From Nitrospira sp. (GTDB lineage Bacteria > Nitrospirota > Nitrospiria > Nitrospirales > Nitrospiraceae): a stretch of 64,000 bases of DNA. The notes under the pieces were generated by a model. That model made no database searches. It was given only the letters and a program-made list of their open reading frames with translations, and had not been told where the DNA came from. Below are positions 1-64,000 of the stretch, in pieces. The DNA lies in the NCBI GenBank assembly GCA_030123625.1, contig CP126121.1:4442179-4506178 (forward strand), written 5' to 3'. Position 1 is the first letter of the stretch. Every line of letters begins with the position of its first letter. The position numbers were made by a program, and so were the translations under genes.

Positions 1-607
1 AGGAGTGACGCCGGATCTGATGGCGATCAGCAAAGGGCTCACCGGTGGCTATATGCCTCTGGCAGTCACATTGACAACGGATGAGATCTACAGAGGTTTT
101 CTGGGGACCTACAACGAGTTCAAAACCTTTTTTCATGGACACAGTTTTACCGGCAATCCCTTGGGCTGTTCCGTCGCGCTCGCCAATCTCCAAGTCTTTC
201 GTCAGGAGAAGACCCTGTCCCGCCTCTTCTCAAAGATCAAGCTGCTGACTCGATGGCTCAGCCCCATGGCCGAAATGCCCAATGTCGGCGACATCCGACA
301 GTGCGGGTTCATGGTGGGAATCGAATTGGTCAAGGACAAGCGGACGAAGAAGCCCTATGCGCTCGAAGAACGAGTCGGCCACAAGGTAGCCATGGAGGCG
401 CGCCGTCGCGGACTCTTGCTGCGGCCGATCGGCAGCGTGATGATCCTGATGCCACCCCTCAGCACATCACTCCCTGAGCTCAGACGCATGGTCAAAATTC
501 TGCAAGCCTCCATCGAAACCGTGACTCAACTCCCCGCATCCAATCCCATTCAAGTCCATCCACCGGTCGGTCTATTGGGCAATAAACATAAAGATTTGCA
601 CGAGTAG
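1..607 (+). CDS. bioA: Adenosylmethionine-8-amino-7-oxononanoate aminotransferase, C-terminal part
   Basis: PLP-dependent aminotransferase of biotin synthesis, which converts KAPA to DAPA using S-adenosylmethionine as amino donor. Only about the last 200 residues are in the window, roughly half the family length, and the frame is open to base 1. The PLP-lysine segment ISKGLTGGYMPL and the following HGHSFTGNPLGC block are typical of BioA. The reading frame continues upstream of the first GTG at position 5, so that GTG is not the start. The C-terminal 30 residues after the conserved core look like a free tail. The next gene, cas6, begins about 110 bases later with its own promoter-like sequence, so bioA is not part of the CRISPR operon. 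A related class-III aminotransferase is possible, but BioA is the best fit. Confidence 0.85.
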   Translation, partial: GVTPDLMAISKGLTGGYMPLAVTLTTDEIYRGFLGTYNEFKTFFHGHSFTGNPLGCSVALANLQVFRQEKTLSRLFSKIKLLTRWLSPMAEMPNVGDIRQCGFMVGIELVKDKRTKKPYALEERVGHKVAMEARRRGLLLRPIGSVMILMPPLSTSLPELRRMVKILQASIETVTQLPASNPIQVHPPVGLLGNKHKDLHE

Positions 608-645
608 CTGCCGATGAGAATTGGCTTCGCCGAACCTGTTAATTC

Positions 646-674
646 TTGACAAACTTCAGAACCCTCACTACCCT
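646..674 (+). promoter_or_regulatory. Candidate sigma-70 promoter for cas6
   Basis: A perfect -35 box TTGACA (646-651) is followed after 17 bases by a weak -10 box TACCCT (669-674). It lies between the bioA stop and the ATG at 720. If it is real, it supports starting cas6 at 720 rather than at the TTG at 621, which lies upstream of the promoter. Inferred from sequence only. Confidence 0.45.
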
Positions 675-719
675 CTGCCCTCGTTGTCCGAGTCCCTAGG
701 TGGTCTTCCGGGGGCAATC

Positions 720-1688
720 ATGCTGCATTCGTTCTCCCTCGCGCGCTTGCGTTTTGTGCTGGAGGCCGAAGATCGGCTGGCTCTCCATCCACGCAATCCC
801 GGCAACACGCTCCGCGGCGCCTTCGGTTCCACATTCAAGAGACTCGTCTGTCCGACCTCCCATGAGTGTCGCGAGACATGCCGGATGAAAACCACCTGTC
901 CGTATGGGCAGATCTTCGAGCCAAGTCCTCCACCAGGCAGCGACCGGCTGAGCCGGAATCAAGACATTCCCCGCCCCTTTGCCTTGCGGCCTCCGAACGG
1001 CATCGAGACAATCACCCGACCAGGAGACTCCTTCTCTTTCGACCTAATCCTCATCGGCAAGGCACTCGACTACTTTCCCTATTTTTTGGTCACGTTCCGG
1101 GAGTTGGGCGACCAAGGCATCGGTCTTGGTCGAGGCCGCTATCGAATTACACGGGTGTCGCTGCTCAACGAAGACGGGAACGAGGTCGGCGAAGTGTATT
1201 CGGGCCACGACAACATCGTCCGACCCTCCCCTTTCCGTATCACCTACAAGGACTGCTGTCGCCTTGCTACCGAGCGATCTCTAACGCAATCCCGGCACGT
1301 GACGATCCGCTTTCTCACTCCGACGCTTCTGAAATCTGACGACAAGCTCGTCGAGCGACCTGAGTTTCACCACCTCATCAAGCGCCTGCGAGACCGCATC
1401 AACGCCCTCGCACATTTCTACTGCGACGATACACTCGATGTAAACTTCAAAGCTTTCGGCGAACGAGCCGAAGCCGTCCGAACCGTGACCTGCAAGGTCC
1501 GTTGGGAAGACCGCGACCGCCGATCATGGAAAACCGGCCTCACCCACGACATGGGCGGCTTCGTCGGCGAAGTGACGTATGTAGGAGACCTAGAAGAGTT
1601 CCTACCGCTGCTGATCCTGGGGCAGTACACGCATGTGGGGAAGTATGCGGTGTGGGGCAATGGGCGGTATGAAGTGGTGGTCCTATAA
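720..1688 (+). CDS. cas6: CRISPR pre-crRNA endoribonuclease Cas6
   Basis: RAMP-fold endoribonuclease that cuts the repeat RNA to release crRNAs. The N-terminal part has the GNTLRGAFGSTFKRL segment followed by four clustered cysteines (in CPTSHECRETC and TTCPYGQIFEP), a pattern seen in many Cas6 proteins of this branch. The last 50 residues match the Cas6 C-terminal domain, with GFVGEVTYVGDLEEF and the glycine-rich VGKYAVWGNGRYEV end. I chose the ATG at 720 (322 codons) because a promoter-like sequence lies at 646-674. The frame stays open back to a TTG at 621, which would add 33 residues without domain content. A MNT/HEPN pair follows 40 bases downstream. Part of this gene's 3' region recurs as a decayed fragment at 2503-2538. 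Confidence 0.85.
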   Translation: MLHSFSLARLRFVLEAEDRLALHPRNPGNTLRGAFGSTFKRLVCPTSHECRETCRMKTTCPYGQIFEPSPPPGSDRLSRNQDIPRPFALRPPNGIETITRPGDSFSFDLILIGKALDYFPYFLVTFRELGDQGIGLGRGRYRITRVSLLNEDGNEVGEVYSGHDNIVRPSPFRITYKDCCRLATERSLTQSRHVTIRFLTPTLLKSDDKLVERPEFHHLIKRLRDRINALAHFYCDDTLDVNFKAFGERAEAVRTVTCKVRWEDRDRRSWKTGLTHDMGGFVGEVTYVGDLEEFLPLLILGQYTHVGKYAVWGNGRYEVVVL

Positions 1689-1728
1689 TGGCGTCGATTG
1701 TTTCTTGCCGAGGAAGAAAGATACACAC

Positions 1729-2070
1729 ATGAAAACAGCTGAGCATCTGTCGAAGGTAGAACGCGCAGCCCTTGAAGAGCTCCGGACCCGAATCACCCGT
1801 GAGTTCCCCGATTGGACATTTCACATGACCCTGTTCGGATCGCGAGCCAGGGCAGACGCCGAGCCTGACTCGGATATGGATGTGCTCCTGGAGGTTGACC
1901 AGGAGCATATCTCGTTTCCAGAGAAGCAGCGGCTTCGTCGAGCGGCCAGCGAGGCCTCACTCCAGAGCGGAATTGTCCTCTCTCTCCTGATTGTAGACGA
2001 ACACATGCGGAAGGAACGTGGAGATTTCTCTGTTTTTCAGAATATCCGGGAGGAGGGCATCTCGGTATGA
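1729..2070 (+). CDS. MNT-family nucleotidyltransferase (antitoxin-like), module 1
   Basis: Minimal nucleotidyltransferase of 113 residues, the usual antitoxin partner of HEPN RNases in which it acts by modifying or neutralising the toxin. The signature GS motif at residues 37-38 (LFGSRARADAEPDSDMDVLL) carries the SDMD metal-binding aspartates at 49 and 51. The start at 1729 is preceded by GAGGAAG about 8 bases upstream; the open frame runs further back into the cas6 end but has no domain there. Its stop overlaps the start of the HEPN gene by four bases (ATGA), so the two are translationally coupled. Placement between cas6 and cas8b1 is unusual. Function is inferred from family and pairing. 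Confidence 0.85.
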   Translation: MKTAEHLSKVERAALEELRTRITREFPDWTFHMTLFGSRARADAEPDSDMDVLLEVDQEHISFPEKQRLRRAASEASLQSGIVLSLLIVDEHMRKERGDFSVFQNIREEGISV

Positions 2071-2462
2071 GTCGAAAGGAAATTCACGAACTCTTAGGTA
2101 AAGCCCGGCGGAGTCTCCTTGCGGCAGAACGGCTGCTTCGCGACGGTGATCATGACTTCGCGGTCTCACGGGCTTACTACGCCATGTTCTACACCGCACA
2201 GGTCCTGTTGCTGTCGCGTGACATCCGTCGCGCTAAACATTCCGCGGTCATCGCGGCGTTCAACGAGCACTTCGTCAAAAGCGGGGAGGTTCCCGCAAAG
2301 CTGTTTTTTCTGCTCCGCGACGGCTTTGAAGACAGAGCCGAAGGCGACTATGGCCTCGCGGTGATTACGGACGAACAGGCACGGGCAGGAATTGCGGCAG
2401 CGCATGAATTTGTGGAAATGATCGGCAGCCGATTCGAGAAGACACTGGATGCCGAGCCATGA
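2067..2462 (+). CDS. HEPN-domain protein (UPF0332-like toxin candidate), module 1
   Basis: All-helical HEPN protein of 131 residues paired with the MNT gene just upstream by an ATGA overlap. It shows the family hallmarks AVSRAYYAMFYTAQVLL near residues 34-50, a conserved KHSAVIAAF segment, and RAEGDY, in which the Arg and DY are typical of this family. HEPN partners of MNT proteins are generally RNA-targeting toxins. Whether this one is toxic, and whether it responds to CRISPR interference, cannot be read from sequence. It belongs to the same subtype as the HEPN of module 3 (10556-10960), while module 2 is a different subtype, so the three modules are not simple tandem copies. Confidence 0.82.
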   Translation: MSRKEIHELLGKARRSLLAAERLLRDGDHDFAVSRAYYAMFYTAQVLLLSRDIRRAKHSAVIAAFNEHFVKSGEVPAKLFFLLRDGFEDRAEGDYGLAVITDEQARAGIAAAHEFVEMIGSRFEKTLDAEP

Positions 2463-2502
2463 GCGGCAGCGGCGCCGGACCGACGGGTCGCACAGCGGCC
2501 AG

Positions 2503-2538
2503 CGGTCCTGGAAACCGGCCTCATTCATGACATGGCGG
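2503..2538 (+). pseudogene. Decayed cas6 3'-region fragment
   Basis: These 36 bases align with 1521-1558 inside cas6 with two single-base gaps and a few substitutions. The conserved core is CCGGCCTCA followed by GACATGG. Restoring one base would give a peptide close to the cas6 segment RSWKTGLTHDMGG. No intact frame remains. It sits in the 290-base gap between the module 1 HEPN stop and cas8b1; I see nothing else recognisable in that gap. It looks like the scar of a second or displaced cas6 copy. Confidence 0.6.
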
Positions 2539-2749
2539 ATCGTGCTCCGTTGTCTGTGATCGATGACTGTTCGCGGATCGCGGTAAGCGGACGGCGGTTT
2601 GTGACCTCGGATGTCACACGATGGTGATACACAGTGGGCCGCCTCTCACCTGAGCAGGATATGAGCAGTTCTTCGGGCAAGAAAAGGACCTCGGCGAACG
2701 GGTAAGAGTCTGTAGCAACTTGTGATGAGTTGAGCGAGTCGTGACTCAA

Positions 2750-4735
2750 ATGAAGATCGATCTCACCGGAAACCCCTTTGTGGATACTGGATTAGCCGTC
2801 ATAGCCGCGCGAGCACATTTAGAGGATGTGCGTGACCTGACTTTAGATACTATCCGTACGGTACACGGCGATGGTATCCAGTTAACTTCATGGAACAGTT
2901 CCTTGAAAAACTTCACCATGATTTTTACCAGCAATTCTCTCCTTACAAATCCAGCTATCAAAGACAAAGCAAAACGAGCAAAGAGCTATCGAGCCGTCCT
3001 TGGTGGTCTTCTCAGCAAAATTGGCATTGAGGAGCTTTCTAAGCGCTGCGAAGCGTGCGGAACATATAGATCAGTTGATTTTGTCACTCTTTGCCGAACC
3101 GCACTTGCCGGAATTGAGATCAAGGACCAACCTCGCTTTATAGGCCGCGACTGGTTTCCATTGTCGGGAAGTCTAGGCAGCGATGCACAAGCACTCCCGG
3201 CGGCTTCCCGTCCTGTCAACCTGTGCGCTAAGTGTCTCTTTGCTATTCATTACCTTCCTCTTGGCCTCATCCTGCTAGATGGCCGGCTCGCAGTGTTTCA
3301 ATCTACCTCCATTGAGTTTTGGTATGAACTTGTGCGCGACATTGTTATCGAGGTCGAGGTTCGCATCACTGCAGGAATCTACGACACTTTTGGCGCAAAA
3401 GAGGGAAGTAAGGCCCTTGTGAAAAGGCTATTAAGCTTATTCCGTCGTCTTCAGGCTGAGCAACGGTCAAATCTCCAGCCTGGAACGGCCCTTCAAGTTT
3501 GGCGGTTCACCAACTCTGGGGCTTCACCCGAATGCGCAATTGAAGAGATTCCGAATCCTGCTCTGGTGTTTCTTCAGAAGGCTGTACAGCATGGGCTGGA
3601 TCAGGAAATTGAAACGCTGATTGGGAACGAAGGGAAGAAGGAACGGACATTGTTCCGATGTATTACCGAGCGGAAGGATTATTTCCGCCTTTATCCAAAA
3701 GGAAAATGGACTGGTGCTAGCCCCAAACTCTTTGCTCTCTACCAGGCTCATGTATGCGAGCGTTCAGGCAGAGCTCTAACACTTGCTCATACGCTGGCCA
3801 AAGAACGCGCAAAGGAGCTTCGCCCCAAAGACTTGGAGCGACTGCGTCGCGAAGAGGCATTCAAAGAACGGTCGGTTCGTAATCAATTTCAAAGCCTGAT
3901 AGCCGAGCTGTCCCAAAAGAGAAAGTTTAGCCTGAACGATTACCTGGTGCTTTTTCCGCTCAGGGAGGACGTCCCTGGCATTCAAGTGCACGGGGACGGA
4001 TGGAGGCTTGTTCGCTATTACCTGCACCATGTTGATGATTCTAATATCGAAATCACGTGTTCGGCTTCTTCGGAGGGGTGCTCACCGAAATTGGTACTGC
4101 TTCGCTTCTACAGCATACGGATACTTCAGCACTATGTTCAAGAACGTGGCAAGGAGAGGTTTCAGTCCGAAGTCCTCAACCGGATAAGACGCGGCGAGAT
4201 TGGCGCACTATGGCTTCGACGCCAATTTACCAGTTTAGCCGAAACCTATCCCGGTTTTTCCTATGGAATGTGGGAACAGCTCTGCAGAAACGAGAGAGGA
4301 GGTCTGATTCTTCATGAATTACTGTTCCAGATGCGCATACTTTGGTCAGGACTGTTGACTCAGGCTCACCCCTCGGGCATCACCCTTCAAAATTGCGAGC
4401 GCAGTTCAGGCTTACCCACCGCAGTTGAAACCTATCTACGGGAGTTATTCGCCCGGTATACGGAACAACGGGGGCTGAAGCGGTTCCATCGAGATGTGCT
4501 GGTACGTCTGCGCCGAAAGGAGATTGGACTGGGATGGTTCGAACATCAGATCAGAAACACTGGCTGGAAGCCGTCACAGCTTGCATTGTTTTCGGCAGAT
4601 GAATGGGAGAACTTCTTGAGAGATGAGAATGGCCGTCCTTTGGCAGAGGAAAGGCTTTTTCAGATGCATCTGTTGTTCGCAAATCTCTATCGTGGAGCGA
4701 CAGTAGATCACAAGGAACAGGAGGAGTCGTCATGA
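2750..4735 (+). CDS. cas8b1: Type I-B Cascade large subunit Cas8b1/Cst1
   Basis: Large subunit of the type I-B interference complex, expected to help recognise PAM and target DNA. The N-terminus GNPFVDTGLAVIAA is characteristic of Cst1. A zinc-binding pair is visible as CEAC (Cys 100 and 103) and CAKC (Cys 159 and 162), separated by the DWFPL segment and followed by LPLGLILLDGRLAVFQS, also a Cst1 feature. The protein is about 661 residues, and the C-terminal half is helical and Arg/Lys rich. Start choice: ATG at 2750, with a GTG nine bases earlier (2741) as the alternative. It overlaps cas7 by four bases. Assignment to the I-B Tneap-like branch rests on this gene together with the DevR-type cas7. 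Confidence 0.82.
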   Translation: MKIDLTGNPFVDTGLAVIAARAHLEDVRDLTLDTIRTVHGDGIQLTSWNSSLKNFTMIFTSNSLLTNPAIKDKAKRAKSYRAVLGGLLSKIGIEELSKRCEACGTYRSVDFVTLCRTALAGIEIKDQPRFIGRDWFPLSGSLGSDAQALPAASRPVNLCAKCLFAIHYLPLGLILLDGRLAVFQSTSIEFWYELVRDIVIEVEVRITAGIYDTFGAKEGSKALVKRLLSLFRRLQAEQRSNLQPGTALQVWRFTNSGASPECAIEEIPNPALVFLQKAVQHGLDQEIETLIGNEGKKERTLFRCITERKDYFRLYPKGKWTGASPKLFALYQAHVCERSGRALTLAHTLAKERAKELRPKDLERLRREEAFKERSVRNQFQSLIAELSQKRKFSLNDYLVLFPLREDVPGIQVHGDGWRLVRYYLHHVDDSNIEITCSASSEGCSPKLVLLRFYSIRILQHYVQERGKERFQSEVLNRIRRGEIGALWLRRQFTSLAETYPGFSYGMWEQLCRNERGGLILHELLFQMRILWSGLLTQAHPSGITLQNCERSSGLPTAVETYLRELFARYTEQRGLKRFHRDVLVRLRRKEIGLGWFEHQIRNTGWKPSQLALFSADEWENFLRDENGRPLAEERLFQMHLLFANLYRGATVDHKEQEESS

Positions 4736-6159
4736 GCGGTGACAACGCAAAGCTAACGCACGTAGCAGGAACATTCCTGATCCAAGCAGACGGGGCTTTT
4801 CTTAACGGAGCAGGCCTCGGTGAAGGTGAGGACCGAAATGTCACCATCCCAAAGACGTTTCGTGACGGCCAACGGGGAGAAGTTCCTTATGTTTCTGCCC
4901 AAGCCTGGAAAAGATGGTTGCGCACTACAGCCATTCAAGAAGCAGGCTGGCCTGCCAGCGAGCCGCAAGCTATCGGCTGGAATCCGAAGGGCAACGTCAA
5001 CAAGATTGCAGGACAACTCAATCCTGTGGAATTTCCAGAAGACGATATCTTTGGCTACATGCGAGCTCAAGAGGGGCAGGGACGTCGCAAAGCGGGTGAG
5101 GAAGATGAGGCAGGCGAAGAGGAGGAAACAGGAGGAAAAACCAAATCAGTGATGCGGGCGTCACCATTCGCTGCATCATTGCTCGTTTCTCTGCGTTCCA
5201 GTGGATGGAGGGGACAAGATGAGGGATTCGTACATTTGACCAAGTTCGATCCTAAAGCGCTGGCCGAGGCGGAAGTCGAACGTTTTCTCGGATCAGTCTC
5301 GGACGAAACACAGGATAAAAAGAAAGACCTCTGGAAGAGACTTGAAGCGTTTGAAAAGGAATGGGCCGCTCAAGTGAAGTCAGTGGCGGACGAAGGCGAA
5401 CTCGACAATTTGCGGCAGCTTCTCTCTGCAAAAGCTCAAGAGAAGAACAAAGAAGTTACATTTATTGAGAATGCGACGAGTCCTCTTCCCTATACCACAC
5501 GCTTTTACAACACACATCTTCAAGCAGTCTTCTGTCTGGACTATGGCCGGCTCGGCGTCTTTTGGAATTTGGGTGACCGTATCGAACTGGAGGAAGCGAG
5601 GGCCAAGAAGTTATTGGACACTGGACAAATTGAAAACGTCACCGCTCAAGAACCATACCACTCGCTGAGCCAGAATGGAAAACTGGGACGAGTCTACCGC
5701 TTGAGGGATGGCGACGAACGGAAAACCCGCGCTGCAGCCCTATTCAAGGCTCTTGCCGTTCTCCGAGGTGGTGCCAAGCAGGCCCAATTCGGAACTGACA
5801 TCGCTCCCAAAGTGCTTATCCTAGCTGGCCTCACGTGCGGTAACCCCGTCTTCAATCATCTCTTCAAAGACGATTCCGAGGGACCGTTGTTCAAGATCGA
5901 AACTTTCAAAGAGATCATTGCTGACTACGCCGATCGCATTGCTACGCCTGTATTGATCGGGATTCGAGCAGGATACCTCAAGAATGAGGCCGAGGTCCGT
6001 GCTTTGGACGGTTGGCATCTGGTGAAGAGTGCGACTGATACCAAGGGAACCGCGATGGAGAAGCCATCTAAGGAGAAGCCGAGTGAGGGGCAATCAGTCG
6101 AAGTTAGGATAATGACTCCTGTGGAGGCGGCCAAGAGCATCGGAGAGCAATTGCCGTGA
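4732..6159 (+). CDS. cas7: Type I-B Cas7 (Cst2/DevR family), Cascade backbone
   Basis: RAMP protein that polymerises along the crRNA to form the Cascade backbone. The start HVAGTFLIQADGAFLNGAG and the segment VPYVSAQAWKRWLR are typical of the Cst2/DevR family. The protein is 475 residues, long for Cas7. The extra length includes a highly acidic insertion around residues 118-140 (EEDEAGEEEETGG) and a helical linker around 160-240. The C-terminus has a Lys/Glu-rich loop (KPSKEKPSEGQ). Its ATG overlaps the cas8b1 stop and its stop overlaps the cas5 GTG, so cas8-cas7-cas5-cas3 form one translationally coupled unit. Confidence 0.85.
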   Translation: MSGDNAKLTHVAGTFLIQADGAFLNGAGLGEGEDRNVTIPKTFRDGQRGEVPYVSAQAWKRWLRTTAIQEAGWPASEPQAIGWNPKGNVNKIAGQLNPVEFPEDDIFGYMRAQEGQGRRKAGEEDEAGEEEETGGKTKSVMRASPFAASLLVSLRSSGWRGQDEGFVHLTKFDPKALAEAEVERFLGSVSDETQDKKKDLWKRLEAFEKEWAAQVKSVADEGELDNLRQLLSAKAQEKNKEVTFIENATSPLPYTTRFYNTHLQAVFCLDYGRLGVFWNLGDRIELEEARAKKLLDTGQIENVTAQEPYHSLSQNGKLGRVYRLRDGDERKTRAAALFKALAVLRGGAKQAQFGTDIAPKVLILAGLTCGNPVFNHLFKDDSEGPLFKIETFKEIIADYADRIATPVLIGIRAGYLKNEAEVRALDGWHLVKSATDTKGTAMEKPSKEKPSEGQSVEVRIMTPVEAAKSIGEQLP

Positions 6160-6857
6160 CTTCTGTCATCAAGGCAGTCCATATCCGTCTGGAAGGCGTA
6201 ACTGCGTCATTTCGCCACCCTCTTGTCATCAGTGGCACTCAGATCAGCACACCTATGCCAGCCTATAGCAACCTTTTGGGCATGATGAGTGCTTGTGCGG
6301 GGCGTACAGTCCGCCCGGAAGAAACTCGAATCGGGTTCGAATTCCATTGCTTGTCACACAACTTAGAGCTCGAGCGAACAGTTCGCTGGCAGACAGACAA
6401 GCAAGGACGGCTTAAACTTCACAGCAAAGGGCAAGGAATCGCTTATCGGCAGGTCTATTGGTCACCGTCTCTCGATCTCTATGTGACCAATCGAGCCTTC
6501 AAAGCCACCTTCGAAAAACCCGTCGCTACTCCCTGTTTCGGACGATCACAAGACATTGCCTGGATCAAATGGGTTCGCGAGGTAGACCTCTATCCTATGC
6601 GTAGAGGGAGTTTGGGACCGACTCTGGTCCCTTATCCTCAGCCAGGAATTGCCGGCACTATAGTGAGGTTGCCCGAATGGTTTGAAAACGGGAAACAGGG
6701 CCAGCCAAGACAGTCAGGTCCATTCGGCCATTATCAGGCGATGCTGCCAACCATTGGGAATCTGCGGTTTGAAGTTGAGCGAAAAAATCTGTTCCACTCT
6801 TCAGATGCGAAACAGGACAACGAAGTTATCTATCTTCATCAGTGGTTGGTTGAATGA
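6156..6857 (+). CDS. cas5: Type I-B Cas5
   Basis: RAMP subunit of Cascade that caps the 5' handle of the crRNA. It is 233 residues, normal for Cas5. The N-terminal strand (IRLEGVTASFRHP) is followed by TPMPAYSNLLGMMSACAGR, the loop and helix typical of Cas5t-type proteins in which target-binding residues sit. The start is a GTG inside the cas7 stop (GTGA overlap), and its own stop overlaps the cas3 ATG. No catalytic His/Tyr/Lys set of a Cas5d nuclease is evident, consistent with cas6 being present. Confidence 0.83.
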   Translation: MTSVIKAVHIRLEGVTASFRHPLVISGTQISTPMPAYSNLLGMMSACAGRTVRPEETRIGFEFHCLSHNLELERTVRWQTDKQGRLKLHSKGQGIAYRQVYWSPSLDLYVTNRAFKATFEKPVATPCFGRSQDIAWIKWVREVDLYPMRRGSLGPTLVPYPQPGIAGTIVRLPEWFENGKQGQPRQSGPFGHYQAMLPTIGNLRFEVERKNLFHSSDAKQDNEVIYLHQWLVE

Positions 6858-9109
6858 GCGTGCTGCTAGCCAAAAGCTCGGGAGAGAGCCTTGCGGCCCA
6901 TACGGCCTGGTGCTTGAAGGCAGCTAAAGCTCTCCTATCTTATCTTCCGCTATCTGAAGCCCAGCGTCAGCGGGTTCAATCCGATGTCTTGTTGGCGGTG
7001 GCTCTTCACGATGTGGGGAAGGCGGCTCGTGGCTTTCAGCGCGTTCTGCTTGGTGAACAAGAGGACTGGGCCGGCAAACGGCATGAAATCCTGTCAGCAG
7101 CTTTTGCCTCTTCGCTACAAGGGATATCCTCTGCAACATTGCTTGCTATTTTAACTCACCATAAGAGCCTCCCTGGCGACGGGATTACAACAGCTGGCTT
7201 TGGCTGCTTACCTTTCGAACAACTTCCATGGCCGGGTGATTTGACCCCCGTTTGGGAGGAGATGAAGAAGGAATGGTTAGAAAACCTGGAGCTGTTTACG
7301 CCTGAATGGACGAAGATCTGTGAGGCCTTAGAGCGCACTGACCTCGCTAATATTAGCCCCTCTCTCGAGCCACTCACTTTGGATCGCGTCTGGCTCAACA
7401 GAACCACAGGCAGGAAAGGACAGCGAGCGACCGTTTCATTTTCCGAGCGCCATCATGCGTCGCTTGTGCGAGGTCTCGTCATCGCAGCAGACCACTTGGG
7501 AAGTGCACACTGTGTGCCCCCACAAATCCCGCAGTTAAAGTCATACCGTGTCATGAGACAGAACCTTCGGCCATTCCAAGAGGTAGCCGCGAATACAAAA
7601 AGTTCCGGTCTCTTAAGAGCACCAACGGGATCAGGAAAAACCGAAGCGGCTTTACTTTGGGCTCAACAGAATCAACCGCCTAACAGTCGCCTATTCTACG
7701 TCCTTCCATACACTGCCAGTATTAATGCTATGTATAAAAGGCTCGGGCCAGGGATATCACCGACCCGCCCTGGCATTTTTGGTTCGGGTAATGTGGGGCT
7801 TCTTCATTCCAGGGCTACTGCTGCACTGTACTCCATGTTAGAGGCTAGCGGGGACCATTGCTCAAAGCTTGACCGTCAGGCTACCGCAAAAGCATTGACT
7901 GGCCTGGCCCGTGAAATATGGTTCCCGATCAGAGTATGTACGCCACACCAGGTTCTCCGCTACATGCTTCGAGGAAAGGGCTGGGAGGCGATGCTCGCAG
8001 AGTTTCCAAATGCCTGTTTCATTTTCGATGAAGTACATGCTTACGACCCTCGCGTTGTGGGACTCACCCTTACTACAGCTAGACTAGTTACTAATTGGGG
8101 TGCACGGTGCCTGTTTATGTCCGCTACATTCCCTTCGTTTCTGCAGGACTTAACTCGCAAGGCGTTAGGGCAGATCCCCTTAATCGTGCCATCAAATCAT
8201 CTGGAGAGAGACAAGGAAATTCTCGACAAGAAACGTCATGTGTTGGAAATTCGCAATGGATCGTTGGCGGAGAATTTAGAAAGCGTCATCGATGCTGTGG
8301 AGACTAGTCCCTCAACGCTTATCGTATGCAACCACGTGCGTACTGCTCAGACGATCTTTGATAGCTTGCGGAACCGTTTTGGGAACAACGTCTACCTTCT
8401 CCATAGTCGATTCAATCAGGAAGATCGGAACCATATTGAAACCAAACTCCTTTCCCGTTCACTGCCCAAAGTGCTCGTAGCTACGCAGGTCGTTGAGGTC
8501 AGTCTGGACTTGGACTTTCACCAGGCATTTCTGGAACCTGCCCCTATTGACGCCCTTGTTCAGCGTATGGGCCGTGTCAACCGGGCGGGAACACGAGAAC
8601 CTTCATCTGTCGTCGTCTTTACAGAGCAAGTAAACCGTTACCAACTCTATTGCGACTGTCAAAGTACTTCCCATGAGCGTCCATGCTTAGTACAGCGATC
8701 AATTAACGAGCTTCGCTCACTTGCTAATCCGATCAGTGAGGACGACCTTATAATAGCTGCTGACCAGGTCTACAGCGACGGCTATCGGAATGAGGACGCA
8801 CGGGCGTATGAAGAAGGCTTCACCCATCCAGATATCGTAGATTACGAGAAGCGCCTACTCGCTGGTGCTCATCAAGATTGGGTTGAGCAAGTCATTGAAA
8901 GCACGGATGGCACGATCGAAGCCTTACCCTCCTCTTTGTCTTTTGAATACGAATCTAGACGCAGACAAGGATTATGGATTGAAGCCGATGCCCTGTTAGT
9001 GCCAGTGAGGGAAAAGTCTCTGGCGTACATCAGACCCAAATTGGACACATCGTGTGATCCTTGGAAGGTGAATTGTCCCTATTCGCAGACAAAGGGTCTT
9101 GAACTGTGA
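6854..9109 (+). CDS. cas3: Cas3 HD nuclease/helicase
   Basis: Single-chain effector nuclease-helicase that degrades DNA opened by Cascade. The N-terminal HD domain has His16, the His52-Asp53 pair (ALHDVGK), THHK around 101-104 and AADH around 211-214. The helicase half has Walker A GSGKT at 259-263, DEVH at 392-395, SAT at 423-425 and motif VI QRMGRVNRAG near 575-585. Length of 751 residues is normal for I-B. All key residues are present, so it looks functional. It overlaps cas5 by four bases. Between its stop and the next MNT start is a 95-base gap containing the tail of a short open frame (see findings). Confidence 0.93.
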   Translation: MSVLLAKSSGESLAAHTAWCLKAAKALLSYLPLSEAQRQRVQSDVLLAVALHDVGKAARGFQRVLLGEQEDWAGKRHEILSAAFASSLQGISSATLLAILTHHKSLPGDGITTAGFGCLPFEQLPWPGDLTPVWEEMKKEWLENLELFTPEWTKICEALERTDLANISPSLEPLTLDRVWLNRTTGRKGQRATVSFSERHHASLVRGLVIAADHLGSAHCVPPQIPQLKSYRVMRQNLRPFQEVAANTKSSGLLRAPTGSGKTEAALLWAQQNQPPNSRLFYVLPYTASINAMYKRLGPGISPTRPGIFGSGNVGLLHSRATAALYSMLEASGDHCSKLDRQATAKALTGLAREIWFPIRVCTPHQVLRYMLRGKGWEAMLAEFPNACFIFDEVHAYDPRVVGLTLTTARLVTNWGARCLFMSATFPSFLQDLTRKALGQIPLIVPSNHLERDKEILDKKRHVLEIRNGSLAENLESVIDAVETSPSTLIVCNHVRTAQTIFDSLRNRFGNNVYLLHSRFNQEDRNHIETKLLSRSLPKVLVATQVVEVSLDLDFHQAFLEPAPIDALVQRMGRVNRAGTREPSSVVVFTEQVNRYQLYCDCQSTSHERPCLVQRSINELRSLANPISEDDLIIAADQVYSDGYRNEDARAYEEGFTHPDIVDYEKRLLAGAHQDWVEQVIESTDGTIEALPSSLSFEYESRRRQGLWIEADALLVPVREKSLAYIRPKLDTSCDPWKVNCPYSQTKGLEL

Positions 9110-9204
9110 GAGTTCGGATCATTACTACGCTTTCGACGGCGCGGTCGTGGAACTCCAGCGACAAGCGGCCGCCATTTTGAAGACGGGCGGAGAAATTATA
9201 CGAC

Positions 9205-9558
9205 ATGTCTGAAGAGAGTCATCGCTCGATCAAGAGTTCGGCAACCGTGCCGCAAGACATTCTCGACGAGATCGTGCGCCGCATTGTCGAAGTAGCTCAG
9301 CCCGATCAAATCATCTTATTCGGCTCTGCGGCGCGTGGCGAGATGGGACCGGACAGCGATCTTGACCTGCTTGTCATCAAGGCCGGCGTTCCGCACCGCC
9401 GTCGCTTGGGCCAGGCAATCCATCGTAATCTGTTCGGAGTCGGCGTGCCGGTCGATATCATCGTCGTGACTCCGGAAGACATACAAGCCTTTCAAGATAA
9501 GGTCGGGACTATTATCGGTCCGGCACTCAAGGAAGGAAAGCTGCTCTATGCCGCCTGA
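9205..9558 (+). CDS. MNT-family nucleotidyltransferase, module 2
   Basis: Nucleotidyltransferase-fold protein of 117 residues with IILFGSAARGEMGPDSDLDLLV, the GS...SDLD signature near residues 40-57. It is expected to be the antitoxin partner of the overlapping HEPN gene (11-base overlap). The sequence differs from modules 1 and 3 well beyond the motif, so it is a separate lineage. A 29-base piece of this gene (9258-9286) recurs with two mismatches at 10087-10115, between modules 2 and 3. It is the first gene after cas3 and lies in the same direction, so it may be read through from the cas operon. Confidence 0.84.
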   Translation: MSEESHRSIKSSATVPQDILDEIVRRIVEVAQPDQIILFGSAARGEMGPDSDLDLLVIKAGVPHRRRLGQAIHRNLFGVGVPVDIIVVTPEDIQAFQDKVGTIIGPALKEGKLLYAA

Positions 9559-9952
9559 CCATCGTGACCCGACGCAGGCATCGGAATGGCTTCGCCGAGC
9601 CCACAGCAACCTTGCCCGGGCGAGAGCGGGGCGTAGCGTTCCGGAGGTGCTGTATGAAGATCTTTGTTTTGATGCCCAACAAGCGGCGGAGAAAGCCATC
9701 AAAGCTGTCCTGGTGCACAGAAAGGTTGCATTTCCAAAGACGCACGATATTATTGATCTTCTCACCATCCTTCAACGAAGCGATCTGGAGGTTCCCGAGG
9801 AAATTCAACAGGCCGACTTATTAACCGGGTATGCCGTGGAAACCCGGTACCCTGGGTTGTCTGAAGAGGTGACCCAAGAGGATTATGCTCAGGCTCTTGA
9901 GCTCACCGAGCGAGTCGTCCGATGGGCGGAGTCTTTGCTTTCGCCACGGTGA
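9548..9952 (+). CDS. HEPN-domain protein, module 2
   Basis: HEPN protein of 134 residues of the classical PF05168 type: CFDAQQAAEKAIKAVL around residues 41-56, FPKTHDIIDLL, and TGYAVETRYPG around 98-108. These blocks are typical of HEPN proteins paired with MNT nucleotidyltransferases. It overlaps the MNT gene by 11 bases. A predicted RNase toxin role is family knowledge. It is only distantly related to the HEPN proteins of modules 1 and 3. Confidence 0.83.
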   Translation: MPPDHRDPTQASEWLRRAHSNLARARAGRSVPEVLYEDLCFDAQQAAEKAIKAVLVHRKVAFPKTHDIIDLLTILQRSDLEVPEEIQQADLLTGYAVETRYPGLSEEVTQEDYAQALELTERVVRWAESLLSPR

Positions 9953-10086
9953 GAAGAGCACAGGTCTTGAGCGCTCGCCTTCTCCGGCGCGGCGCTGCTG
10001 CTCATGGAACGCGATGAAAGGCCAGGCATGACATGACTCATCTCCCACGACGGCAGCTTGAACTGGCGCAAAGCATTTGACCAAAG

Positions 10087-10115
10087 CATTCTCGACGAGA
10101 TCGTGTGCCGTATTG
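10087..10115 (+). pseudogene. Decayed fragment of a module-2-like MNT gene
   Basis: This 29-base stretch matches 9258-9286 of the module 2 MNT gene at 27 of 29 positions and still encodes ILDEIVCRI in one frame, against ILDEIVRRI in the intact gene. No start, GS motif or intact frame surrounds it. It lies in the 265-base gap between modules 2 and 3, where I see nothing else recognisable. It suggests a partial duplication or the remains of a lost fourth module. Confidence 0.6.
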
Positions 10116-10217
10116 CAAGGCGGTCTTTCAAGAGAAGCGGATTGAGATGACAAACGTCAGGCATTCGGCGATGATCCGGCTGAAGGGACATGGACGAATT
10201 GCTGTAAAGGAGGCCTC

Positions 10218-10559
10218 ATGGGGAATGTTGCACTCCTGAAACCGAAGGATGCCGCCGCGATCGACGAGTTTGTTCAGACGATTCGGTCAGGACTTCAGAG
10301 CCATGTAGTCGATCTGAAGCTGTTTGGTTCAAAGGCGACAGGTCGGGATGTCGAGGAATCCGACATTGACGTTCTAATTGTCGTTGATCAGAAGACACCC
10401 GGGCTCGAAGATCGAATTGTGGACATCGCCTTCGACGTGAACCTAGCGCACGATGTCTACATTTCGCCCCGTGTGATCGACAAGGCAATTCTTGACGATC
10501 CGGTTTGGAAAATCACTCCGTTTCTGCGCCACATTGCCGCGGAAGGGGTTCCCTTGTGA
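10218..10559 (+). CDS. MNT-family nucleotidyltransferase, module 3
   Basis: Nucleotidyltransferase-fold protein of 113 residues. The signature LFGSKATGRDVEESDIDVLI has the GS pair followed by SDID metal ligands. The start is well supported by AAAGGAGG four bases upstream of the ATG, one of the strongest ribosome sites in the locus. Its stop overlaps the GTG start of the HEPN gene. It is expected to neutralise or modify the HEPN partner; no direct evidence for a link to CRISPR function beyond position. Confidence 0.84.
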   Translation: MGNVALLKPKDAAAIDEFVQTIRSGLQSHVVDLKLFGSKATGRDVEESDIDVLIVVDQKTPGLEDRIVDIAFDVNLAHDVYISPRVIDKAILDDPVWKITPFLRHIAAEGVPL

Positions 10560-10960
10560 AAGCTGAGGTCAAGGCGTTGGCTCGCCATCGCATATCTCGC
10601 GCACACGAGGCGTTCGCTGAAGGCGACTACTTGCTTACCAAAGGCTCACTGACAGGAGCCGTGAACCGTTTCTACTATGCGGGATTTTATGCTGCCCGGG
10701 CGCTTCTCGCTACGAAAGAGATCGATTCCTCTCGACACAGCGGTGTGATCTCTCTCTTCCAGAAACACTTTGTGATAACAGACCAGGTGAGTCAAGCACA
10801 CGCGAAGGCTCTGCCGCGCTCGTTCGAAAAGCGTCAGAACACGGATTATGCCGACTTTGTCACGATCGCTCCAGAGGAGGCCCGAAGCGTCCGGGAGGAT
10901 ATCCGAGCTTTCTTGGAGGAGTGTACGGAATTGCTTGAGCGTCTGTTGGCCGTTGAATAG
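10556..10960 (+). CDS. HEPN-domain protein (UPF0332-like), module 3
   Basis: HEPN protein of 134 residues starting at a GTG that overlaps the MNT stop (GTGA). The frame is open upstream to 10505, but those residues are the out-of-frame end of the MNT gene. Visible hallmarks are AVNRFYYAGFYAARALL, SRHSGVISLFQKHF and RQNTDYADF. They parallel module 1 (AVSRAYYAMFYTAQVLL, KHSAVIAAF, RAEGDY), so modules 1 and 3 are the same subtype although diverged. cas1 starts 39 bases downstream. Confidence 0.82.
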   Translation: MKAEVKALARHRISRAHEAFAEGDYLLTKGSLTGAVNRFYYAGFYAARALLATKEIDSSRHSGVISLFQKHFVITDQVSQAHAKALPRSFEKRQNTDYADFVTIAPEEARSVREDIRAFLEECTELLERLLAVE

Positions 10961-10999
10961 CGGACTCAGAAGTCCCATCAGAATGGTTAAGGGGCACTA

Positions 11000-12217
11000 A
11001 TGGTAGCTCACCCGTCCGAAGCGAATCCCCTCCCCCGCATCCATCCGGAAATTCCGCCACCTCAGCCCGTTCGCGTGCTGCCTCCGGCACAGATCAATCT
11101 GTTCACCGGTGAGCCGGAAGCGGTGGTGGTGCCGATTGAGACGGAACCGCCTGATGGCGAGGAGCGAATCATCGATGAAGGGATCCGGATGGTCAAGACC
11201 GGCGATACCTCCCAGGTGGTCTTGTCCGGCTTTGGGATGTTTCTGTCGAAAAAGAGCGAGCGGTTGTTAGTTCGACAAGGCAAGACCGTCGTCTACGAGT
11301 TCCCGCTGTTCCGGTTGAGCGAGGTGGTCGTGGCGTCGCGCGGAGTGACGCTCTCCTCCGATTTGGTCGAGGAACTGTGTCAGCGCGGCATTCGCCTGAG
11401 TTTTCTGACCAATGGTGGGAAGCCCTATGCGATGCTCAGCTCTCCGATGCTGACGGCCACGGTGGTCTCGCGACGAGAGCAATTGGCGGCGATCGCGGAT
11501 GAACGGGGTGTCACGTTTGCCAAGCTGATCGTCGGCGGCAAGCTCACGAGCCAGGAACGGCTGCTTCGCTATTTCGGCAAGTACCTCAAGCAAGCCGATC
11601 CGGAACGATTCGCGCGCCTGGATCGACTTGCAGAGCAACTCGCGGACTTGCGGCCGGCGGTCGATCGGATCGCAGCTTTGCGGATCGACGACGTGCGCGA
11701 CTCACTGATGGGTTATGAGGGCACAGGGGGGCGGCTCTATTGGGAAGGCGTCAGGGAGATCATCGGCCAACGCGGCGAATTTATGGGTCGCGAGCATCGC
11801 GGCGCGACGGATGCGGTCAATTCTCTCCTCAACTATGGGTACGGGATTCTGTACTCGCAGGTGTGGGGCGCGGTGCTCAATGCCGGACTCGAACCTTTCG
11901 CCGGGTTTCTGCACGTGGATCGACCGGGGAAGCCGTCCTTGGTCCTGGACCTCGTCGAGGAATTTCGCCAGCCGGTCGTGGATCGCACCGTGATCGCGCA
12001 TATCAACCTGGGCGAAGCCGTCACGTTGCGAGCCGGGATGTTGGATGAAGAGACCCGCGCTCGCTATGCCGCCAAGATTCTGGAGCGGCTCGAGTCCACC
12101 GAAACGGTGAAGGGGAAGAAGTATCAGATCAAATCGATCATCCAGATGCAGGCGCGGAGTCTTTGCACGTTCCTCCGGCGCGAAGGCGACTATAAGCCGT
12201 TTGGGTTTAAGTGGTAG
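11000..12217 (+). CDS. cas1: Cas1 integrase with an N-terminal extension
   Basis: Metal-dependent integrase of spacer acquisition. The core begins near residue 64 (MVKTGDTSQVVLSGFGMFLS) and contains GVTLSSDLVEEL, RGIRLSFL, the acidic site MGYEG, and the C-terminal catalytic HVDRPGKPSLVLDLVEEFR with its His and Asp. The first 60 residues are Pro-rich (PEIPPPQPVRVLPPAQ) and unlike standard Cas1. Either this is a true extension or translation starts at the internal ATG, codon 64, which has GAAGGG upstream. At 405 residues it is longer than the usual 320-345. It begins 39 bases after the module 3 HEPN gene. Confidence 0.92.
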   Translation: MVAHPSEANPLPRIHPEIPPPQPVRVLPPAQINLFTGEPEAVVVPIETEPPDGEERIIDEGIRMVKTGDTSQVVLSGFGMFLSKKSERLLVRQGKTVVYEFPLFRLSEVVVASRGVTLSSDLVEELCQRGIRLSFLTNGGKPYAMLSSPMLTATVVSRREQLAAIADERGVTFAKLIVGGKLTSQERLLRYFGKYLKQADPERFARLDRLAEQLADLRPAVDRIAALRIDDVRDSLMGYEGTGGRLYWEGVREIIGQRGEFMGREHRGATDAVNSLLNYGYGILYSQVWGAVLNAGLEPFAGFLHVDRPGKPSLVLDLVEEFRQPVVDRTVIAHINLGEAVTLRAGMLDEETRARYAAKILERLESTETVKGKKYQIKSIIQMQARSLCTFLRREGDYKPFGFKW

Positions 12218-12340
12218 TCCGCAGTCGGCAAACCGCGATCTGCTGTCCGCCGTTCGTATCCGTAAACAGCTTCGAGACCGTCTAGAGTGAGGGCCGGTAG
12301 CGGATAGTGGATCACAGCACACTGGCGGCGGATAGCGGCC

Positions 12341-12658
12341 ATGGACGAAGTCACCACCTATGTGCTCTACGATATTCCCGATGATGCCGCGCGGACCAAG
12401 ATTGCGGAGGTGTGCAAAGACTACGGGTTGGAGCGCATCCAATTCAGCGCCTTTTCTGGAACTCTGACACGCAATATGCGGGAGGAATTATTTCTCCGGT
12501 TGCAGGACACGTTGGGCGAACGAGCGGGAAAGATTCTTCTCCAGCCCGTGTGCGAAAAAGACGTCCGGCTCGGTTTACGCGTGGAGAACGACGATGGAGG
12601 CATCGAACCAGAGGCATTCCGAGCTGATGCTGCGGGTGAACGACCTGAAGCAGTATGA
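12341..12658 (+). CDS. cas2: Cas2
   Basis: Small ferredoxin-fold protein that dimerises between Cas1 dimers in the adaptation complex. The N-terminal TYVLYDIPDDAART has the conserved Asp after the first strand, and IQFSAFSGTLT forms the second strand typical of Cas2. It is 105 residues, about 10-20 longer than usual; the extra C-terminus (GIEPEAFRADAAGERPEAV) overlaps the first 65 bases of cas4 and is probably a free tail. The 123-base gap from cas1 contains no gene. Confidence 0.9.
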   Translation: MDEVTTYVLYDIPDDAARTKIAEVCKDYGLERIQFSAFSGTLTRNMREELFLRLQDTLGERAGKILLQPVCEKDVRLGLRVENDDGGIEPEAFRADAAGERPEAV

Positions 12659-13196
12659 GTATTGCCCGCGCGTCGTGTTTTACCAGTACGTCATGCCGGT
12701 CGAGCGGAAAGCGACTTTTAAAATGGAACATGGCAGATCGGCTGAAGATCGGCTGGATGAGTTGGAGCGACGTCGGGGCGTGCGCCGGTATGGTCTGCCC
12801 GATGGCCGACGCCATTTTCATGTGTGGCTCACTTCCCACAGTCTTGGGCTGTCCGGCAAGCTGGACTTGCTGATCGAATCGTCGACCGGTTGGTATCCGG
12901 TCGATTTCAAGGAGACGACCGGCGCGGTACGTTCCAATCATCTGGTGCAATTGTGCGGCTATGCGTTCCTGGTCGAAGAGACGTACGGAGGCTCGGTCCC
13001 TCAAGGATTCATTTACCTCATTCCCGGGGATTGTGTCGAACCCGTGGCATTGACGGATCAGCTTAGAGCCGACACGCTCAATGCCCTTGATTGGATTCGC
13101 GAGATGATCCGGTTGCAGCGCGTGCCGGAGCCGACCGAGATTCGAGCCCGTTGTACGGACTGTGAGTACCGCAATTACTGTGGGGATGTATTTTGA
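12594..13196 (+). CDS. cas4: Cas4 RecB-like exonuclease
   Basis: Iron-sulfur RecB-family nuclease that trims prespacers and helps select PAM-adjacent DNA. The four cluster cysteines are visible: Cys24 (YEYCPR) and Cys187, Cys190 and Cys196 (CTDCEYRNYC). The nuclease core GKLDLLIE...WYPVDFKET gives Asp91, Asp104 and Lys106. Its ATG lies 65 bases inside cas2 in another frame, so the pair is coupled. It is the last cas gene; the leader begins at its stop. The order cas1-cas2-cas4 differs from the common cas4-cas1-cas2. Confidence 0.9.
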   Translation: MEASNQRHSELMLRVNDLKQYEYCPRVVFYQYVMPVERKATFKMEHGRSAEDRLDELERRRGVRRYGLPDGRRHFHVWLTSHSLGLSGKLDLLIESSTGWYPVDFKETTGAVRSNHLVQLCGYAFLVEETYGGSVPQGFIYLIPGDCVEPVALTDQLRADTLNALDWIREMIRLQRVPEPTEIRARCTDCEYRNYCGDVF

Positions 13197-13393
13197 GCCG
13201 GGCATTGCTGACCGTTTTCCATCGTCCGTTACCCGATATCCGATGATACAGAGCTGAATACGGACGACGGGCAACGGTTGACAGACAACGGACTTTCGCA
13301 AACCACCCCGGCTTTATGACAATTGCCAGGTTTTCGATAAATTGGTGTTCGGGAGTGCCGAATTGGTTAGGTTTATTGAGACCTTCGTGAGCG
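13197..13393 (+). promoter_or_regulatory. CRISPR leader
   Basis: The 197 bases between the cas4 stop and the first repeat are AT-richer near the array (for example CGATAAATTGG). They include an imperfect inverted repeat, CCGTTACCCG (13226-13235) against CGGGCAACGG (13268-13277), which could form a hairpin after cas4. Leader status is inferred because cas1-cas2-cas4 adjoin this end and the repeat's 3' end gives the expected crRNA handle. No clear promoter boxes seen. Confidence 0.6.
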
Positions 13394-15101
13394 GTTGAAA
13401 AGTCCTTCCCTATGAAGAGGGAACTGAAAGCTAGAAGGGACGCCGATCCGAGGGTGGAAGATGCTCACGTTGAAAAGTCCTTCCCTATGAAGAGGGAACT
13501 GAAAGCTGGAATCTTGATGCCGTTAGAATTGGCCCCGATCGTTGAAAAGTCCTTCCCTATGAAGAGGGAACTGAAAGTCGTTTTAACTTACCCTCGCCAG
13601 GTGCCGCCAATCGCGTTGAAAAGTCCTTCCCTATGAAGAGGGAACTGAAAGATGATCGCCTTGGGCGTGCGCTTCACAGACGGCTTGCGTTGAAAAGTCC
13701 TTCCCTATGAAGAGGGAACTGAAAGAGGGGCACCAGTTGCCGATCACGTTTGTGATTGAGTTGAAAAGTCCTTCCCTATGAAGAGGGAACTGAAAGCAAA
13801 GCCGTGATATTCGGCCACTGCCCCATTCGCCCAGTTGAAAAGTCCTTCCCTATGAAGAGGGAACTGAAAGAGATTCATCCCATTCTCCCTTTAAGAGACA
13901 ATGCTGTTGAAAAGTCCTTCCCTATGAAGAGGGAACTGAAAGTGAAACAGGGGAGAAGTATAACTTCCTTCGGAGTGTGTTGAAAAGTCCTTCCCTATGA
14001 AGAGGGAACTGAAAGGTAGGTTAAGGCTGGGGTGACGAGGCGATACGGTAGGGTTGAAAAGTCCTTCCCTATGAAGAGGGAACTGAAAGGTACCGGAATT
14101 GGTCGTACTGGTGACATACTGCGGTTGAAAAGTCCTTCCCTATGAAGAGGGAACTGAAAGCAACTTATGCAGCAGCATCTGAATCTCTAATACAGTTGAA
14201 AAGTCCTTCCCTATGAAGAGGGAACTGAAAGAGAGGAAGAGGATACCGAGAACTATCATGGTCATTGTTGAAAAGTCCTTCCCTATGAAGAGGGAACTGA
14301 AAGCAATAGTGAAGCGGTTGGAGCTTGCGGAACTCTCAGTTGAAAAGTCCTTCCCTATGAAGAGGGAACTGAAAGCCTTAATGCTGGTATTTATAACGAA
14401 CCTTGTGAGTGTTGAAAAGTCCTTCCCTATGAAGAGGGAACTGAAAGACGAAATGTTGGTGACCGGTCGGACCAAGGAACTCGTTGAAAAGTCCTTCCCT
14501 ATGAAGAGGGAACTGAAAGATGGTAAGCCTCTTGGTGCTTCCGGCTGGAGATGGGTTGAAAAGTCCTTCCCTATGAAGAGGGAACTGAAAGTATTCATGA
14601 GTTGTGCGAGATAAACAGGACCATGTGTTGAAAAGTCCTTCCCTATGAAGAGGGAACTGAAAGCTAGCATTTCCTTAAGCTCGTTTCCCGCCCTCTAGGG
14701 TTGAAAAGTCCTTCCCTATGAAGAGGGAACTGAAAGGGTGCATACGAAATCGTATTTCAGGGAGGCGGCCTAGGTTGAAAAGTCCTTCCCTATGAAGAGG
14801 GAACTGAAAGTATTCAGATGCATACGCCTCTGCACGTCACAACGCTGTTGAAAAGTCCTTCCCTATGAAGAGGGAACTGAAAGATACAATGCATTGTACA
14901 TGCCGATATATACCCCATTGTTGAAAAGTCCTTCCCTATGAAGAGGGAACTGAAAGCAACCAACAGGTGCAGGCCGGTCGGCGGGGCCGGCGTTGAAAAG
15001 TCCTTCCCTATGAAGAGGGAACTGAAAGGCTGGCGCCGGGAGCTCCCTCGCATGTGCGCGTGCAGTTGAAAAGTCCTTCCCTATGAAGAGGGAACTGAAA
15101 G
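13394..15101 (+). CRISPR. CRISPR array, 24 repeats of 37 bp and 23 spacers
   Basis: Repeats start at 13394, 13469, 13541, 13615, 13689, 13760, 13834, 13906, 13979, 14053, 14124, 14195, 14267, 14339, 14411, 14483, 14555, 14627, 14700, 14774, 14847, 14920, 14992 and 15065. All appear identical, beginning GTTGAAAAGTCC and ending GAACTGAAAG. Spacers are 34-38 bases. Each repeat holds a 6-bp perfect stem TTCCCT/AGGGAA around the loop ATGAAG; cleavage by Cas6 at its 3' base would leave an 8-base handle ACTGAAAG, close to the common ATTGAAAC. This fixes transcription to the + strand with the leader on the cas side. I saw no spacer matching other parts of the window by eye. Confidence 0.99.
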
Positions 15102-15406
15102 GAAGTGAAGCGGACATGAGGAAACGCATAGGAGAACGATAGTGTGTTAATCGAGAATCGTCACGTCTGAGTGAACCTGTGCGAGCAGCGTAATTGCATC
15201 CCCTCCAACATTTGGGTTATTTTTCATGCCTCAGTATGGATACTTGAATATCGATTCACAACCTCGTTTGTTTTTAGTTATCGCATCAACGTGAGTACGG
15301 AACACTTTTTTGAGAAAATGTGGAAATCCTACAAAAATCCAGACACTGTGTGTGCAGCAAGGTTGTGCTCCTGTGATATTCGATACCAGGACCAACAGTA
15401 AACCGC
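15102..15406. other. Gene-free stretch after the CRISPR array
   Basis: No coding signal, degenerate repeat or mobile-element end is recognisable in these 305 bases. The trailing end of the array has no decayed repeat copies. Confidence 0.6.
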
Positions 15407-16606
15407 ATGCAGACTTGTGATTTTCTCGTCATCGGGGGCGGGGTGATCGGGCTCAGCATCGCCCGGGAACTCCGTAGACGTCGGACGGACGCCCGTGTGT
15501 TGTTGATCGAAAAGGAGCCTTCCTGTGGAGCTCACGCCAGCGGACGTAATAGCGGCGTGCTCCATGCAGGGTTCTATTACTCGCCGGACAGCCTCAAAGC
15601 GAAGTTTACCCGCCTCGGAAATGAACGACTCACCGCCTATTGTGAGGAGAAGCGAATTCCTCTCAATAAATGCGGTAAGCTGGTCGTCGCGAAGGATGCT
15701 GCAGATTTGCCCTCACTCGATGAATTATTCCGTCGCGGTCAACTCAACGACATTGAGCTCCAGGTACTCACCGATGCGGAAGCCAAATCCATAGAACCGC
15801 GTGTAAAAACATACCAACGGGCCCTCTATTCTCCCCGCACCTCGACGGTAAGCCCGCTCCAGGTGGTCAATGCGATGCAGCAAGATGCACTCCGTGAGGG
15901 CATTCAAATTCAGTGTGGCACGGCTTATCGCGGACGGGACAAGGGGAAAGTTCGGACGAACCAAGACGGCATCGAAGCCGGATATGTCGTCAATGCCGCA
16001 GGTCTGTATGCCGACAAAATCGCCATAGACTATGGATTCTCGGAAAAGTATCGCATCCTGCCGTTTAAGGGCCTCTACCTCTATTCCGACGAACCACCGG
16101 GCGCGATTCGCACGAATATTTATCCGGTTCCGGATCTCAGGAATCCGTTCCTAGGTGTCCACTTCACGATCACGGCGGACGGTAAGACCAAGATCGGTCC
16201 GACCGCCATTCCGGCTTTGTGGCGCGAGAATTATGAGGGGTTCGGCAACGTCAATTTTCGTGAGCTCGTCGAAGTCGCGAGTCGAGGACTCGGGCTCCTG
16301 ACCGGGGCTGGATTCGATTTCCGACGCTTGGCGATGGAGGAGATCGCAAAATATTCACGGAGCAAGATGGTGTCGCTTGCCTCGGTACTCGCCGAGGGCG
16401 TGGTCGAGCGTCACTACCGAACCTGGGGTCGTCCAGGAATCAGAGCCCAGCTGCTCGATATCACGAAGAGAAAGCTTGAAATGGATTTCGTTTTGGAAGG
16501 CGACGACCGCTCCATGCACGTGCTCAACGCCGTGTCTCCCGCCTTTACCTGTTCACTTCCCTTCGCAAGCTATGTCTGCGATCGTATCGACAAAGCGATA
16601 GGCTAA
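15407..16606 (+). CDS. lhgO: L-2-hydroxyglutarate oxidase/dehydrogenase
   Basis: FAD-dependent oxidoreductase of the DAO family that oxidises L-2-hydroxyglutarate to 2-oxoglutarate. The N-terminal dinucleotide site FLVIGGGVIGLSIAREL is followed by ASGRNSGVLHAGFYYSPDSLKAKF, strongly characteristic of LhgO. Further blocks are GLYADKIA and the C-terminal substrate region. The 399-residue length matches the family. The ATG at 15407 has no good ribosome site but lies directly before the FAD motif. It stands alone; a piece of dispersed repeat follows. Other DAO-family enzymes are less likely. Confidence 0.88.
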   Translation: MQTCDFLVIGGGVIGLSIARELRRRRTDARVLLIEKEPSCGAHASGRNSGVLHAGFYYSPDSLKAKFTRLGNERLTAYCEEKRIPLNKCGKLVVAKDAADLPSLDELFRRGQLNDIELQVLTDAEAKSIEPRVKTYQRALYSPRTSTVSPLQVVNAMQQDALREGIQIQCGTAYRGRDKGKVRTNQDGIEAGYVVNAAGLYADKIAIDYGFSEKYRILPFKGLYLYSDEPPGAIRTNIYPVPDLRNPFLGVHFTITADGKTKIGPTAIPALWRENYEGFGNVNFRELVEVASRGLGLLTGAGFDFRRLAMEEIAKYSRSKMVSLASVLAEGVVERHYRTWGRPGIRAQLLDITKRKLEMDFVLEGDDRSMHVLNAVSPAFTCSLPFASYVCDRIDKAIG

Positions 16607-16614
16607 CATGACAG

Positions 16615-16650
16615 GTTGTTGAAAAAGTCCTCCAGCTGCGTTCTCGCATC
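16615..16650. repeat. Partial copy of a dispersed palindromic repeat
   Basis: GTTGTTGAAAAAGTCC followed by TCCAGCTGCG and TTCTCGCATC matches the left part of the fuller element at 17975-18090. Only the first third is present. It lies between lhgO and the convergent SAM hydrolase gene. Confidence 0.65.
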
Positions 16651-16674
16651 ATTTTGAATTCGGACTCGCACTGG

Positions 16675-17475
16675 TCAGCATAGCCGTACTTCTTCACCAA
16701 CGCCGACTTGCAGGCTTTGGGCCGCATTGTTCTCCTGCAGGAAGATTTCCAAGTTCCCGCTGCTGTTGATCAACGCAGATGGCGTCTGACGACTCCCTTG
16801 GCTGTAGCTGCCGACCAATTCGTTAATGACATGCGTACCGATACGGATCTCCACCTCGGATTGTCCATTCGCTGCTCGAAATTCCCGTACCTGCCTCGCA
16901 GTGATGTTAGAGATGAGATTTCCGAAGCGATCGACGGAAACGATTCTCCCGATAAGAAAGTCATCGTGCAAAACCGGTACTGCCACGGAACGTCGGATCG
17001 GATCATGGATCGCCGGACCAAAAAATGACGGTGGCACGCCTTTGCTCAACCATGCGGCAGCCGGTGCGAACACATCCCGACCGTCAAAGGTCGAACCGGC
17101 CGTCTCCAGACGATATTGCGGGTTGTTGATCTGCCACACCTTCGCCTCAGTCTCCTGTTCCAGGACTTCGGTGAACATCCCATTGTCCGGACCGACAAAG
17201 AGCGAGCCGGCTGCAGACACGAGCAACGCCCGACGCTCGGTCCCGACTCCGGGATCAACCACGGCCACATGGATGGTGCCGTCCGGAAAATAGCGATAGC
17301 AGGATTTCAAAAAGTACCCGGCTTCTTGAATTTGGTGAGAGGCGATCTGGTGGGAGAGGTCGACGACGACGGCAGAGGAATTGATCGATAGAATCACCCC
17401 TTTCATGCTGGCCACAAAACAATCACGCTCACCGAAATCCGTCAGCAGCGTGATGAGGGGGCGTGCATTCGGCAC
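16675..17475 (-). CDS. SAM hydroxide adenosyltransferase (DUF62 family)
   Basis: Member of the SAM-dependent chlorinase/fluorinase-like family whose common members hydrolyse S-adenosylmethionine to adenosine and methionine. N-terminal ITLLTDFGERDCFVASMKG and VVDPGVGTERR are signature blocks, followed by FVGPDNGMF and DGRDVFAPAAAWL; the C-terminal domain has VDRFGNLISNI. I place the start at the GTG at 17475, just after the greA stop, with GAGG about 9 bases upstream. An earlier TTG at 17505 would overlap greA. It is probably cotranscribed with greA. Its physiological role is not established by context. Confidence 0.85.
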   Translation of the reverse strand: MPNARPLITLLTDFGERDCFVASMKGVILSINSSAVVVDLSHQIASHQIQEAGYFLKSCYRYFPDGTIHVAVVDPGVGTERRALLVSAAGSLFVGPDNGMFTEVLEQETEAKVWQINNPQYRLETAGSTFDGRDVFAPAAAWLSKGVPPSFFGPAIHDPIRRSVAVPVLHDDFLIGRIVSVDRFGNLISNITARQVREFRAANGQSEVEIRIGTHVINELVGSYSQGSRQTPSALINSSGNLEIFLQENNAAQSLQVGVGEEVRLC

Positions 17476-17476
17476 G

Positions 17477-17953
17477 TCAGAAATCCTCGAATTTGATCTC
17501 CACAACCTCGTATTCGACCATCTTGACGGGGGTTCTCACTTCCACAAAATCTCCGACACGTTTTCCGATAAGCGCGCGCCCGACCGGGGATTGTACGGAG
17601 ATCTTGTTGAATTTCATGTCGGCTTCGTCCTGCCCGACTAAGGTGTATTGTTTCTTCGCTTGGGACTCCTGTTCGACGACCGACACGGTCGCGCCGAAGA
17701 CGACCGTCTCGGTGGTGCGCCCCGTCGTTTCCACCACGCGGGCATCCGCGAGCTTCGTTTCGAGTTCGGAGATACGTGACTCAATAAACCCTTGGCGCTC
17801 TTTGGCGGCGTCGTACTCGGCGTTCTCACTGAGATCGCCATGTGCCCTGGCCTCCGCGATCGCTTCGATGACTTTCGGCCGCTCAATCTTGCGCAAACGA
17901 TCCAATTCCGACTTCAACGCATCATAGCCCTTCTTGGTAATTGGGGTCGGCAT
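17477..17953 (-). CDS. greA: Transcription elongation factor GreA
   Basis: Binds RNA polymerase and stimulates cleavage of backtracked transcripts. The ATG at 17953 gives 158 residues, exactly the family norm: an N-terminal coiled coil with HGDLSENAEYDAAKERQ at its tip, then the C-terminal domain with SPVGRALIGKRVGD. The frame remains open ten codons upstream, without matching sequence. It lies downstream of carB on the same strand, separated by a 116-base dispersed repeat, and just upstream of the SAM hydrolase. Confidence 0.95.
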   Translation of the reverse strand: MPTPITKKGYDALKSELDRLRKIERPKVIEAIAEARAHGDLSENAEYDAAKERQGFIESRISELETKLADARVVETTGRTTETVVFGATVSVVEQESQAKKQYTLVGQDEADMKFNKISVQSPVGRALIGKRVGDFVEVRTPVKMVEYEVVEIKFEDF

Positions 17954-17974
17954 ACTCCGGTCGCTCCTGAGAGA

Positions 17975-18090
17975 ATGCTGCAAACGCCCTCCAGCTTCGT
18001 TCTCGCATCGCTCAAGGCCTCAACGTACCAACTACGTACGCCTCAGCCTTTCGCTCACTGCGGCCTTGCTGGACGAACTTTTCCAGCATC
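17975..18090. repeat. Dispersed palindromic repeat element
   Basis: A 116-base element with inverted ends: ATGCTGCAAA at the left and CTTTTCCAGCAT at the right. Inside are CTTCGTTCTCGCATCG, CGTACCAACTACGTACGCC and GCTGGACGAA. It lies between carB and greA. A partial copy is at 16615-16650. I recall closely similar elements as abundant in Nitrospira intergenic DNA, which is recollection and not shown here. No protein is encoded; it may be a REP/MITE-like unit. Confidence 0.7.
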
Positions 18091-18097
18091 CTCTAAT

Positions 18098-21000
18098 TTA
18101 TGGTCGATGATACTCCTGCAATGTGCGAATTGCTAAGCCCTTTTGGAGGGTCGCTTCGATGCCCATCACCGCTGCATGGGCACCCCTCATCGTCGTGAAA
18201 TAGGGAACGCCTCGGTGGAGGGCCTCCCGTCTGATAGACAACGAATCCATATGAGCAGAAGCGGTCCGCACCGTGTTGATGACGAGCGCCACCCCGCCAT
18301 TCTTGATATGGTCGACAATATGCGGACGTCCTTCTTTCACTTTATTGACCGTACTCACTTCAACCCCGTGCTCTCTGAGATAACCGGCTGTACCGCTGGT
18401 CGCTTGAATCTGAAATCCGAGCGCGCACAACCGCTTCGTGAGATCCAATGCGGCAGGACGATCGGATTGCTTCACGCTCACGAAGGCAGTCCCCGATGTC
18501 GGGAGGACTGCGCCGGCGCCCGCTTGGGACTTTGCGAACGCCCATCCGAAATCTCCGTCGATGCCCATCACCTCTCCGGTCGATTTCATTTCAGGCCCCA
18601 GCAGCACATCGACCCCGGGAAATTTATTGAACGGAAAGACCGCTTCTTTGACCGAAAAATGCGCCGGCAGAGGGGCATCCGTAAAACCAAGTTCCTTCAG
18701 GGTTTTCCCCATCATCACCTTCATCGCCAACTTGGCGAGCGGTACGCCGATCGCCTTGCTCACGAACGGCACGGTTCGAGATCCGCGAGGGTTGACTTCA
18801 AGCACATAGATGGTCCGGTCTTTGACGGCAAACTGTGCGTTCATCAGCCCGACGACGCCGAGCTCCCGCGCCAGTAAGCGCATTTGCCGCTCGATGTCGT
18901 GCACAATGGGCTTGTCCAACGTATACGGGGGCAGCGAACAGGCTGAGTCTCCGGAATGGACTCCGGCTTCTTCGATATGCTCCATGATTCCCGCCACCAC
19001 CACGGTTTCGCCGTCAGAAATCGCATCGGCATCGACTTCGATGGCATCGGCAAGGTATCTATCGATCAACACCGGATGATTGGGCGAGGCCTTGACCGCA
19101 GAATGCATGTATTCCAACAAGCCCGCTTCATCGTACACGATCTGCATTGAACGTCCGCCCAGCACATAAGACGGACGAACCATGACCGGATAGCTGATCT
19201 GCCCGGCGATCTGCACCGCTTCCTCGATGGATCTGGCGGTTCCGCTTTCCGCCTGCTTCAAGCCCAACCTATTAAGGAGGTGTCGAAATCGTTCCCTGTC
19301 CTCCGCCAAATCAATGGCATCGGGACTGGTGCCAAGAATCCTGACGTCGGCTTTTGAGAGCGGAAGCGCCAATTTCAAGGGCGTCTGTCCGCCGAACTGC
19401 AAGACCACTCCGATCGGCTGCTCACGATGGACGATGTTGAGAACGTCTTCATGCGTCAACGGCTCGAAGTACAGCCGATCCGACGTATCGTAATCCGTGC
19501 TCACCGTCTCCGGGTTGCAGTTCACCATGATCGTATCGATCGATTCTTCCCGAAGCGCCATCGCCGCATGAACACAGCAATAGTCGAACTCGATCCCCTG
19601 TCCGATTCGATTAGGACCACCCCCCAGAATCACGACCTTTTGCCGATCCGACGGCCTGGCTTCACACTCCTTGCCGTACGTGGAATAGAGGTACGGCGTC
19701 TGAGCCTCGAACTCGGCGGCGCAGGTATCGACCCGCTTATAGGTCACTCCTCGGACCCCTTGCTGGGTACGTGCTTTCTGGACTGTCTCCGCCTCGCATC
19801 CGAGCAATTGTGCGATCCGATCATCGGAAAACCCAAGCTCTTTCGCGTCCCAGAGCAATTCGCTGCCCAAGACGGCCGCTGGTTCGGCGGCATGACCGGC
19901 CAGCATTTGCTCAAAGTCCACCAGCTGTCTGACTTGGTCTAAGAACCAGGGATCGATCCTTGTCGTTGCAAACAGGTCCTCGTCCGTGAATCCCAGGCGC
20001 ATGACGTCGGCCACGTACCACAGTCGTTCCGGTAATGGTGTCCGTAGCACCAGGCTGAGTTTCTCGACCACTTCCGAACGGTTGAATCCGACTGGCACTC
20101 CTCGATCGAGTCCGAACCGGGACGCCAACCCATTCAATTCCAACTCCAGAGAGCGAATGGCCTTCTGGAGAGACTCCTTAAAGGTGCGTCCGATCGCCAT
20201 CACTTCCCCGACCGACTTCATCTGCGTGGTTAAGGTCGGATCGGCACCCTTGAACTTCTGAAAGGCAAATCTTGGGATCTTGACCACCACATAGTCGATC
20301 GTGGGTTCAAACGATGCCTTCGTGACACCGGTGATGTCGTTGGTGATCTCATCCAACGTGTATCCGACGGCCAGCTTGGCGGCGATCTTCGCGATCGGAA
20401 ACCCAGTCGCCTTCGACGCCAACGCCGAGCTTCGAGAGACCCGAGGGTTCATTTCAATGACGACCATCTCCCCATCGGCCGGATTGATGCCGAATTGAAT
20501 ATTTGATCCCCCCGTATCGACCCCGATCTCTCGGATAATACGAAGTGCCGCATCCCGCATCCGTTGGTATTCTTTGTCGGTCAACGTCATGGCAGGCGCA
20601 ACCGTGATACTGTCTCCGGTGTGCACGCCCATCGGATCGAAGTTCTCAATCGGACACACGATGACGACGTTGTCCTTCAGATCGCGCATGACCTCCAATT
20701 CATACTCTTTCCACCCAATGAGCGATTCTTCGATCAGCACCTGACTGACCGGACTCATGGCCAACCCCCAATCGATCAGCCTCTCGAATTCCTCCCGATT
20801 ATAGGCGATGTTTCCGCCCGTTCCTCCCATGGTAAAGGACGGGCGAATAATCGCGGGAAAGCCGACGGTATCGAGAATGGCCAGGGCTTCCTGTCGCGTG
20901 CGGGCCGTACCGCTCTTCGGCACCCGCAGACCGATTCGATGCATCGCCTGCTTGAACGCTTCCCGGTCTTCCGCTTTATGAATGGCCTCCGCTGAAGCGC

Positions 21001-21349
21001 CGATAAGCGAAACACCGTATTTCTCGAGGACCCCTCGCTTCACCAGCCCCATGGTGGTGTTGAGGGCCGTTTGCCCGCCCATGGTCGGCAGCAAGGCGTC
21101 CGGACGTTCTCGATCAATCACCTTCTCAACCACATCCAAGGTAATCGGTTCGACATAGGTCCGATCAGCCATCTCCGGATCCGTCATGATCGTCGCAGGA
21201 TTGCTGTTGATGAGGATGACTCTATAGCCCTCGGCTTTCAGCGCTTTGCAAGCCTGTGTGCCGGAATAATCGAACTCACAGGCTTGGCCGATGACAATCG
21301 GACCGGACCCGATCATGAGGATTGACTGAATGTCCGTACGTTTGGGCAT
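18098..21349 (-). CDS. carB: Carbamoyl-phosphate synthase large subunit
   Basis: Synthesises carbamoyl phosphate from bicarbonate, ATP and the ammonia delivered by CarA, feeding pyrimidine and arginine synthesis. Two homologous ATP-grasp halves are visible: [19 protein letters not shown] at the start and [18 protein letters not shown] near residue 575. The C-terminal MGS-like allosteric domain carries [16 protein letters not shown]. The 1083-residue length is normal. It is the last pyrimidine gene of the minus-strand block and starts 18 bases after the M48 peptidase gene, so it is probably in the same transcript as pyrR-pyrB-pyrC-carA. Confidence 0.97.
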
Positions 21350-21367
21350 CGTGTCGTGATGGTCGAA

Positions 21368-22330
21368 TCAGCTGGATGGGAGATCTGGCGGCCCAATCAG
21401 CGGATGATAGGGAGCCGGCGCAGGCGGCTCACCCCCCTGCGCTTCGTGGTAGTACTTCAACGCCTCAGGCATCCAGGCTTCAATCTGGTTGATACGCGAT
21501 AGATCGGAAGGATGGGTGGAGAGAAATTCCGGAATATTATGTTGTGATCGGAAACAAACCTTGTCGATCATCTGCCTGGGACACCCGCTCATCCGTTCCC
21601 AAAACGGAACCGCTTCCCGGGGATCGTAGCCGGCCTGCGCCATCAATTTGAGTCCGATGTAGTCCGCCTCGGATTCCTGTTTTCTCCCGAACGGCAAGGA
21701 GACTCCGACTCCATACGCGCTCATGGCAGCCATCGCTGCATCCGGTCGTCCGACAGCGGCTCCGGCCGCCAGCGCACCGACTTGACCGATCGTTTCAAGG
21801 ATGCTTCGGCTATACCGCTCCGCCCCATGGCGTTGGAGCGCATGCGCCACCTCATGTCCGATGACGGTCGCCAAACCGTCTTCGTTCTTCGTCAGCTTCA
21901 GTATCCCCGTGAAGACGGCCACCTTACCGCCCGGCAGCGCGAACGCGTTGATCATACGATCATCCCTAATAATGGCGAACTCCCACTCATACTCCGGCTT
22001 ATTGGCCACCGCTGCAATCCGCTTCCCGACCCGGTTGACCAACTCATTTAACTCGGGGTCATCACTGATCGGAGCCTTACGGAGCAACTCGCGATAGGCG
22101 CCGATGCCCATCGCAATTTCTTTTTCCTCAGAGATATAGATGAATTGATCACGAGCCGTTCCCGGCGCACGGACGCATCCCTCCAGAGTTGAAATGACGC
22201 CGCTCGCTGTGGCCAGACTCAGGAGGCAAGACAACTGCAACATCCCTTGAGCGCCGCGTAAAAGAAGTGCGCGACGGCCGACGGGTTTCAAGAAAAATGT
22301 GCCGATCTCCCGATCTGCCGGTTGTGCCAT
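21368..22330 (-). CDS. Exported M48-family metallopeptidase
   Basis: Zinc metallopeptidase of the M48 (Oma1/BepA-like) family, expected to act in envelope protein quality control. The zinc motif HEVAHALQRHG and the downstream glutamate helix ESEADYIGLKLMAQAGYDP are both present. The N-terminus has a positively charged segment, a hydrophobic stretch near 25-45 and a cysteine (LEGCVRAPG), so a lipoprotein anchor is possible though the lipobox is not perfect. The 320-residue length suits this family. It sits between sppA and carB in the same direction, a mixed envelope/pyrimidine neighbourhood. Confidence 0.85.
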   Translation of the reverse strand: MAQPADREIGTFFLKPVGRRALLLRGAQGMLQLSCLLSLATASGVISTLEGCVRAPGTARDQFIYISEEKEIAMGIGAYRELLRKAPISDDPELNELVNRVGKRIAAVANKPEYEWEFAIIRDDRMINAFALPGGKVAVFTGILKLTKNEDGLATVIGHEVAHALQRHGAERYSRSILETIGQVGALAAGAAVGRPDAAMAAMSAYGVGVSLPFGRKQESEADYIGLKLMAQAGYDPREAVPFWERMSGCPRQMIDKVCFRSQHNIPEFLSTHPSDLSRINQIEAWMPEALKYYHEAQGGEPPAPAPYHPLIGPPDLPSS

Positions 22331-22406
22331 CTGGGATCCTTCGTTCGAAGCCGATCATCTATATTAACATTTCTATTATCATTCATAAGATCGGCGCTGT
22401 CCCTTA

Positions 22407-23357
22407 CTATGGCATCCACAAGTACATGAACTGCGGAGTTCCTCCACGGACAAACGCCATGAGATCGAGATCGGCCAGACCGGCGAACCCGCTCGGCGCC
22501 AACAGCTTGGAATAGACGTTGTTTGAGTATTCACCTGGACGTTGGTACGTCACGACTTTGGCTTCCGTCAGGCCGGCTTTTTTCTTCGCCAATGCAATCG
22601 CGTCTTCGAGATAGCCGATCTCATCGACCAAACCAGCCGCTTTGGCCTGCTCGCCGGTATAGATTCGCCCGTCAGCCAACCGTTTGATCTGCTCCATCTG
22701 TAAATTGGAGCGGCCCTCCTGCACGATGTTCAAGAAGCGTTGATAAAACGAATCGATCAGTCCTTGGAAGATGGCTCGTTCTTCGATCGTCATGGTTCGA
22801 AACGGCGAGCCCATGTCCTTGCGGGGACCCGATGTTACCGCCGTAGCCTCCACCCCCACTTTTTCTAAGAGCCCTCGCGCATTGATGGTGAGCATAATCA
22901 CGCCGATACTGCCGGTCACCGATGAAGGATGTGCCAATACGGTGTCCGCCGCAGCGGCAATGTAGTAGCCTCCCGATGTACCCAGGTCCATGATGGAGGC
23001 GACAATGGGAACCTTACGACCGGCTTTGAACGTTTTCAGCTCGTGATAAATAATATCCGACGCGGTCACCGTTCCCCCAGGAGTATTGATGCGAAGCACA
23101 ACGGCTTTGACGTTCTCATCCTTTGCGGCTCGAGTCAGTTGTTCCTTCACAGTCGCAATCATACTGGGAGTGGTCCGCAATCCCTCTTTATCTTGAGAAC
23201 TAATCACGCCGGAAATTTCAATCAACAACACTTTTGCTTTGCCGGTCCCGTCGACCTGAGTTTCTTGCAGAGGCCCAGGGCCGGGGAACAGCGGAAAATT
23301 GAACGTGCATCCTGACAACACCAGTCCGATCACCCCAATGACAAAACGATTATGCAT
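22407..23357 (-). CDS. sppA: Signal peptide peptidase SppA (36K type)
   Basis: Membrane-anchored serine protease that degrades cleaved signal peptides. The start at 23357 overlaps the carA stop (ATGCATAA) and gives a lipoprotein-like N-terminus ending GLVLSGC. The catalytic serine lies in [17 protein letters not shown] and the general-base lysine in [11 protein letters not shown]. The S49 fold continues with [19 protein letters not shown]. At 316 residues it is the short single-domain type. It is translationally coupled to carA. Confidence 0.9.
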
Positions 23358-24534
23358 GATGAGTCTCCATAAGGTGCACGAATTCATCAAACAAGTAGGC
23401 GGCATCATGAGGACCCGGCGAAGCCTCCGGGTGGTATTGGACGGAGAAGACCGGATAATCCAAACTAGCCATTCCCTCGATCGAGTAATCGTTCAAGCTG
23501 ATATGGGTGAGCGACAGTTTTCCAAAGCGAGCGTCGATCACAGGCGGAAACGTCGGCACTTCAAGAAGTGACGCAGGACCCTGCACGGCGAAATTATGAT
23601 TCTGCGACGTAATTTCGACTTTTCTCGTCCGAAGATTCATCACGGGATGATTCGCCCCATGGTGGCCGAACTTCAGTTTATAGGTCTTGAGACCGAAGGC
23701 CAAACAGAGAATCTGATGGCCCAAACAGATGCCGAAGATCGGATAACGTCCGATCAATTTCTCCATTGTCTTCGCGGCATAGAGAAGACCCTCCGGATCC
23801 CCCGGGCCATTTGAGAGGAAAATGCCGTCGGGCCTGAGTGCTTCAACTTCAACGGCTGATGTCGCAGCCGGTACCACCGTGACCTGACAGCCGACATCCA
23901 CCAATCGCCTCAGGATGTTGTGCTTGATGCCGAAGTCGTAGGCCACGACCCGCCAAGGCTTGGACGTTCTCCGTTCACTGCCGTTTGCCGATGGCGCCCA
24001 ATTGCCGGTCCCCGTCGTCCAGTCATATGGACGTGCGCAAGTGACCTCAGCCGCCAAATCTCGACCGATGATGCCGGGAGCTCGCCTGGCTTGTTGTACA
24101 GCCCGATCAGGATCAACATTGAGATGAGTGATCAGTCCCTGCTGTGACCCATGCTCACGCAAATGCCTTGTTAAGGCTCTCGTATCGATTCCTTCGATCG
24201 CGACCACCTTGGCTTTCTTCAATGATTCCTGAAGGGTCTGCTTGCTCCGCCAGTTGCTGACAAGACGGCTGGCTTCCATGACCACGAACCCCTCAGCCCA
24301 GGCTCTGCGGGATTCCATATCTTCAGGCGTGATCCCATAGTTGCCGATGTGCGGACAGGTCATCGTGATGATCTGTCCCTTATACGACGGATCAGTCAGT
24401 ATCTCCTGATAGCCGGTCATGGCCGTATTAAAAACGACCTCCCCAACCGCCTCTCCCTCATAGCCGAGCGCGCGGCCTTCGAACACCGTTCCATCCGCTA
24501 GTGCCAACAACGCTTTCTTCACAGTTATCTTCAT
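23350..24534 (-). CDS. carA: Carbamoyl-phosphate synthase small subunit
   Basis: Glutaminase subunit that supplies ammonia to CarB. The N-terminal CarA domain shows [20 protein letters not shown] and [19 protein letters not shown]. The class-I amidotransferase domain has the nucleophile in [15 protein letters not shown] and the His-Glu pair in [11 protein letters not shown]. The 394-residue length is standard. It overlaps the DUF4149 gene upstream by four bases and sppA downstream by eight, so it lies inside a tightly packed operon, separated from carB by sppA and the M48 gene. Confidence 0.96.
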
Positions 24535-25043
24535 CCCCTCCGGTCGAGCGAGTGTTTGGCCTTGATTCCGATGAGCGCGAGCCCTAAGAAAAGGTTGAGC
24601 ATATACAAGGCTCTGATCGGCAACAGGACACGAAACAGCCCTTCCAAAGCTGTTTTCCTGGTCGTCTCGTCTTTCGTCGCGAATGCCTGCGCTTGGAGCG
24701 CCACTGCATTCGGGTGCAGAACCATAATAATGAGCCCGGCGATCATGACCATAACTGCCAGGATAATCATCTCACTCCGGCCGACCTCCACGATCGGATC
24801 CCCGCTCCACCGGCGATACCAGAGTGTCGCGCAGAGAACAGCACCCGTCCCGCCGACAAACCGATGATAGCCTTCGAACGCCCGGGTCAAGAACATGCCT
24901 CCCGCATCCTGCCCTCCGAATGTATTGAACACGGCGGGAATCACCGCCCCGCTCAGCACGATCATGCCTCCGACCCACACGGCGAGCGCGACCCACTCCA
25001 GCGTGAGACAGGCCACCATCCCCCAACGGGACAGCCGCTGCAC
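24531..25043 (-). CDS. DUF4149-like integral membrane protein
   Basis: Small membrane protein with four likely transmembrane segments and the conserved first block [22 protein letters not shown], typical of DUF4149. Function unknown. The start is uncertain: the GTG at 25043 follows the pyrC stop by a few bases and has GTGGAGCGG upstream, while a TTG at 25073 would overlap pyrC and an ATG at 25019 is shorter. It lies between pyrC and carA with a four-base overlap into carA, so it is cotranscribed with pyrimidine genes. Confidence 0.75.
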
Positions 25044-25047
25044 AGCA

Positions 25048-26334
25048 CTACCGCTCCACCGGACCGGTCTCAAACACCACTCTGCCGCCTACAATGGTCG
25101 TATTCACCCGGCCTTTTACTTTCCACCCCGCAAACGGCGTATTGCGGCTTTTGGAGCGGAACTTGGACGGATCGACTTCCCACTGTTCTTGCTGATCGAC
25201 GATGACGACATCGGCATCCGCGCCGACCGCCAGCGTCCCCTTCTTGAGCCCGAATGCTGCGGCCGGAGCCGAGGTCAGCTTCTGGACCGCTTGTTCCAGC
25301 GACAGCACCCCTTCCTCCACCAATCCCAATGTCAGCGGCAGCGCCGTCTCAAGTCCGACGATTCCGAACGGGGCCTCGGTGAAATCCTGTTGTTTCTCCT
25401 GTGTCGCATGGGGGGCGTGATCGGTCGCAATCACATCAATCGTGCCGTCTCGTAAGCCCTCCTTGATCGCCTGTACATCGGTCCAGGTGCGCAACGGGGG
25501 ATTCATCTTCGCGTGAGTGTTGTAGCCTCGCACCAGTTCTTCCGTAAGCATGAAGTGATGGGGACAAGCCTCCGCCGTCACCTGAATTCCCCGGGCTTTC
25601 GCCTCTCTCACCATTCGAACCGACCCGGCTGTGCTGATATGTGCCAGATGGAGGCGCGCTTCCGTCAGTTCCGAGAGTGAGAGATTGCGCGCCACCATCA
25701 CATCCTCCGCCGCGGCCGGGATACCGGGCAATCCCAGCTCGGTCGAGACCAATCCCTCATTCATACAGCCGCATTCCGCCAGATGCAGGTCTTCGCAATG
25801 GTCGACGACCGTCAGATCGAATGCCAAGGCATATTCCATCGCTCGCCGCATGACGAGACTGTTCATCACAGGCTTGCCGTCATCGGAAATCGCCACACAG
25901 CCGGACCGCCGCAGATCGCCGATTTCCGCTAGTTCTTTCCCCTCCGATCCTTTTGTGATGGCGCCGATCGGGAGCACGTTTGCCAGCCCGGCTAACCGTG
26001 CTCGTTCCAATATGAATTCCGTCACAGCTTGGTTATCGTTCACGGGGTTCGTGTTGGGCATGCAACAGACCGTCGTAAATCCGCCCGCAACCGCCGCAGC
26101 GCTGCCGCTCTGGATCGTTTCTTTGTATTCGAACCCCGGCTCGCGAAAATGGACGTGTAAATCCACCAACCCCGGCATCACAAGCTTCCCATCGGCTCGA
26201 ATGGTCCGGGCATCGACAGGTGAGGAAAGGTTCGGTCCTACTGCGGCTATCTTGCCCTTCTCGATGAGTACATCGGCGATGCCGACAAACCTGCCTGGAT
26301 CGATGACATGGCCCCCTTTAATCAAAATCGGCAC
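25048..26334 (-). CDS. pyrC: Dihydroorotase
   Basis: Zinc amidohydrolase that cyclises N-carbamoyl-aspartate to dihydroorotate, the third pyrimidine step. The metal-binding DLHVHFREPGFEYKE, the carboxylated-lysine region and ATDHAPHATQEKQ near residue 305 are all intact, indicating an active class-I enzyme and not the inactive PyrC' form. The 428-residue length is normal. It begins 27 bases after pyrB. Confidence 0.95.
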   Translation of the reverse strand: MPILIKGGHVIDPGRFVGIADVLIEKGKIAAVGPNLSSPVDARTIRADGKLVMPGLVDLHVHFREPGFEYKETIQSGSAAAVAGGFTTVCCMPNTNPVNDNQAVTEFILERARLAGLANVLPIGAITKGSEGKELAEIGDLRRSGCVAISDDGKPVMNSLVMRRAMEYALAFDLTVVDHCEDLHLAECGCMNEGLVSTELGLPGIPAAAEDVMVARNLSLSELTEARLHLAHISTAGSVRMVREAKARGIQVTAEACPHHFMLTEELVRGYNTHAKMNPPLRTWTDVQAIKEGLRDGTIDVIATDHAPHATQEKQQDFTEAPFGIVGLETALPLTLGLVEEGVLSLEQAVQKLTSAPAAAFGLKKGTLAVGADADVVIVDQQEQWEVDPSKFRSKSRNTPFAGWKVKGRVNTTIVGGRVVFETGPVER

Positions 26335-26361
26335 GATCAGCCCTCTCTACAATGTGCGGAA

Positions 26362-27285
26362 TCACGAGCTCGCTCCGGACATGAGATACAAAATTCCCAT
26401 ACGCACCGCCACACCGTTTGCCACTTGATCGAGAATGACCGAGGACAAACTATCGGCGACATCCGGGGCGATTTCCACTCCTCGATTGATCGGCCCCGGG
26501 TGCATGACAATGGCGCCGGCGTCCGCCAGCCGCACTCGTTCGGCCGTTAGGCCATAAAGCCTCGAATACTCTCTGATCGTGGGAAACTGCGCTCTCCCCT
26601 GCCGTTCCAGCTGCAGCCGAAGCATCATAATGACATTCGCATCGCGCAGACCTTTGTCCATGTCGTAATATACTTTGGCTCCCAGCCGCTCCACGCTGCG
26701 CGGCATCATTGTCGGCGGTCCCACCACACGCACTTCGGCACCGAGCTTGAGAAGCGCGTAGATATTCGAACGGGCGACGCGGCTATGCGACACGTCGCCG
26801 ACGATCGCGACGCGCAATCCGTGGAAATTCATTCCCCGTTGCCGAATCGTGTACAGATCGAGTAATGCCTGCGTCGGATGCTCATGCCACCCGTCGCCGG
26901 CATTGATGACGGACGACTTGACGCCGTTTGCCAGTGTTTCAGCGGCTCCCGCCGAAGAGTGCCGCAGGACGATGATGTCCGCCTGCATGGCTTCGATATT
27001 CCGCGCCGTGTCGAGGAGCGTTTCCCCCTTCACCACGCTGCTGGAGGAAGGAGAAAAGTTGATCACATCGGCGCTGAGGCGCTTGGCCGCCAGCTCAAAG
27101 GATGTGCGGGTTCTGGTGCTCGGCTCAAAGAAGAGATTCACGACGGTCTTGCCTCGGAGAGCCGGCACTTTTTTGATTTCACGCCCGGTCACTTCCTTGA
27201 AGGAATCTGCCGTGTCCAGGACGAGCCTGATCTCATCCACGGACAACGGGGCGAGACTCAGCAGATCTTTGCGCTTGAGGCTCAT
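26362..27285 (-). CDS. pyrB: Aspartate carbamoyltransferase catalytic subunit
   Basis: Condenses carbamoyl phosphate and aspartate. The carbamoyl-phosphate site [19 protein letters not shown] and the aspartate-site region [13 protein letters not shown] are complete. The 307-residue length fits. There is no pyrI nearby, so regulation is probably at transcription through PyrR. It starts 13 bases after pyrR. Confidence 0.96.
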
Positions 27286-27298
27286 GAGATTCTCCGCT

Positions 27299-27880
<582 letters not shown>

Positions 27881-27916
27881 TTATACGATTAATCTCACAT
27901 CTAAGATTTTAGACAT
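27881..27916 (-). CDS. Possible 11-codon leader ORF before pyrR
   Basis: An ATG directly after the terminator T-run opens a frame encoding MSKILDVRLIV and then a TAA stop. GAGGAGG, which forms the 3' arm of the terminator stem, is positioned as a ribosome site seven T residues before the ATG. This would couple leader translation to attenuation and reinitiation at pyrR. It could equally be chance. Confidence 0.35.
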   Translation of the reverse strand: MSKILDVRLIV

Positions 27917-27951
27917 AAAAAAACCTCCTCACATTACAGTGTGAGAAGGTT
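27915..27951 (-). terminator. Intrinsic attenuator terminator upstream of pyrR
   Basis: On the minus strand AACCTTCTCACA (27951-27940) and TGTGAGGAGGTT (27933-27922) form a 12-bp stem with one G-U pair and a six-base loop. A run of seven T follows. It lies between the promoter and pyrR, the expected position of a PyrR-controlled attenuator. Confidence 0.85.
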
Positions 27952-27997
27952 GCTTTATCACCGGTCGTAGCCGGACGCACATTCATGATTGGCTCCT

Positions 27998-28019
27998 TGC
28001 TCACCTCACTGGATGAGCA
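27998..28019 (-). promoter_or_regulatory. PyrR-binding stem-loop in the pyr leader
   Basis: The minus strand reads TGCTCA, then a loop region containing TCCAGTGAGG, then TGAGCA, a six-base perfect stem. The loop matches the known PyrR-binding consensus UCCNGNGAGG. It is the first structure after the candidate promoter and precedes the terminator by about 45 bases. When UMP is high, PyrR binding here would favour termination. Confidence 0.8.
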
Positions 28020-28033
28020 TTAAAGGTTTCGGC

Positions 28034-28063
28034 ATCCTACTGAAAATGCCCGGAATCTGTCAA
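28034..28063 (-). promoter_or_regulatory. Candidate pyr operon promoter
   Basis: Minus-strand TTGACA (28063-28058) is followed after 18 bases by TAGGAT (28039-28034). The spacing and the position just before the PyrR-binding loop fit a sigma-70 promoter for pyrR and downstream genes. The bases up to 28208 hold nothing else recognisable. Confidence 0.7.
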
Positions 28064-28208
28064 GCGCTCAAAGACAGAACAATGCGGCAAGCAATTTTTC
28101 ACAATCTTCCGGTTTTTTGATTCGGTCCCGTTCTTTGGCCTCAAAAATCCGTTTGATTCATACCATGTCTTAGTCCACTGTCCAATATTGACGAAGGGCT
28201 TGGCGAAA

Positions 28209-29600
28209 TCAGCGAAGCAGATTCTTGTAGATCTTCCCGTCCTTCATGATCACGAGGAATTTTTTCCCCGGATCCTCGATCAGCTGGATGTCCTCCAGGG
28301 GATTGCCATCGATTAGGAGCAAATCCGCCAACGCCCCTTCTTCGACGACACCCAGTTTCCCGGGATAAGGATTTCTCGGACCTGACAACGACAGGAGTTC
28401 AGCATTGGTCGAGGTCGCCATCGTCAGAACTTCTAGCGGGGTGAACCAGCGTACCAGCTTTGCCAGTTGCCTGCCTCGGCGTTCCGCCGACTTAGCGTCG
28501 AACAGAGTGTCGGTGCCGAACGCCAGCTTGATCTTGTATTTCTTCGCCAGTTGATACGCAACCTCGGTCCCGTTCATCATCTGAAGCTGTTTCTTCCGAC
28601 TCTCACCGGTCTTCGGATTTGCGTCTTCATCGTCGAGAAAAGGTTGGAGGGACAACCAGATCCCCTTGTCGGCCAGCAGCTTGGCCGTGGCTTCGTCCAT
28701 CAACTGTCCATGTTCGATGCACTTGACACCGGCGGTGACTGCGGCGCGAATCGCTCGGGGTGTATAGGCATGCACGGCGACATAGGTTCCCCAATTTTCC
28801 GCGGCTGATACGGCCGCCCGGAATTCGTCTTCAGTGTATTGGGCCACATCCAATGGGTCGTAGGAGGATGAAACTCCGCCTCCGGCCATCAGCTTGAGTT
28901 GTGAAGCTCCATTCCTTAATTGCTCGCGGGCGCGCATCAGCACTTGATCAGCTCCGTCGGCTACAATGCTGCCGTTGTTTCGCTCCATATAACTTAGCGG
29001 CCCACCGATCTGCCTCGGAACATCCGTCGGCATGAGAAAGTCTCCATGCCCCCCCGTCTGTGAGATCATTGCTCCGGATGGATAGATACGCGGACCATTG
29101 ATCAATCCTTCGTCGATTGCCCGTTTCAAGCTGAAGGTAGGGCCACCCATGTCGCGTATGGAGGTGAACCCTCGAAGCAGCAGACTCTCAGCCGCACGCG
29201 CGGCAACGAGGTTTAAATAGCCCATATCCGACAAGAGCGCCGTGGTCATGGAAATACTTTCCATCACCACATGGGTATGCGCGTCGATCAGGCCTGGTAT
29301 CAACGTCCGGCCGGCTCCGTCGATAATGACGATATCACTCCTGCGATCTGCCGGAATCGGCAGTGTCGAGATCTTTTCGATCTGATTGCCACGAACCAGC
29401 ACGTGGGAAGGACCGGATAGTTCTGTCCCTTTACCGGGGAAAATCCGAACATCCTGAAAGAGCGTGACAGATCGGGGCTCCCCCGAAGCGGCCAATACTG
29501 GTGGCTGAGAGCTGGATATGTCGTGAGTGTGGCCTACCGTGGACCAGCCGATGATGATGAGAGTTGCGCTCAGGACGTATCGAACGAGGAGCCGTTGCAT
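28209..29600 (-). CDS. Exported amidohydrolase (imidazolonepropionase-like)
   Basis: Metal-dependent amidohydrolase. The first metal site is GLIDAHTHVVMES; later blocks include the HAYTPRAIRAAVTAGVKCIEHG histidines and AFGTDTLFD. This set is typical of the prolidase/imidazolonepropionase-like group whose exported members hydrolyse peptide or lactone-like substrates; the substrate cannot be named. The start at 29600 follows GAAAGGAGAGG and gives a signal peptide (LLVRYVLSATLIIIGWSTVGHTH), so it acts in the envelope. The frame is open another 27 codons upstream without signal. It is monocistronic by spacing. Confidence 0.8.
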   Translation of the reverse strand: MQRLLVRYVLSATLIIIGWSTVGHTHDISSSQPPVLAASGEPRSVTLFQDVRIFPGKGTELSGPSHVLVRGNQIEKISTLPIPADRRSDIVIIDGAGRTLIPGLIDAHTHVVMESISMTTALLSDMGYLNLVAARAAESLLLRGFTSIRDMGGPTFSLKRAIDEGLINGPRIYPSGAMISQTGGHGDFLMPTDVPRQIGGPLSYMERNNGSIVADGADQVLMRAREQLRNGASQLKLMAGGGVSSSYDPLDVAQYTEDEFRAAVSAAENWGTYVAVHAYTPRAIRAAVTAGVKCIEHGQLMDEATAKLLADKGIWLSLQPFLDDEDANPKTGESRKKQLQMMNGTEVAYQLAKKYKIKLAFGTDTLFDAKSAERRGRQLAKLVRWFTPLEVLTMATSTNAELLSLSGPRNPYPGKLGVVEEGALADLLLIDGNPLEDIQLIEDPGKKFLVIMKDGKIYKNLLR

Positions 29601-29713
29601 GTCCTCTCCTTTCGCTACGAGTCTTTTCCTCCACCAGAAATGAGGGCGGAGCCCCATCTTCTTGCATGAAATAAATAACATGCCGCCTCGCCCTCTATCT
29701 TGTAAACCGTAAA

Positions 29714-30895
29714 CTATTTCGGCGCCGTCAAGGCATCCTGTGCAACGTGACCACGCTGAGATTTCTCCATGATGTTCTGTTGGATTTCCTTGGCAATGAC
29801 CAACGCCAGCTGGTCGGTAGACAGGGCGCCCATTGGGAGGTGCTTCGTGTCCGCATAAAAGGGATCGTCGGGAGCTGCAACCTTATGGAGATTAATCAAA
29901 ATCGATGCCGGCTGAATAAGTCGCTCTGGCTTTCCGACCATCACGGCTTTATCAGGCGGCTGCACTCTTGTCCTTGTCGCCCAATCACGCTGCTCAATCT
30001 TCACGAATGCCACGTTCCAGATATGTCCGTTTAAGAGGTTTGTCACGGCCAGTGGCGTACTCTCATGAAATGACGGTTCTCGAACGATTTGCTGCAAAGC
30101 TTCTCGAACCCGAATATCATAAAACTTCGTCGCAGAATCCGGCTGACTCGGCGGAACTAAACTGGTGGTGCCGACCTCGTAATAAGGCTGCCCGTCCAAA
30201 CTCCGCCGGTCATCGACGGTGCGGAGGTACGTCTCGAAGAGCTTTTGGAGCAGCTGTCCCCGTTCTTCAGTGGAGAGAGTGAGAACTTCCTTGTCGGTTC
30301 GGATTGGCGCATGTCGGAGGTCTCGTTCCCCGGAGATGGCTTTCGGTTTTGGACTGGTCTCCGCTTTACTGACTACCCAGTGAAACTCTCGCGCCAGCAC
30401 CGGCGCGAATCGTTCAGCCTCACCAAGATATCGTCCCTCTCTCATGGAGGACGCACTGATCAATAACCTCACCCGACCAGGATCCACTGTCCGAACAACT
30501 AAAAATGGGAACGACTTTCTCTCATGATTGCGTACGCTCGGTCGAATAATCACGCGATCGAGTAAGCCCCTGCTCACGGCTTCATCGAACAGTGGATAGG
30601 TATGCCGATATTGATACAAATAGGAGAAGGTATCGATCACTGTCCGAAGAGCCGCGTCTGCTTGGGCTTGGTGGAGAGGACCTCCCGTCCCCTCTTCCGC
30701 TTCCCTCTCAACAAATACTCGGAACGAAAGGCCAGGAATCCCGTAGCCTGATCCAGCAAGATCATGGAACTCTGCATCAGATTGCCCATCATGGCTTGCA
30801 TGAGCGACATCGTCATCGGCTGTAACGCAGGCCGTCACGGCACCCATCAAGAGGAATGTCCACAGACCGGGTGAGATCCAACGAGGCATGATCAA
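29714..30895 (-). CDS. Hypothetical lipoprotein
   Basis: A 393-residue protein with a signal sequence ending FLLMGAVTACVT, where Cys23 suits a lipoprotein anchor. No family is recognised. The central part has VIDTFSYLYQYRHTYPLFDEAVSRGLLDRVIIRPS, and the C-terminus is predicted soluble (ALVIAKEIQQNIMEKSQ). It lies downstream of the Fap-like operon on the same strand, 302 bases away, so a functional link is possible but unsupported. A decayed copy of its 3' region plus its upstream region is found at 39355-39471, showing that this locus was once duplicated. Confidence 0.7.
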   Translation of the reverse strand: MIMPRWISPGLWTFLLMGAVTACVTADDDVAHASHDGQSDAEFHDLAGSGYGIPGLSFRVFVEREAEEGTGGPLHQAQADAALRTVIDTFSYLYQYRHTYPLFDEAVSRGLLDRVIIRPSVRNHERKSFPFLVVRTVDPGRVRLLISASSMREGRYLGEAERFAPVLAREFHWVVSKAETSPKPKAISGERDLRHAPIRTDKEVLTLSTEERGQLLQKLFETYLRTVDDRRSLDGQPYYEVGTTSLVPPSQPDSATKFYDIRVREALQQIVREPSFHESTPLAVTNLLNGHIWNVAFVKIEQRDWATRTRVQPPDKAVMVGKPERLIQPASILINLHKVAAPDDPFYADTKHLPMGALSTDQLALVIAKEIQQNIMEKSQRGHVAQDALTAPK

Positions 30896-31197
30896 TCTCT
30901 TGCGTCGAGGAACTGGACAAAGCGTTCAAGGGATTATGCCACGGTGGCTTCTCGAGTGCGAGGCAGGAAGCAAAGATGAGCCGATCGGTTCAAATAGAAA
31001 GGTCTTCAGTACAACGTACGATTTACGATGACCGTACTTCGATGAGACGACGTCAACAAGTATCGACGGCCATCTCCCATTCTCTATTCGAGCGGTATGT
31101 GATTAAGTTTCCAGAGGATGGAAAATGCTCATGCGCATCGCGCAGGTGAAGCGCTTTAGAGGAGACGGCAGATTGGACAGATCGCAACGCCGCATGA
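30896..31197. other. Gap upstream of the lipoprotein gene
   Basis: 302 bases without a gene. It contains a 29-base sequence (30980-31008) repeated exactly at 39443-39471. No clear terminator for the barrel gene or promoter for the lipoprotein gene is visible. Confidence 0.55.
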
Positions 31198-32474
31198 TCA
31201 CTTTTTCCACCAAGAGGACAACGGGAAAGCCGTCGGGATCCGGAGCGTCACTTGGAGGTCGGGCGCTTCACGTGTCGCGCCGATTCCGACGACGAAGTTG
31301 ATAAAGCTGCGATCACTCCATCGATAGGAGCCGCCGATGAGCAAGACTCCGATTTGAATGACTTGCGGCGTGGTGGTGAGGAGCAGGTTGGAGGCAGACG
31401 TGGGTTTCGAAAAGACGGTATGGTCATATGCCAGCGTCAACGATAATTTCTCATTCAGCGATACGCCGAGCCCCACATTGGCATTGCCGCCGCTTCCAGG
31501 ATCGACACGTCCGACATTGCCGCCGACATCGCGAGGCATATTATAAATAAAACTCACACTGCTGAAGATGACGACCGGATCGCTCGGGTACAGCATGGTC
31601 AGGCCAGGTTGAAAAATGTAAAACCCCGACCCGGTCGGTAATTCTGTCTGCACCCCTGTCACCGGGTCTCTCGGCACTTCGAATGGGCCCCTCCCGCTGA
31701 CACTCTTGAATCGTGTGAACCCGATGAAATACGGTTTATCCGCCCCCCCTTGATTGAGCTGAAATCGACCTGTTGTTTCAACATCTCCGAGACCCGAACC
31801 GTTGAAGGTCGAGATGGTATCAGCCTGCGATGGGGTGGCAATGGGTCGCTGCGTGATCGAGTCCTCCCGATACAGAAAGGGCACACGCACCTCAACCTCC
31901 ATCCGATTCGTCAATCCGTAGCGACCGACCAGTGCTGCGGTATAAATGTCCCGGCTTATACCTTGGATATTGATGAATCCGGCCGTTAAGGCCGGAACGA
32001 TGGTGAACCCGGTCAACGTCACACGATTACTACTCAGATGGGGAACTGGAGATACGGCTCCACGATAAGCGTGCCCTTGGGCGTCAGCACCCCGGCACCA
32101 GGCAAATCGAAGGTGCGAGTCATCCATGAAGGAAGAATCTCTTGTGGACTAGCCGGAGCGACGCCGACCGGACCGGCAGGTTGCTGACGTTCTGAAGAAC
32201 GCTTTCGCGCGTCGGGCTCATCCTGCTCGCGGGGTTGAGGCTCAGCTGCCTGGGCGGTCTGTTCGTTTGCGGCGATATATTGCGGCGTATCGGCCGACCA
32301 TCGAGAGCGCGGCGCTTGAAGATTCGTGGATTGGCTGAGATTTAAGCGATCAACATGATTGTCGGAGGTCTCAGACCGAGCTGCATTACCCTCGTAGGGA
32401 GCTAGGTTTCCGATGAGTCCAAGAGCGAAGGCGAGCCAGAAAATTCTATAAGCTTGTCTCACAGCTCTCAACAC
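31198..32474 (-). pseudogene. FapF-like outer-membrane barrel protein, frameshifted
   Basis: Two overlapping frames make one protein. The first (32474 to 32034) starts with a signal sequence and a Gln/Glu/Pro-rich low-complexity linker and ends TPKGTLIVEPYLQFPI. The second (into 31198) continues HLSSNRVTLTGFTIVPALTAGFINIQG and then alternating beta segments to the end, resembling the Phenol_MetA_deg/transporter barrel family. The junction is a run of four C on the minus strand near 32040; five would restore one frame of about 425 residues. As the last gene of a Fap-like operon it would be the outer-membrane pore. It may be a true pseudogene, a programmed shift or a sequencing error; the coding quality on both sides favours recent change or error. 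Confidence 0.7.
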
Positions 32475-32481
32475 TTCGCCT

Positions 32482-32985
32482 TCAATGTCGGATCGCCTCT
32501 ATGCTGGCCTGTGAAAGCGCGTTTCCGAGGTCGAGCGCTCGGGCCCACGTCAGTGCCGACACCGTGGCATTGATGACGGTGTGGCTCTGAATGGCTTGAT
32601 TGTCCAGTGAATTTTGAATGACGGTGGTCAATGGCGGAAGCGAGGACAGGTTATGAGGGACTGAATTACCGCCTCCATGGTGGATGAGCGTGAAGGCATC
32701 GCCCGCCTTGTCGGCCAACCGCGACAAGTCTGGAATATTCAGTACGGTCGAAGTGATCAGTTTATCATTGAGAAACACGCTCCGCTCGATTCCAAATGAC
32801 ATCATGGGACCATCCGGGTGATGCTGAAATCCACCCCGCATACCATCCAAGATTTCTTCGCTCACCGGCGTCCGGAGCGTAAAGTCCTCAATGCTCTCAT
32901 AGGCCATGACTGGACTCATCGATTGCACGCCCAGGAAAATCAGGAACACAACCATCCGGCGAATCGATCTCAATAAGAGGCGCAT
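32482..32985 (-). CDS. Exported protein with a double-glycine motif (FapE position)
   Basis: A 167-residue protein beginning with a Sec signal (VVFLIFLGVQSMSPVMA). Just after it comes VSEEILDGMRGG, ending at Gly52, which fits the LxxxxLxxMxGG pattern cut by C39 peptidases. A region FGIERSVFLNDKL and a C-terminal VIQNSLDNQAIQSHTV resemble the two other exported proteins of the cluster. The ATG overlaps the stop of the C39 peptidase gene, so the two are coupled. In the fap operon this position is fapE. Role inferred. Confidence 0.7.
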   Translation of the reverse strand: MRLLLRSIRRMVVFLIFLGVQSMSPVMAYESIEDFTLRTPVSEEILDGMRGGFQHHPDGPMMSFGIERSVFLNDKLITSTVLNIPDLSRLADKAGDAFTLIHHGGGNSVPHNLSSLPPLTTVIQNSLDNQAIQSHTVINATVSALTWARALDLGNALSQASIEAIRH

Positions 32986-33668
32986 CAGAAATCCCTCCCC
33001 CCCGGGCGAAACAGGACGATGTTGTTCAATGTGTCGGGGCTGAGCGGCCGACCGAGTGGGGACATCGGACGGACGCTCCAATCACGGGCTGTATTGAATT
33101 CCCCACGCGTCGGAAAATCATGAATGACAAACACGACCCGGCTGGGCCATGAGGCTTCAAACTGCTCGCGCGGCACGACACGTAATCCGACTGCCGGATC
33201 GCCGAGCAGCACCTTATCGCCCCGCATGCCTTTCACCACCACAAAATGGTGATACCCCTTATCCACCATCAGCACGATCGCCGGAATGCCGGCCTTCATT
33301 ACTTCATCCAACGAGACTTGAAAGCCGTCAGCGGGATAGCCCTGGGCCTCTAAGAATCGCTTCATGTCCAGGAATGAAAACCCTTCCTTCTGGATTTTTT
33401 CCTGGTTGCCATGGTCGAACATCGTGCGGAACGCCGTCTCTTCAGTAAGAGGATGATCGTAGTGATACGTTAAAAGGGTGGCAACGGCGGCCGAACCACA
33501 ACTATAGTCATACTTCTGAAGGATGACGGATCGGACCTTCAGTTCGCGCATACTCCAGATTTGAAGGAGCATCCGGCTCCCCACGCCCGGAGTCACCTCC
33601 ACCGTTGCCGCTGTCGCGATCGACAGCATCACCGCAACCATGTATTCGACGATCTGTTTCGTCGACAT
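32985..33668 (-). CDS. C39-family peptidase (FapD-like)
   Basis: A 227-residue cysteine peptidase of the bacteriocin-processing C39 type, without an ABC transporter. The catalytic set is complete: Gln51 and Cys57 in VILQKYDYSCGSAAVATLL, His140/141 in GYHHFVVVKG, and Asp157 in LLGDPAVGLRVV. An N-terminal hydrophobic segment (MVAVMLSIATAATV) suggests export or membrane anchoring. Neighbours on both sides carry double-glycine motifs just after Sec signals, making them likely substrates. FapD of the fap amyloid system is a peptidase of this kind in the same relative position. Confidence 0.85.
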   Translation of the reverse strand: MSTKQIVEYMVAVMLSIATAATVEVTPGVGSRMLLQIWSMRELKVRSVILQKYDYSCGSAAVATLLTYHYDHPLTEETAFRTMFDHGNQEKIQKEGFSFLDMKRFLEAQGYPADGFQVSLDEVMKAGIPAIVLMVDKGYHHFVVVKGMRGDKVLLGDPAVGLRVVPREQFEASWPSRVVFVIHDFPTRGEFNTARDWSVRPMSPLGRPLSPDTLNNIVLFRPGGRDF

Positions 33669-33674
33669 CGCCGT

Positions 33675-34019
33675 CTATTTCATCGTGAGGTTCAGAACGG
33701 TACCGCTCTGAATGATCACGTTGTTGCCGGAATTCTGGATGACGATCGGCAATCCACTCGCTCCGGCAAACGCGTTGCCATTGATCGTGTTATTGCCGGT
33801 CACGTTGTCTATGGCGGCATTGTGGTTCAGCTTAGCGTTCAGGAAATTCGCATTGATCGTGACCGGGCCGGTATCCGTTCCTCCCCGTTGGGTGTCCAAC
33901 TCAGCCAAGGGAATAGGATTGCCCCAGGACGTGATCTTCGTCGTTTCCGGCGAGCCGGCATGCGCCATGCCTGCGAAAACCCCGAGGATGCTCATCACCA
34001 TTGAAAAATACATTCGCAT
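33675..34019 (-). CDS. Small exported protein with a double-glycine motif (Fap subunit-like)
   Basis: A 114-residue protein. The ATG at 34019 has GAGAGGG five bases upstream and gives a Sec signal ending GMAHA. The sequence IPLAELDTQRGG (Gly46-Gly47) fits the LxxxELxxxxGG leader motif. The predicted mature part is only 67 residues, rich in Asn, Gly and Thr (LNHNAAIDNVTGNNTINGN) and ending in VIQNSGNNVIIQSGTVLN. Such Asn/Gln-rich short repeats recall amyloid subunits. It lies six bases before the C39 peptidase gene. I do not recognise a named family. Confidence 0.72.
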   Translation of the reverse strand: MRMYFSMVMSILGVFAGMAHAGSPETTKITSWGNPIPLAELDTQRGGTDTGPVTINANFLNAKLNHNAAIDNVTGNNTINGNAFAGASGLPIVIQNSGNNVIIQSGTVLNLTMK

Positions 34020-34051
34020 AATGCCCTCTCTGAATCGGAACTGATCCAGCG

Positions 34052-34080
34052 GGCTGGAGGAGCCTCCGGCTCCTCCAGCC
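34052..34080. other. Strong stem-loop between two Fap-like subunit genes
   Basis: GGCTGGAGGAGCC (34052-34064) and GGCTCCTCCAGCC (34068-34080) are perfectly complementary over 13 bp with a three-base loop. It is just after the Gly-rich gene stop (34090, minus strand) and before the next start (34019). No T-run follows, so it is more likely a partial terminator or an mRNA 3'-end stabiliser that lets the first gene be expressed at a higher level than the rest. Confidence 0.7.
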
Positions 34081-34089
34081 GGATTTTGC

Positions 34090-35001
34090 TTAGTGAACCG
34101 TGACGTTCGCCATCGTGGTGACACCGACCTGCTGAAGGGCCGCGATCCCAGTGTTCTGAATGGCTACAGTCACACCGGCGGCGCCGCTAAATCCAGAAAG
34201 CGTATTCGAGGCATTGAAGGTCCCGGCGCTTCCGCCGTATGTATCCCCTCCACGACCGCCATCTCCACCGTGTCCACCAGTCGCAGTTGCAGTTGACGTT
34301 CCGCTGGTGGCAGTTCCACCTGCCCCGCCGTTCCCACCGGTTGCCGCACCACCATGACCGCCTGTTGCATTACCAGCCTCCCAATCGCCATCCCGGGCGC
34401 TACCGTTATTGGGGCTGCCATTGGCATTGCCATCAGTCGCAGTGCCGCCGTTGGACGGGCCACCATTGGTGCCGTTGGAAGTATTGCCGCCTCCGGCAGT
34501 GGCAGCGCCGCCATGGCCACCTTTGGCATAACCACCATCCCCACCATAGGAATAGGCTTTCCCAGAATGCGCATCAGCTTTGGCCTTCCCGCCATCTCCA
34601 CCATACCCCCCAGGGCTGAAGGAATAGGCGTCGCCGCCGCGATTGCCGACGTTGTCGATGTGGTTACCCGACACATAGCCATCAAGCTTGGTGGCATTGA
34701 CGATTTTGGTCGTGTTGAACGCGTTGTTCAGAGCCACATCCAGTCTGGTATAGGCCGTCGAATGGTTGTTGGCCGCCGCCCCAAAGGCACCCTCGTTCTC
34801 GGCCTTTCCTTTGTAGACGGTCTTGTCGTCGTGGCTGTCCTTCGTCTTTGTGACGTCAATATTTTTGGTGACGTCAATATTTTTGCTAATAGGTGGGCTT
34901 TGTGGTACTACCGGTACCGGGCTACGTTGTTGGGCATTCGCGAAGGGCGACAGACCGAAGGCCAATGCCACTGCTGCCGTCGTGATCATCACTTTCTTCA
35001 T
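34090..35001 (-). CDS. Gly-rich exported protein, putative amyloid/filament subunit
   Basis: A 303-residue protein with a clear Sec signal (VALAFGLSPFANA) and GGAGG before the ATG. After a short repeat (KNIDVTKNIDVTK) comes a domain with LDVALNNAFNTTKIVNATKLDGYVSGNHI. A long region of about residues 120-265 is dominated by GG dipeptides (GGYGGDGG, GGHGGAATGGNGG) with Asn, Ser and Thr. The C-terminus VAIQNTGIAALQQVGVTTMANV shares its IQN pattern with the two other exported proteins. No double-glycine leader is obvious. First gene of the operon, so it is likely the most expressed. Low-complexity beta-rich composition fits a surface polymer. Confidence 0.72.
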   Translation of the reverse strand: MKKVMITTAAVALAFGLSPFANAQQRSPVPVVPQSPPISKNIDVTKNIDVTKTKDSHDDKTVYKGKAENEGAFGAAANNHSTAYTRLDVALNNAFNTTKIVNATKLDGYVSGNHIDNVGNRGGDAYSFSPGGYGGDGGKAKADAHSGKAYSYGGDGGYAKGGHGGAATAGGGNTSNGTNGGPSNGGTATDGNANGSPNNGSARDGDWEAGNATGGHGGAATGGNGGAGGTATSGTSTATATGGHGGDGGRGGDTYGGSAGTFNASNTLSGFSGAAGVTVAIQNTGIAALQQVGVTTMANVTVH

Positions 35002-35986
35002 TGCATCCTCCTAAACATTAAACGGTTAGAAAAATGTCGAAGCACACACACCGACCTTCGCACAGCGATTGCTGTTCACCTCCCTTCGCATAATTCTTTT
35101 CTGATCTCTCGTTTCTTAACCTCTACAAGTCTCATTTCCCCTCACCCCGGCCTCCGGCGATTCGTCCCACAGCACCACATGGACGTGCACATGCAGAGCA
35201 GGAACCTGATCTTGGATTTGCTCTTCGAATTGACGGTTGCGTAAGTGATCGTTCTCCTCATTCGGTTCACGATGCGCCATGCCAACACCCGCAGCCATGC
35301 GTGGCTGCCGAACCGCAACTCGTCGAACCCCCACGAGCCCTGAATTCTGTGAGCGTAGACCGCTTCTCTCATGGAAAATATATTTGCACTTACCCTATAA
35401 AACTTCGGAATAATTAATTCATTGATTACCCGACTGTGTCTGATCGCTGCACACCGCGCATAACGTTTAACGTTGTTAGGTCAGCTACGAGCAATCCAAA
35501 TGCCTAGGAGTAAGTGCTTGATCTTCTAAGGCTTAGTGGAATGACTAGGGCCGATTACGGAAAGAATGAGGTCGATTGTTCTATTACGTTACAGTCGGCT
35601 GCGGAGCTACTCATGTCCGAACGGTAGACTCGGCTTCCACGGCTCCAGATGAATGCATGCGTAACTCATTGACTTAATTAGGACTATTTCGCACATGGCG
35701 CAAGTATTCTTACCTGTAGAAGAATCGCGGAATTATTTTGTGTTGTTCTACAAATGGACGGAGCTGAATGGCTCCCTTGACAGAACGTTGGATCGTTTCA
35801 CAATTCTCGACCTTCGGTACACAAATACGCAGGTGAAGAAGATCGGCTAGTCTTGAAGAGATTTCACGAGGAAGGACGCGTTTCGGTGCGAACCAGTGCC
35901 TCTACACCACGTTCCTGTTGTACAGATCTAGAACGCAGCACGCCGGTTCGTATTCCCTGAACTCGCTCACCACATCAGGGGGTCGC
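35002..35986. other. Long AT-richer intergenic region upstream of the Fap-like operon
   Basis: 985 bases between the Gly-rich gene and the truncated activator. The first 100 bases hold the operon's ribosome site and two copies of TGCGAAGG on the minus strand flanking AGCAATCGCT. Around 35116-35370 there is an open minus-strand frame with a His/Val-rich patch (ALHVHVHVVLW) but no start signal or family. A + strand TTGACA at about 35776 with ACAATT 17 bases on resembles a promoter facing no gene. No convincing sigma-54 site was found. The rest shows nothing. Confidence 0.4.
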
Positions 35987-36941
35987 CTATGACTCCGCGT
36001 GATTGGACATGGTCGCGCAAGAGTCGGCCGCCGGAAGCACGAGTTTTTCAAGGTTGTATGCCCGAAGTTTTCTGTACAAGGTCGTTCGACTCACTTCCAG
36101 CTCGCGCGCCACACGGGTCAAATTCCCTCGATGCATGCTGATCGCCTTGATGATCAGTTCTACTTCAATCCGGCGGTGCGCAGCCCGTAAGGAATCGAGA
36201 GAGTCTTCAGGTTGGAGCATGTCGTAGGTTAAATCCAAGTCGCGAGGCGTAATTTCCTCGCCTTCCGCCATAACCACGGCTCGTCTGACCTTATTGCTGA
36301 GCTCCCGCACGTTGCCGGGCCAGGCATAGGACTGAATCGCTTTGATGGCCTCGGAGGTATAGCCCCGTATCGGCTTCCGATAGAAGGCTGCAGTTCGCCT
36401 GAGAAATATCATGGCCATGAGCGAGGTGTCCTCCCCTCGCTCCCGAAGCGGAGGAAGATGAATGTGCATCACCTCCAATCGATAATAGAGATCCTCTCGA
36501 AACAGGTTCTTGTCGATGGCCGCCTTGAGATCGACGTTGGTTGCTGCGATCACGCGCGCATCGACGCGGAGAGTCTGCTGTCCGCCGAGTCGCTCAAACG
36601 TGCCCTCCTGCAAAAAACGGAGCAGCTTGACTTGCAGCGGCGGAAGCAGATCGCCGACTTCATCGAGAAACAGGGTGCCGCCCGCCGCCGCTTCGATCTT
36701 CCCTTTCTTTTGCTGGACCGCCCCGGTAAAGGCTCCCCGTTCATGTCCGAAGAGTTCCGACTCCAACAACGTTTCAGGGATGGCGGCGCAATTAATCGGC
36801 ACAGAGGGGCCTTGCCTCCGCAGGCTGCGATCATGAATCGCTTGGGCAGTGAGTTCCTTGCCCGTACCGGTTTCGCCGGTAATCAACACTGGCATGTCGG
36901 TTTTCGCCACCTTCCGAACCAGATCGAAGACCGCGCAAATC
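35987..36941 (-). pseudogene. Sigma-54-dependent activator, 5'-truncated at the IS1595-like element
   Basis: AAA+ activator of sigma-54 RNA polymerase. Walker A GETGTGKE, GAFTGA loop (ERGAFTGAVQQKKG), Walker B GGTLFLDEVGD and the Fis-type C-terminal helix (LTRVARELEVSRTTLYRKL) are intact over about 305 residues. The frame is open upstream into ICAVFDLVRK and then meets the end of the insertion element at 36942. The receiver or sensor domain expected at the N-terminus is missing. A GTG at 36910 could start a constitutive AAA+/DNA-binding fragment. It lies upstream of the Fap-like operon and may have regulated it. Confidence 0.75.
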
Positions 36942-36960
36942 GAGGGCGATTATGTTAATC

Positions 36961-36990
36961 TTGACACCTAGCATAGTCCGCCCGTATTCT
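36961..36990 (+). promoter_or_regulatory. Promoter for the IS passenger gene
   Basis: TTGACA (36961-36966) lies within the left inverted repeat and TATTCT (36985-36990) follows after 18 bases, 27 bases upstream of the ATG at 37017. The element thus provides its own promoter to the cargo. Confidence 0.6.
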
Positions 36991-37016
36991 AGCGCCCTCT
37001 TCTATGGGGGTGAGGG

Positions 37017-37697
37017 ATGCAGGATCGCATTAAGCAGGGGGTTAAGTGGGCCTGGGCTAGATTGCGAGATTTCAACGACGTGCGCGACCTTTTTGAGTTG
37101 CTTGGACTCAAGACTGCGTTTGTTGCCATGCTAGGAGGATTGGGTTCATATGCCTGGCTATACGAGCCAGGTAATAGACCGCTAGCCGTTATAGCAATTT
37201 GCCTGATTGTGATTGCAATTTGCATCGTTTCAATTGCCTCTCAGAAGCAATTAAGCGCGGTGGATGGATCATCTTGGTATAAGCGATGGTTTCTTGGAGA
37301 GAATGAAGCACCGAAGCCTCAGTCTGAATTCATACTCTTGCGCGATGCTGCTATTAAAGCCTATACAGAATCGCACGCCCGTGGAGGTGGCCTAGCTCGC
37401 CGCGCTGAAAAAATGAGTGGGCTAGCGCCTGACTATACAATCATTAGAGGCGATGAGATACAGATACTTAATTGGGTAGCAGGTGATATTGCTTCCAAGA
37501 TAACGCTTTTCGGAGTTCGCCCGCCTGCTATTAATCCGGAGAGATTGGAATATCCAGTAAAGCACTATTCCATCCAAGATGGAGCCGTAACACTGAGACA
37601 TTTTCTCTATGGAGAACAAGGCTATTACACAAATCTATCCGTGCGGACTAATGAACTACATAAGTTTTTAGAAGAGTTAGCCAAGAATGATCCATAG
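37017..37697 (+). CDS. IS passenger: membrane-anchored hypothetical protein
   Basis: A 226-residue protein with GAGGG just before the ATG. Two hydrophobic segments lie near residues 33-50 and 57-75 (LAVIAICLIVIAICIVSIASQ), followed by a soluble domain of 150 residues with no recognised motif (TESHARGGGLARRAEKM, HYSIQDGAVTLRHFLYG). The base composition is more AT-rich than the surroundings, consistent with transfer. It is transcribed away from the left end of the element. It is neither a transposase nor a resistance gene I know. Confidence 0.65.
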   Translation: MQDRIKQGVKWAWARLRDFNDVRDLFELLGLKTAFVAMLGGLGSYAWLYEPGNRPLAVIAICLIVIAICIVSIASQKQLSAVDGSSWYKRWFLGENEAPKPQSEFILLRDAAIKAYTESHARGGGLARRAEKMSGLAPDYTIIRGDEIQILNWVAGDIASKITLFGVRPPAINPERLEYPVKHYSIQDGAVTLRHFLYGEQGYYTNLSVRTNELHKFLEELAKNDP

Positions 37698-37699
37698 CT

Positions 37700-37813
37700 C
37701 TATTTATTACCTTTTGGCTTTTTCTTCTGTGGTTTCGCTGGTGCTTTGAGCAACATGGTTAGAGCCTCATCAAAGGTCAACGGATATAGAGAAACTGGTT
37801 TAGCTTTGGGCAT
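37700..37813 (-). CDS. IS passenger: 37-residue basic small protein
   Basis: Encodes MPKAKPVSLYPLTFDEAL followed by a Lys/Pro-rich tail and a TAG stop. GGAG lies five bases before the ATG. I recall small proteins of the same style (KAKPVSLYPLTFEEAL) as frequent next to insertion-element cargo in unrelated bacteria, which supports it being real; that is recollection. It lies 16 bases downstream of the membrane protein gene on the same strand and converges with the 226-residue gene. Function unknown. Confidence 0.6.
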   Translation of the reverse strand: MPKAKPVSLYPLTFDEALTMLLKAPAKPQKKKPKGNK

Positions 37814-37829
37814 AGGTACTCCATGATGG

Positions 37830-38231
37830 TTACTTTTCTTGTTTGTTTAGCAATTGGAGCGCTTTTCCTTTTGTTCTTGTATATATCCATCCAAAAATCC
37901 CGCAGGCTAACAGTCCTGATAGAACAAGCGCTAGAAGAAGATAATCACTCAAGAGTAATAGCGCTTGAGGAAGGTCTGCAGGATTGGTTGAGGATGCTAC
38001 AGCTCCCAGCACTTGCAGACCAAACGAAATTAGCAGCAGCAGCGCACCAGTTACGGAAAGTCCTCGTTGAGCGGCTAATGAATGGACCACAGCGCTATTG
38101 AATCCCCATTTAGATGTGGCCAAGTCCGCTATATCTTCGACCGATAACAGAACACTGCCAATGCAAAAACAAAGAGCAGCTATTAAACCTACTGACATGC
38201 CAGCAAGATTGAATGCTAATTGCTGGCTCAT
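37830..38231 (-). CDS. IS passenger: small integral membrane protein
   Basis: A 133-residue protein with three strong hydrophobic segments: VGLIAALCFCIGSVLL, GLSVTGALLLLISFGLQVLG and LLALVLSGLLACGIFGWIY, ending in a basic tail. A competing 92-codon frame on the other strand (37823-38101) is its shadow. I favour the minus strand because the small gene at 37700-37813 is linked to it with a good ribosome site. No family recognised. It may be cotranscribed from the transposase side. Confidence 0.6.
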   Translation of the reverse strand: MSQQLAFNLAGMSVGLIAALCFCIGSVLLSVEDIADLATSKWGFNSAVVHSLAAQRGLSVTGALLLLISFGLQVLGAVASSTNPADLPQALLLLSDYLLLALVLSGLLACGIFGWIYTRTKGKALQLLNKQEK

Positions 38232-38307
38232 TTATTCACGAAAGGCAATACTAGCTGCACATTCCTCGGCTGATACTTCATGCTGGCACGCTTCACTGCT
38301 GGCGTGC

Positions 38308-39228
38308 TCAGCATTCTGCTATGACATCGTTGAACACGTTCGGATTCTCTCGGTTATTGTGGCGGTAGCTGAATTCGGCCAGGTACAACGGCAAATAGTC
38401 TTTGCTCACCTTGTGATAGGTGCCAATGACGCCACGCTTCAAGAGGCTCCAAAAGCTATCCAGGTTCGCTGTATGAACATTCCCGCGCACATATTCGCCC
38501 TTGGCATGGCTGACGGATTCATGAGGGATGCCCATATGTTTCAGCTTACGATAGCCGCTATGCTCATCCGTGGCGACCAGAGAGACATTTTCTCCGACTG
38601 TTTGCCGCACAAAGCCTTGCAAGGTTTCAGCGTTTACTTGCTCAATGATCTGAGCAACCACGTTGCCTTTGCGAGCGATAGCACCAATGACGGCCACCTT
38701 GCCCTGTGTTCCATGTCCACCAGGGTTTCCCTTTCGTCTTACCGAAATGTGCTTATTCTTGAACTTGCCGCCAATATAGGTTTCGTCAACCTCCACTTCA
38801 CCCATGAGCTTTGCAAATCCACCATCTTGCATCGCCGCTCGGATGCGATGGCACATATACCAAGCGGTTCGGTAGTCTCCGGTTCCGATTTGCCGATGGA
38901 TCTGCAAGGCGCTGATCCCCTTCTTGCTGGTCATCATCAGATAGATCACCTGAAACCAGGTGGTAAGGGGATAGTTGGTATTATCAAAGATGGTCTTTGC
39001 AATGACTGAGAATCGGTACCCGTTGGGCCCCCCACAATCCTTTGCCTTGCATACCCAGTGAAACGGGCGCTTTTTCAGCTCATAGACTTTCTTATTTCCA
39101 CAACGAGGACATGCCACGCCATTCGGCCAGCGAAGGTTCTTCAAGTGTTCCTTGCAGGCCTCTTCAGTCGAGAACTGCTTCATCAACTGACCGAGTGTGA
39201 TGGCTGGTTGCGTGGTGAGCGGTTTCAT
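38308..39228 (-). CDS. IS1595-family transposase
   Basis: DDE transposase with an N-terminal zinc ribbon (CPRCGNKKVYEL...CKAKDCGG) and the ISXO2-type catalytic domain: VEVDETYIGGKFKN, ATDEHSGYRKL and VHTANLDSFWSLLKRG, giving the D, D and N/E-type site of IS1595. The ATG at 39228 has GGAGG upstream; the open frame extends five codons further. At 306 residues with all motifs it looks intact. Its promoter overlaps the right inverted repeat. Confidence 0.93.
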   Translation of the reverse strand: MKPLTTQPAITLGQLMKQFSTEEACKEHLKNLRWPNGVACPRCGNKKVYELKKRPFHWVCKAKDCGGPNGYRFSVIAKTIFDNTNYPLTTWFQVIYLMMTSKKGISALQIHRQIGTGDYRTAWYMCHRIRAAMQDGGFAKLMGEVEVDETYIGGKFKNKHISVRRKGNPGGHGTQGKVAVIGAIARKGNVVAQIIEQVNAETLQGFVRQTVGENVSLVATDEHSGYRKLKHMGIPHESVSHAKGEYVRGNVHTANLDSFWSLLKRGVIGTYHKVSKDYLPLYLAEFSYRHNNRENPNVFNDVIAEC

Positions 39229-39250
39229 ATGGCCTCCATTCAATGAGGCC

Positions 39251-39279
39251 AGTATGACAGGTTACTTGGTCAGTGTCAA
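39251..39279 (-). promoter_or_regulatory. Transposase promoter in the right end of the IS
   Basis: Minus-strand TTGACA (39279-39274) is within the right inverted repeat. CATACT (39256-39251) follows after 17 bases, 22 bases before the transposase ATG. Confidence 0.6.
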
Positions 39280-39354
39280 GTGCAACATAATCGCCCTCTT
39301 CTTGATGAGGCCAATCATACCTAAATATGTATAGGGCCTTCTGGATCTATCACT

Positions 39355-39471
39355 GGCGCCCATTGGCAGGTGTTTCGTGTCGCATAAAAGGGATCGCCAA
39401 GAGCTGCAACCCTATGGAGATGAATCAAAAGAGAAAGGACGGGCCGATCGGTTCAAATAGAAAGGTCTTCA
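39355..39471 (-). pseudogene. Decayed duplicate of the lipoprotein locus
   Basis: Bases 39355-39430 match 29825-29901, inside the 3' part of the lipoprotein gene, at about 69 of 77 positions with one gap. Bases 39443-39471 match 30980-31008, upstream of that gene, exactly over 29 bases. Order and orientation are kept but about 1.1 kb between the two pieces is missing. No frame remains. It lies 57 bases beyond the right end of the IS1595-like element. Confidence 0.8.
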
Positions 39472-39528
39472 TCCGAAATGTAGAAAAACGTCCGCCCGGA
39501 CGAGATATTATCAACACTCTACGGTAAC

Positions 39529-40494
39529 TCACTCGCGAACCAGGAGCTTCGGCTCTCGGCTGTCCAGTGTCAAGTCCCACTTCTCCCCTAATTTCAAATC
39601 CCAATCGTTAGGACTAAATTTTAGAATCCCTCCGGCAGGCGTGAAGGTTAATTCGCTAAAATAGATGTGCCGCTTCAGGTTATAGATATCCACTCGGACA
39701 TATCCTGACCCCACCGACAGTTTCGTGGCGAGTTCAAGCATCTCGTCAAGATTCTCCGGCTTTGGTACCCATGGCCGTGCTGTACCCTCCTCACAGGAGA
39801 GATCAAGGAGATTCCATGCCGTATCAAAGAAGGGAGAAATGTCATGCGTATGATTGCGAACAAGAATGGCCTCCGGTCTACCATTGAAGCAGTAGAATTT
39901 ATAGTCGAAAGGTGGACTACCATCTTCCTGGCTCAGATACTCCTCAATCAGAATTCTGCGTTTAATCCCATAATATTGATACTCACGGGCCTGCCAATAG
40001 TAATCTTTGGCCAACCAACCCGATACTTGACGGATGATTTCCTCGCGATTTACCTCGCCTCGGACAATGAGCACTTCCCCGCTGGCGTGATTCGGTTTGA
40101 TCACGTACTCGGTCGGCAGTCGGTCGAAGGGGATCGCGCGCGGATCGTTCCCATGCCATAAGAGCGTGGTGAGATATTCCTCCCCCGCCGTCTTCGCCAC
40201 ATGTGCTCGCACCGCATACTTATCGGCCAGCTGTCGAAACCGCGCAGGCATGTCGCCTCGATTCCAGGTTATCATGCGCCAGAACAGCTTTTCCGTAAAG
40301 GTCTGGGGATTTGCCAAATTGAGCGGTTTGCCGTGGATCCGAGCATATCGGCGCAACAGGAAAGTCTCGCCCTCAGAGCGCCGCATGACCCTGCGCTTGA
40401 TGTCCCGATAGTGGACGACGAGATCACGCAGCCATGTGTCTCGCAGCTTGGCGCGAAGCGCTGCGGTTCCGGATGCATGGACGGCTTGACCCAT
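39529..40494 (-). CDS. TupA-like ATP-grasp protein
   Basis: A 321-residue ATP-grasp family protein of the kind found in polysaccharide or teichuronopeptide gene clusters (PF14305). Typical blocks are NPQTFTEKLFWRMI, LADKYAVRAHVAK, YVIKPNHASGEVLIV, the ATP-grasp loop DYKFYCFNGRPEAILV and RVDIYNLKRHIYFSELTFTPAGG. It probably ligates an amino acid to a surface glycan, but no glycan genes are nearby and the substrate is unknown. It appears monocistronic. Confidence 0.82.
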   Translation of the reverse strand: MGQAVHASGTAALRAKLRDTWLRDLVVHYRDIKRRVMRRSEGETFLLRRYARIHGKPLNLANPQTFTEKLFWRMITWNRGDMPARFRQLADKYAVRAHVAKTAGEEYLTTLLWHGNDPRAIPFDRLPTEYVIKPNHASGEVLIVRGEVNREEIIRQVSGWLAKDYYWQAREYQYYGIKRRILIEEYLSQEDGSPPFDYKFYCFNGRPEAILVRNHTHDISPFFDTAWNLLDLSCEEGTARPWVPKPENLDEMLELATKLSVGSGYVRVDIYNLKRHIYFSELTFTPAGGILKFSPNDWDLKLGEKWDLTLDSREPKLLVRE

Positions 40495-40999
40495 TCTCTA
40501 CCTCCCTTGTAAGCTCTCATTCCCTGGGAGTTCTGTGATTTTAGAGCAATCCCTGTTTGGATGGAACGTTAGTAGAATCTGTGCGGTCTTACATGTTGAT
40601 TCACATGTCGTTCATCTCTCGGTATGGGACAGAAACTTTGTGAAGCGAGCCAAGTAAACGTCTCTAAACACCAAACCATCGACCCATCATTTTTTCATGT
40701 CAGATAGAGTTCAGTCTTTTGTAATATTTAATAGGCACGAGTTTCAAGTATCTGCTCAAGAACGCTGTATGAATGGGGACTCTCCCGAGAGGTTAACATG
40801 TAGATACTCCGGCCGAAGAGGGAATGTGTGGATGGTTCAGAGTCCTGTCGATAATTGAGCTCCATCTCCAAAAGAGAGAGGAGGAGCAGTGCAGATTCGA
40901 TATTCATTCCATATTATTGAAGATGTTTCGTAGATGCATCGATCGAGTGGTTATGTTGATGGTTCGCGGGATTGCCGAAAATAGATTCGACAAACTCAA
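40495..40999. other. Gene-free region
   Basis: 505 AT-rich bases between two minus-strand genes. I see no coding frame, RNA gene or mobile-element end. Confidence 0.5.
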
Positions 41000-41638
41000 C
41001 TAATCTCGAACGGAATTCACTAGATAATCTGAAGAAGGATGGGAAATGGACTTGGGAGCCTGCAGACGGCTGATGCAATCAGGCCAGAGCATAGCCGGAT
41101 CTTTATCGAAGATATTAAACGTATCCGACGGTAAGACGCCCCATGCTCCTTCAAGCATTTCATGTTCGAGCTGTCCCGGTGCCCATCCGGCAAATCCCGC
41201 AAAAGCTCGAAACGTCTCGGTCGTTTTCGGCTGAGTCATGATGCGTTCCAGGACGCGCGGTGTGCCCACATAGACTCCTGCCACGATCTGGCGCGTATCG
41301 GGCAAGAGCTGCGTGAGCCGGAACAACAGAACGAGCTGCGTTTGCTCGACCGGCCCACCGGCAAATAATCGGTGGTTGGTTCGCTTCAATACAGTAAAAT
41401 CCGGCAAGGCTTCGGACAAGAGCACGTTTGTGGGGCGGTTCAGAATGAGACCCACTGTCCCGCCTCGTCCATGTTCGATAATGAGCAGGACGGTTTGATG
41501 GAAGTTTGGATCACTCAGCACAGGACTCGCTACCAGGAGCACTCCTTTCTCGACCGAGATGGGGGAAAACTCTCGCTGTGCCTGAGTCGATAGTGCAGGC
41601 AGAAAGAAGAGGATTCCCACAAGGAGGCCACGTCTCAT
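41000..41638 (-). CDS. YqgE/AlgH family protein, exported
   Basis: DUF179 protein with GVLLVASPVLSDPNFHQTVLLIIEHG, GTVGLILNRPT and RLFAGGPVEQTQ, the family's signature. Unlike the usual cytoplasmic YqgE it starts with a signal-like segment (GLLVGILFFLPALSTQAQ). The ATG at 41638 is chosen because it begins directly at that segment. Function of the family is poorly known. It is 212 residues; flanking genes are unrelated. Confidence 0.83.
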   Translation of the reverse strand: MRRGLLVGILFFLPALSTQAQREFSPISVEKGVLLVASPVLSDPNFHQTVLLIIEHGRGGTVGLILNRPTNVLLSEALPDFTVLKRTNHRLFAGGPVEQTQLVLLFRLTQLLPDTRQIVAGVYVGTPRVLERIMTQPKTTETFRAFAGFAGWAPGQLEHEMLEGAWGVLPSDTFNIFDKDPAMLWPDCISRLQAPKSISHPSSDYLVNSVRD

Positions 41639-41863
41639 GATGTTCCGCGCAGTAACAAGAATCAAGATTTCACCTCGGTGCCATATCTAACAGATATCTT
41701 TTCTCGATCAGTGAAAGCAACAGGCGTGAACAAGATTGTGACCGTGCTTCGCTTGATAGCTTTCTAGCGAGCGAAATGTGCTAGAGTAGCCCCTCCATCC
41801 GCTGCTTGTCGGATGTAAACCACCAAAACAGCAGCGCAGAATCATTTCGAAGGAGAAGAAAGT

Positions 41864-42448
41864 ATGGGGGGCTGCTTGCGAAATTTCATCATGATGACTA
41901 TCCTCTGCACCCTACCGGCATGCATCGATCCACCAAAATCTCCTTATGTCGACGTGCGGGACACGATATCACGGATCGACGAGTTACAGTCAGCCGCAGA
42001 ACAAGGAAGCGCCGAAGATCAGTACAATCTTGGCATGCGATTTGAGAACGCTTTGCCGAAAGACCACAGGGAAGCCGTTCGGTGGTACCGCATGGCGGCC
42101 ACCCAACGACATGTCGGGGCATTCTATCGGCTCTGCGTGCTATCGGACATCGGCCGTGGAATGCCTCAGGATTATCAAGAAGCTCTACGGTGGTGCCGCC
42201 TTGCCGCGGACCGAGGGCATGGGCCCGCGATGTTCATGATCGCTACATATTATGCAAAGGCACGGGGAGTTCCCAAGGATGTCGTCCAAGCCTACCAGTG
42301 GTATAACTTGGCGGCGGCTAACGGCCATGAAGAGGGAGCAAAATGGCGAGATCGTCTGGCAACGCACATGACACCGACCCAAATCGCACAGGCGCAATTT
42401 CTCGCAAGAAACTGGAAGCTCAAGCCCCACAATTCAGATCAAGAATAG
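41864..42448 (+). CDS. Sel1-repeat lipoprotein
   Basis: A 194-residue protein with a lipobox-like LCTLPAC at residues 14-20 and at least three Sel1 repeats (AAEQGSAEDQYNLGMRFE, DHREAVRWYRMAATQ, DYQEALRWCRLAADRGHGPAMFMIA, VVQAYQWYNLAAANGHEEG). Sel1 solenoids mediate protein contacts. The C-terminus THMTPTQIAQAQFLARNW is shared in style with the second Sel1 protein at 42697 (VRMTPGQIAEAEARAKKW), so the two are paralogues. AAGGAGAAG precedes the start. Confidence 0.83.
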   Translation: MGGCLRNFIMMTILCTLPACIDPPKSPYVDVRDTISRIDELQSAAEQGSAEDQYNLGMRFENALPKDHREAVRWYRMAATQRHVGAFYRLCVLSDIGRGMPQDYQEALRWCRLAADRGHGPAMFMIATYYAKARGVPKDVVQAYQWYNLAAANGHEEGAKWRDRLATHMTPTQIAQAQFLARNWKLKPHNSDQE

Positions 42449-42696
42449 CCCATGATCCCTCAGCGTACCCTCTGTATTGAAGCACAACCGAAATGTATTT
42501 CTTGAAGCTTCTCATCTGTCGGCAATCTCGATTAGCCACGCGCGAGCCTTGGAGACCGTAATATTCATAAGAGTTCCATCAATCCGCTCCGCTATGACAA
42601 TTCGTGCTTGAAGTCGCGCCCTCCCGCTGCGTAGGATATTTGCCTATAGTTCGCTGACCGGCCAGCAGATATCCGTCACGCTCTCAATCGTTCAGA

Positions 42697-43287
42697 ATGG
42701 CTCACCGGCTGCCACTCTACTATTGTGTGAATCTCATAGGATTGCTCCTGGTATCCTTTTTCGCGTCAGGTTGCGCCGCTCCCAATCCTCGTTTGCCACA
42801 ACCTCTCATTGCTGGACCAGCCGTAAGCGAAGTTTTGAAACGAGCTCAGGCCGGAGATTCTAACGCTCAAAATGAATTGGGGTTGCTGTATAGCGAAGGA
42901 CGAGAGCTTCCACAAAACTATCTTGAGGCAAAGGATTGGTTTAAAAAAGCCGCTGACCAGGGGCACGCAGGCGCACAGGTCAACCTTGGAACTCTTTATT
43001 CTCTTGGACGAGGCGCACCGTACAGCGATCATATGGCGTTGTTCTGGTTTCAAAAGGCCGCAGCGCAACGAAATGCATTGGCTTTTGCGAAGCTGGGAAT
43101 GATGTATGAGCGAGGGCGCGCCGTGCCTCAGAGCCTTATTGAAGCCCACATGTGGTACAACCTTTCTGTCGCCTATGGTGAAAAACGTGCCGCAGAATCT
43201 CGCGAGGCGGTTGCCGTACGGATGACGCCAGGACAGATTGCCGAAGCGGAAGCCCGGGCGAAGAAATGGATGCCCACGCGACGATGA
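42697..43287 (+). CDS. Sel1-repeat lipoprotein (paralogue)
   Basis: A 196-residue protein with a lipobox-like LVSFFASGC at residue 26 and Sel1 repeats (AGDSNAQNELGLLYSEG, NYLEAKDWFKKAADQGHAGAQVNLGTLYSLG, AALFAKLGMMYERG-like). The C-terminal MTPGQIAEAEARAKKW parallels the neighbour at 41864. The 248-base gap between them shows nothing recognisable. Both are probably outer-membrane or periplasmic scaffolds. Confidence 0.83.
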   Translation: MAHRLPLYYCVNLIGLLLVSFFASGCAAPNPRLPQPLIAGPAVSEVLKRAQAGDSNAQNELGLLYSEGRELPQNYLEAKDWFKKAADQGHAGAQVNLGTLYSLGRGAPYSDHMALFWFQKAAAQRNALAFAKLGMMYERGRAVPQSLIEAHMWYNLSVAYGEKRAAESREAVAVRMTPGQIAEAEARAKKWMPTRR

Positions 43288-43558
43288 CAAGAGGCTATTG
43301 CACCTAAACGCGCCCACATGCTCTACCTATGGTTTTGTTCGACCTCCTCCTCTTCGGTGACTTCAAGGTGACTGGCTTCCGATCGGAAAGTGAAGCGGTT
43401 AGCGGGGAGGAGCACTGGTTACTTCCCTAGTAGGATGGCACCCACAATTCATTCCTACCGACTCTCAGAAACTAGTGAAGCTTCCAGCTTCGAAGTCTCA
43501 TAGCATCGAATATCCTTATGATTGAGAGACTGTAATTTCACACAAGGAGGGTCCGATT

Positions 43559-43915
43559 ATGTATCCGATTCCAAAGGCTATAGGACTGATGCTTTTGACC
43601 ATGGTGTTCGGTATGAGCTTATCTACACTCGCCCTTTCCGGCACGGACAGAACGGTCTATGACAAGCCCGACGTACAGCCAGGCAAGATCATCAAAGGCA
43701 AGGTGATGAATGTCGACGAAAAGTCCTCACAGTCGTGGAACGTATCGGTAAAAGATCGAGAAACGGGCGAAGTCGTCACTCTCCATGTCGACAAGAATAC
43801 GGAAAGGAGAGACATCATGCTGAAACCGGACCTAGGGGACAATGTGATTGCGAAATATAACGAGCGAAACAATCATGCATTTTCATTCTTGACTGATGAG
43901 CGTGTTCATAACTGA
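43559..43915 (+). CDS. Small exported protein, unknown
   Basis: A 118-residue protein with a signal peptide (LMLLTMVFGMSLSTLALS) followed by a soluble domain with IIKGKVMNVDEKSSQSWNVSVKDRETGEVVTLHVD and ending in DNVIAKYNERNNHAFSFL. The pattern looks like a small OB or beta-barrel domain. ACAAGGAGG lies upstream of the ATG, a strong ribosome site. No family named. Neighbouring gaps hold nothing else. Confidence 0.72.
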   Translation: MYPIPKAIGLMLLTMVFGMSLSTLALSGTDRTVYDKPDVQPGKIIKGKVMNVDEKSSQSWNVSVKDRETGEVVTLHVDKNTERRDIMLKPDLGDNVIAKYNERNNHAFSFLTDERVHN

Positions 43916-43978
43916 TCAGACAGATTCACTGCGTAAATCAGACAATCGGGAAAAGGGAAGAGGGAAAGATATCAACGT

Positions 43979-44374
43979 TCAAAAAATACCCGCTTGTTTC
44001 TGAAGCCAGCGGACGTATTGTACGATCTGATCCACATCGTCCGGTTTAACCGTCTCGATTTTCGGCATATCGCCGAATTGCCAATGGTGAGCCTTTACCC
44101 CATTGGCTGCCGCCCGTTGAAACGCCGCATCGCCATGATGATTCGGCTCATAAACTTTGTGGAGAAACGGTGGACCGTGAGTGGTTCCGACCCCACCGAT
44201 CCCGTGGCAGATTGAACAGTTGGCGTTGAATTTCTGTTCTCCTTCCCGTAACTCCGGTGGAGCAGAAGCCATGGTTCCCGTTCCTTTTGGTTCCACCCCA
44301 TTTTGACCGCATGCTGGTATGGCACCGAAAACCAGCACAGTGAGGCCTACCCACAGCATACGTGATGTCTTCAT
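43979..44374 (-). CDS. Exported c-type cytochrome
   Basis: Class-I cytochrome c of 131 residues with one haem site, CSICHGIGGVGT, and a distal Met probably in GDMPKIETV. The N-terminus has a lipobox-like FGAIPACGQ, so it may be a membrane-tethered electron carrier. The ATG at 44374 starts the signal; the frame is open 16 codons earlier within queC. It follows queC on the same strand. Its redox partner cannot be deduced. Confidence 0.85.
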   Translation of the reverse strand: MKTSRMLWVGLTVLVFGAIPACGQNGVEPKGTGTMASAPPELREGEQKFNANCSICHGIGGVGTTHGPPFLHKVYEPNHHGDAAFQRAAANGVKAHHWQFGDMPKIETVKPDDVDQIVQYVRWLQKQAGIF

Positions 44375-44408
44375 AGAGCGTGATCGTTTTCCAGGTCCGA
44401 CTGGTTGA

Positions 44409-45107
44409 TCAACATACCGCATACTGGATCGGATCTACAACTCCTGCCTCCGCAAATCCTCGCTTCCGGATCAGACAGCTGTCGCACTGTCCACAGGCAA
44501 TCGGCCCAATCGGGTCATAACAACTATGCGTGAGATGAAAGGGAACGTTCAGTGCCAGGCCGAGTCTTATAATCTCTGCCTTCGTCATCTGGAGCAGCGG
44601 TGTTCGAATTTCAATACCCTTACCCAGCATGCCTGCCTTTGTTCCCTCTTGCAGTGCTGTTTCCACGGCCTTAATGAATCCTGGGCGGCAGTCGGGATAA
44701 CCGGAGTAGTCGATCACATTGGCGCCGAAATAGAGGATCGAGGCCTCCACCGCTTCCGCGTAAGCGGCAGCCAGAGATAGAAAAATCAGGTTTCGCCCCG
44801 GCACATAGGTAACGGGCACTTCCTGATTCCGTTCAGATTCAGTCCGCTGCTTCGGCACCGATATCTCGTCGGTCAAGGCCGATCCACCGATCGTCCTCAA
44901 ATCGACGTTTATCACGACATGTTGGTGAGCTCCCAGAGCCGTCGCGACCTGCCTCGACCGCTCAACCTCTATAGCATGACGTTGTTGGTATGCGATGGTG
45001 AGGAGATGCAGCACGTATCCGTCACGACGGGCGACAGCCGCCGTCACAGTGGAGTCCAACCCGCCGCTGGCAAGGATCACCGCTCGTTCTGAGGTCGGCG
45101 CATTCAT
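44409..45107 (-). CDS. queC: 7-cyano-7-deazaguanine synthase
   Basis: ATP-dependent enzyme forming preQ0 from CDG in queuosine synthesis. The PP-loop ILASGGLDSTVTAAVA is at the N-terminus and the zinc cysteines are in SCYDPIGPIACGQCDSCLIRKRGF. The ATG at 45107 gives 232 residues, the family norm; the longer open frame upstream lies in the next gene's shadow. No other queuosine gene is in the window. Confidence 0.94.
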   Translation of the reverse strand: MNAPTSERAVILASGGLDSTVTAAVARRDGYVLHLLTIAYQQRHAIEVERSRQVATALGAHQHVVINVDLRTIGGSALTDEISVPKQRTESERNQEVPVTYVPGRNLIFLSLAAAYAEAVEASILYFGANVIDYSGYPDCRPGFIKAVETALQEGTKAGMLGKGIEIRTPLLQMTKAEIIRLGLALNVPFHLTHSCYDPIGPIACGQCDSCLIRKRGFAEAGVVDPIQYAVC

Positions 45108-45153
45108 GATGGGAAAAGGACAAGGCCGGTGCCGTGGGAAGAAATCTTTGGAG

Positions 45154-45717
45154 TTACTCGCGCTCTTCTTCGCGCTCGATTTTTTCCAGCAATTCCGCGC
45201 GCGATTGGCACTCCACGCATAGCTTGGCGAAAGGGACCGCCTGGAGACGCTTTTCGCTGATCTCGACCCCACATTCCGCACAAACCCCATAAGTCCCTTC
45301 GTGTAGCCGGGTAAGGGCTTCATCAATCGACTGCCGTCGGCGGTTACGCATCTCCATCAAAGAAATACCGAGTTCGCGCTCCAGATCCATTAAGGCTTGG
45401 TCGCCGACATCACGCGCCGACTCCAGACGCCGCTGCTGATCTTCGGTCAAGGACTGCCCTAGACTCTCTTCGATCTCCCTAATAATCTCTTGACGTTTGC
45501 CGACGAGCATCTTGTGAAGCACTTCCTGCCGCCGTTCCCGTACTTCCCGCTCTTTTGCCGTCTCCTTCGGCCGAACCGGCACCTCTATTTCGACCTCGGA
45601 CGTCGCCTTAAGCGCGGCAGCCGACCCCGTGATCGCCGGCTCAGGTTTCTTGACCTCAGTTGTTGCAGATTTCGTCTTTGTCTCGCCCTTTTTCTTCGCC
45701 TGCGTTTTCATTGCCAT
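45154..45717 (-). CDS. DksA/TraR-type zinc-finger regulator
   Basis: A 187-residue protein. The first 60 residues are Lys/Glu/Ala-rich and low complexity. The middle is a coiled coil (LHKMLVGKRQEIIREIEESLGQ) and the end carries a four-cysteine finger CAECGVEISEKRLQAVPFAKLCVEC, the DksA/TraR signature. It is expected to bind the RNA polymerase secondary channel. It is longer than DksA (about 150) because of the N-terminal tail. It lies upstream of queC with a 46-base gap. Confidence 0.85.
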   Translation of the reverse strand: MAMKTQAKKKGETKTKSATTEVKKPEPAITGSAAALKATSEVEIEVPVRPKETAKEREVRERRQEVLHKMLVGKRQEIIREIEESLGQSLTEDQQRRLESARDVGDQALMDLERELGISLMEMRNRRRQSIDEALTRLHEGTYGVCAECGVEISEKRLQAVPFAKLCVECQSRAELLEKIEREEERE

Positions 45718-45828
45718 AGAAAGTCCGCCCAAAAAATAGAAGAAAGAAGTGGTTGGAAGATCAAAATTTCGGTTTCTATATCACGCCCTGTGCCACTTGA
45801 ACAAGAGGCGTGGAGAATGCCTCAAACC

Positions 45829-46353
45829 CTAGGGATAGGTGATGGTCGAATGGACATCATAGCCGGTGAGCTTGTCTCGTCCTTTCAAACTCTTCAGCTC
45901 CACCAGAAAATCGAGACCGACAATCGTGCCACCAAGCTGACGAACGAGATGGACCGTCGCTTCTGCCGTTCCTCCGGTCGCCAAGAGGTCGTCGACAACC
46001 AACACATGCTCGCCGATTTCGATCGCATCGCGGTGCACGGCGAGGCTGTTATGTCCGTATTCAAGACTATACTTCACTTCATAACAATCAGCCGGAAGTT
46101 TTCCAGGCTTGCGAACGGGGACAAATCCGGCTCCGAGACGCGCCGCGAGAATCCCGCCGAAGATAAACCCCCGGGACTCAATCCCTACAACCTTGGCGAT
46201 CCTTCGATCCTGATACCGAGTCGTCAATTGATCGGCCAGGCTCTGCACCGCGGCAGGATTTTTCAGGAGCGTGGTGATGTCATAAAAGAGAATGCCGGGC
46301 TTCGGAAAGTCCGGCACTTCTCGAATGAGTGCTTGATAGTTGACGGCCGTCAC
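45829..46353 (-). CDS. apt: Adenine phosphoribosyltransferase
   Basis: Purine salvage enzyme making AMP from adenine and PRPP. Blocks [39 protein letters not shown] and the PRPP loop [16 protein letters not shown] are complete. Length of 174 is standard. It lies five bases downstream of the sigma factor gene, so they are cotranscribed. Confidence 0.95.
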
Positions 46354-46358
46354 GAGAA

Positions 46359-47312
46359 TTAGAGCAAGTCTGCCTGTGTCATAGTTTTTCGTTCGATGGT
46401 GTTGCGAAGCCGAACCAATGCAGCCATCTCGATCTGCCGGACGCGCTCACGAGTCAGCCCCATGGTGCGGCCGATTTCCTCGAGCGTCTTCGCTTCATCT
46501 CCGTCGAGACCAAACCGTGACACAATAACAGTTTGTTCTTTCTCAGGCAACTCCCTCACCCAGGCCATCAGTTCCATCCTCCGCCGAACCCCGTCGGCGG
46601 TCTCATCGGGTGAGAGCCCGACCGGATCTTCGATCACATCGCGTAGAAAGGTATCAGTGCGGTCGTTGAGCGGACTATCGAGCGAACAGGTGGTGCGCAC
46701 TAATTGCTTCAGATCTAATACCTCCTCCTCCGATGTTTTCATCTTGGCGGCCACTTCGACCGCCCTTGGTTCCCTCCCAAGTTCCTGCACTAACTGTTCG
46801 ACACGGTTCAAATAACGATTGAGACGCTCGACCACGTGCACCGGCAAACGCACCAGCTTGCCTTGATTAATGATCGCTCGCTCGATGTACTGCCGGATCC
46901 ACCAAGACGCATAGGTGCTGAACCGGAACCCCCGCTTGTAATTGAATTTTTCGACGGCTTTGATCAAGCCTAAATTGCCTTCTTCCACGATGTCGGAAAA
47001 CGGAAACCCGCGATGCATGTAACGCTTCCCGATACTGATGACAAGCCGCAGATTCGACTCGATCATCTGCTGCCGCGCTTGTTCATCGCCGGCCATGACC
47101 CGCTTACCAAGCTGCTGTTCTTGTTTGAAGGTCAGCAGGGTCGATCGGCGGACCTCCCGCAAGTAACTCTTCAGAGTATCGAGACCTTCCGATCGACCCG
47201 TTTCCCGTTCTCCCTGATCGGTTGCGCTGGCTGGTTCTGAGGCGTCCATGTCGTCGACGGTTTGCCTTCGAGCTTCGCTCAACTCGGATTCTTCGTCATG
47301 CGGTCGACTCAT
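46359..47312 (-). CDS. Group-2 sigma-70 family sigma factor (RpoS/RpoD-like)
   Basis: A 317-residue primary-type sigma factor lacking the large region 1.1. Region 1.2 is [25 protein letters not shown], region 2 [37 protein letters not shown] with [19 protein letters not shown], region 3 [15 protein letters not shown], and region 4 [18 protein letters not shown]. Absence of the region 1 extension and the short length point to a stress or stationary-phase sigma. The ATG at 47312 is preferred over the earlier in-frame codons. Confidence 0.88.
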
Positions 47313-47325
47313 GATTCCTCGTTTT

Positions 47326-47622
47326 TTAATACCAAATGCTGAAGTTCGAATACCGCCCGGTCGCGGCACTCCACTCCGTTTCAATCTTTGTGACATGGGC
47401 GGCAGGAGGACCGGTTTTCAATTCATGGACAAGCATTTCGATCACTTTTCTTTTCCCCTCCACGTCCAGCTCGACCCGCCCATCGTCGAGATTGCGTACA
47501 CCACCTACCAGATCAAGCTGTGTGGCAATTCGTGCCGCAAACGCGCGAAATCCTACTCCTTGCACACGACCACCCACGAGGACACGCCCTCGAACCGGCG
47601 ATTCATCAACGGACTGAGTCAT
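47326..47622 (-). CDS. acyP: Acylphosphatase
   Basis: Small alpha/beta enzyme hydrolysing acyl phosphates. [17 protein letters not shown] provides the phosphate-binding loop and catalytic arginine, and [17 protein letters not shown] contains the catalytic asparagine. At 98 residues it is normal. It lies just upstream of the sigma factor on the same strand. Confidence 0.92.
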
Positions 47623-47768
47623 CTGGCATCACAAGTTCTTTAAGTGTAAACAACCACTTATGAGTCTGTTCAGCGGATATTCTCACACCTCTTCGGATGC
47701 GTCACGTGTTTTACAATTCTGCGCCAAACCGTACCGGTGACGGGGTGTTTTATGAACAATCGAATATG

Positions 47769-48054
47769 AACAATAGGCTTAGTGTCAAGTAAGCCGTAGA
47801 AGGTAATTGGAAGGATTTATCCCCATGCTTAATTACGGTGGTATAAGCAGCTTGGTTTAAGTAGAGAAACGGGATTACTGCAGGTTTTTTCCTGTCGCCA
47901 TTATGAAGAATAGGCTTCGGGTCGAGCAAGCTTGGTTTGGTAGAGGAGAGTCGAGGATTACTGACGGGGTTTATCCGCGTGCAACAGTCACGATAAAACG
48001 ATGAATAGCCGGCGGTACGAGCAAGCTTGGTTTGGTCGGGGGCGAGAGGATTTG
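47769..48054. repeat. Decaying tandem repeats next to tRNA-Pro, including a tRNA 3'-end fragment
   Basis: In the 547-base gene-free region 47623-48169, GAGCAAGCTTGGTTTGGT occurs exactly at 47924-47941 and 48019-48036, and a weaker copy at about 47844-47862. GGATTACTG recurs at 47872 and 47955, and AATAGGCTT-type segments at 47769 and 47909. Units are roughly 80-100 bases apart. The copy nearest the tRNA continues at 48033-48054 into a sequence equal to the tRNA-Pro 3' end (48170-48190) apart from one extra G. This looks like repeated duplication or integration at the tRNA. Confidence 0.65.
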
Positions 48055-48169
48055 GCCTTCGGCCCGGCGTCTTCGCTGACGGGCGCACGAAAAGTGCGCC
48101 CTCTTCCTCCTATCTGTCGGCGCTTCGCCGCTTCAAACCCACTCGACTGTCTATTTGGATGTTCAATTA

Positions 48170-48246
<77 letters not shown>

Positions 48247-48282
48247 ACAGGACCAAGTGAATAAAACAGACGCGTGATTGTC

Positions 48283-49386
48283 TTACAAGATGGGGGTAAA
48301 AGGCAACCCGTGAGCTTCCGCCACACCCAAGTGGGTAAGCTTCCCATCCCTTAGATTGACTCCCTTGGCCAGCCCGGGATCAGATCGGATCGCTCGATCC
48401 ACACCGTCACCGGCGAGTTGTAACAGATACGGCAATGTCGCGTTGGTGAGGGCGTAGGTGGAGGTGCGGGGGACGATTCCTGGCATATTGGCCACACAAT
48501 AGTGCAAGACTCCATCAATGACGTAAACAGGCTCCGAATGTGTCGTCTGTCTCGTTGTCTCAATACAACCGCCCTGATCGACAGAAACATCCACGATCAC
48601 CGATCCGGGCTTCATCCGTGAAACCAGCGACCGGGACACCAACTTAGGCGCCTTGGCTCCGGGGATCAACACGGCGCCGATGACAAGATCGGCTGAACAC
48701 ACAGCCTCCTCAATGGTAGCGGGGCTCACGGCGTGCGTGACAATCCGGCCCTGGTACTGATCATCGAGATACCGTAGCCGTTCAATATCTAAATTAATCA
48801 CAGTAACCTGGGCTCCCATACCGACCGCGATGCGAGTTGCCGAACTTCCCACTATCCCGGCGCCAAGCACGACGACCTTGCCGGGCTCTACTCCCGGAAC
48901 TCCTCCCAACAGGACACCTCGCCCTCCATGGATTTTTTCGAGATATTGGGCACCGATCTGCACCGACATCCGCCCCGCGATTTCACTCATGGGTTTAAGC
49001 ATCGGAAGACTGCCGTCTTTCGACTCGGTCGTTTCATAGGCAATAGCTGTGACCTTGTTACTCAGGAGCGCCTTGGTCACATCCGGCAGCGAGGCGAGAT
49101 GCAAATAGGTGAACAGGATTTGCCCCGGACGAAACAAATGGCACTCAGAAAGCAACGGCTCCTTCACCTTCAGAATCAAATCAGCTTCCTTGAATACCTC
49201 GTCCTTTGAACCGGCAATCGAAGCTCCAGCCATACGATACTCGTCATCGCTAAATCCGCTACCCTGTCCTGCCGACGGTTCGAGCCAGACCTCATGTCCG
49301 CTTTGACGGAGGGTCGCTGCACCCGCCGGCGTAAGACTGACACGATATTCATGATCTTTGATTTCCTTCGGGACACCGATGACCAT
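48283..49386 (-). CDS. ald: Alanine dehydrogenase
   Basis: NAD-dependent interconversion of alanine and pyruvate plus ammonia. N-terminal [23 protein letters not shown], catalytic region [29 protein letters not shown] and the Rossmann motif [22 protein letters not shown] are diagnostic. The ATG at 49386 gives 367 residues, near the family norm. It stands alone near tRNA-Pro. Confidence 0.95.
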
Positions 49387-49565
49387 AAAGGCTTTCCTTT
49401 TCCGACGATGGAGCTGCAATTGTCAATGCTATTATACCTCTATACTCCGATACTCGGAGTGAGCCGGCTGACCGCCACGCCATCTTCCCGTGGACAGTCT
49501 GAAAAGGCCTATTGTAAGATAAGAAAATTCGGTGTTATGAAAATTCGGTGTTTATGGAGGTGAAG

Positions 49566-49949
49566 ATGGACGCCTGGATCGAATCGTGTCAGGCTTGTGG
49601 AACCGCTGGTGGCCCACTCACGAAGTTTTCGCTGGGGAAAGATTTTTTCGGGCGACCCTACGATCGTTTGTCTCCATCATCCGATCAAAACCCACAATGG
49701 TATTGTGCCCATTGTTCAATGCAGAAGAACCTGCAGCGGGATTTTCGCGATATACGGGCTGAGTTCGACAAACTACGTGCTGGTCAAGGATCGGAACTCT
49801 CGAAAAGCGACGAGTTTCGACGTGCGTCATTGCGGTTACAGGAAATCATGACTATCTTGAAGGGAACTCAACAGCAATCTCCGTTCTTAAGCAACCATGA
49901 CGTGACGCTACTGATGGAACGGCTCAATACTCTCACCATGCCGGTTTAG
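49566..49949 (+). CDS. Hypothetical zinc-ribbon-like protein
   Basis: A 127-residue protein starting at the ATG with GGAGG five bases upstream. Two CxxC pairs are visible: CQACG near residue 9 and CAHCS near residue 47, likely a metal site. The rest is helical (DFRDIRAEFDKLR, EFRRASLRLQEIMTILKG). No family recognised. A 15-base tandem duplication (AAAATTCGGTGTT at 49524 and 49540) precedes it. It is followed 12 bases later by a [2Fe-2S] ferredoxin gene and probably belongs to that cluster. Confidence 0.7.
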   Translation: MDAWIESCQACGTAGGPLTKFSLGKDFFGRPYDRLSPSSDQNPQWYCAHCSMQKNLQRDFRDIRAEFDKLRAGQGSELSKSDEFRRASLRLQEIMTILKGTQQQSPFLSNHDVTLLMERLNTLTMPV

Positions 49950-49961
49950 CGGCCAGACTGT

Positions 49962-50315
49962 ATGCCACCATTTCAACGCCATATCTTCGTCTGTACGAAT
50001 CAGCGTCCCAAAGACGACCCGCGCGGTTGTTGTGCAAACTTAGGCTCGGAAAAACTTCATGCACATTTCAAGAGCGAAACGAAACGGTTGAATCTCAAAG
50101 GTCTTGTTCGCGCCAATAAAGCCGGCTGCTTGGATCATTGCGAGCTGGGTCCTAGCGTCGTGATCTATCCTGAGGGAGTGTGGTACTGGGTCGGTACGGA
50201 AGCCGACGTCACAGAGGTTATGGAACGACATGTTCTGAGGGGCGAGGTCGTCACCCGATTGCTCATGCCCGACCATCCGGTGCCGGAACGACTGGATCCC
50301 ATCAAAAAGCCGTAG
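49962..50315 (+). CDS. Thioredoxin-like [2Fe-2S] ferredoxin
   Basis: A 117-residue protein with RHIFVCTNQRPKDDPRGCCANLGSEKL and NKAGCLDHCELGPSVVIYPEGVWY, giving the C-x10-C...C-x3-C ligand pattern of thioredoxin-fold 2Fe-2S ferredoxins. It is an electron carrier of uncertain partner. The C-terminal tail after VMERH is family-like. Next gene starts 20 bases later. Confidence 0.86.
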   Translation: MPPFQRHIFVCTNQRPKDDPRGCCANLGSEKLHAHFKSETKRLNLKGLVRANKAGCLDHCELGPSVVIYPEGVWYWVGTEADVTEVMERHVLRGEVVTRLLMPDHPVPERLDPIKKP

Positions 50316-50335
50316 ACTTCTCTGCGATCATTTCG

Positions 50336-50749
50336 ATGCCGACAGAAGACAAATGGAAGGCCAACATGGAAAAGGTGGCCTTCGTCCAACGGTTTCCAGG
50401 GCTGTTGCTAGACTGGAAATCGTTCGAAGGCAAAACGATCCAGGCTGTGATTCAGTTGACCGGAAAACCCGGCGCCGTCGTGATTGTTTGTAGCGATGCC
50501 ACCTTTACCGTTGCTCCCGCGCTTTCACCTGAACCGTGGGCACTCGGACAGGCCCTCGTCGATGCTCGCGCTGAACTCGAACCGGCACACCAAGCAGCTT
50601 ATGAGGAGTACGATCGATTAGCAAAGAAAGACAAAGAAGCGTTGAGAACCGCCAGACTGGAAAAGATTCTGGGCGCGATTCACAATAATCTAGAACAGAT
50701 TCCTGAACTCAAAGAACGGCTCAAAGAACTCGTGAAGGAATGGAAGTGA
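50336..50749 (+). CDS. Hypothetical protein in ferredoxin cluster
   Basis: A 137-residue protein. The ATG at 50336 is the first reasonable start after the ferredoxin stop; the frame is open back to 50180, but that part is shadow. It has a small alpha/beta N-terminus (VIQLTGKPGAVVIVCSD) and a long charged helix at the C-terminus (EEYDRLAKKDKEALRTARLEKILGAIHNNLEQ). Not recognised. It overlaps the next ferredoxin gene by ten bases. Confidence 0.65.
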   Translation: MPTEDKWKANMEKVAFVQRFPGLLLDWKSFEGKTIQAVIQLTGKPGAVVIVCSDATFTVAPALSPEPWALGQALVDARAELEPAHQAAYEEYDRLAKKDKEALRTARLEKILGAIHNNLEQIPELKERLKELVKEWK

Positions 50750-51048
50750 GCAGTCTCCCGAATAAGAACATGTTCGAGATCTTCTCGCAAGGTCTCTTTG
50801 AAGGAGTTAAACCCATGTTGGTCGTTCGTGATCACCTCGTCCGCCATCCCGACCGCTGCACTCATCAAGCTGTCTGTGTGCCGATTTGCCCCACCGGCGC
50901 CTGGCTCTCAACGCCTCCCTACAAATTCGATCCATCGCGCTGTCTGGAAAGCTGTCGGCTCTGCTTAGACGCCTGTCCCTCACAGGCGATCTACGCAGTG
51001 TTCAGGAAAGGCGACAAGTTGCTGGAGCCTCAGAAGAAAACTGAGTAG
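50740..51048 (+). CDS. 4Fe-4S ferredoxin-type protein
   Basis: A 102-residue protein with two cysteine clusters, CTHQAVCVPICPTGAW and CLESCRLCLDACPSQAI. The second has CX3CX2CX3CP spacing; the first, CX5CX3CP, departs from the usual CX2CX2CX3CP. One or two 4Fe-4S clusters are likely. The start overlaps the previous gene. It ends the small cluster of putative electron-transfer proteins at 49566-51048. Confidence 0.8.
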   Translation: MEVSSLPNKNMFEIFSQGLFEGVKPMLVVRDHLVRHPDRCTHQAVCVPICPTGAWLSTPPYKFDPSRCLESCRLCLDACPSQAIYAVFRKGDKLLEPQKKTE

Positions 51049-51173
51049 ACCGGATACTTCTCGAGCTCACGCACCTCGCACATCTGACCACCAGACTTCC
51101 ATGCAAGCGCGCAATTGAAAAAATTCAGTCTTCCCTAACTAGAAAAAGTAAACGCTTTAGATGATGCGGTAAT

Positions 51174-52250
51174 TCATATGATCTGCTTGCGCAAATGCCC
51201 CCAGTAGGCGGTCCCGGCATATCCGCAACCAACCGTGCCAGTCGTCATTGCCATGATCTGATAGACCTTCACGCGCGGGATTTTGACCTTTACCGCAGAA
51301 TTCAGTAGGTCAGCGGAATTCATGACCAGCTTGAGCGATTCGCCGGCGGACAGGATCGGCCACATGCAAGCTAGCCGTAACCGAGTTTCATAACGCGGAA
51401 TCGTCATCGTGTAGAGCCAACCCTGATCAAGGTGCTCGACTGCCAAGCGAATGAGTTTTTTCAGCACAGGTCTGAAGCGAGGGAGATTGTTCTGATCCAA
51501 TAAATCAGAAGGCTTGAGCCCGGCTTCGGTGAGCATCATCTCGGGAATGTAACAACGCCCCTTTTGTAAATCATGGGCAATGTCTTTGACGATATTCGTC
51601 AGTTGCAGTCCCTTCCCGAATCGCACTCCGACTTCCGACATCCGTTTGGTGTCCCAGTTCCCCAACGCTTTTCGATGGGCACACATCAAGGAAGTCCAAA
51701 ACTCACCAACACATCCGGCAACGTGATAGGTATAGCGATCTAAATCGTCGAGCGTCTTGATCGCGGTGAGATCCGCCACGGAAGCTCCTGGAAATGTGCT
51801 CAGATCCATTTCCATTCCTTGAGTCAGGGTCGTCATCACCCGCTGAATCCGACGTCGATCGTCGGGCGAACAGGTCAGAAAAATTCCGAAACATTCGTCC
51901 AACCGTTCAAGCAAGATCCGTTCAGCTGAATCTTGTTGGAGCGGACCCATGGCCTGTTGAATGGTACGGATCTGTGCCCAATCGATCTGATCACCGACAA
52001 ATTGGTCTCTGAGACGGTTGAGAAAAATCTGTCTGCGCGATCGATCGATCAATTCCGTATCGGCGATCGTATCGGCAGCACGAGCAAAGAGATAAGCTAA
52101 ACCTACCTGATCACGAACATTCGCCGGCACAACAACCAATGTCGTGTAGAACAGACGTGAGACTTGTTTGAGAAGATCACGAAGCAGCTCATGTTTGGAA
52201 GAAACGGTCATCGTGGAGCGATCCATACGTGACTTCCAATATCCTTTCAT
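51174..52250 (-). CDS. Squalene/phytoene synthase family protein
   Basis: Head-to-head prenyl synthase fold. The first Asp-rich site is LFARAADTIADTE and the second VKDIAHDLQKGRCYIPE, both intact; YHVAGCVGEFWTSLM is also a family block. The 358-residue length and the C-terminal segment (IMAMTTGTVGCGYAG) suit the squalene synthase side, but HpnC/HpnD or phytoene synthase cannot be excluded, as no other hopanoid or carotenoid gene is near. Start may be at the ATG at 52250 or an internal ATG. An IS5-like element lies 64 bases upstream and may affect its promoter. Confidence 0.8.
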   Translation of the reverse strand: MKGYWKSRMDRSTMTVSSKHELLRDLLKQVSRLFYTTLVVVPANVRDQVGLAYLFARAADTIADTELIDRSRRQIFLNRLRDQFVGDQIDWAQIRTIQQAMGPLQQDSAERILLERLDECFGIFLTCSPDDRRRIQRVMTTLTQGMEMDLSTFPGASVADLTAIKTLDDLDRYTYHVAGCVGEFWTSLMCAHRKALGNWDTKRMSEVGVRFGKGLQLTNIVKDIAHDLQKGRCYIPEMMLTEAGLKPSDLLDQNNLPRFRPVLKKLIRLAVEHLDQGWLYTMTIPRYETRLRLACMWPILSAGESLKLVMNSADLLNSAVKVKIPRVKVYQIMAMTTGTVGCGYAGTAYWGHLRKQII

Positions 52251-52314
52251 CCCTTTGTCTCAACCGAGCATAGACTACAATCGTTTGCCGAAAAAAGCGG
52301 AAGGAGGCTAGATA

Positions 52315-53150
52315 GTGTAGTCACGAGATTGTGAGCCACAGGGCGAGGCATCTGATTTGAACGGCGGCTAGGAAGGACGTGGAGTTTTTGGCGTATCGTG
52401 TGGCGATCCCGCGCCAGCGTTTGAGATGAAGGAATGCATTCTCGACCAGATGGCGCAGCTTGTAGAGATCTTCGTCGTAGGGGCGTTGAACGATTCTATT
52501 TTTCTTCGGCGGTATAACAACGCCCGTGCCTTGCGCGGCGGCCTGTTCAATGATGGCATCCGTATCGTACCCCCGATCGGCGATCAGCTGATCGGCGTCA
52601 ATACCTTCGATCAGCTTTGAAGCTTGCGTGCAATCAGCCGCGGTCCCTTGTGTAAGAATAACTCGGACCGGCATACCAAGCGCATCCACGGCCAGATGTA
52701 TTTTTGTGTTGAGCCCCCTTTGGTGCGGCTCATCTCCTGATTGCCTCCCCGGGCTCCTGCGGCATGAGGATGGACTTTGCAATGGCTGGCGTCGATCATC
52801 AACCATTCGTAATCCGGCTCGTCGATCAGACGCTCAAGAAGTTTCTCCCAGATGCCCGCATCGCGCCATCGGATAAAGCGACGATGCGTATTGCTCCATC
52901 CGCCATATCCCGGCGGCAGGTCGCGCCAGGGCGCACCGGTCCTCAAAATCCAGAACACCGCATTGATAAACAGGCGGTTATCCTGGGCCACGCCGCCCCA
53001 GGCGCCTTTGCGCCCCGGCAAATGCGGCTCCAGCCGCTTCCAGGTTTCATCGGAGAGATCGTGACGGCGATAGGCAGGAACCGGGGACTTCATGTGGCCT
53101 CCTTCTCTGGCCCCATGATCCTCTCATAATCTCTAATCTCGTGACTACAC
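52315..53150. mobile_element. IS5-family insertion sequence (836 bp, IS427-like)
   Basis: Terminal inverted repeats GTGTAGTCACGAGATT at 52315-52330 and its complement at 53135-53150 enclose a two-frame transposase on the minus strand. Size and layout fit the IS427 subgroup of IS5. Flanking bases (ATA and GCC) show no obvious duplication, although the family makes only 2-4 base duplications. It lies between the synthase gene and htpX, which point away from each other. Confidence 0.88.
52321..53093 (-). CDS. IS5-family transposase, two overlapping frames
   Basis: The upstream frame (53093 to 52611) holds the N-terminal DUF4096-type domain (LSDETWKRLEPHLPG, RTGAPWRDLPPGYGGWS, WLMIDASHCKVH). The downstream frame (52806 to 52321) holds the DDE part (TKIHLAVDALGMPVRVILTQG, LIADRGYDTDAII, NAFLHLKRWRGIATRYAK). 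They join at minus-strand AAAGGGGGC near 52711-52722, a classic slippery site for -1 frameshifting in this group. The element therefore may be functional and not a pseudogene. Confidence 0.88.
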
Positions 53151-53372
53151 GCCCTAGCTGAGTCGAGAAGAATTTGATCACGACGGTCCTCCAGACTCCG
53201 AGGTCCTGCCAGCTCACTATGTGAAGGGGCGGGAAGGTTTTCCTCCAACTTCCATGAGAGTTTTCTAACAGGAATTACCGAAAGGGGTCAACTTTACTCC
53301 GTACTTTCAGCGGCTTCGGACATCTTGACTTTCGTCCACACGTTCTTATTTAGGAGCAATGATCACTGCATG

Positions 53373-53402
53373 TGCAACTCTTAAGAACAGTTTGTGTATA
53401 AT
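53373..53402 (+). promoter_or_regulatory. Candidate htpX promoter
   Basis: A perfect -10 TATAAT (53397-53402) with TGCAAC 18 bases upstream, 62 bases before the htpX ATG. The -35 is weak. The rest of 53151-53372 shows nothing recognisable. Confidence 0.5.
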
Positions 53403-53464
53403 AAGGCCTGTTCCGTCTTTGGCTGGAATGCGTAGGCGAAAGCTTATCGCGAAGGAGGACTTCA

Positions 53465-54385
53465 ATGAAGTGGCTTAAAGGTATTGGCCTGTTTCTGATT
53501 GCAAACTTTCTCATCTATATCACGCTGTCGTTTACGGCCAATCTGTTGATCAACGTCGTCTTACCCGCATTCGGAATCGATGTGCGAGGAGCCTTCAATC
53601 AGCAGCTATTGGTCTGGTCGTTGGTGATCGGGTTCGGGGGCGCGTTCATCAGCTTGGCATTCTCCAAGCAGATGGCCCGCGCGATGCTGACTTGCGAGCA
53701 AATCACTCAGCCCCGGTCGCATGCAGAGCATGTCATTTATGGGTCGGTCCAAGAGATTGCTCAACGGCTTCACATCACCATGCCGGAAGTCTGGGTATAT
53801 GAATCGCCGGATCCTAATGCGTTTGCCACCGGCCCGAGCAAGAACAATTCGATGGTGGCTGTTTCTACCGGCTTGCTGCAGAACCTCAAAGAAGACGAAG
53901 TCAAGGCGGTGCTCGCTCACGAGATGGGGCACGTCTATAACGGAGATATGTTTACGACGACCGTGTTAGCTGGGTTGATGAACACATTTGTCTACTACAT
54001 CAGCAACTTCTTGGCGCAGCTGGTTGGACAATCCCAAGGAGACCGAGAGGAAGGTAGCGCAGGGAATCCGTTCCTGGCCTTTGTTGTGTATATCTTCTTA
54101 CAAGTCGTTTTGTCCTTTCTTGCCATGCTGGTTGTCAGTTGGCATTCTCGCCGCCGGGAATTCGGCGCAGACGCATTTGCCGCGAAGGTTTACGGCAAGG
54201 GCGCCATGATCTCAGCCTTGGAAGGGATCAATCGGTGGGTCACCAGAGCGCAGCCTGAATATGGCACGCAAGATCCCCTGGCAACCTTTAAAATCTCGGG
54301 CAAGACATCCGGATTCATGCATCTCTTTGCCACTCATCCCCCCATCGAGGAGCGAATCGCGGCATTGCAGCGACTACCGGTCTGA
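53465..54385 (+). CDS. htpX: Membrane zinc protease HtpX
   Basis: Inner-membrane M48B protease that degrades misfolded membrane proteins. Two N-terminal hydrophobic segments, the zinc site VLAHEMGHVYNGDM, two more membrane segments (FVVYIFLQVVLSFLAMLVV) and the Glu helix RREFGADAFAAKVYG are present. The 306-residue length is normal. AAGGAGGAC precedes the ATG. Confidence 0.95.
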   Translation: MKWLKGIGLFLIANFLIYITLSFTANLLINVVLPAFGIDVRGAFNQQLLVWSLVIGFGGAFISLAFSKQMARAMLTCEQITQPRSHAEHVIYGSVQEIAQRLHITMPEVWVYESPDPNAFATGPSKNNSMVAVSTGLLQNLKEDEVKAVLAHEMGHVYNGDMFTTTVLAGLMNTFVYYISNFLAQLVGQSQGDREEGSAGNPFLAFVVYIFLQVVLSFLAMLVVSWHSRRREFGADAFAAKVYGKGAMISALEGINRWVTRAQPEYGTQDPLATFKISGKTSGFMHLFATHPPIEERIAALQRLPV

Positions 54386-54391
54386 CGAACA

Positions 54392-54676
54392 TCACCCCAT
54401 TCGGTAGAACGCGATGTGCTGACGATATTCCTGGACGGCCGCCCATAGGGCGGTCGTCCCCAGCGCAATATTCGCATCAAGAGCAGCCTCGATCTCTGGA
54501 TCGTCAATCTCAACCTCATACCGATCTTGGATATTCGTACGAACCGGCCCCTGCGCTATATCGCGAGGCATAAAGATTTCCTTCCAAACCTCCTTTTCAA
54601 CCAAACAGACATCCCGAAATCGCTCGTACAGCAAACTCAACTTTTCAGAGTCTGTAATCCGAACGCGCTCTCCCAT
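54392..54676 (-). CDS. Hypothetical protein
   Basis: A 94-residue soluble protein rich in acidic residues (YEVEIDDPEIEAALDANIALG). No signal peptide, membrane segment or known motif. It converges with htpX, leaving six bases between their stops. The frame looks coding by composition, but I cannot name it. The 286 bases beyond its start to 54962 show nothing. Confidence 0.6.
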   Translation of the reverse strand: MGERVRITDSEKLSLLYERFRDVCLVEKEVWKEIFMPRDIAQGPVRTNIQDRYEVEIDDPEIEAALDANIALGTTALWAAVQEYRQHIAFYRMG

Positions 54677-54962
54677 GAGTCCCTTTCTTCATCAACTGAC
54701 CGCACAGATTTATCATCCTGAAACAAAAGGTACCATTGCACGGCAAACTGTGCCGGTTCTTTCAAGGGGGTACTATCTCAAAGATGAGATTTCAGGAATA
54801 TCCGGCGTGAATGTCGAACCAGCCTCAATGGTTTTCAGCCGTGGATCATCAGCCATGGAAGATATCATACTGAGAGACATCGCAAGGGGCAATTACTGCC
54901 GCCATCATCAAAAGAATCTGTGCCCTTCTGTTCTATGGTAGACTGCTCTCGGCTTTCGGATT

Positions 54963-56367
54963 ATGACGGTCCAATCAGCATCGTCGCATTCAGGAGAGAT
55001 TTCCGGCAACCATCCTGTTTCCATAGACCCACACGAATCCGGTCGGCGCTTCGGCATTCGTGATGGGCTGTTCCAAGCCGTCGCCCAAGGCGGAGGTGAG
55101 CAGTATCTTCAGGCCTTCGCCCTGCTCCTTCACGCAACGCCATTCCAATTAAAGTCTCCTCTCCGCCATTCCCCAACTTTTAGGCACATGGGCTCAGTTG
55201 ATTTCCGTCAAACTTTCCCACTGGTTCCCCAACCGTGTTTCTCAAGTTTTTTGGGGCGTCGTCGGACAATCAGTTTCCTGGATCCCCATTCTTGCGCTGC
55301 CGTTGCTCTGGCCTGATCAAGGACCATGGCTGCTCATCGCAGCCGTCGCGGTGTATTTTACCTTCTCTCATTTCACCTCTCCTGCCTGGAATAGTCTCAT
55401 CACTGACTTACTCGCCCCCAACGAACGAGGCATGTACTTCGCTAGGCGGGCGCAGACCATTGCGATGACCAGTTTTCTCGCACTTTGCCTAGGAGGAGCC
55501 CTGTTGAGCTTTTTCGAGCGACAACAACTCCTTTGGGTCGGCTTTGTCGTGATGTTTCTCATAGCCGGACTCTGCCGTAGCGCGTCGGCTCTCTTGCTGC
55601 TGAAGGTACGTAGCTTGCCGCTGCATGAGCCGAGCAGCAATCCAACGGGCTTTCTCGTCTTTTTCCGTAACGATATGTCTAAAAACTTCCGCCACTTTCT
55701 CCTGTTCTCTGGACTCATGCATTCTGCCGTGCTTGTAGGCGGTCCGTACTTCGTCATCTATTTGCTTCAGGATCTTCACCTCGCTCATTGGCAATATGGC
55801 ACTTGGTTGGCCGCCGGCATCATCGGACAATTCATGACCCTGCCGGCCTGGGGACGATTCAGCGATCGTTTCGGAAACAAGGCATTGCTCTCTTTCACCG
55901 GCCTGCTCGTGGCATTTCTGCCGATGCTGTATCTGTGCGGAGCGACGTGGCCGTTCCTTGTCACAGTGAATTTCTTCGGAGGCGTGGTCTGGGCGGGACT
56001 GGGGCTTGGGTTGAATAATTATGTCTTTGATGCGGTACAGCCGGCGGATCGCACAAAGGCAGTTGCCGTTTCAAGTATTGTCAACGCCATCGGATGGACC
56101 ATGGGAACGGTCATTGGAAGCTGTTTAATCAGCACCGTCCCATCCAAGCTCCAGATTGGAGCTTGGATTTTGGAGCCCGCCTCCAATCTCCCGTTTATTT
56201 TCTTTCTTTCCGGTCTGCTTCGCTTGATTGTCTCGGCGACGCTCCTCAAGACCTTTCAAGAGCCTCGCAAAGTGGAACACCGTGCGCATCATCGATTGTT
56301 ATGGGAACTGCCGCTGTTGAAATCTTTACGACAAGTCTCACGCCGGGCGATCAACACGATTCAGTAA
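54963..56367 (+). pseudogene. MFS transporter with a single-base frameshift
   Basis: The first frame runs from the ATG at 54963 with RRFGIRDGLFQAVAQGGGEQYLQAFALLLHATPFQL. Removing one A from AAA at 55151-55153 joins it to the second frame (LLSAIPQLLGTWAQLISVKLSHWFPN) and yields an uninterrupted protein of about 467 residues with some 12 membrane segments to 56367. Blocks such as SDLLAPNERGMYFARRAQT and GRFSDRFGNKALL fit the major facilitator superfamily. Substrate unknown. The intact coding on both sides suggests a sequencing error or a very recent mutation. Confidence 0.75.
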
Positions 56368-56582
56368 GGAACCACTCCGGAGTCGACAGCTCGATTCTTT
56401 TCCTCTTGCTTGAGTTTTTCGAACGTTTTATCGGCATTGCTTCGGACCTGGTCTTGCGTCACCGTCGGTGCAGGCTTCGGCGCTTCGCCGGCGCAGCTTC
56501 CCATAGCCAACAGCAACACCCCTATTCCGGTCGCGATCACCCCATGCTTCTGATTCGTCCGCCATGTCGCCTTCTCCAGCAT
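56361..56582 (-). CDS. Small lipoprotein
   Basis: A 73-residue protein with signal IGVLLLAMGSC forming a lipobox and a charged mature part (KTFEKLKQEEKNRAVDS). The ATG at 56582 has GGAGG six bases upstream; two earlier in-frame ATGs lack that spacing. It overlaps the end of the MFS gene by seven bases on the opposite strand. Function unknown. Confidence 0.65.
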   Translation of the reverse strand: MLEKATWRTNQKHGVIATGIGVLLLAMGSCAGEAPKPAPTVTQDQVRSNADKTFEKLKQEEKNRAVDSGVVPY

Positions 56583-56732
56583 ACCCATCCTCCCTTCGTC
56601 ATGATCGCCATATGATTCTGGCCATATCATATCACTCTTCGTCTGAATACCATTCCGAACTCATCTCGTTGACTCGCTGAAACTAAGAGGGTATGCTCCT
56701 ACCCCAGCTCAATACTAACCCGTGAGACCGCC

Positions 56733-57179
56733 ATGTCGCTGTCCGACCGCCTGACCGAAGACCTCAAGCTTGCGATGAAATCGCGCGACCAACTTCGCAT
56801 GGATGTCATCCGGATGATCAAAGCTGCCGTCCTGAATAAAGAAGTCGAGCTGAAGCGGGACCTTGACGATGCTGAAATGAGCCGCGTGATGACGACCCTT
56901 GTAAAACAGCGTCGGGAGTCCGTCGAACAATTTGAAAAAGCTCAACGGATAGAACTGGCTGCTAAAGAACGGAAGGAAATCGAAATCATCGAATCTTACC
57001 TCCCCAAACCGCTTTCCCCTCAGGAGCTTGAGTCCATTGTCGTATCGGCCGTCGAGGAGACCGGATCCCGCTCACTCAAAGATATGGGAACAGTCATGAA
57101 GGCAGTGATGACCCGCCTCGCTGGGCAATCCATTGACGGCAAGCAAGTCAGCGACCTGGTGAAAAGCAAGCTCACCTGA
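56733..57179 (+). CDS. yqeY: GatB/YqeY domain protein
   Basis: A 148-residue helical protein with LTEDLKLAMKSRDQLRMDVIRMIKAAV, VKQRRESVEQFEKAQR and YLPKPLSPQELE, diagnostic of YqeY. The family resembles the tRNA-binding tail of GatB, but its role is unsettled. In many genomes it is near rpsU or dnaG; here it is followed by signalling genes. Confidence 0.92.
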   Translation: MSLSDRLTEDLKLAMKSRDQLRMDVIRMIKAAVLNKEVELKRDLDDAEMSRVMTTLVKQRRESVEQFEKAQRIELAAKERKEIEIIESYLPKPLSPQELESIVVSAVEETGSRSLKDMGTVMKAVMTRLAGQSIDGKQVSDLVKSKLT

Positions 57180-57260
57180 TTCGTCTCCGGAGTCGTTTGC
57201 TATACTGAATCCTATCCCCTAATCGCTTCAGTTTCGTTTGCTCGTTGCCGTTAAAGTGGT

Positions 57261-57899
57261 ATGGCCATCCTCATAGTCGATGACTCTCCGGACCAGCATC
57301 TCTTACTTCGGTCTATCCTGACCAACGCCGGCCATGATGAAATTATCGTCGCCGATTCGGCTCGGGCGGCTTTTACGGCCCTGAGCCTTGACAGCGCGCA
57401 CGTTTCAATCAATGTCGATCTGATTCTCATGGATGTACTCATGCCGGACATCGACGGCGTGACGGCCTGCCGACGAATCAAGCAGCAGGTGCATCTCCGC
57501 GACATTCCGATTATCATGGTGACGGCCCAAAATGACCTCAACAACCTGCGAGACGCATTCTCAGCCGGCGCGATGGATTACATCAACAAACCCGTGAACG
57601 GAGTGGAGTTACTCGCCCGCGTATCCTCAGCGCTCACATTGAAAAGCGAAATGGATTGCCGCAAAGAACGGGAGACGGAGCTTCGCCGCAGTAATGAGGA
57701 ACTTCAACGCGCTCTCCGCGAAGTCAAAGTGCTTCGCGGGCTGATTCCGATCTGCGCTTCATGCAAAAAAATCCGTAATGACGGTGGCTTCTGGCAACAA
57801 CTCGAAGAGTATATCGGCGAGCATTCCGAAGCCGAGTTCAGCCACGGACTCTGCCAACCTTGCCTCAAAAAGCTTTATCCTAGCGTTTATCAAGACTAG
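57261..57899 (+). CDS. Response regulator with a C-terminal four-cysteine module
   Basis: A receiver domain ([10 protein letters not shown], phospho-acceptor in LILMDVLMP, lysine in INKPV) over residues 1-125, then a coiled coil, then [25 protein letters not shown]...[12 protein letters not shown], a CxxC pair motif also found at the ends of sensor kinases. No DNA-binding domain, so it may act by protein contact. It precedes a diguanylate cyclase gene whose receiver is similar, with a 44-base gap. Confidence 0.85.
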
Positions 57900-57943
57900 C
57901 TGTTACGATTCCGCAAGCTTTCTTCTCACGATTGTGTGAAGTT

Positions 57944-58948
57944 ATGAGCATTCTCATCGTCGACGACTCCGCAGACGATCGGCTTCTATTGCAGGCCATT
58001 CTATCGGCTGCCGGCTATGAAAACATTCTGACAGCGGATTCCGCCGCCGCCGCATTCAGGCATCTCGGCCTGGACGGAAGTAAGCAGGGCGCTGCACGGG
58101 TCGATCTGATTCTCATGGATATTCTGATGCCGCAGATGAACGGCATCGAAGCCTGTCGCCAGATTAAAGCCGCCGAACGATTCCGAGATACCCCGATTAT
58201 CATGGTCACCGTCAAGACGGATCCGGTCGACCTTCAACTCGCATTTGCCGCCGGAGCCATGGATTACGTCCCCAAGCCGGTCAACAAAGTCGAACTCCTG
58301 ACCAGAGTGCGGTCGGTGCTCCGGCTTGTCCACGAAATCGAACGCCGCCGCGCCCGGGAGCAGGAACTCCTCGAGGTCATGCGTCAACTCCAAGAAGCCA
58401 ATCAGATGTTGCTCCGTCTTTCCTGCTTGGACGGATTGACGGGTATTACCAATCGACGCCAGTTCGATGACTTTTTGGACCAAGAATGGCGGAGAGCGGT
58501 ACGCGAGTCGACTCCTTTATCTCTCATTATGTTCGATATCGATCGATTTAAGACCTACAACGATACCAAGGGTCATACAGCTGGCGACGAATGTCTTAAA
58601 CAAGTTGCCGCGGCAATTTCCAGCTCTGTGAATCGTCCCGGCGATTTGGTTGCTCGCTATGGCGGAGACGAGTTTGCCACGGTATTGCCGGGCACAGGCA
58701 TCGACGGCGCGGCACAGGTCGCGGAGAGCCTCCGTCGCCGAGTCGAATCCCTAGGTATGAAACACGCAGATGGAGAACTCGTTACGATCAGCGTCGGATA
58801 TGCCTGTATCATTCCCAACAGAAACGCTTCTCCTACCGATCTCATCAAGACTGCAGACCAGGCTCTCTATCAAGCGAAACAAGAGGGACGCAATCGGACC
58901 AAATCGGCAAGCATTCTATCGTTGGTCCAAGACTCACACGACGACTAG
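57944..58948 (+). CDS. Receiver-GGDEF diguanylate cyclase (PleD/WspR-like)
   Basis: Makes the second messenger c-di-GMP when its receiver is phosphorylated. The N-terminal receiver ([33 protein letters not shown]) is joined by a helical stalk to a GGDEF domain with [16 protein letters not shown] and an intact [13 protein letters not shown]. The inhibitory RxxD site (RPGD) lies five residues before GGDEF, so product inhibition is expected. The ATG at 57944 is chosen over a GTG four codons earlier. 334 residues. Confidence 0.92.
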
Positions 58949-58974
58949 AGATTCTCAGAACCGTTCGCCGACTA

Positions 58975-61269
58975 TTGATTCCCCATGTCACGGTCACGCC
59001 ATTCCCGTGGAGAACCTCAAGACGTATCGCGGTACCCATGAGCTCCTCTCGGCCTTCCCGCTCTGCAACCGGTCGTACGACCATTCCTCTCAAGCAGAAG
59101 CTTCCCGGACGAACACCCCTTTCATTCGAGCAGAATGCAACTGCGCGGCTTAAGCAGTATCAAGACACACTCAGCAAACTGGCGAAAAGTGAGGCGTTAC
59201 ACAGCGGCAACATGTCTCGTATCTTTCGCGCCATTACGGAGGCGTGCTGCAGCTTGTTGCAAGTGAAACGCGCCAGCATCTGGCTGCTGACGAAGGAGCG
59301 AGCTGCCATTGAACTGATCGACGTGTGCACATCCGGTCGGCAACATTCCAATCCTACCTTTTCGTTCCAGTCCTCGTCCTGGCTTGCGTCTCTTCGATCG
59401 CTGTCTTGTAGACATCGCCCCATCGCGGTTCACCATGTTTTTCGAGATTCGCGGTTCAAGGAGCTGACATCGTCGTACGTCTCGCGTTTCCATGTCGAGG
59501 CCATGTTGAGTGCGCCGATCAGACAGAATGGATGTCCCGTGGGGGCACTCTGTGCCGAGGCAGTCGGCGCGCCTCGTCGATGGAGCCGGCACGAAGAACA
59601 CCTCGCCGGCCTACTCGCATCCATAGCGACCCTTGCTTTGGAAGCGGCCGAACGATGTGAAGTGGAACAGGCTCTCCGTGTCGCCAAAGAAGCAGCCGAA
59701 GTGGCCAACCGCGCGAAGAGTGAATTTCTTGCCAGCATGAGCCATGAAATCCGCACCCCCATGAATGCCATCATCGGCATGGCAGATCTCCTCTGGGATA
59801 CTCCGCTCACACCAGACCAAAGGAAGTACCTGCGGATCTTTCGACGTGCGGGTGGCACACTTTTGAATCTCATCAACGACATTTTGGATCTTTCCAAAGT
59901 TGAAGCCGGTCGTTTGGAGTTAGAATCCATCGGATTCGACCTGAATGAAGTCATCGACAAGGCCATCGATATCATGGCGATGCGCGCCATCGAGAAGGGT
60001 CTGGAGCTTGCCTGTCATGTGGATCGAAACGTGCCGTGTCATTTGATTGGCGACCCGACGCGTCTGACGCAGATATTGATCAATTTAATCGGTAATGCCC
60101 TCAAATTTACCGACAAAGGTTCCATTGTCGTTCGTGCCACGAATGATCCCGATCGGGCTGTCGCGGGTGCCGTTCGATTTTCCATCAGTGACACGGGAAT
60201 CGGCATTCCCTCCGACCAACTCGTCTCGATCTTCGACACCTTTAAGCAGGCACACGCCTCAACGACTAGGCAGTACGGAGGGACAGGACTCGGCCTTGCG
60301 ATCACTAAACGCCTGGTTGAAAGTATGAACGGGAGGATCTGGGCCGAGAGTACAGTGGGAATAGGGAGCACCTTCCACTGTTCCGTCCTGCTTGGTGTTC
60401 AGACAGAACCCTCTCATCAGAAATCCGTAACACCGATTAACCTCGCCAACGTCAGCGTCCTGGTCGTGGACGATCATCCCACCAACCGCCTCATCCTCCG
60501 TGAAGTGCTGAGTGCCTGTGGGGCTCAGGTGACGGAAGCAAGCGACGGGATAACCGCGTTGGATGAACTGCGACAGGCATCCGAACGAGGACATGCGTAC
60601 GAGCTCTTGCTCCTCGACTGCCGCATGCCTGAAATGAGCGGCTTCCATGTTGTGGAACAGCTGAAATCCTCGCACAACGGGAGTTGTCCGACTGTCATTA
60701 TGCTGACCTCCGATCATTGGGCGGACGATATCGCACGGACGTATGACCTCGGCCTCGGTGGGTACTTGATTAAACCCATCCGGCGATCCGACCTTTTGCA
60801 GACAATCGGGATCGCTCTGGGCCGTGCAAAAGGAACCCAACCGACGGCTATAGAAGTCGTAGCGCCATCGTCGACCGCTTCAATGCGGGTGTTACGTGTT
60901 TTGTTGGTTGAAGATTCCCCCGACAACCAACTGCTGATACGGGCATACCTGAAGCAGACCGACTATTTTCTTGACGTGGCAGAACATGGCGCCGTCGCAC
61001 TGGACAAATTCAAGTCCGCGCACTACGACGTCGTCTTGATGGACGTGCAAATGCCCGTGATGGACGGCTATGCCGCGACAAAGGCAATCCGTTCATGGGA
61101 ACGGGATCATGACCTTCCACCCACACCGATCATCGCTCTCACTGCATTGGCCCTCAAGGAAGAAGGAATCCGCGTCTTTGAAGCCGGCTGTAACGCACAT
61201 CTTACGAAGCCCGTAAAGAAATCCACGCTATTGGAAGTGCTCCGTGCGTACAAAGAGCAGGTCGTCTAG
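58975..61269 (+). CDS. Hybrid sensor histidine kinase (GAF-HisKA-HATPase-REC-REC)
   Basis: Order of domains: a GAF-like sensor at about 75-225, HisKA with the phospho-His in [23 protein letters not shown], HATPase with [24 protein letters not shown] and GGTGLGLAI, then two receivers ([14 protein letters not shown]...[12 protein letters not shown] and [14 protein letters not shown]...[13 protein letters not shown]). There is no membrane segment, so it senses a cytoplasmic signal. The start is uncertain, TTG at 58975 or ATG at 59038; the first 60 residues are Ser/Arg-rich. The Hpt gene follows two bases later. Confidence 0.9.
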
Positions 61270-61271
61270 CG

Positions 61272-61598
61272 ATGCACGCGCCACATCCGGAACCACCGGA
61301 CTCGTCACTCACCGTGAAGATTGATCGCGAATTTGAAGGGATTGTCCCGATCTTCTTAGGTAACCGGAAAAAGGATGTTCGGACACTTCGAGATGCATTG
61401 GTCACGCAAGACTTCAAGACCGTTCAGACTCTGGGCCATCGCATGAAAGGCGATGGGGGCGGCTACGGGTTCGATCGAATTACCGAAATCGGAGCGGCGA
61501 TGGAACGCGCGGCAAAACTGGAGGATCGCGCAACAATCGAACAGCACATCGTCAAGCTGGAAGACTTCCTCAAACGTGTGACCGTCGTTTACAGCTAG
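61272..61598 (+). CDS. Histidine phosphotransfer (Hpt) protein
   Basis: A 108-residue four-helix Hpt protein. The phospho-acceptor is His56 in QTLGHRMKGDGGGYGFDRI; the following Gly-rich turn and IGAAMERAAKLED helix are typical. It likely passes phosphate from the hybrid kinase's second receiver to other regulators, including the diguanylate cyclase or response regulator upstream. It starts two bases after the kinase stop. Confidence 0.87.
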   Translation: MHAPHPEPPDSSLTVKIDREFEGIVPIFLGNRKKDVRTLRDALVTQDFKTVQTLGHRMKGDGGGYGFDRITEIGAAMERAAKLEDRATIEQHIVKLEDFLKRVTVVYS

Positions 61599-61975
61599 AG
61601 GATAGAGCAAATCGGCCTGTCCAACCGATTGAACGCCTGCATCTGCTTCCAACAACAGTTCCCGATCGGCAATCATTCAAAATGGTCCCATCATCACGCT
61701 AAAAGGGTCGTTCCGGAGGAGGTGATCGCTGCAACACATAGTCGAGCGAAGTATCAGCCGCCTAGTCCGACATCGACTGCCTTCTGAAAGGATCCGTCGT
61801 GCGTCCCCATATGATCAAGGTACTGGTAGAGTCTCAGAAACAGGTTGTGTATAATGCAGCTCGGGAAACGTGACCCTATATTCCTCCCCGTTCTTCGACC
61901 GCAGCAACAGACTGCATGCTCATATGCAGCAAACCCTGCGGGGGTCCATGGTTCGCGTGACCCTTTCCAACAGGT
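61599..61975. other. Gene-free region upstream of tRNA-Ala
   Basis: 377 bases. A perfect TATAAT occurs at 61850-61855, 120 bases before the tRNA, with no good -35, so it is a weak promoter candidate. No coding frame seen. Confidence 0.45.
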
Positions 61976-62051
61976 GGGGGGCTAGCTCAGTTGGGAGAGC
62001 ACTACGTTCGCAACGTAGGGGTCGGGGGTTCAACTCCCCTGCCCTCCACCA
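61976..62051 (+). tRNA. tRNA-Ala (CGC)
   Basis: Acceptor stem GGGGGGC with GCCCTCC (one G-U pair), D arm with AGTTGGGA loop, anticodon stem CTACG/CGTAG around TTCGCAA, T arm GGGGG-TTCAACT-CCCCT. The anticodon is CGC. The discriminator is A62048 and CCA is encoded at 62049-62051. Confidence 0.97.
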
Positions 62052-62197
62052 AACATCTTACTTCCCAATAGTCTCACTCCAGCGATTTGCGGGTGGTGAA
62101 CCGCGACGAGGTTCTCCCGAGAAGGCAGGCGGTCCTACGGTCGCGCTGCGAAGTTGTGAGCTTAAGTCAGGCGGTAAATCTCATTAAAGGAGGCAAG

Positions 62198-62413
62198 ATG
62201 ACTAGCCTATTCTACCGTGGTGCTCTCATTGGCGTTGTACTGGGAGCGTTCGCTAGTGCGCCTATACTGAACGCTCAGCCGTCCCCAGCCGGTAACGTCA
62301 GGGACGCCGTTACGCACGCAAAGGAAGCGGTGGACCATGGTAAACAGGGTCATGCCGATGCGGCCACACAGCATGCCGAAACTGCTCTGACGCATCTGAC
62401 TGAAGTGAAATAA
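62198..62413 (+). CDS. smbP: Small periplasmic metal-binding protein, SmbP-like
   Basis: A 71-residue protein with a signal peptide (IGVVLGAFASAPILNAQ) and a mature helix of His-rich heptads: DAVTHAKEAVDHGKQGHADAATQHAETALTHL. The HAxxAVxHGxxGHA spacing matches SmbP of ammonia-oxidising Nitrosomonas, which binds copper and other metals. AAAGGAGG lies seven bases upstream of the ATG. A strong terminator follows, so it is a single-gene unit. It has fewer repeats than the founding SmbP. Confidence 0.82.
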   Translation: MTSLFYRGALIGVVLGAFASAPILNAQPSPAGNVRDAVTHAKEAVDHGKQGHADAATQHAETALTHLTEVK

Positions 62414-62446
62414 GGTATCAAAAGCCTACGGCGAAAGAACTGTACG

Positions 62447-62480
62447 ACGGGCAGGGAAGGATATCCCTGCCCGTTTTTTC
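62447..62480 (+). terminator. Intrinsic terminator after smbP
   Basis: ACGGGCAGGGA and TCCCTGCCCGT form a perfect 11-bp stem with a six-base loop, followed by six T. Confidence 0.92.
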
Positions 62481-62600
62481 GCGAGTTGTTGAAACCATGA
62501 GATCCCCATTATTATACCTTCCGATAAAGAACCGCTAACGCTTCAAGATTCCACGATCATTCTAGTTTCTTTCTCTTATCTTCAGTACAATCGCGCTCTC

Positions 62601-63506
62601 ATGCTTCTCTCTTCCTTGATTCGATTCGGTACTTCAACATGGACCTATGAAGGCTGGCAAGGCCAGATCTATCAGCGCACGTACGCCAAGACGACCTTTG
62701 CGCGGGAATGTTTAGGCGAATATTGCCAATACCGGTATAACGGCGAACCGCTCTTTCGCACCGTCGGAAACGATTCCACGTTCTATCGTCCACCAACTAC
62801 AAGCCAACTTCGTCACTACCTGGATCAAATCCCCGAAGGCTTCGAGATGTGCTTCAAGGTTTGGGAGGAGATCACGATTTCCAGGTTTGCCACACAGGCT
62901 CGCTATGGCCTCAAGGCCGGGCAACCCAATCCTCGCTTTTTGGATCCAAAGTTGTTTATTGACCTCGTACTGGCACCCTACCAGGAAGCGAAATTTGAAC
63001 CACATATGGGTCCTCTGCTTTTCGAATTCCAACAACACGGGCTGTCCGCAAGCGATTTTTGCGCCAGACTGGATCGTTTCTTCGGCCAGTTGCCTCGGAA
63101 CCTTCGTTATGCCGTAGAGATCAGAAATGGGGGACTGTTGGGCTCAGATTATCGAAAGGTCCTAGAGAACCATGCTGTGGCGCATGTCTATAACCACTGG
63201 TCCTACATGCCGCCGTTGGCGCAGCAACATCGGCGGATGCAAGAGCGCTTCACCGCTCCGTTCACCGTGATCCGACTGCTTACGCCGCTCAACATGCCGT
63301 ACGAAGTCGCGAAAACGCGAGCCGCGCCTTATAACAAGATCGTGAGAGTGTTGCCGCAGATGCGGAAAGAAACTATAACCCTCATCAAGCAGGCCGTTGG
63401 CGAGAATCGTCAGGCCTATGTGTTGGTGAACAATCGCTCGGAGGGGAATGCACCGCTGACGGTGCAGGCACTCGCAAGTTCCCTACGCCATGAAGAAGAA
63501 CGGTGA
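62601..63506 (+). CDS. DUF72 domain protein
   Basis: A 301-residue TIM-barrel-like protein of DUF72. Early block IRFGTSTWTYEGWQGQIY, then NDSTFYRPPTTSQLRHYLDQIPEGFEMCFKVWEEIT, and later YAVEIRNGGLL and YVLVNNRSEGNAPLTVQALA. These match the family over its full length. Biochemical function is unknown. It converges with purN, 11 bases apart. Confidence 0.88.
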   Translation: MLLSSLIRFGTSTWTYEGWQGQIYQRTYAKTTFARECLGEYCQYRYNGEPLFRTVGNDSTFYRPPTTSQLRHYLDQIPEGFEMCFKVWEEITISRFATQARYGLKAGQPNPRFLDPKLFIDLVLAPYQEAKFEPHMGPLLFEFQQHGLSASDFCARLDRFFGQLPRNLRYAVEIRNGGLLGSDYRKVLENHAVAHVYNHWSYMPPLAQQHRRMQERFTAPFTVIRLLTPLNMPYEVAKTRAAPYNKIVRVLPQMRKETITLIKQAVGENRQAYVLVNNRSEGNAPLTVQALASSLRHEEER

Positions 63507-63517
63507 TGTGAGATCCA

Positions 63518-64000
63518 TTATGTCGGACTGATGATCGCCTCGTCGCTCGGCCTCGCATCGTCAATCAATACCCGCCGGCCGTCGATGCGCAGTCGCCCCT
63601 CGGCAAAAAGCTGCACGGCGCGGGGATAGATCGTGTGTTCTTGCACGAGAATTCTCCCGGCGAGGGTTTCGGGTGTGTCGTCGTCTAAGATCGGCACAGC
63701 GGCTTGGATGATGATCGGTCCTTCGTCCACGCCTTCCGTCACGAAATGCACGGTACAGCCCGCCAGCTTGCACCCCCAATCGATGGCCTTCTTCTGTACA
63801 TCCAATCCCGGAAATGACGGCAACAACGAAGGATGAATATTCATCATGCGATTGGCGTAGGCATTGACCAATACCTCCGTGACGATTTTCATGTACCCGG
63901 CGAGCAAGACAAGTTCGGCGCCATGCTGCTGAAGGATGTCCAAAAGTGACCGATCGTATGCTTCACGACTGTCCGGCCGTCCGGCATAGGCCTTCGGATC
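63518..64000 (-). CDS. purN: Phosphoribosylglycinamide formyltransferase, C-terminal part
   Basis: Third step of purine synthesis, transferring formyl from 10-formyl-THF to GAR. The window holds about 160 residues to the C-terminus; the frame is open through 64000 so the N-terminus is cut off. The catalytic set NIHPSLLPSFPGLDVQKKA (Asn, His) and GCTVHFVTEGVDEGPIIIQAAVPI (Asp) is intact. A hydrophobic core VLLAGYMKIVTEVLV precedes it. Confidence 0.93.
   Translation of the reverse strand, partial: DPKAYAGRPDSREAYDRSLLDILQQHGAELVLLAGYMKIVTEVLVNAYANRMMNIHPSLLPSFPGLDVQKKAIDWGCKLAGCTVHFVTEGVDEGPIIIQAAVPILDDDTPETLAGRILVQEHTIYPRAVQLFAEGRLRIDGRRVLIDDARPSDEAIISPT

Follow-up and report, generated by a model that had tools for sequence, protein, structure and literature searches.

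In a 64,000-nucleotide stretch of the genome of Nitrospira sp. (the window), a minus-strand operon was identified that, with a probability of about two in three, encodes a secretion machine of the FapD/FapE/FapF type for surface proteins that self-assemble, and belongs to a lineage sister to the classical Fap systems. The original prediction, which was made from the sequence alone, described five parts in the order A, B, C39 peptidase, E and barrel, and this arrangement is confirmed by the open reading frames, which run from position 35001 to 31198 (Table 1). The same gene order recurs in other Nitrospira genomes and in a sister genus, and the same five genes are also found in this order on alphaproteobacterial plasmids. 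Furthermore, among the 80 closest genome loci, nearly all have the five-gene block in this order, with the protein A family represented at 78 and the protein B family at all 80 loci. The conservation of the block across relatives excludes a chance grouping of open reading frames. Within the sister lineage of Fap, the order is common to Burkholderiales, Xanthomonadales, Sphingomonadales and other Nitrospirota.

Table 1. Features of the operon and its upstream region (positions in the window)
Feature	Position	Strand	Description
Sigma-54-dependent activator	about 35987..36949	-	AAA+ plus Fis HTH, without receiver domain; Pfam PF00158, 7e-67
Small conserved ORF with VVLWDE motif	35116..35280	-	MAHREPNEENDH...HVVLWDESPE; just upstream of A
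Protein A	34090..35001	-	303 aa; ORF; Gly-rich exported protein
Protein B	33675..34019	-	114 aa; ORF; small, Asn-rich
Predicted mature B peptide	33675-33878	-	67 aa
FapD-type C39 cysteine peptidase	32985..33668	-	227 aa; N-terminal export signal
Protein E (FapE-like)	32482..32985	-	167 aa; Sec-like signal, leader VSEEILDGMRGG
Predicted mature E	32482-32829	-	Follows leader VSEEILDGMRGG
Barrel, N-terminal part	32034..32474	-	Signal, Pro-rich linker, start of barrel domain; matches residues 1-147 of L048
One-base deletion splitting the barrel gene	32040..32043	-	TTCGCCC in nearest relative, TTCCCC here
Barrel, C-terminal part (beta-barrel, FapF-type channel)	31198..32040	-	Other frame; 97% identity to residues 149-427 of L048

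The operon resembles fap in encoding a FapD-type C39 peptidase, a FapE-like protein with the same leader and a FapF-type barrel, and in the order subunits, C39, E, barrel. As anticipated, the C39 peptidase comes without a transporter: the protein consists of a C39 domain only (Pfam PF03412, 4e-21) and an ABC domain is absent. It matches the NCBIfam FapD model NF058616 with an E value of 7e-38, although the score falls below the 330-bit cut-off of this model, and its catalytic residues Q51, C57, H141 and D157 are kept as invariant alignment columns. The barrel matches the FapF crystal structure (PDB 5o65/5o67) with an E value of 1.3e-23 and the FapF model NF058560 with 4e-27, the latter at a score below the 700-bit equivalog cut-off. 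Protein E was not matched by any NCBIfam model; judged from profile-profile comparison, however, it is a remote homologue of FapE (P 1.1e-5, score 45, maximum of 19 among shuffled decoys), the match being confined to the leader and the FGIE region. The predicted structure of mature E (pLDDT 73) has no match in the PDB at E<=0.001, and AlphaFold returned no secondary structure and no confident fold for mature B (pLDDT 59); predicted folds were therefore left out as evidence.

Proteins B and E share a near-invariant double-glycine leader motif, VSxxxLxxMRGG, which is located downstream of a probable Sec signal. In protein B, a Sec-like signal is followed by a pro-segment with IPLAELDTQRGG at its end. 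The motif is present in 89 of 94 members of the B family and in all 91 members of the E family. In unanchored alignments, the leucine and the two glycines are conserved to 100%, 98% and 97% in the B leaders, and L, R, G and G to 100% each in the E leaders. Canonical FapE proteins carry the same leader (13/13), with R or K instead of G as the last residue. In the Fap literature, the substrate of FapD is undetermined and canonical C39 sites are reported to be missing from Fap proteins (PMC5557850, PMC6173800); one study did not find N-terminal peptides of FapE and described the target of FapD as unclear (PMC5557850). The near-perfect leaders of B and E, together with the aligned G-to-R/K form in FapE, yield an exact cut-site prediction for Fap. 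On balance, we favor the view that these operons form a second widespread class of C39-FapF systems with Sec-exported double-glycine proteins that are cut in the periplasm, and that FapD of classical Fap cuts at LSDxELxxMRG[RK], which would make FapE the substrate of FapD. The double-glycine site common to B and E probably tells the protease which proteins to trim. An (A/G)-(D/R)-G-(F/Y) segment of the peptidase contains D in the sister lineage and R in canonical FapD, and this position covaries with the last leader residue; since the D/R positions show no obvious charge complement to the leader, these candidates for specificity provide a lead only. The C39 fold and the double-glycine leader consensus are also found in class II microcin export by PCAT ABC transporters; however, the microcin C39 domain is fused to an ABC transporter, which is absent here. 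As peptidase and substrates both appear to be Sec-exported, unlike in class II microcin export, cutting would be periplasmic.

Protein A starts with the Sec-like signal MKKVMITTAAVALAFGLSPFANA, followed by a body rich in Gly, Ala, Thr and Asn and the C-terminal module AAGVTVAIQNTGIAALQQVGVTTMANVTV. It has no double-glycine leader and is probably spared by the C39 peptidase. Across the family, mature B is predicted to comprise 63-76 aa, is rich in N, V, A, G and T, and is neutral to acidic with a median net charge of -1. The C-terminal modules of A and B match each other (profile comparison, P 9e-7), and E, B and the tail of A all match one another. Protein A is the probable major secreted subunit. 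We propose that A, B and E, which have signal-like N-termini, would be carried through the inner membrane by Sec, and that the periplasmic C39 peptidase would then cut B and E after VSxxxLxxMRGG, thereby releasing the B peptide and a longer mature E. The processed proteins would exit via the FapF-type barrel to assemble extracellularly, where A might act as the main Gly/Asn-rich subunit. B, which has the QN-(S/T)-G module at its C-terminus in common with A, might be a small partner or nucleator, and E might be a fibre-associated or gating factor, by analogy with FapE.

The operon had been taken for an equivalent of the Pseudomonas fap system. This holds for the homologues of FapD, FapE and FapF, whereas FapB and FapC are not recognizable and the locus lies outside the Fap clade. 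The sizes of A and B are also reversed compared with the small fapB followed by the large fapC. The operon further differs from fap in that fapA is absent, the leader ends in G rather than R/K as in canonical FapE, and the barrels of Nitrospira lack a coiled coil: using a simple heptad score, no segment comparable to that of FapF was seen in ten intact Nitrospiraceae barrels, whereas nearly all inspected relatives from Proteobacteria have such a segment. The N-terminal coiled coil of FapF was reported to be critical for secretion of FapC (PMC5557850). A true Fap system, in which FapB and FapC have diverged past recognition, would account for the homology to FapD, FapE and FapF. The tails of A and B were compared with Fap repeats by profile-profile alignment with decoys, a repeat HMM and iteration through the locus L044; the alignment of B with the FapB repeat scored above all 40 decoys, and Fap repeat profiles reached a Nitrospirota intermediate and one alphaproteobacterial A protein. 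These profile links are weak, but suggest that the A and B tails may be homologous to Fap repeats. However, the FapB and FapC models match neither A nor B at E<=1 and FapC is absent from the whole genome, although these models recognize remote Fap members, with matches of 1e-22 to 1e-50 for the Aeromonas Fap control. Two other Nitrospiraceae loci (L058 and L059) likewise combine a C39 peptidase, an E protein with an RGG leader, a FapF-type barrel (only about 32-34% identity) and an LWD(D/E) protein, but encode at least three subunits whose FapC-type repeats are clear (NF058558, E about 1e-15 to 1e-17); time in this phylum alone need not erase the repeats. In addition, the sequences of canonical Fap group in a separate clade in the peptidase tree as well as in the barrel tree, and this locus falls outside it; the locus is therefore not simply the divergent Nitrospira branch of Fap that had been suspected, but part of a sister lineage common in Proteobacteria. 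Hidden descent from Fap proper is thus improbable. Membership in the Fil family of Acinetobacter (FilA-FilF, a putative pilus), in which a C39 protein (FilB) and a barrel (FilC) are also neighbors and an exported subunit comes first, was rejected as highly improbable: FilB (8e-33) and FilC (2e-13) are matched, but FapD outscores FilB (130 versus 114 bits) and FapF outscores FilC (95 versus 50 bits), no gene for FilE or FilF was found in the operon, and a very long branch separates FilC from this barrel clade.

A different function is suggested by the nap island of Neisseria, in which a C39 peptidase (NapP) and a FapF-type channel (NapF) handle the double-glycine peptides NapA-C (PMC11798529). 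With this published precedent, and a mature B of 63-76 aa directly after the double-glycine site, the operon might export a signaling, autolysis or bacteriocin-like peptide rather than fibres. Nap peptides, however, are cationic helical peptides of 16-36 aa that promote autolysis, unlike the neutral to acidic mature B, whose C-terminal module also occurs in E and in the large protein A; in contrast to the nap island, B is moreover accompanied by a FapE homologue and a Gly-rich partner of large size, and no immunity or holin gene was seen within the operon. We consider this reading slightly less probable still than a concealed Fap system. It is possible, though rather unlikely, that the locus in this particular genome is a decaying, functionless remnant, which would be compatible with a surface-protein secretion machine in the lineage. 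The predicted outer-membrane barrel is present and of the FapF type, but it is not a single open reading frame: the frame switches between 32043 and 32040, and a DNA alignment places a missing base near 32041 relative to six other genomes. As the halves lie in different frames, the first 29 or so residues of the 309-aa open reading frame listed at 31198-32127 are out of frame. In two further genomes of the genus, only broken barrel fragments with stops are present, and the small VVLWDE open reading frame has lost its acidic tail in this genome. On the other hand, the remaining four genes are intact, the two barrel parts show 84% and 97% identity to L048, an intact relative of 427 aa, and the lone indel may be an assembly error; this copy was either lost recently or is affected by a sequencing error.

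Most Nitrospira copies have a similar VVLWDE open reading frame upstream of A, and LWDE proteins also occur near canonical Fap genes; this frame is possibly a sixth gene of the operon. The sigma-54-dependent activator is found upstream on the same strand in 11 of the 12 other Nitrospiraceae copies examined, and such a gene is also located near the two canonical fap loci inspected (L169 and L176). It is the probable regulator of the operon and would turn it on. Matches to sigma-54 promoters were detected in 32 of 81 upstream regions (3.1 expected); the regions preceding the Nitrospira operons gave none.

FapF-type barrels beside FapD-type peptidases have been reported in general terms outside Proteobacteria (PMC6173800), and fapD-fapF pairs were noted in five more phyla (Rouse 2018). 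An Eremiobacteraeota locus (L127) was discarded as an example from another phylum, since its peptidase groups closely with that of Dyella flava (100/99) and the contig is probably misbinned. The operons described here add an uncharacterised surface-protein family for nitrifiers, Burkholderiales and Xanthomonadales, which may have a role in flocs and biofilms. Furthermore, the leader motif opens the question of the FapD substrate to direct testing, and the cut-site prediction is cheap and concerns an important amyloid system.

The minus-strand operon seen in the sequence, which comprises a Gly-rich exported protein (A), a small Asn-rich exported protein (B), a C39 peptidase, a third exported protein (E) and an outer-membrane barrel, was borne out by ORF lists and translations. 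The barrel gene is split over two frames because one base is missing in comparison with the DNA of six relatives (TTCGCCC in the nearest relative, TTCCCC in the window). The 427-aa barrel of an intact relative aligns to both frames with a junction between 32043 and 32040, and the other four operon genes of this relative each align in a single frame. An IS1595-type transposase gene is located close upstream of the operon region (38308-39243).

Genes of the Fap-like operon, in window positions
Feature	Position	Strand	Basis
A	34090-35001	-	ORF lists and translations
B	33675-34019	-	ORF lists and translations
C39	32985-33668	-	ORF lists and translations
E	32482-32985	-	ORF lists and translations
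Barrel, N-terminal part	32034-32474	-	ORF lists and translations
Barrel, C-terminal part	31198 to ~32040	-	different frame from N-terminal part

Profile searches confirmed the proposed kinship with FapD and FapF. The peptidase matches Pfam Peptidase_C39 (4e-21) and, in NCBIfam, FapD (7.2e-38) better than FilB (7.6e-33), and the barrel matches FapF (3.8e-27), although every NCBIfam match falls far short of its equivalog cut-off; the barrel also matches solved FapF structures (1.3e-23). Neither Pfam nor NCBIfam gave a match for A, B or E at E<=1, whereas the Aeromonas caviae Fap locus, the positive control, was recognized throughout (FapB 8e-22, FapC 1e-50, FapD 3e-74, FapE 2e-12, FapF 6e-111); A and B are not recognizable as FapB and FapC. 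In profile-profile comparisons, E is related to FapE (P 1.1e-5; score 45.3 versus 11.2 reversed and 19.0 for the best of 40 shuffles) and to B (P 4e-10) via a leader and a C-terminal module, and the tail of A to B (P 9e-7). The match of B to FapB is weak (P 0.001), lies above all 40 shuffles and is in register with a Fap repeat. A repeat HMM picks up two subunits of the Nitrospirota locus L044 (0.0015, 0.015) and, once these were added, one alphaproteobacterial A protein (5e-4); A and B of the window were reached by neither version. On the weak FapB match and the partial reach of the HMM, an origin of A and B from Fap-repeat proteins is possible.

The original prediction was that the proteins may be a divergent branch of Fap; both trees place canonical Fap in a separate clade. 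In the C39 tree (59 rows), a clade (100/85) unites the 14 canonical FapD sequences; the peptidase of the window groups with Nitrospira (99/98), nested in the clade of A-B-C39-E-barrel systems (100/96). The barrel tree (55 rows) gives the same grouping, with canonical FapF at 97/97, this system at 100/99 and Nitrospira at 100/100. The gene order is kept in Nitrospira and a sister genus, and two sphingomonad plasmids share the layout. Of the 80 top-scoring C39 relatives from the species-genome collection, four are Nitrospira sp. and nearly all others Burkholderiales and Xanthomonadales. All 80 of these loci have B and E, 78 have A and 77 have the barrel; several are truncated by contig ends, and some carry the barrel on the opposite strand. 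Two Massilia loci (L123, L146) contain the whole operon twice. The operon on a Candidatus Eremiobacteraeota MAG contig (L127) closely resembles that of Dyella flava, and this contig is probably a contamination. Canonical FapC is absent from 23 of 25 tested genomes with this system, the window genome being among the 25; of the two genomes that do have it, one is probably misbinned. The 4.69-Mb single-contig window genome has one FapF-type gene, and 19 of 175 genomes of its family have a barrel match, mostly with a frame open across the whole match. Two genomes of the window's genus have only broken barrel fragments interrupted by stop codons (G213:C51, ~3047-3673; G235:C13, ~15895-16233), which suggests repeated loss of the system.

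In the survey by Dueholm and colleagues, complete Fap systems came up only in Beta-, Gamma- and Deltaproteobacteria, with many FapD and FapF matches outside them (PMC3792158); fapD and fapF are co-localised in five further phyla, whose subunits are not described in the main text (Rouse, PMC6173800). The Neisseria nap island, in which a C39 peptidase and a FapF relative are paired with GG peptides (PMC11798529), has these two components in common with the window operon. The Nitrospiraceae genomes G260 and G204 contain a second Fap-like system with at least three subunits (L058:4610-9831, L059:2670-8864). It has clear FapC-type repeats (NF058558, E ~1e-15 to 1e-17), an E protein with an RGG leader and a FapF-type barrel, and is nearer real Fap than the window locus. 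Related operons of another Nitrospirota family (L045:5500-8197, L046, L047) have two consecutive barrel genes, one with an extra N-terminal region resembling an OmpA-type periplasmic domain. The proposed equivalence to Pseudomonas fap stands in part: the window locus most likely works like Fap, but is outside Fap as defined by subunits and clade. The weakest points of this verdict are the predicted fibre formation and the barrel split in the window genome.

Ten intact Nitrospiraceae barrels were inspected, and all have a Pro-rich linker in place of a heptad-rich N-terminal segment; of the other sequences inspected, most FapF and almost all barrels of proteobacterial relatives have this segment. 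Since FapC secretion is reported to depend critically on the FapF coiled coil (PMC5557850), export through the Nitrospiraceae barrels must be gated differently. The window has a gene for a sigma-54 activator that lacks a receiver domain. Of 12 other Nitrospiraceae copies, 11 have the activator gene 0.5-1.1 kb ahead of the operon and in the same orientation, and comparable genes precede about 15 Burkholderiales loci. Close -24/-12 consensus matches occur in 32 of 81 upstream regions, where 3.1 would be expected and 50 simulations gave at most 7; none of the 32 is from Nitrospira. In most Nitrospira copies A is preceded by a short ORF whose product contains a VVLWDE motif (window 35116-35280). 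Proteins with LWDE, of which some have a leader-like segment, are also found near canonical Fap genes and in other Nitrospirota systems; (V/I)LWDE proteins beside FapD/FapF systems (L169:9342-9656, L172:6241-6582, L173:6760-7098, L044:4413-4769), when secreted, often carry an LxxxELxxIxG segment.

The signal-like N-termini of B and E are followed by a short segment ending in a match to the well-established double-glycine leader consensus. With two Nitrospira genomes entered twice, a simple motif score located this leader in 91 of 91 E and 89 of 94 B proteins. As this score favours a hydrophobic residue at -7, the analysis was repeated with unanchored whole-ORF alignments, in which the leader positions are conserved in B (L 100%, G 98%, G 97%) and in E (L, R, G and G, 100% each). 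Such leaders are cut after GG or GA (PMC10233263), and the predicted mature B has 63-76 aa (median 64). The aligned motif of canonical FapE (n=13) is of the type LSDxELxxMRG[RK][YF], and intermediate Nitrospirota systems (L044, L045-L047, L058, L059) have RGGF. FapC secretion is reported to require the catalytic Cys of FapD; the target of FapD was called unclear, and no peptide of the mature FapE N-terminus was detected (PMC5557850, PMC6173800). Taken together with the leaders of B and E, the comparison points to FapE as the target, with predicted cutting at the aligned leader site. A search of a literature collection with few subscription journals and no bioRxiv preprints found no description of the A/B subunit pair or of a FapE leader. 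The main value of the locus is the exact prediction of a FapD-type cleavage site.
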